Positions 1 through 20,422 of a stretch of DNA of 20,422 bases are shown one piece after another. Below the pieces are notes generated by a model. It worked only from the letters and a program-made list of their open reading frames with translations, did no database searches and was not told the DNA's origin. The stretch lies in assembly GCA_001873285.1 (NCBI GenBank), contig MNYV01000128.1, positions 1 to 20,422 on the forward strand, read 5' to 3'. This stretch comes from Nitrospirae bacterium CG2_30_53_67. GTDB taxonomy: Bacteria > CG2-30-53-67. The number at the start of each line of letters is the position of its first letter. The stretch's first letter is position 1. Made by a program: the position numbers and the translations under genes.

Positions 1-771
1 ACCCCCGGGCCATCTCCCACCTCGAAATTCGAGCCGTGCCACGTCATCTTTGCGCAGGCTTTTAAGAAGAAGCAAGTCAGGGATCACCTCAGGGTCCAAA
101 TTGGCATGACAGAAGAGCCCGATAATAAGAACGACCCGGTCCAGAAGGCGCCGTTCAATGTCCTGCCAGCGGTAAAGGCTATGAATCTGGCATGGCAGTC
201 CCACAACGGCATAACGTCCAGGCGTCCGGATCATCTCAGCATAGACGTGCGCCACCGGGAAGAGAGAATATTTGGATTGGGAGCAACCCAACACTTCAGA
301 TCGGCGCCTCGAGATCCGGGCCAGAGGCTGAAGAGGATCCTCTTGAGAATATCCGACCAGGACAGCCCCATCAATTTCCCCACGGTCCAACAGAGAGATG
401 ACTATTTGACTCGCGAGGCCCCCGCTGGATCCCGCGGCCCGGACCTTGGGATCCGTGGAATACGCCGCGGCGGAGTACAGGAGAGGCCCTATCGCATCCT
501 CCGTGAGTGTTTGAGGCGCTCCATACTGCCGCTCAGCATACCGTGGAAAATCCACCTCCATTCCCCCGCAGACCGATAGACATAGATGGCAGTGTTTGCA
601 CCGATGGGTCGCATGGGGGAAAAAACCATGGTCCCATGTGATGGCCCCTTGCGGACAGGCGCCATGGCAGGCCCCGCAACGGGTGCACAGATCCGATGCG
701 ACCACGTCATCGATGTTGGACGGAGAGTGTGACGGATCTGTTTTCGAGTTAGCTTGCCTTGGCCGGGACAT
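1..771 (-). CDS. FrhB-like 2x[4Fe-4S] ferredoxin/F420-type oxidoreductase beta subunit, partial (C-terminus beyond left edge)
   Basis: The minus strand is open from an ATG at 771 to the window edge, giving 257 visible codons. The ATG lies 23 bases inside the end of the upstream gene and has GGAG (779-782) 7 bases before it, so the two are probably coupled. Two cysteine clusters typical of [4Fe-4S] ferredoxin domains are seen: C29, C32, C35, C39 and C58, C61, C64, C68. FrhB-family landmarks follow: GSSGGLASQIVISLLDRG (about 114-131) with EIDGAV, SKYSLF (166-171), GLPCQIHSL (191-199) and GLFCHAN (218-224). The family (coenzyme F420 hydrogenase/dehydrogenase beta subunit) binds flavin and FeS clusters. 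Bacterial members often sit beside polysaccharide pyruvyl transferases in glycan loci, as here. The electron partner and substrate are unknown, and use of F420 should not be assumed. The rest of the C-terminal domain lies outside the window. Confidence 0.88.
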   Translation of the reverse strand, partial: MSRPRQANSKTDPSHSPSNIDDVVASDLCTRCGACHGACPQGAITWDHGFFPHATHRCKHCHLCLSVCGGMEVDFPRYAERQYGAPQTLTEDAIGPLLYSAAAYSTDPKVRAAGSSGGLASQIVISLLDRGEIDGAVLVGYSQEDPLQPLARISRRRSEVLGCSQSKYSLFPVAHVYAEMIRTPGRYAVVGLPCQIHSLYRWQDIERRLLDRVVLIIGLFCHANLDPEVIPDLLLLKSLRKDDVARLEFRGGRWPGG

Positions 772-2908
772 AACCACGCTCCATCAGGAGGCCGACGCCC
801 TTGGCGGCTTCCTCCCTCATCCTCCTGACATTTGACTTTAATACATCTCGTGCGGATATGGCCGAATCAATGAGGCGCGCCAGACGATCCCCTGCATCGA
901 TTCCGACAAAATCATCTCTATCCATCACCAGGTGCGGAAGCTCCAAGGAATTCAATAGCGGAGCAATCTTTTCACCGCAGTTGATCCCAATCAAAGGGAC
1001 GCCTGAAGCGGCGCACATGACCAACTCATGGTACCGTGTGCCGATAAAGCAGCTCAGTCGGGAGGCAAGGCCCGCAATATCCCGGGCCAAAAATTCCTCA
1101 TAGTTGACGATCGTGATCTGATCCGCCGTGCCGAGTTCCCGAGCTACAGCCTTTGTAACGGCTCTGTCCTTGTCGTGGGTGACAAAGAAAACCAGATCCC
1201 CAAATTCACCCGAAGAAAGACCTCTGAAAGTCTCCGCGACCCCTTTGATATATTCACTCTTCGAAAGAGCCTTTTCGACCCCGCCGTGTATAGGTTGGAG
1301 CAGGTGGTGGGAAAGATTCACCCCCAGCAAGGGACTGCCCGACGAAAACCTGTGCCACAAGGACCGATGATTCAAGGTCTTCTCGGTCAGGCCATCCACG
1401 GAAACCCGAAAAGCAGAGTCCGCCGTCACGATTGACTTCACCCCAGGTGCGATTTGATCCAGAAACGCCTTTGATTGTTCATCCCGAAGCGTGATCAGAT
1501 TCATGCGCTCAGCAAGTCGGCGGATGCACCACCGGCCCAGGGCCGTCTGAACAGGTCCCACGGCGGAATTATAATAGACCAGAGGTTTGGCATGGCCCCT
1601 GGCGTAGGCGGTGATCACCAAAAGGGCCAGCAGGTTGTTCTTGAAAAGATTCAACAGCCCGGTGTCGTAGAAGAGGTTGTCCGTCAGGAGGATGCAATGA
1701 GTCTTCTTCAGCGCCCTCCATATGGGGAGGCCCAGAAACTTCAGACTCATGTGCCAAGGGGCGATTCCGATGACCTCGACGTTTTCCTTGGGGCCCAGGA
1801 GTCTCCGAAGGAGACCCGGTTTTATGGAGGGTACCAGGAGCCGGCATGGACCGGCAGATTGCAATTCGTCTATCAGAGCCGAAAGGAGCGCATTATGCCC
1901 TGCGTTATTGCCGGAATAGTCCCCCAGCAAGAGAATATTCGGCCGTGCTGCGGGCGACGTAGCCCTTTCTTTATGCAATAGAAAAATCAGGCCCCCAAGA
2001 ATGCCCGTAAAAAGAATTCTCGCACGCAGCAGAAGGGCAATGGAGAAGGCTTCCACGCTTGAAAGACCAAAGAGAGTAAGGAAAAAGACATAGCTCCCTT
2101 CATTGAGACCGAGTCCGCCGATGGAGATCGGCAAGAGTCCGACGAACAGGACGAGTGGAACGACCACCAAAACCGTCGCCGCATCCAGGTGGATACCCAA
2201 GCTTCTCCCGGCTGTGTACACGGTGCACATCGAGAGCAGGTAGAACCCTATGGACATGCAGTAGGCGCCAATAACCGGTCCCTTCTTCTTTTTGTATTCG
2301 AAGAGCTTCCTTTGCGCGCTCGAAACCCAAGACAGGAGGTTATCAACCGTTCTGAGCCGCCGGAAAGGCTTCAAAAGCACGAGATATTTTTCCTGAAAGA
2401 CGAGAACGAGTGATAAGGCATAGATGACCACCGCCATGGCGACGAGTCGCGGGATCACCGGGAAAATAGCAGTTACCCGGCCATGCAGCAGGATGAGAGA
2501 AACAAAGGTAACCAGGGCCGCCAGGCCTAAAAACCGTTCCGCGAAGGTTGCCGCGACCACGCCGGAGGTTTCGCTCCTGTTCCGAGACAGTTGAAGAACT
2601 CTGACAATGTCACCACCGATCATGGAGGGGAGAAAATTGGAAAAAAAAGTTCCAATAAAATAGACGGCTACAAGTCGTCCCAGGTCCGCTGAGATATTGA
2701 GGGCCTTCAGCAGCCGCTGCCACTTCCAGGCGCTCAGGAGAATATTCAGATGCGGAATAATCAGCATCAGACCAAGCCAGTAGAGGTCCACGGACTGGAA
2801 GCGCGAAATCAGCCCGGCCCAATCCACCTCGAGAAACAGAAAGCCGATCAGTCCGAGACTGACGGCAAGTCTGATGACGAGTACAGCCTTTGATTTCGCA
2901 GAGCTCAT
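749..2908 (-). CDS. Fusion protein: UPF0104/LPG-synthase-type membrane domain + polysaccharide pyruvyl transferase family domain
   Basis: The 719-residue protein has two parts. Residues about 5-312 are a multi-helix membrane domain of the lysylphosphatidylglycerol synthase TM/UPF0104 (YbhN, AglD-like) type, with the hallmarks FFSNFLPSMIGGDIVRV (88-104), FAERFLGL and LLPISIGGLGLNEGS. After a short basic linker (HKERATSPAARP), residues about 323-719 form a polysaccharide pyruvyl transferase (CsaB/WcaK) fold, with GDYSGNNAGHNALL (329-342), SAVGPVQT and the late GTRYHEL motif (H627). The aspartate expected in the first motif (GD in the neighbouring paralogue) is H338. The start at 2908 forms an ATGA overlap with the methyltransferase stop; a longer frame starting at 2980 would overlap that gene by 76 bases and is less likely. 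The membrane part may move or bind a lipid-linked substrate and the C-terminal part may modify a glycan, but both roles are inferred from family membership. Confidence 0.85.
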   Translation of the reverse strand: MSSAKSKAVLVIRLAVSLGLIGFLFLEVDWAGLISRFQSVDLYWLGLMLIIPHLNILLSAWKWQRLLKALNISADLGRLVAVYFIGTFFSNFLPSMIGGDIVRVLQLSRNRSETSGVVAATFAERFLGLAALVTFVSLILLHGRVTAIFPVIPRLVAMAVVIYALSLVLVFQEKYLVLLKPFRRLRTVDNLLSWVSSAQRKLFEYKKKKGPVIGAYCMSIGFYLLSMCTVYTAGRSLGIHLDAATVLVVVPLVLFVGLLPISIGGLGLNEGSYVFFLTLFGLSSVEAFSIALLLRARILFTGILGGLIFLLHKERATSPAARPNILLLGDYSGNNAGHNALLSALIDELQSAGPCRLLVPSIKPGLLRRLLGPKENVEVIGIAPWHMSLKFLGLPIWRALKKTHCILLTDNLFYDTGLLNLFKNNLLALLVITAYARGHAKPLVYYNSAVGPVQTALGRWCIRRLAERMNLITLRDEQSKAFLDQIAPGVKSIVTADSAFRVSVDGLTEKTLNHRSLWHRFSSGSPLLGVNLSHHLLQPIHGGVEKALSKSEYIKGVAETFRGLSSGEFGDLVFFVTHDKDRAVTKAVARELGTADQITIVNYEEFLARDIAGLASRLSCFIGTRYHELVMCAASGVPLIGINCGEKIAPLLNSLELPHLVMDRDDFVGIDAGDRLARLIDSAISARDVLKSNVRRMREEAAKGVGLLMERGYVPAKAS

Positions 2909-3615
2909 GTTTTCAGCAAATTGAATAGAGTGTAGTGGGGCATTCCCAAATATTTTTTCACTTGGACCATATCCGTGCATTCAAACGATGTTGGATCAAT
3001 GAGCCGGAGAACCGCTCGGTAATGGTGTGGATACAGGGGGCCCGGCGAGCTGAAGGGGAGCGGAATCCATGGATAGAGGCGACTTCGGATCCAGGTCAGA
3101 AGGTCCAGCCGCAATGAGGTGAGGACGATATTCCCTCCCGGTTTGATGATCCTCGTCATTTCCTCCAGAAAAACCGGAAGCTGCTCTTGTGGATAGAAAT
3201 TCACCATGCCCACGCAAATCGCGGCATCAAAGACTTTATCCCTGAACGGTAGGCTCTTTGCGCTTCCATTGACCCATGCCATCTTTTCGTCGGCACGGCT
3301 GTGGGCGCCCGTGGGATGCCTGCCAAAGCTCAGCATTTTGAAGGAAAGATCGAGACCCACCCAGTCCGCGCCACGGGAGACGATTTCGTTGCTGAACGCT
3401 CCGCTGCCGCACCCGATATCAAGAATCTTCATCGAAGGGCGGGGGTTCAAGAGCTTTAGGCATAGGGCCATTCTATTCCGGGTCCTCTTTGCCGCGTGTT
3501 TCTGAAAAATGGCATAGCGTGCCCTGCGTCCTGTGGGCGAGCCCGATCCATAGAGACTGTTCCAGCTCTCAACTTCGTGCTCGAAGCCCTTTTTCAAAGA
3601 TGTATTGGGGTTCAA
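2905..3615 (-). CDS. Class I SAM-dependent methyltransferase
   Basis: The 236-residue protein (from TTG 3615) is a soluble Rossmann-fold methyltransferase. Motif I is LDIGCGSGAF (65-74), the acidic end of strand 2 is in WVGLDLS (D89), SLPF marks the motif II region, and KPGGNIVLTS (158-167) matches motif III. It probably methylates a sugar or lipid-linked intermediate of this locus; the acceptor cannot be read from sequence. TTG at 3615 overlaps the upstream TGA as TTGA and is preceded at 10 bases by a strong GGGGAGG. An in-frame GTG at 3645, within the upstream gene, would add ten residues and is the alternative start. The stop overlaps the start of the fusion gene by four bases (ATGA), so translation is likely coupled in both directions along the operon. 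Confidence 0.85.
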   Translation of the reverse strand: MNPNTSLKKGFEHEVESWNSLYGSGSPTGRRARYAIFQKHAAKRTRNRMALCLKLLNPRPSMKILDIGCGSGAFSNEIVSRGADWVGLDLSFKMLSFGRHPTGAHSRADEKMAWVNGSAKSLPFRDKVFDAAICVGMVNFYPQEQLPVFLEEMTRIIKPGGNIVLTSLRLDLLTWIRSRLYPWIPLPFSSPGPLYPHHYRAVLRLIDPTSFECTDMVQVKKYLGMPHYTLFNLLKT

Positions 3616-4829
3616 ATCCGTCCAGCCTCCCCGCTGCAGGCGCACAGATATTTCCGTAACAGGTCCGCGGCTCCTTCGGCCTTTTTTTTCTCTCTGGCAA
3701 TAATAGGCGCTAATCCCTGCTTGATCTTATGCCGGTTATACCATGTGGTTTGAAGCACCTTATGGACGATCTCCTCGGAGAAATGGTCGAACTCAATCAT
3801 CCGTTCCTCCTGCTCGATGGAACACATGAATCCCCGGTTCTTGGGGGTGGCGATAATCCCGACTACCGGGGTCAGGACCGAGGAGGCTAAAATCAGAGAG
3901 TGCGTACGCATCCCTATGTGCAGATCAACCTTAGAGAGGACCAGCGCCAAATCCCGATATGAATACTCCGTGTTACTGATGATCTTGACCCGATGACCAT
4001 CCCTTGCTCTTGCCAACAACTCTTTGTTAATGGGAATATCCATGGGCTGAGTTACGACCATCAAGGGATTCACTCCGAATTCGCGGCAAGCACTCTCCAG
4101 GACACGCGCCATGATTTCCAGGAACTTGTCCCTCCCGAATCCCTTGCCTTTATAGCCTCTCATGTAAACATCAATGTAGCTGCTGATATTGAAGCTCATC
4201 CAGGGACGGGATCCGGTAAGGATCCCTTCCTTAGTCTGGATTTGGACGAGGCGGTCTTGGTCACCTGGAATCGTGTTCAGTGCGCAATCAGCCGTTTGGA
4301 AAACTCTTTCCGACGGGAATGAAGGCTGGAGCTCCTGCAATAGCGTTCTGGACTCTCTGTCTCTCAGCAGCACGATCTCCGAGCTATTGAGAACACGATT
4401 CAGGCAGGATCTTCCGATTTTCGTATAAACGGGGCCCAGACTCACGTTGTAGAGGACAACGGGGATGCCTCTTTTTTTCGCCAGGGGAAGCGCCAAGGCA
4501 AGGGTGGAAAGATAATTATAGAGAGGGTTCATCAGTTTATAATCGAACAAGATGGCGTCTGTCACCAGGATAAGATCGGCTGACAGCACCGACCGGAGAA
4601 GGGGCCAGCCGAAAATCTTGACACTCAGGTTCCATGGCATCAGACCTACCGGAGTCACATTGTATGCAGCATAGGTTTGGGCAACGAACCGGGTATTGAT
4701 CGTGGGAATCAGGAAGGTACAGCCGCTATAGCGCTTGGACAGGTCATGGAGAAGGCCGCCCAGAATGGCGGCATCTCCCGCATTTCTCCCTGAAAAATTT
4801 CCGATGATACAAATGCGATACATAGTCAT
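3612..4829 (-). CDS. Polysaccharide pyruvyl transferase family protein
   Basis: This 405-residue protein is a stand-alone member of the CsaB/WcaK pyruvyl transferase family, whose studied members move pyruvate from phosphoenolpyruvate onto sugars as a ketal. It begins directly with the family motif GNFSGRNAGDAAIL (10-23), retains D19, has SLGPVYT (130-136) in the middle, and shows the late GMRTHSLILAS motif (306-316, H310). No signal peptide or membrane helix is evident, so it should act in the cytoplasm. It is a paralogue of the C-terminal domain of the fusion protein two genes downstream: both share the GN.SG.NAG opening, a PWH/PWN segment near residue 65 of the domain, and the GPV.T motif. 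ATG 4829 and ATG 4823 are both possible starts; neither has a strong ribosome site. The upstream SDR gene ends three bases away. Donor and acceptor are not proven, and some family members have other activities. Confidence 0.87.
   Translation of the reverse strand: MTMYRICIIGNFSGRNAGDAAILGGLLHDLSKRYSGCTFLIPTINTRFVAQTYAAYNVTPVGLMPWNLSVKIFGWPLLRSVLSADLILVTDAILFDYKLMNPLYNYLSTLALALPLAKKRGIPVVLYNVSLGPVYTKIGRSCLNRVLNSSEIVLLRDRESRTLLQELQPSFPSERVFQTADCALNTIPGDQDRLVQIQTKEGILTGSRPWMSFNISSYIDVYMRGYKGKGFGRDKFLEIMARVLESACREFGVNPLMVVTQPMDIPINKELLARARDGHRVKIISNTEYSYRDLALVLSKVDLHIGMRTHSLILASSVLTPVVGIIATPKNRGFMCSIEQEERMIEFDHFSEEIVHKVLQTTWYNRHKIKQGLAPIIAREKKKAEGAADLLRKYLCACSGEAGRI
3626..3632 (-). promoter_or_regulatory. 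Strong Shine-Dalgarno that favours the TTG start of the methyltransferase
   Basis: GGGGAGG on the minus strand lies 10 bases before TTG 3615, which itself overlaps the preceding TGA. The alternative GTG at 3645 has only a weak GGA upstream, so this site supports the shorter methyltransferase. Confidence 0.55.
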
Positions 4830-4832
4830 ATC

Positions 4833-5819
4833 TCAGATGATCAGATTTTTGGCCCTATACCACTCTACCGTTCGAAGGAGCCCATCATTCAGGGAAACCC
4901 TGGGCTCATAACCCAGAATCCGGCGCGCCTTTGAAATGTCAAAGGCCCGGTCCTTGAGAAAAAAATCGAGCCGCCTCCTGAAAAGCGGAGGCTCGATCCG
5001 TAGCGCTCTGCAGATGACTTCACAAGCGACGGCCGCGGCCCAGACCGGACCGACAGGGATAGACCGAATATTGACGGACCGGCCCAGCGATTTAGCGATG
5101 GCTCGGACCAGTTCTCTCACCGTGCAGAAGGCCGGACCTGCCAGAATGAATGCCTCGCCCTCAATGCCTTCTTTCTCTCCGCACATCACGATCCCCTCCA
5201 CGAGGTCGTCTATGTAGGTGAGATGATAAAGATTCTTCCCTTTGCCGATCATGTAAAACGTCCCTTTTGATACGGGTTTGAAAAGCTTGAGAAACCGGGT
5301 GTCCCCCGGTCCGAAAATACCCGCCGGTCTGAAGACCACAACCCCCAGCCCCTTTTTGACATAGCTCAGCGCCAGCTTTTCGCCGTCCAGTTTGCTCTGC
5401 TGGTAATGATCCCCTGGGCGGAAAGGAGCAGTCTCATCCGCCGGGGGGTGTTCGATTTCACCATGCACCCCTACGGTGCTGCAGTGAACAAACCGCCTGA
5501 CATGATATCTTAATGAGGCATCCAAAAGCTTTCTCGTCCCTTCGACGTTGACATCCCAGAAATACTTTTTGGCAACGCCTTCAACTCGGAATGCAGCAGC
5601 AATGTGATAGACGACGTCCACCCCCCTGGCAGCGGCATCAATTCCGGAGCCGTTCGCAAGGTCGCCAAAAGCAATCTCACATCCGCTTTTTTCCAAATCC
5701 TCGTACCGGCTCCCTTTCCTCACCAATGCCCTCACTTCATAACCTTTTTCGAGGAGCTTTAAAGACAGGTTTCTCCCTGTAAAGCCTGTTCCGCCGGTGA
5801 CGAGAATCTTTTCAGACAT
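4833..5819 (-). CDS. NAD(P)-dependent epimerase/dehydratase (extended SDR)
   Basis: The roughly 328-residue protein is an extended short-chain dehydrogenase/reductase of the nucleotide-sugar epimerase/dehydratase or dihydroflavonol-reductase-like group. It opens with the dinucleotide-binding motif TGGTGFTG (8-15), has VVYHIAA after strand 4, CSTVGVHG carrying the catalytic Ser (about S114), and YQQSK with catalytic Tyr139 and Lys143, followed by FRPAGIFGPGD. It probably converts a nucleotide sugar or a lipid-linked sugar in the pathway; the substrate is not readable. The start is uncertain: ATG 5819 (MSEKILVTGG) matches the usual family N-terminus, while GTG 5831 would add four residues. Neither has a clear Shine-Dalgarno. 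It follows asnB after a gap of about 37 bases and precedes the pyruvyl transferase gene almost directly. Confidence 0.88.
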   Translation of the reverse strand: MSEKILVTGGTGFTGRNLSLKLLEKGYEVRALVRKGSRYEDLEKSGCEIAFGDLANGSGIDAAARGVDVVYHIAAAFRVEGVAKKYFWDVNVEGTRKLLDASLRYHVRRFVHCSTVGVHGEIEHPPADETAPFRPGDHYQQSKLDGEKLALSYVKKGLGVVVFRPAGIFGPGDTRFLKLFKPVSKGTFYMIGKGKNLYHLTYIDDLVEGIVMCGEKEGIEGEAFILAGPAFCTVRELVRAIAKSLGRSVNIRSIPVGPVWAAAVACEVICRALRIEPPLFRRRLDFFLKDRAFDISKARRILGYEPRVSLNDGLLRTVEWYRAKNLII

Positions 5820-5856
5820 AGGTGTAATCACAAGGTTTCAGGTCAGGGGTGCTGCA

Positions 5857-7740
5857 CTATGTCGCAGGCATGAACCGTTCTTTCCAGAGTTGAAACAACA
5901 TCAAAGACCAGAGCCTGTGGCTGTGGTTTTCCTCGTTCTGAATGTGCTCTTTCATTAATGTATCCACATAACCTGGATTGAAAATCCCCTGTCGTGCAAG
6001 CCTGTCGTGGGAAAGCAGGTCCGTCATCATGGGTCGGAGTGGACCTTTGAGCCAGTTTTTGATGGGGATACTGAATCCCTGCTTGGGACGATTGACAATA
6101 TTTCCGGGCAGTAAACGCCGTGCCATTCTCTTCAGGAGGTATTTTGTCTTAAAATTCCTGATCTTCAACTCCTGTGGAACGGAGAGGGCGAACTCGACCA
6201 CTCGATGATCCAGGAACGGAACCCTGACCTCCAACGACGCGGCCATACTCATTCTGTCCACCTTTACCAGGATATCGTCCACCAGGTAGGTTTTTATGTC
6301 CAGAAACATGGAGCGGTTGAGTCCGTTCAACCGGTTGCCGTTGAGATAATTCTCAATGAAGTCAAAGGTGTCATCTGTGCTGATTCCACGGCTTATTTCG
6401 GCACAAAAAACGTCGCCGTTCCGTTCAGGGTTCATGTGAATCATCCAGCGAAAGTGTTCATACCTTTCCGCATAACAGGCCCCCTCCACGAATCGTTTGA
6501 CCTTGTTGATGATCCCTTTCTTCCGGCTTGTGGGTGAAAGCATTTTCACCAGGGGTACGACAAAACGCTCTCGTGCAGCGGAGGGCATTTTGGAATAATA
6601 TCCATACACCTTCTGGGCCACATAGGTATCATACCCCCCGAACAGTTCGTCTCCGCCGTCGCCGGACAAAATCACTTTGACTTTTTCCCGGGCCATTTTT
6701 GAGACCAGATAGGTCGGGAAAACAGAGAAATCTCCGATCGGATCGTCGAGATGATCCACAATTTCCTCAATCAGTTCGATGGCAGAGGGGTTCAAGACAC
6801 GTTCGGTATGATCGGTGTCAAACCTTTCGGCGACCCGGCGGGCATAGTTCAGTTCATTGTAGCTCTGGTTTTCAAAACCTATGGAAAAGGTTCTCACCCT
6901 GCTGTCAAGAAGCTCGCTCATTAAACCCACGACCGATCCGGAATCAATCCCTCCGCTCAAGAAAGCGCCAAAAGGCACATCCGATCTGAGCCTTAGTCGA
7001 ACCGCATCCTTAAGCAACGAATAAAGCTCCTCGGCCGCCTCGTTCTCAGATCGTTTTTTCTCCTCAACCTCTTCAGGATGCCAGTAGTGGTGGAGCGTGA
7101 CACCGCCACTGTTGGCCAGCATAAAGTAACCCGGCGGCATCTTCTTTATATTGTCGAACAACGTACGCGGGAAGGGGATGAACTCGAACGTGATAAATTG
7201 CGACAACGCCTGGAGGTCCAGCTTGGCGTGAAGATCCTTTTCTTCCAGGATCGCTTTCAATTCGGAGGCGAATATCAATCTTGCCCCGTCGGTAAAATAA
7301 TAGAAGGGCTTAATACCCAGGCGGTCACGGGCGCAGAAGAGCTCCCGCTTTTCCTGATCCCAAATTGCAAACGCAAACATTCCGATCAGATGAGCAAGGC
7401 ATTCTGTGGAATACTCCTCATAGAGATGCAGGATGACCTCTGTATCGGAGTCGGTCCTGAACTGATGGCCTCTGCTCACCAATTCACTCTTCAACTCCCT
7501 GTAGTTGTAAATTTCCCCGTTAAAAACGATCTGCAGACGTCCATCCTCATTGGACATGGGCTGTTTTCCTGTTTGGAGGTCGATAATACTCAAGCGCCTC
7601 ATTCCGATTCCGATATTTTCTCCGATGTAGACGCCCATATCGTCAGGTCCACGGTGAATAATGGTTCGGCACATCCTGTCGATGATGCTCGAGTCTACAG
7701 GTTGTCCATCCAACCGCAGGTATCCCACAATGCCGCACAT
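5857..7740 (-). CDS. asnB: Asparagine synthase (glutamine-hydrolysing)-type amidotransferase
   Basis: The 627-residue protein has an N-terminal class II glutaminase domain (catalytic Cys2 in MCGIVGYL, HRGPDD 29-34, NGEIYNY 74-80, SDTEV 98-102) and a C-terminal ATP-pyrophosphatase synthetase domain (LSGGIDSGS 261-269, DDPIGDFS 332-339, SGDGGDELFGGY 359-370, then VDRMSMAASLEVRVPFLDH). All key residues are present, so it should use glutamine and ATP to amidate a carboxylate in the cytoplasm. Its length and place in a polysaccharide locus resemble the amidotransferases of exosortase-type extracellular polysaccharide clusters. It may therefore act on a sugar acid or pathway intermediate rather than free aspartate; this is inference. 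ATG 7740 is fixed by the need for Cys2 as the mature N-terminus. It lies 52 bases after the GlpD-like gene and just before the SDR gene. Confidence 0.93.
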   Translation of the reverse strand: MCGIVGYLRLDGQPVDSSIIDRMCRTIIHRGPDDMGVYIGENIGIGMRRLSIIDLQTGKQPMSNEDGRLQIVFNGEIYNYRELKSELVSRGHQFRTDSDTEVILHLYEEYSTECLAHLIGMFAFAIWDQEKRELFCARDRLGIKPFYYFTDGARLIFASELKAILEEKDLHAKLDLQALSQFITFEFIPFPRTLFDNIKKMPPGYFMLANSGGVTLHHYWHPEEVEEKKRSENEAAEELYSLLKDAVRLRLRSDVPFGAFLSGGIDSGSVVGLMSELLDSRVRTFSIGFENQSYNELNYARRVAERFDTDHTERVLNPSAIELIEEIVDHLDDPIGDFSVFPTYLVSKMAREKVKVILSGDGGDELFGGYDTYVAQKVYGYYSKMPSAARERFVVPLVKMLSPTSRKKGIINKVKRFVEGACYAERYEHFRWMIHMNPERNGDVFCAEISRGISTDDTFDFIENYLNGNRLNGLNRSMFLDIKTYLVDDILVKVDRMSMAASLEVRVPFLDHRVVEFALSVPQELKIRNFKTKYLLKRMARRLLPGNIVNRPKQGFSIPIKNWLKGPLRPMMTDLLSHDRLARQGIFNPGYVDTLMKEHIQNEENHSHRLWSLMLFQLWKERFMPAT

Positions 7741-7791
7741 AATCGCTCTGTCTTATGGCTTTGCAATAAGGAGAAGGTTCAATGATGCCTC

Positions 7792-9465
7792 TCAGTTTAG
7801 AGGAGGGTATAGGGCTTTTGTCTCTTCAATTTCTTTTTGAATTCTTCTGTCGTCCCATCGCAACTCACCCCCCATGACTTCGGCGGCAGCTCTTAATGCA
7901 GCGTCACCGGGGTTGCCGGCGGATCCCAAATCGGTACGCCGCAGAACAACATCCGACAGCTTCAGCGCCATCTCCTTTCGGACACCGTTTAGGATTTCAG
8001 CCTTGAGCACTTCCGCTGATCCAGGAACCGTTTCGCCAAGGAAGGGATCTGCTTTGGTATAACTCAGGATATCCTTGTATTTTGAGCCGTAGTTGTAGAC
8101 GAGGTGACGGGTAATCGGTTCATTGAATGCCGAGGTTCGCAAGGATTCCTTGAGGAAGTCTTCAAAGCGATCGATGTCCCCACCGTACACCGGTGTATCC
8201 TGTGTGCGGCACATGGGGGGGGTCCTGCCGAGCTTCTTTAAGACCAGGGTAATGATATTGTTTGCGACATCCCGGTGCGTCGTATATTTCACACCGACCA
8301 CGGTGATCAGGCCATCGGTCTTGTCATCATGGATATGGTCATGGATCCGGAACCTTTTCTCCAGCTTGACCTCTCCCGTTTTAACGTTCGCTCCGGCCAT
8401 GGGAAGAAGGCCTTTATGAATAAAACTGACCTCCTCTCGTTTGATGTCGGCGCTCGGGTAGGCCCGATTGACCGAGTCGAGAAAGCTTTCGACCTGCATA
8501 TTGTCCGGAAAGAAGTCATCCGGATTGCCATCGTATATCCGGTGATCCGTTCCAATGATGGTGGTGTCTCGCCAAGGAACAAAGAACAGTATCCGGTTCC
8601 CTCTGTAGACGGGTCCTCCTTCTTGTCTGTAAACGTAGGGTCCGGGAAGGCCGGCTGCGTGTGACCCCAGAAGTTTTCTCCTTACAACAATATTCATTGC
8701 CGAGGAGGGCAGGAACCTTCTCCCCGAGTTCTTTTTGGGCGCCTTCCGCAGGACCTCGTCAACCCATGGGCCGCAGGCATTGATCACGATCTTGGCTCTG
8801 ATGTCAAAAATCTCTCCCGTAAAGCAGTCCTTGGCCTGAATGCCGGCGACTTTTTGTGCATCCCCTAAAAACGCGGTACATTCAACATAATTGGCAGCGT
8901 CGGCTCCGGCATCGGCCGCAGACAATAGATAAGACAGTCCTAAGCGTTCCGTATTGTAACATTGGCAGTCATGCCATACGACTCCTCCGCTGAAATTATG
9001 AACATCATATCCAGGAACATATTCCTTCAGTTTTTCTGGGGGGATCAAACGGCCTCTCGGCAAATATTGATGAGGGTCGTTCGATTTGTTGCGATCGAAC
9101 CCGATCAGATCGTTTGCTAATGAAGCCGCCCACATGGCGAATCTGCCCTTGAGTGCATGGCCGTACGTCGGCATGACAACAGGCAAAGGATGAATCAAAT
9201 GAGGAGCAATCCTCATCAGTGCCGTACGCTCGTGAATGGATTCCCGCATCCTCCTGAAGTCCAAATGCTGCAGGTATCGGAGACCGCCATGAATGACTTT
9301 CAGGCTATTTGATGACGTGGCGTTCATAAAATCACCTTTATCAATCAAAGCAACTTTCAGGCCGCGAAGCACGGCATCCCATGCCGTACTGAGGCCGTAA
9401 ATGCCCGAACCGAGAATCACAACATCATATTCGGTGCTTGAAAGTTTGTTCAGGTCTCTTTTCAT
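7792..9465 (-). CDS. glpD: FAD-dependent glycerol-3-phosphate dehydrogenase/oxidase (GlpD-type)
   Basis: The 557-residue protein has an N-terminal FAD-binding fold with VVILGSGIYG (15-24) and IDKGDF, then ATSSNSLKVIHGGLRYL (49-65), a signature of aerobic glycerol-3-phosphate dehydrogenase. A C-terminal DAO_C-like helical domain follows VGVKYTTHRD. The family oxidises sn-glycerol-3-phosphate to dihydroxyacetone phosphate, passing electrons to quinone at the membrane or to oxygen. No glycerol uptake or kinase gene is nearby; its neighbours are asnB and a PHP-like protein inside a glycan operon, so it may make or remove a glycerol-phosphate-derived building block, or oxidise another hydroxy-acid substrate. 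ATG 9465 is chosen because AAGG (9472-9475) lies 6 bases before it; an upstream GTG at 9486 would add seven residues and has no support. Confidence 0.9.
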   Translation of the reverse strand: MKRDLNKLSSTEYDVVILGSGIYGLSTAWDAVLRGLKVALIDKGDFMNATSSNSLKVIHGGLRYLQHLDFRRMRESIHERTALMRIAPHLIHPLPVVMPTYGHALKGRFAMWAASLANDLIGFDRNKSNDPHQYLPRGRLIPPEKLKEYVPGYDVHNFSGGVVWHDCQCYNTERLGLSYLLSAADAGADAANYVECTAFLGDAQKVAGIQAKDCFTGEIFDIRAKIVINACGPWVDEVLRKAPKKNSGRRFLPSSAMNIVVRRKLLGSHAAGLPGPYVYRQEGGPVYRGNRILFFVPWRDTTIIGTDHRIYDGNPDDFFPDNMQVESFLDSVNRAYPSADIKREEVSFIHKGLLPMAGANVKTGEVKLEKRFRIHDHIHDDKTDGLITVVGVKYTTHRDVANNIITLVLKKLGRTPPMCRTQDTPVYGGDIDRFEDFLKESLRTSAFNEPITRHLVYNYGSKYKDILSYTKADPFLGETVPGSAEVLKAEILNGVRKEMALKLSDVVLRRTDLGSAGNPGDAALRAAAEVMGGELRWDDRRIQKEIEETKALYPPLN

Positions 9466-9471
9466 CGGATG

Positions 9472-9475
9472 CCTT
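9472..9475 (-). promoter_or_regulatory. Ribosome-binding site for the GlpD-type gene
   Basis: AAGG (within TAAGG) on the minus strand stands 6 bases before ATG 9465 and favours this start over the in-frame GTG at 9486. Confidence 0.45.
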
Positions 9476-9523
9476 ATAAGAAACACCCTCGGTATTCTGT
9501 ATACCGGTGCATCGGAGAAAGGG

Positions 9524-10375
9524 TCACCGTAAATTTTCGGTTGCCCGGAGTTTCTGCTGATTTTTTCTTTTCAATATTTGCATGGCCATCTGGTTTTGAA
9601 AAAAGCGAAAAGGTCTTTCAAGCTCTCCATATGAGTGTATGGGCGTTGCTGGATCTAAAAGTAGACGTTTTAATTCTTTTGCCGGCTGTTGCGGGTCAAT
9701 GGATCCTTGCAGTGAGAAGCCGAAACTGCCTGGCCGAAGGCATTCGGTTTCAAAAGGCAATGGATCGCTTCCCGGCAAGACTCGTATCCCCTTTTTCTCC
9801 GCCAGGATAAAATGAGAGGGATGGCGCCAGAATCTCGGACGCCCGCCATTATCCCCCAGGAACAGGCAGGGGTCGCCATTTTCTTCCAGGATCTTTCTCA
9901 ATATCCGCCCGCGACGTCCGAGCCATTTGCCCGCACCCCATGGAATGACCGGGATCGCGCCGGCCTCCTTGACGGTTTGAAGCGTCTCGGCAAGGGGTTC
10001 CCCCGATTTCAAGCCGTCTTCGGCGCCCAAGGCCAAAACTTCGAGGTTTTCGGCTGTCACGATCTGACGCCCCGCTATCAGGAAAATACCTTGTTTGCCG
10101 TTATGCCTTCCTAAAATCGAAATGTTTTCTTTTGTCCGATGGAAGGTCCAGCTCCGAACTGGATCTCTCTTTTGCCTCTGCCCGCCTTCAACCAGACGAG
10201 CGATGCGTTGAAAGCCGTTTTCCCTTTTGCCTTCCGTGAAGAACAAAACGGCCATGAACTTGCTATGACATCCAAGTTTCTCTGCTGCGGTCTGGAAATT
10301 CGAGAGCGCGGAATCAAGAAAGACCGTCAGGTCAAAGCAATCATAGAAATGAACGTGGGCATCGACTAATATCAT
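9524..10375 (-). CDS. PHP-like putative metal-dependent hydrolase, function unknown
   Basis: The 283-residue protein opens with VDAHVHFY (H7, H9), the HxH motif of PHP and amidohydrolase-type metal sites. Later segments can be lined up with the PHP core: AENLEVLALG (about 108-117), VIPWGAGKW (about 142-150) where PHP enzymes usually have a histidine after the proline, GDNGGRPRFW, and LPGSDPLPFE near residue 205, where PHP enzymes have GSD followed by a metal-binding histidine. Two expected histidines therefore seem replaced (W in one motif, P/L in the other), so this may be a variant or inactive site. There is no signal peptide or membrane helix. ATG 10375 is the only reasonable start, but its ribosome site is poor and the upstream stretch is AT-rich. 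It sits between a GT4 gene and the GlpD-type gene (58 bases before it). I do not recognise a named family, so the role is unknown. Confidence 0.7.
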   Translation of the reverse strand: MILVDAHVHFYDCFDLTVFLDSALSNFQTAAEKLGCHSKFMAVLFFTEGKRENGFQRIARLVEGGQRQKRDPVRSWTFHRTKENISILGRHNGKQGIFLIAGRQIVTAENLEVLALGAEDGLKSGEPLAETLQTVKEAGAIPVIPWGAGKWLGRRGRILRKILEENGDPCLFLGDNGGRPRFWRHPSHFILAEKKGIRVLPGSDPLPFETECLRPGSFGFSLQGSIDPQQPAKELKRLLLDPATPIHSYGELERPFRFFQNQMAMQILKRKNQQKLRATENLR

Positions 10376-10437
10376 TTAAAAACTGTTTCAACGGGACGCG
10401 ATCCAGGTTGACATTTCACGCGCCCATGGGAAAGGCT

Positions 10438-11604
10438 TTATGTTTTAACCCTTCCGATGACCCTCTCCAGCCTCTGCTTATATATTTCTTCACCATATTT
10501 ATTACTATAACATTCATAGGCGTTCGTTGCTCGCCTTCTGGCTTCTTCTTCGTTTTCGAGACATTCAAGAATACCTCCGGCAAAATCATGCGGATTAGGA
10601 TCTCGCAAGAAGGCACATTCCCCGTCAAGCTCCTGGGTATGGGTCCTGAGGCTCGTGGCGACAATCGGCACACGGCTCGCCATGTACTCGTAAATTTTAA
10701 GCGGGGTGTTCGTTCCCTTCAGCCTGGGAGATACCAGCACGTCAGCCTCTTTAATAAATTCCCTTACAGGGTTTACGTCAAGTCGGCCCGTAAACAGAAC
10801 ATGGTCAGAGATCCCGAGTTCTTCCGCCTTCCTGCGCATTTCAAGGACCTGTTCTGAAGTCCCCCCTAAAAAGATAAAGACGAGATCTTTCCTTTCTCTT
10901 AATACGATTCCAATGCTTTCCAAATACATCTCCAAACCCTGGTAGGGCTCGAAGGTACCCGCATATAAAACAACCTTTTTCCCGGCCGTATTGATAAGAT
11001 TCTTTAGATTTGCATTGTAAGGGCTGTTTTTGAATGCAATCGGGGAGAACAATGTGTTTTGAATCAGCTCATTCTTGCCGGCAAACCCAAATTTCTCTAC
11101 CTGCAGTTCGAGTTCCTTGCAGATCGTAATGATGGCGCTCGCTCTGGCGATGGAAAGCCTTTCCAGATATTCAAAAATACTGATGAGCGGTTTAAGTTTC
11201 GCAAAATTGAAATTTTCCAACTGTTGCGGAAGGCTTGAATGCATATCATAGATGTACCTGGTGCCGAAAATTCGATTTAATAGCAGACAAAAAAAGACGG
11301 CCTCTTCGTGTGCATGAACAATTTCATACTTGTTTCTATGAAGCAGAAGCAGCGCTTTCAAAAAGAGAGGAATATCCAACATTAGTTTCACGATCGACGG
11401 GCCGATTCTGATGTCGTAAACAAAAGGAAGCCGTGGACTCCTGATAATGTTCACCCGCTCTATGTCAACATCCTCACCGATCGGATAAGTCAGCAGATCT
11501 ATCTCATGACCTAAATCCGAAAGAGCTTTTGCCCGGTAGTATACACTCAGGGGTGTTCCCCGAGGAGTAAAAAAAGGCTGAGGCACAATCATCAAGATCT
11601 TCAT
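10438..11604 (-). CDS. Glycosyltransferase family 4 (GT-B fold)
   Basis: The 388-residue protein is a cytoplasmic GT-B glycosyltransferase. The N-terminal acceptor domain starts MKILMIVPQPFFTPRGTP, the usual GT4 opening with a glycine-rich loop, and has HAHEE at 98-102. The C-terminal donor domain starts at VVLYAGTFEPYQGLE (211-225) and carries GRLD, EADVLVSPRLKGTNTPLKI and YEYMASRVPIVA, the region that holds the nucleotide-sugar-binding glutamates of GT4. It should transfer a sugar from a nucleotide donor to a growing, probably lipid-linked, glycan; sugar and linkage are unknown. It begins two bases after the stop of the degenerate GT2, with GAG 5 bases before ATG 11604, so the three glycosyltransferase genes are probably co-translated. 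Confidence 0.92.
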   Translation of the reverse strand: MKILMIVPQPFFTPRGTPLSVYYRAKALSDLGHEIDLLTYPIGEDVDIERVNIIRSPRLPFVYDIRIGPSIVKLMLDIPLFLKALLLLHRNKYEIVHAHEEAVFFCLLLNRIFGTRYIYDMHSSLPQQLENFNFAKLKPLISIFEYLERLSIARASAIITICKELELQVEKFGFAGKNELIQNTLFSPIAFKNSPYNANLKNLINTAGKKVVLYAGTFEPYQGLEMYLESIGIVLRERKDLVFIFLGGTSEQVLEMRRKAEELGISDHVLFTGRLDVNPVREFIKEADVLVSPRLKGTNTPLKIYEYMASRVPIVATSLRTHTQELDGECAFLRDPNPHDFAGGILECLENEEEARRRATNAYECYSNKYGEEIYKQRLERVIGRVKT

Positions 11605-11606
11605 GT

Positions 11607-12596
11607 TTACTCTATCATCTCTTTCACGTTAAAGTGTTTCCCTTTTTTGCTGTGGGTATAAATGATAATCTCTCCTATAAAGCCGATCGCAAAGATCTGG
11701 ATCCCGATGACGATAAGAAGGGAGGCCAGGAAGAGTGAAGGCTTGTCTCGAAGTGCAAAGCCTTGTGTAAAAAGGCGGTTGTATATGAGAAAGGCATTGA
11801 TGGCGCCGCCAAAAAGGATGAGAATGGAACCGATGAGCCCGAAGAATCTCATGGGTCTGTATGTAAAACGTAGAAGGAAGAAAAGAGTGACAATATCAAT
11901 CAGCCTGTACAGGTATGTAGATATCTTATAGACCCTTAAGCATGTGTCCTCCTTCCTTTGCTTGACGACTAACTCTTTGACCCGAAGGCCTTGGTGCTCC
12001 GCCAGAATCGGGATAAATCGGTGAAGGTCTCCGTACACATCAAAGGCTTCAGCTACCTCTCGCCTCATCGCCCTTAAGCCGCAGGAGATATCCCCGAATT
12101 TTGTTCCCGTAAAAAACCTCAGAATTTTATGGAACAGGAAGGTCTGAACCCTGTTAAAGAACGCGTCGTTCTCTCTCGATCTCCGGCATATCACCATGTC
12201 ACATTCGTTGTTGTTTAATGCATCGTAGAGCCTTTTTGTCTCCTCCGGTTCAACCTGCAAATAGGAAGAAAGAGTGAAAACATACCGACCTTTGGCATTC
12301 TGAAAACCTACGGAAAGCGCATTCGATTCACCGAAGGTTCTGGGGAATATTATTAACTGTATGTTTGGGTTCTTACGGGAAAGTTGTCTGATCTCGTCAT
12401 AGGCATTTTTCATGCGGGCATCAATAATAAATATAAACTCAAAACTTTTTTTTATCTTTGATAGTTCCTCATAATACAGGAGAAAGAGCCTCTCAAGGTT
12501 ATCGCTTCTTTCAACGACTGGAACGATCACCGATATTTCAGTATCCTGCTTCACGATCCCTTCAGATCCCACAGCGATTTTCACTTCTGTATCCAT
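11607..12596 (-). CDS. Degenerate GT2 glycosyltransferase with C-terminal membrane helices (probable pseudoenzyme)
   Basis: The 329-residue protein is clearly a paralogue of the next gene upstream: ISVIVPV, GRYVFTL, DISCGLRAMRREV (169-181), LHRFIPILAE (191-200) and two C-terminal membrane helices (about 250-275 and 288-312) match. However, the catalytic motifs are lost. The nucleotide-binding DDGSTDGT becomes IDARMKNA (58-65), the metal-binding DGD becomes SSY (110-112, in LSSYLQVEP), and the GKSKYG loop becomes EDTCLRVYK. The frame is long, intact and has a strong ribosome site, so this is not simple decay. It may be a regulatory or scaffold partner of the active GT2, a lipid-binding subunit, or an enzyme with changed chemistry. 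It overlaps the upstream gene by 16 bases and is followed after two bases by the GT4 gene. Confidence 0.85.
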   Translation of the reverse strand: MDTEVKIAVGSEGIVKQDTEISVIVPVVERSDNLERLFLLYYEELSKIKKSFEFIFIIDARMKNAYDEIRQLSRKNPNIQLIIFPRTFGESNALSVGFQNAKGRYVFTLSSYLQVEPEETKRLYDALNNNECDMVICRRSRENDAFFNRVQTFLFHKILRFFTGTKFGDISCGLRAMRREVAEAFDVYGDLHRFIPILAEHQGLRVKELVVKQRKEDTCLRVYKISTYLYRLIDIVTLFFLLRFTYRPMRFFGLIGSILILFGGAINAFLIYNRLFTQGFALRDKPSLFLASLLIVIGIQIFAIGFIGEIIIYTHSKKGKHFNVKEMIE

Positions 12597-13522
12597 GATA
12601 CGTCTCCTAATATCTTGTTCTGCTTATAGTCTCCGGTTTTAATAACCAACTCCATGAGGTAACCGAATGACACGAGGCTGAAAGCCAGGAAAATGAAAAG
12701 GATGCCGGACCCCAGAGTGACGATGGCGTGATCCGGAACCAGCGATGGATTCAAGAAATCATAATAATAAAATCCCAGGAAGGTCGTGCCTAAAAACCAG
12801 AAGGGAATGCTGGACAGCCCAAACAAGGTCATCGGCTTGGAGGAAAAATCCACAAGTAATTTGATCTTGATAAGATCAAGCAGCACCTTCCATGTCCTTG
12901 AGAGTCCGTATTTGCTCTTCCCGGCGACACGGGGCTTGTGTGATACAGGGACTTCTGTAATACGTGACCCGATGGACGCGGCAACAATGGGAATAAACCT
13001 GTGCATCTCAGAGTACAGATGGATATGTTTTATAATATCCCGCCTGTATCCCTTCAGCGAGCACCCAAGATCCCGGATCTTCACCTTGGTCACATAAGCG
13101 ATCAGGGCGTTGGCCAGCGCCGAGGGTATTCTCCGCAGGAAAAGGTTATCCTTTCTTATCTGCCGCCAACCGCAGACAACGTGGTACCCGGACCGGACCG
13201 CCATGAGGATACGAATGATATCTGCGGGGTCATTTTGCAGATCCCCATCCATGGTCACGAGAACCTCCCCCCGGGCTGCTTCAAAGCCGGCAGCCATGGC
13301 TTCGCTTTGCCCGTAGTTCCTGTTGAAGATGATCACTTTGAGCTCAGGAGCGGCCTTCTTGATTTCTTTTATGGCTTCCGTGGTGCCGTCGGTTGAGCCG
13401 TCATCCACGAAGATGACCTCATAGGTCAGAGAGAGTTTCTGAAGCTCTCTCTTTATTCTCCGATAAAGTTCGTCCACGTTTTCTTTTTCGTTATATAAAG
13501 GAACGATAACGGACAGATCCAT
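12581..13522 (-). CDS. GT2 polyprenyl-phosphate glycosyltransferase, GtrB/DPM1/ArnC-like
   Basis: The 313-residue protein has an intact cytoplasmic GT2 domain: SVIVPLYNEKENV at the start, VDDGSTDGT (39-47) for nucleotide binding, TMDGDLQNDP (90-99) with the DxD metal site, DLGCSLKGYRRDI (151-163), HRFIPIV, and AGKSKYGLSR (200-209). Two C-terminal membrane helices (about 232-255 and 266-293) follow. This layout matches enzymes that transfer a sugar from a nucleotide donor to polyprenyl phosphate at the inner membrane (GtrB, ArnC). ATG 13522 is preferred over GTG 13525 because AAAGG lies about 8 bases upstream. It overlaps the degenerate paralogue gene, suggesting that both proteins are made together. 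Confidence 0.92.
   Translation of the reverse strand: MDLSVIVPLYNEKENVDELYRRIKRELQKLSLTYEVIFVDDGSTDGTTEAIKEIKKAAPELKVIIFNRNYGQSEAMAAGFEAARGEVLVTMDGDLQNDPADIIRILMAVRSGYHVVCGWRQIRKDNLFLRRIPSALANALIAYVTKVKIRDLGCSLKGYRRDIIKHIHLYSEMHRFIPIVAASIGSRITEVPVSHKPRVAGKSKYGLSRTWKVLLDLIKIKLLVDFSSKPMTLFGLSSIPFWFLGTTFLGFYYYDFLNPSLVPDHAIVTLGSGILFIFLAFSLVSFGYLMELVIKTGDYKQNKILGDVSWIQK
12604..12608 (-). promoter_or_regulatory. Strong ribosome-binding site inside the upstream GT2 gene
   Basis: AGGAG on the minus strand lies 7 bases before ATG 12596 and inside the coding sequence of the intact GT2. It supports active, coupled translation of the degenerate GT2. Confidence 0.55.
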
Positions 13523-13600
13523 CACGGCCGCCTTTCCCAGAAAAATATTTTGATACGAACACCCTTCACTCTTTAGATCCCCTTTGGCTCTGAATAAGCC

Positions 13601-15298
13601 TTATTTATTCTTCCTGAAAGATTCCCTAAGTATGCTGATCTTATCATCAGCAGGCGTGTAAAAATTCGGCAAGGTCTTTAAAGGGACCCGTATTTCCGAG
13701 CCGATGATGGGCAATCTGATATGAATGTCTTCACGCGTCTCTGGAATATCTCCATTCATCCTGTAGATCAAAATCATTTTATTCTTGTTCGCACTGTCTT
13801 CATTATATAACTTTATTTTTTTCTCCAGTGTAAAATGATCGGATTCCAACGCCTGCCTCAGCATCTTATAGGCATTGATATTAAAGTCCGATTCCTCTTC
13901 GATCACAAAATACCTGGTCCCGTACGCCTCTAAGAGTTTATAGGTATCATCCATGTTTTTCGCGTACTCGACCAGCAGATACTTTGAAAACACGGAAGAC
14001 GAAGCAAGGAGCTTGTCCCCGCGGAAGATAATCATTCTTCTTTCCTTGTCCAATTTCCTGATGTAGAAAACAAAATTGCCGTTTCCTAATCCGCTCCCTT
14101 GGAAGAAAACCCTTGGTTCACCCTTGTCCACGATATATCGGGCCGCTTCTTCATAACCTTGAACCAGGGGGATCCTGGTCTGAATGGCCAAGACGAATTG
14201 ATAGACGCACAACATCATGAGTAACAAGGGCGCAACAGGTATTTTCTTTATCTTCCAGGAAATTTCATTGAGTATGAGCGCTGCAAAAAGGGCGTAGGGA
14301 GGGAGCCAGAAATAGATATACCTTGAATCCTTGACTCTAAGATAACTGAACGTAAGGTAAAACCCGAAAATCCAGGCAATGAAAAGAACCGCCGCCTTAT
14401 AGTCTTTTCTTATAAAAATAAGAAAAATTGAAAGAAGGCAAAGCATCATCGTGGGGATGGTAAACGCCTCGGACAGGGCCCTCGGGTAAAAAAGCCATGG
14501 TTTTAAAAAGAGCAGACGGGACTGAGCGGAGATGCCTCCGATGGATTGGGCGATATTCATTTGACCGTATCGCAATGTCAGGAATACCAAAGGAGAAATG
14601 AGGAGGAACAGACTGAGACTGAGAAGAATCACATCCTTGCTCATCATCCTTTTATAATTCTTCGTCAAAATGAAATAGAGGAAAAATGTGAGAAGGATGA
14701 AAATGGATGTCTGCTTGGTGTAGACGGATGCAGAGACCGAGAGAACCGTATAGAAACCATATCTCGGCTTGTCGCGTTCAATAAAGTTATAAAAAAGATA
14801 GACGGAAAGGATGATCATCGCGAGAGACGGCATTTCCAGCATGGCGCTTTTTGCCCACTTCACGATGAAGGGCGTTGTGATAAACAGAATGCTGGAGTAA
14901 AGAGCGATTTTTTCATTGAAGATTTGCCTGATGAGCTTGAACCAGAACGTTACGGCGATCAAAGCGAAGAAGAGGACCGTGAGCCTTGCGCTGACCACAG
15001 AGACGCCGAATAAGGCAAAAAATCCCGCCTCCACAAGGGCAAAGAGCGGCGGGTAGTAACCGATGCTCAATGCCGGGTATTTTGTATAATACTGGGCTAT
15101 GTAGTCCACAAAATGGAGGATGGGAAAGTCCCTGATGAAATCCAATATGAAAACACCGTCCATCGCGTGCCGGGGCGCGTCCGAAAACCAGAACTCTCCG
15201 CGGTGAATGTCTTTGACCAAAATAATAATTGTCACCGCAATCACGAAACTCAGATAATACGGGGATCGGTTTTCCTGGAAATCTTTTCGTAGTTTCAT
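13601..15298 (-). CDS. Integral membrane glycosyltransferase, GT39/ArnT (PMT_2)-like
   Basis: The 565-residue protein is a polytopic GT-C glycosyltransferase. A first helix (about 14-28) is followed by the periplasmic loop WFSDAPRHAMDG (37-48) with the acidic residues (D40, D47) expected in the catalytic loop of ArnT/PMT enzymes, then GYYPPLF, a run of about ten hydrophobic helices up to about residue 380, and a C-terminal soluble domain of about 180 residues. The family uses a polyprenyl-phosphate-linked sugar as donor and works on the periplasmic side of the inner membrane. The gene directly upstream is a DPM1-type synthase that could supply its donor, and an intact GtrB-like enzyme lies just downstream. 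The acceptor (lipid, glycan or protein) is unknown. ATG 15298 lies 14 bases after the upstream stop and has no strong ribosome site. Confidence 0.87.
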   Translation of the reverse strand: MKLRKDFQENRSPYYLSFVIAVTIIILVKDIHRGEFWFSDAPRHAMDGVFILDFIRDFPILHFVDYIAQYYTKYPALSIGYYPPLFALVEAGFFALFGVSVVSARLTVLFFALIAVTFWFKLIRQIFNEKIALYSSILFITTPFIVKWAKSAMLEMPSLAMIILSVYLFYNFIERDKPRYGFYTVLSVSASVYTKQTSIFILLTFFLYFILTKNYKRMMSKDVILLSLSLFLLISPLVFLTLRYGQMNIAQSIGGISAQSRLLFLKPWLFYPRALSEAFTIPTMMLCLLSIFLIFIRKDYKAAVLFIAWIFGFYLTFSYLRVKDSRYIYFWLPPYALFAALILNEISWKIKKIPVAPLLLMMLCVYQFVLAIQTRIPLVQGYEEAARYIVDKGEPRVFFQGSGLGNGNFVFYIRKLDKERRMIIFRGDKLLASSSVFSKYLLVEYAKNMDDTYKLLEAYGTRYFVIEEESDFNINAYKMLRQALESDHFTLEKKIKLYNEDSANKNKMILIYRMNGDIPETREDIHIRLPIIGSEIRVPLKTLPNFYTPADDKISILRESFRKNK

Positions 15299-15312
15299 CT
15301 TAACGTTCGCAC

Positions 15313-16083
15313 CTATGATCTTGCATTCTTCTCAACAAATTCACGATAATCTCTGAAAAGATATGAAAGATGTTTGATGATCTCCAGGACGGAGGCACGG
15401 CACTTCAGCGTCAACCAGAACGCCTCCCATACAACCCTTCTGGATATTTTTGACGTCCCGTATTCCCTTTCCTTGAAGAGAATGGGAATTTCAAGCACAG
15501 TAAAGCCATGTTTAAATGTCAAGTAAGTCATTTCGATCTGGAACGCATAGCCGTCGGACCGGATGCCGTCGAGATTGATCCCCTCAAGGACTTCCCTCCG
15601 GTAGCATCGGAACCCGGCCGTGAAATCCCAAACAGGTCTGACCATAATGTACGAAACATACATGTTGGCCAGTTTGCTCAGCAGAAGTCTTCTGAATTTC
15701 CATCCTTCGACACGAACCCCGTTGATGTAGCGGCTCCCGATCACAAGATCCGCCTTTTCCGATGCCTCCAGAAAATCCTGAAGGTATCTCGGATCGTGAG
15801 AAAAATCCGCATCCATCTCAAAAATCAGATCTGCGCCCTTTGCCAGTGCCAGCTTGAAGCCCTCAACATACGCCGTGCCGAGACCGGCCTTGCGGGGCCG
15901 GTGAATGAGGTGAACGCGAGGGTCTTTGCGGGACAGGGCTTCAACAAGCGCCCCCGTGCCATCGGGGGAATTGTCATCTACCACGATGATATAAATCTCC
16001 GGATGAAGATCGAGAATTTGTGCAATAATGCGCTCGATATTTCCCGCTTCATTATACGTGGGAATCACGATGCAGGCATTCAC
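15313..16083 (-). CDS. Polyprenol monophosphomannose synthase-like GT2 (DPM1 type)
   Basis: The 256-residue protein is a soluble GT2 of the dolichyl/polyprenyl-phosphate mannose synthase type: VIPTYNEAGNIERI, VVDDNSPDGTG (34-44), EMDADFSHDPRYL (89-101) with the DxD site, GSRYINGV, DFTAGFRCYRREVL, and FKEREYGTSKIS with the conserved basic/SK loop. Unlike GtrB it lacks clear C-terminal membrane helices. It should load mannose or another sugar onto polyprenyl phosphate on the cytoplasmic face, giving the donor for the GT39-like enzyme encoded next. The start is GTG 16083, which overlaps the upstream TGA as GTGA and is preceded at 7 bases by GAGG (16091-16094). The sugar specificity is inferred and could be glucose or another hexose. 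Confidence 0.92.
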   Translation of the reverse strand: MNACIVIPTYNEAGNIERIIAQILDLHPEIYIIVVDDNSPDGTGALVEALSRKDPRVHLIHRPRKAGLGTAYVEGFKLALAKGADLIFEMDADFSHDPRYLQDFLEASEKADLVIGSRYINGVRVEGWKFRRLLLSKLANMYVSYIMVRPVWDFTAGFRCYRREVLEGINLDGIRSDGYAFQIEMTYLTFKHGFTVLEIPILFKEREYGTSKISRRVVWEAFWLTLKCRASVLEIIKHLSYLFRDYREFVEKNARS

Positions 16084-17225
16084 CGAACCGCCTCTCTTTC
16101 TATTATTGACCTTAATTTATCGGCAAGAGCCTTTCCAACGACCTGATGACCCTGGTAATTCCAATGACCCCAATGCAAATGGACTTTTTTCTTTTCATAA
16201 GATTCTCTGAAAATTCTTTGCAGGCCGAGATAATCTATGTTGATGGAGGCCGCGAACTTCTTCAAATCATCCTCAAAGAAATTCGCATTAAATGACGCGT
16301 CCATATCTTTATTTTTTGCTTCCATCTCAGGCAGGTAAGCGGGCGTATCGATGGTGACCAGCATCAATCGGATGTTTCTTTCGTTACAATAATCCGCCAT
16401 GGCCCGTATTAATCTTTTACTCAACTGATAATTCTCCAGGTAGGTTCTATCAGCTTTGTCGGTACATAGACTCAAATAGCGTTCGATCTTTTCTGCCTGG
16501 CCTCGTTTTTGATCATGCTCTTTCTCTTTTTTCCTTATCAGACCTTGTGCCTGTAAAAGATTATACCTTTCTCCAATGAGGGTGATCAGCGCCGAATGAT
16601 GCGTGAAGAAATTAATCCATTGTTTGATCCTGAATTCCCGCGTATCAACAAAACTCGTATCGAGCATCAGTTCCCCATTGGGGGAGAGATGGTAAAAGGG
16701 ACGCAATAATTCAAAGGTGGTCTCTCTGCTGATCTCTGTAAGATCATTCTCAGGCAGGAAAAACAGGATGACCCTATTCGGTGAAAATTGAGTGATCTGT
16801 TTTTTCAGGACAAGCAGTTCCTCGGTTTGAGTAAATCCGGACCGGCCGAAATTCATCAGTTCCAACCGGATGTTCTGATCCTTGTTGAATTCCTTTTCCG
16901 TCAAAGTGAGAAAGTTCCGATCCGTCTCCACCTGGAAGGATTCCACATAACTATCTCCAAGGACGGCTATGCGGTAGACGCCGTCCGGCGGCCTTAAAGA
17001 CCACTCCCGGTCCCGCCAGCCGAAACGGTTGATCCGTCCTGTTATTGGATGATCATTCTCTTTATAAAACCAATAGCTTCGCCCGGGTGTAAACCGCCAG
17101 CCCAGTACAGGGTCCGGCTCGGAACAGGAGATCCTCGCATTGAACAGGTGCGTCATCCTGAATACAACCTCCGAGACTCCCAGAAAGATGAAAAAGGCAA
17201 CAAGCACGAAAAATAAATTCTTCAT
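16080..17225 (-). CDS. Membrane-anchored SGNH/GDSL-like hydrolase family protein
   Basis: The 381-residue protein has an N-terminal hydrophobic anchor (about 3-22, FFVLVAFFIFLGVSEVV) and then a periplasmic SGNH-like domain: VLGDSYVES (88-96, Ser92), NFGRSGF (125-131), LPENDL (157-162, Asn160) and a late HWGHWNYQGH (351-360). The acidic residue normally found two or three residues before the histidine of the last block is not visible. Members in polysaccharide loci often act as esterases or O-acetyl transferases on glycans (AlgJ/AlgX-like), so an acyl-modification role is possible. ATG 17225 is chosen because AAGGGGAAG stands about 6 bases upstream; ATG 17273 would add 16 residues with a basic stretch and no good ribosome site, and cannot be excluded. 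It is the first gene of the left-hand module, after the promoter-bearing gap. Confidence 0.78.
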   Translation of the reverse strand: MKNLFFVLVAFFIFLGVSEVVFRMTHLFNARISCSEPDPVLGWRFTPGRSYWFYKENDHPITGRINRFGWRDREWSLRPPDGVYRIAVLGDSYVESFQVETDRNFLTLTEKEFNKDQNIRLELMNFGRSGFTQTEELLVLKKQITQFSPNRVILFFLPENDLTEISRETTFELLRPFYHLSPNGELMLDTSFVDTREFRIKQWINFFTHHSALITLIGERYNLLQAQGLIRKKEKEHDQKRGQAEKIERYLSLCTDKADRTYLENYQLSKRLIRAMADYCNERNIRLMLVTIDTPAYLPEMEAKNKDMDASFNANFFEDDLKKFAASINIDYLGLQRIFRESYEKKKVHLHWGHWNYQGHQVVGKALADKLRSIIEREAVR

Positions 17226-17464
17226 CCGTCGCTTCCCCTTCGTGCGTTGCACAAGCTCGGAGTTATCTTTCATACGCTTTTCGGGTCACCATCCTGAAGA
17301 GGTCTCAGATCCGGATCCATGTAAACCGCTCATGCTGTCGAGTCTGAAGGATTATTTCTCGTAGTGTTTATCAAGAGGATAAAGGCGAAGATAATACTAT
17401 TCTATCCTTAAATTACCAACAGGCATTAGCCATATTCGAACAAAAATACATGGCTCTGCTTCAG
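17226..17464 (-). other. Intergenic region between the two modules (probable operon leader)
   Basis: This 239-base stretch between the VTC gene stop and the preferred SGNH start is the largest gap in the window. It is AT-rich on the VTC side and holds one good sigma70-like promoter (17391-17419), giving a leader of about 110-160 bases depending on the start used. I see no convincing rho-independent terminator after the VTC gene and no recognised riboswitch. A 10-base palindrome (GATCCGGATC, 17308-17317) lies in the leader, but such short palindromes are expected by chance. Confidence 0.5.
17391..17419 (-). promoter_or_regulatory. Sigma70-type promoter candidate for the left-hand glycan operon
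   Basis: On the minus strand, TTGGTA (17414-17419; 4 of 6 to TTGACA) and TATTAT (17391-17396; 5 of 6 to TATAAT) are separated by exactly 17 bases. The site lies in the only large gap and points into the glycan operon. No extended -10 TG is present and no operator was recognised. Confidence 0.45.
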
Positions 17465-18163
17465 CTACCAAGGGTATAATTTCTGCAAACCGGTTACATA
17501 CTTAGAGCTTCTGCTCAATCGAAAAGGAAAGTGAGCGGCAATCTTTTCGGCCTGACCATCCATATCGCGATGGTACTTCAGTTCAAGAATAACCTGTTGA
17601 TCATCGGTCAGTCTATGTAAAAAAAGGTTGTGATGATGATTCACGGCATAGAATGTTTGATCCGTATCCATCGTAATTCGGTAATTCCGATCCGCCGATT
17701 CAAAATATCTCCGCTTGTAGGAATTGACAAGCGTTGCGCATGAAGAACGCCATTGCAGCTTTCTGATTTCCGGGAGATCGGATCTCTCTATCACCTCTGC
17801 GACGGTCCGAGCGTTGAAAGAATCGTTTAGTTCAAAGGGAGGGAGGGGGAATGATTCTTTCCGCCCCAGAAAGCCATACTTTATCTTGAACTCCAAAACC
17901 GGATTTTTTACGATTCCGAAGAGCGCATCGTACCATCGGATACGAATCTTTATTCTTCGGCGCTTTCCATCAATATTGTCATGGTAATTGCTCATCTGGT
18001 TCGTGTCAAAGTAGATATTGTTGACATATCGCTGACGATATATTTCAGAGAACATGGCCGGATGGAATCTCACAAAGGACTCCACCTCATGCCTGGTCAG
18101 ATGGGCAATAACAAACTTACGCTCGTAACGGCACTCCCCATGGTCCCTCGGCATTGTAGTCAT
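17465..18163 (-). CDS. VTC (polyphosphate polymerase-like) domain protein
   Basis: The 232-residue protein is essentially one VTC domain, a member of the triphosphate tunnel fold. Its basic and acidic tunnel motifs are all visible: RYERKF (12-17), NNIYFDT (48-54), RRRIKIRIRWY (68-78), LEFKIK (90-95), SYKRRYF (148-154), ITMD (163-166), ILELKY (192-197) and SRSSKYVTG (217-225). In yeast Vtc4 this domain makes polyphosphate from ATP. Bacterial stand-alone copies are commonly found beside CotH-kinase or beta-helix surface protein genes and have no settled function. ATG 18163 overlaps the phosphoesterase stop as ATGA; ATG 18154 is a possible second start. There is no signal peptide, so the protein is expected in the cytoplasm. 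It is the last gene of the right-hand module. Confidence 0.9.
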   Translation of the reverse strand: MTTMPRDHGECRYERKFVIAHLTRHEVESFVRFHPAMFSEIYRQRYVNNIYFDTNQMSNYHDNIDGKRRRIKIRIRWYDALFGIVKNPVLEFKIKYGFLGRKESFPLPPFELNDSFNARTVAEVIERSDLPEIRKLQWRSSCATLVNSYKRRYFESADRNYRITMDTDQTFYAVNHHHNLFLHRLTDDQQVILELKYHRDMDGQAEKIAAHFPFRLSRSSKYVTGLQKLYPW

Positions 18164-19284
18164 CCGGTTTTTCTCATCAGAATAAAGATGGTCAGTCCCA
18201 GGGGGATACAGGCCGCGATCACACCCAGCCAGAAGAATTTATTGTGAAAAACAAACACGATCTTTTTCAAACCAACTCGCATGAGATTCTTTTCCGTATC
18301 CATTCTCTGCGGTTTCACGGATTGAATATCAAGAAAGTGGGGTTTGACCTGAATCCCGTCCTCCCCCGCCACCACATGAAGAAAGGAGACACCGCTTCGA
18401 CCCGAGCCGTTGACATAATAATGGACATCATCCCGTATCTCATAAAACAGAAAGTTCCACCGGTCCCCGCCATCGCCGGCGAAAACGTATTTCACCTTTT
18501 CCCTGAGATACGGATGAACTTCCTGCATCCAGCCGGAGGCCTCCATGTTGACATTGCCCGGTTGTATTTGGAGGCCGCCATACCAGAGAGGGTGGTGCAG
18601 GAACACAAAGCCGGTCTTTAATAAAGGAGAGCCAATTCCCCCTCTCAACCATTGGATCTGCTTTTCATCAAGACCATACGTTTCCTTTTCTGCATCCGAA
18701 AGCACGGTATTGAGAAATATGAAATCATAGTCTCCAAATCTTTTGGCGTGAAACGGCTCCCCGACCCGGTGACTGAATACGTCACGTGTTATTTCCCGAT
18801 ATCCCGGTATATAGCTGCTGATGTCGTGATTGCCCGGCGCTATCCAGACAGGAATGTTAAGGCGTTCAAAGACCGAGTATACGTAATCCCACTGGGCATT
18901 CAGAGACTCCCGCAGGGCCTCATTGTCTTCAAACATTTCCGGCTTCCATTCCCGGACATTCCATGAACCCTTTATAATATCACCCGTCAATATCAGGATG
19001 TCGGGAGAACAGTTCCTAATCTCATTCAGCATCCGATCCATGTCCGACGGGGCTCCGCCGAATAACAAGGGATAGATGTGGGAGAGAACGACAAAGGAGA
19101 CCCCCCTCCTCAAAGAACTCTGCTCGTTATCAACTGTGTCGCTTTCTTTCGGAAGATTCAGGCCCTGCCGTGAGATGCGCTTTAAGGCAAACCCATGGTC
19201 CGGCGCTTGAACACCTTTCGCAGGTCCAGGCAGCAAAGACAGGAGAAATAACAAGACGAGCCAAGCCTTACCTATTCGAAGCAC
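18160..19284 (-). CDS. Secreted, C-terminally anchored calcineurin-like metallophosphoesterase
   Basis: The 374-residue protein has a signal peptide (residues 1-27, short basic start, LVLLFLLSLLPG core), a calcineurin-like fold, and a C-terminal membrane helix (351-370) with a basic tail. LTGDII (D102), APGNHD (N152, H153) and FLHHPLW (H230/H231) match the usual metal-site motifs. The first motif is SHIYP (68-72) rather than SDxH, and the last is GDGGD (270-274) rather than GHxH, so the metal site is altered. It probably faces the periplasm and acts on a phosphoester linked to the beta-helix/VTC system; the substrate is unknown. GTG 19284 is chosen: GGGGAGG lies 6 bases upstream and the result is a classic signal peptide. 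ATG 19338 would add 18 residues within the upstream gene. Confidence 0.85.
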   Translation of the reverse strand: MLRIGKAWLVLLFLLSLLPGPAKGVQAPDHGFALKRISRQGLNLPKESDTVDNEQSSLRRGVSFVVLSHIYPLLFGGAPSDMDRMLNEIRNCSPDILILTGDIIKGSWNVREWKPEMFEDNEALRESLNAQWDYVYSVFERLNIPVWIAPGNHDISSYIPGYREITRDVFSHRVGEPFHAKRFGDYDFIFLNTVLSDAEKETYGLDEKQIQWLRGGIGSPLLKTGFVFLHHPLWYGGLQIQPGNVNMEASGWMQEVHPYLREKVKYVFAGDGGDRWNFLFYEIRDDVHYYVNGSGRSGVSFLHVVAGEDGIQVKPHFLDIQSVKPQRMDTEKNLMRVGLKKIVFVFHNKFFWLGVIAACIPLGLTIFILMRKTG

Positions 19285-20422
19285 CGTCTTCCTCCCCGTA
19301 AAGAATACGCTTAACGTCTTGTTGATTTGTTTCCACATTGCTGCCGTCCACGGTCAGACGGGATCCCTCTTCGATCAAATAAGGGGTCTCAACGTTATTC
19401 ATCTGAAGATGTGACGCTGCAATAGTCGCTTCGCCGAACTCAGGCTTTTTCCGATAAGCGGCTAATCCGATCTTTGCTTCCTTGATCTCAATCCCTTCGA
19501 TCGTCAACTCGGACATATCTTTACTGACAACGGCAATCTTTGATTTCGCTATTCTGATCTGATGAGCCGTCATCTGACTATTCTCACCGACACTCAACCC
19601 TTTGTCACCCGTGCCGTTGATGGCAATTTGATTTAACGTCACATTGGTTCCGGATACATCAACGGCATCATTCCCGCAATGGATAAAAGACGATTCGATA
19701 ATTTGCCCCTTGCTGAAATCTGAATCAAAGGCATCGGATGTAGTTTCACTGAAAAGCGTATGCGAGATATTAAAATCGGAGCGAACGATATTCAAGGCAT
19801 CCTCTGACCGATTACGCGTGAATTGACAATGGGTTATCTTCACGGGGGATTCATAGAATGTGACGGCCCCGGTCAAATTCCATCCTCCCTCTGATGGGTT
19901 GGACAAATGATCAAAATAGACATAGTCCAGTACGGACCTTTCTCCGCTCGCAAGGACAGCCATGCCTTGACCGGATGCATCAGAGGAATAGAAACGGACA
20001 GGGTTCTCCTCGGACCCAATGAATGTCACCGGCGAAAAGGTGATAATCTTAGCAGCCTTCTTCAAATTCACTTGTACCCCGCCTTCTGCCACGAGTCTGT
20101 AACCTTTTGGAATGATCAGATCCTGTTCCAGACTCCATTGGCCGGATCTGAAATAGATTTTCTTGGTCTTTTCATCGACCATCAGCATATCACTCTCATT
20201 AACATGGGGAGCACGCCTGAAGACGTCCTTGGCTATAAGGGTATCGTTCAGATAGGGCCAGGGGAAGACCGTTTCAGTCCTTAATCGATCCGTTCCCAAG
20301 AGCCTGTATTGGACGCTCAGACCACGGGCCATTGAATCAGACCAGGGGAGGCCCACAGGCAGTGGAACATCTAACTTTTGATAATGGACGGGATGGGAAT
20401 AATTTTTTGGAGGCAAGAGGAC
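19268..20422 (-). CDS. Right-handed parallel beta-helix protein, 3' part (N-terminus beyond right edge)
   Basis: The minus strand is open from the right edge to a stop at 19268-19270, giving 384 visible residues. The first candidate start codon is TTG at 20416, but the frame continues upstream and no signal peptide follows it, so this is most likely the C-terminal portion of a larger protein. About the first 100 residues are not recognised. From there on, short strands and turns repeat with the ladder pattern of a right-handed parallel beta-helix, including SDAFDSD, GNDAVDVSGT, GDKGLSVGE, VVSKDMS and YRKKPEFGEA. Such helices with D/G-rich turns occur at the end of secreted CotH-kinase-related proteins next to VTC genes; the CotH part, if present, would be outside the window. 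The stop lies 17 bases inside the phosphoesterase gene, so the three genes of this module are coupled. Confidence 0.75.
   Translation of the reverse strand, partial: VLLPPKNYSHPVHYQKLDVPLPVGLPWSDSMARGLSVQYRLLGTDRLRTETVFPWPYLNDTLIAKDVFRRAPHVNESDMLMVDEKTKKIYFRSGQWSLEQDLIIPKGYRLVAEGGVQVNLKKAAKIITFSPVTFIGSEENPVRFYSSDASGQGMAVLASGERSVLDYVYFDHLSNPSEGGWNLTGAVTFYESPVKITHCQFTRNRSEDALNIVRSDFNISHTLFSETTSDAFDSDFSKGQIIESSFIHCGNDAVDVSGTNVTLNQIAINGTGDKGLSVGENSQMTAHQIRIAKSKIAVVSKDMSELTIEGIEIKEAKIGLAAYRKKPEFGEATIAASHLQMNNVETPYLIEEGSRLTVDGSNVETNQQDVKRILYGEEDGASNR
19291..19297 (-). promoter_or_regulatory. Strong Shine-Dalgarno that decides the GTG start of the phosphoesterase
   Basis: GGGGAGG on the minus strand sits 6 bases before GTG 19284, inside the end of the beta-helix gene. 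With this start the protein begins with a compact signal peptide, which supports the choice over ATG 19338. Confidence 0.6.

Follow-up and report, generated by a model that had tools for sequence, protein, structure and literature searches.

A family 2 glycosyltransferase look-alike: a probable functional membrane partner without catalysis, not a gene in decay

Why should a glycosyltransferase gene keep a well-preserved reading frame when its catalytic motifs have been replaced? This question is raised by two adjacent genes on the − strand of contig MNYV01000128.1 from Nitrospirae bacterium CG2_30_53_67, positions 1 to 20,422 of which constitute the stretch analysed here (the window). Both gene products match PF00535. 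The upstream gene encodes an intact polyprenyl-phosphate glycosyltransferase of family GT2 (hereafter the active GT2), and the downstream one a protein of the same fold with altered motifs (the look-alike). The pair and its surroundings are as follows.

10438 to 11604, − strand: GT4 glycosyltransferase gene, 2 bp downstream of the look-alike gene, 33% identical to a gene of a sister-phylum cluster (L132; the sister phylum is defined below)
11607 to 12596, − strand: look-alike, a GT2-fold pseudoenzyme of 329 aa and candidate non-catalytic partner
12581 to 13522, − strand: active GT2, 313 aa from the ATG at 13522, with DDGS, DGDLQ and RVAGKSKYG
12604 to 12608, − strand: AGGAG ribosome-binding site of the look-alike gene, 7 bases before its ATG and within the active GT2 gene
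13601 to 15298, − strand: GT-C of the PMT_2 family, upstream neighbour of the pair and likely user of the lipid-linked sugar

An alternative GTG start at 13525 would extend the active GT2 to 314 aa (ORF 12581-13525). Its 3' end overlaps the start of the look-alike gene by 16 bp and, with the AGGAG sequence, this points to translational coupling of the look-alike to the active GT2 in the window; the intact frame and the ribosome-binding site that the initial annotation had read from the sequence are indeed present. The two proteins share 27% identity over 301 aa (E 4e-42).

We then considered the fold. An AF2 model of the look-alike, built from a 42-row alignment, reached a pLDDT of 86 and contained a GT-A domain, juxtamembrane helices and two C-terminal transmembrane helices (helices at residues 225-244, 248-276 and 285-318, of which the last two are the transmembrane ones), in agreement with the fold landmarks and paired C-terminal helices first noticed by eye in both proteins. 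By sequence as well as by fold the best solved relatives were ArnC and GtrB, followed by DPMS, with 9b77, 9bhe and 9nyf as the best PDB matches and a Foldseek E value of 1.4e-20 against ArnC. This indicates a full-length polyprenyl-phosphate glycosyltransferase fold from which no domain is missing, and the look-alike is thus a full-length member of the DPMS/GtrB/ArnC group of GT2 proteins. It scored 122.5 bits against the ArnC equivalog of NCBIfam, below the cut-off of 529, and no dedicated NCBIfam family was found for it.

The catalytic positions that distinguish the two proteins are listed below.

12414 to 12425, − strand: IDAR at codons 58-61, where DDGS would stand; D59 is retained and the loss is private to the window
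12261 to 12269, − strand: SSY at codons 110-112, where the metal-binding DxD would stand, from the alignment with orthologues
12180 to 12182, − strand: R139, equivalent of the acceptor-phosphate residue R122 of GtrB (role from PMC4728340), Arg in 36 of 36 members
11928 to 11951, − strand: former A-loop, codons 216-223, EDTCLRVY, with Glu at the position of GtrB R200 (role from PMC4728340 and PMC5526996)

In the alignment, VDDGSTDGT of the active GT2 becomes IIDARMKNA in the look-alike (DDGSTD against IDARMK), DGD becomes SSY (DGDLQ against SSYLQ), and AGKSKYG becomes TCLRVYK (RVAGKSKYG against EDTCLRVYK). The initial annotation had described all catalytic motifs as lost and the GKSKYG loop as gone. 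The three substitutions are as it described them; however, D59 is the second Asp of the DD pair, equivalent to the nucleotide base contact D43 of GtrB, and has been kept, and the A-loop has lost its motif by substitution and not by deletion, TCLRVYK standing in its place.

In order to place these changes, we aligned in depth 36 members of the look-alike family, namely the window protein and 35 orthologues from the sister phylum. Both Asp residues of DxD (D94 and D96 in GtrB) were absent from all 36. The first position was T, S, A or N in the 35 sister-phylum members, and the second was Arg in 33 of them and Tyr in the window. The A-loop Arg (R200 of GtrB, R202 of PfDPMS) was replaced by Gly in 35/35 sister-phylum members and by Glu in the window, and the equivalent of GtrB K132 was lost throughout (36/36), being Asn in the 35. 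A new A-loop pattern, G-x-F-R, was conserved among the sister-phylum members, 28 of the 35 having Arg at the former Gly. DDGS, in contrast, was retained in 34 of 35 (DDAS and DDNS forms counted as kept), so that the window protein, which also lacks the equivalent of GtrB R125, has gone beyond the losses common to the family. Conservation of the three substitutions across genomes, as first envisaged, thus holds for DxD and the A-loop Arg, which are fixed losses, but not for DDxS. Homologues still bearing the ordinary motifs, which would have pointed to simple decay, were found only as regards DDxS, since DxD was present in 0/35. In PfDPMS the metal is held by the second DxD Asp together with a Gln two residues on, and the alpha-phosphate is bound by the A-loop residue R202 (PMC5526996); in GtrB, mutation of R122, R125, K132, R200 and others abolishes activity, and R122 binds the acceptor phosphate (PMC4728340). 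The family-wide loss of DxD, the A-loop Arg and the K132 equivalent means that donor chemistry as it is known would be lost in the whole family. The alignment shows that the equivalents of the residues for the metal and the donor diphosphate have disappeared, while the predicted acceptor-phosphate Arg has been kept.

Among 60 relatives examined, the best match of the look-alike was not an intact GT2 but a protein of the unrelated genome G052, in which FTSR replaces MDGD, the A-loop is lost, and the gene lies directly downstream of an intact GT2. A two-member profile made from these sequences gave strong matches throughout the phylum of G052, here called the sister phylum. With a 19-member profile and a threshold of E<1e-120 (the window protein itself scores 1e-124), orthologues with intact frames were found in 72 of 82 sister-phylum genomes. 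No orthologue was found outside the sister phylum and the window in about 300 genomes taken domain-wide, where the best other score was 7e-94, and the 26 non-orthologous matches inspected (7e-94 or worse) all had an intact DxD. Of the 8 genomes of the window's own phylum, G000 alone carries either of the two genes, and orthologues of both are absent from the seven others. A scan for close relatives returned only a near-clone, L036, labelled Deltaproteobacteria bacterium CG_2015-17_54_20, and a tblastn search of PLSDB for plasmid-borne relatives gave only GT2 proteins of less than 60% identity.

The expectation that the pair stays adjacent was borne out: the active GT2 was directly upstream of the look-alike in 51 of 56 fetched genomes, representing 21 families, and in the five exceptions the contig ended (G109, G118, G121), the active gene was split (G101) or two small ORFs lay between the genes (G122). 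Ten genomes had no full look-alike gene; eight of these also lacked the active orthologue, and in the other two the active gene was at a contig end. In G066 the contig breaks off after 139 codons of a look-alike gene that follows the active gene, and an apparent gap in pairing in G070 is likewise a contig end. In the sister phylum, neither gene was found without the other on any contig with sequence on both sides. Linkage within the cluster explains part of this constancy, since adjacency and joint loss are also expected from linkage alone. A mirror-tree comparison of the two proteins gave a distance correlation of 0.65, which we set aside because the control set was badly assigned.

How did the two genes come together? 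In the tree, the window look-alike and its 35 orthologues formed one clade (SH-aLRT 99), and the active GT2 of the window and its counterparts formed a separate one (SH-aLRT 97). When the catalytic columns were removed, the supports of the two clades were 99/97 and 100/98, and both window genes remained sisters of their sister-phylum counterparts, meaning that the pair was inherited together. The look-alike family adjoins FGK/LQDDP-type enzymes, and the active partner lies among FGQ/LQNDP-type enzymes. Since these are different GT2 subclades, the pair was brought together and not made by tandem duplication; the genes, first described as coupled paralogues, are therefore not recent duplicates. 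A recent tandem duplication was rejected, as the two genes cluster separately, each beside its orthologues from another phylum, with or without the catalytic columns. The position of the window copies as sisters of all sister-phylum copies points to an old transfer or an unsampled source. For the neighbouring genes (3612-13525), too, the sister-phylum clusters contain homologues, several of them 44-56% identical, and these homologues (up to 56%), together with the absence of pair orthologues from the seven other genomes of the window's own phylum, hint at transfer of the whole cassette.

The cassette at 3612-13525 comprises genes for a pyruvyl transferase, an epimerase, an AsnB-like protein, a GlpD-like protein, an unknown protein, the GT4, the look-alike and the active GT2. 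The AsnB-type amidotransferase (5857-7740) is closest to the XrtA/PEP-CTERM amidotransferase model, at 630.6 bits for a cut-off of 816.9. The unknown protein (9524-10375) has 283 aa, begins MILVDAHVHFYD, has no Pfam match and has a 44% identical homologue at L132:9091-9939; it looks like an undescribed metal-hydrolase-like family. At 749-2980, an LPG_synthase_TM (flippase-like) domain and a domain of the polysaccharide pyruvyl transferase type form one fusion protein; the fusion partner of LPG_synthase_TM in G052 is a hexapeptide-repeat transferase (L037:5428-7188). Directly downstream of the look-alike, where the window has the GT4, 50 of the 56 genomes have a third GT2, whose motif reads TDADNQY or TDGDNQY (L037:13716-14660). 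A membrane protein of the YdjM family (PF04307; L037:11183-11716) is encoded upstream of the active gene in about 30 sister-phylum clusters, but not in the window.

We looked at where selection acts. Between close sister-phylum genomes the look-alike gene showed a dN/dS of 0.09-0.22, about the same as the active gene, and it is thus under purifying selection in that phylum. Mean pairwise identities were then calculated by region for the two proteins over the same 32 genomes, using the membrane features below.

11769 to 11855, − strand: transmembrane helix 1 (TM1) of the look-alike, codons 248-276, from the AF2 model, conserved above that of the active partner
11643 to 11744, − strand: transmembrane helix 2 (TM2), codons 285-318, from the AF2 model, containing the most conserved part of the look-alike family
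11610 to 11663, − strand: C-terminal tail, codons 312-329, conserved in the look-alike family and variable in its active relatives

The GT-A domain was less conserved in the look-alike than in the active GT2 (compare 47% with 64%), whereas TM1 (62% against 31%), TM2 (82% against 48%) and the tail (68% against 31%) were more conserved, the look-alike being above the active protein in 493-496 of 496 pairs for these three regions. Active enzymes of the look-alike's own subclade gave 55% for GT-A, 43% for TM1, 61% for TM2 and 20% for the tail. Conservation is thus inverted with respect to the active partner, with a relaxed GT-A domain and strong constraint on the membrane helices and a tail of about 18 residues. 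As judged from these sequence comparisons, function appears to have shifted out of the catalytic domain and into the membrane part and C-terminal tail.

Could the gene nevertheless be decaying in the window's lineage, in a family that is functional elsewhere? The private loss of DDGS could then be a sign of relaxed constraint; the window look-alike keeps 39 of 71 near-invariant family columns (compare 74 of 88 for the active partner), and its sole close copy, L036, is 99.99% identical and too close for dN/dS. Yet all 329 codons are open behind a start and a ribosome-binding site, whereas neutral evolution to 60% identity produced a stop codon in 200 of 200 simulated runs; its branch, 1.97 when the catalytic columns are left out, does not exceed that of the active GT2 (2.24); and TM2 is still 55% identical to the sister-phylum orthologues, against 28% for GT-A. 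We thus regard decay in this lineage as very unlikely, and simple decay in general is disfavoured by the sister-phylum dN/dS, the simulated stops and the branch length. That selection keeps the protein, as the initial annotation had supposed, is supported by this dN/dS and by the intact, consistently substituted family. A further possibility is that the sister-phylum protein is a metal-independent glycosyltransferase, in which Arg at the second DxD position replaces the charge of the metal and the A-loop Arg has moved three residues on. Basic residues that replace the metal are known in GT-A enzymes. The Arg at these two positions (33/35 and 28/35) and the kept DDGS (34/35) would fit, so that a degree of nucleotide binding or catalysis of an unusual kind may persist, and PfDPMS D89A and D91A retain some residual activity (PMC5526996). 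On the other hand, the equivalents of R200 and K132, each essential in GtrB, are lost in every member, and GT-A is the less conserved half of the protein, the opposite of what an enzyme would show. We find this activity improbable in the sister phylum; in the window, where Tyr stands for Arg and DDGS is lost, it is also unlikely in its own right.

The look-alike might also act alone as a lipid-handling membrane protein (flippase-like, lipid-presenting or a sensor) and not as a subunit of the active GT2. Its conserved part is indeed the membrane helices and the tail, the acceptor-phosphate Arg is kept, and among the neighbouring genes examined no GtrA-type flippase was recognised. Against this, the gene is strictly paired with one and the same GT2 in 21 families, two transmembrane helices are few for a flippase, and the LPG_synthase_TM protein of the cluster is a better flippase candidate; we hold such a role to be unlikely. 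The reading that we prefer, at slightly better than an even chance, is that the look-alike is catalytically dead and serves the intact GT2 encoded upstream as an obligate membrane subunit that does no catalysis. A scaffolding, regulatory or lipid-supplying role, as proposed at the outset, is plausible and would fit the inverted conservation. GtrB is a homotetramer with a shared membrane bundle (PMC4728340), so that mixed oligomers can readily be envisaged. The membrane helices and C-terminal tail of the look-alike would mediate its assembly with the active GT2; the look-alike would take the place of some protomers in a tetramer such as GtrB forms as a homo-oligomer, and would help to bind or present polyprenyl phosphate or fix the architecture of the complex. 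Only the active GT2 would transfer sugar to the lipid, and the lipid-linked sugar would then serve surface-polysaccharide synthesis by the cluster. A point against the subunit reading is that the active GT2 alone has everything that a polyprenyl-phosphate glycosyltransferase needs.

Pseudoenzyme partners of glycosyltransferases are already known. In the streptococcal Gtf1-Gtf2 (GtfA-GtfB) system the partner is non-catalytic, and the proteins are soluble, of GT-B type and glycosylate protein. There, as would be the case here, two genes give a two-protein glycosyltransferase complex (PMC5207161). In human DPM1-DPM2-DPM3, a DPMS catalytic subunit is accompanied by separate non-catalytic membrane subunits (PMC5526996); however, DPM2 and DPM3 have 80-90 aa and no GT domain, whereas both window proteins have GT-A and transmembrane helices. 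EXT1-EXT2 is a complex of homologous glycosyltransferases with one inactive GT domain, the pseudo-GlcA-T of EXT2 (PMC9675754), but it is eukaryotic, EXT2 has a second, active domain, and the complex is a polymerase and not a lipid-phosphate enzyme. GtrB, ArnC and DPMS share with the look-alike full-length homology, a GT-A domain with amphipathic and two transmembrane helices, and the acceptor-phosphate Arg; they differ in that its family lacks DxD, the A-loop Arg and the K132 equivalent and is conserved in the membrane part. ValL and VldE have another fold. With these "pseudoglycosyltransferases" the look-alike, of GT-A/ArnC type, would have only the name in common, and the term, proposed in the initial annotation, is a poor label because the literature applies it to ValL and VldE, which catalyse non-glycosidic couplings. 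In a limited search of open papers, no described case of an inactive subunit was found among polyprenyl-phosphate GT2 enzymes.

Taken together, these data make it probable that the look-alike functions in the membrane as a partner without catalytic activity. More tentatively, and at somewhat less than an even chance, it would belong to a polyprenyl-phosphate glycosyltransferase that is obligately heteromeric throughout a phylum and of which one protomer lineage is permanently non-catalytic, has a membrane-embedded lipid-presenting or architectural role, and was passed with a polysaccharide cassette to or from another phylum. The annotation "glycosyltransferase family 2" is misleading for this whole family in one phylum. 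Polyprenyl-phosphate GT2 enzymes start extracytoplasmic glycosylation routes, and the route by which the lipid phosphate gets to their active site, 15 Å away from the membrane, is still an open question (PMC4728340). A natural variant without the donor chemistry, in which the membrane half has been kept and hardened, would offer a direct handle on this access.
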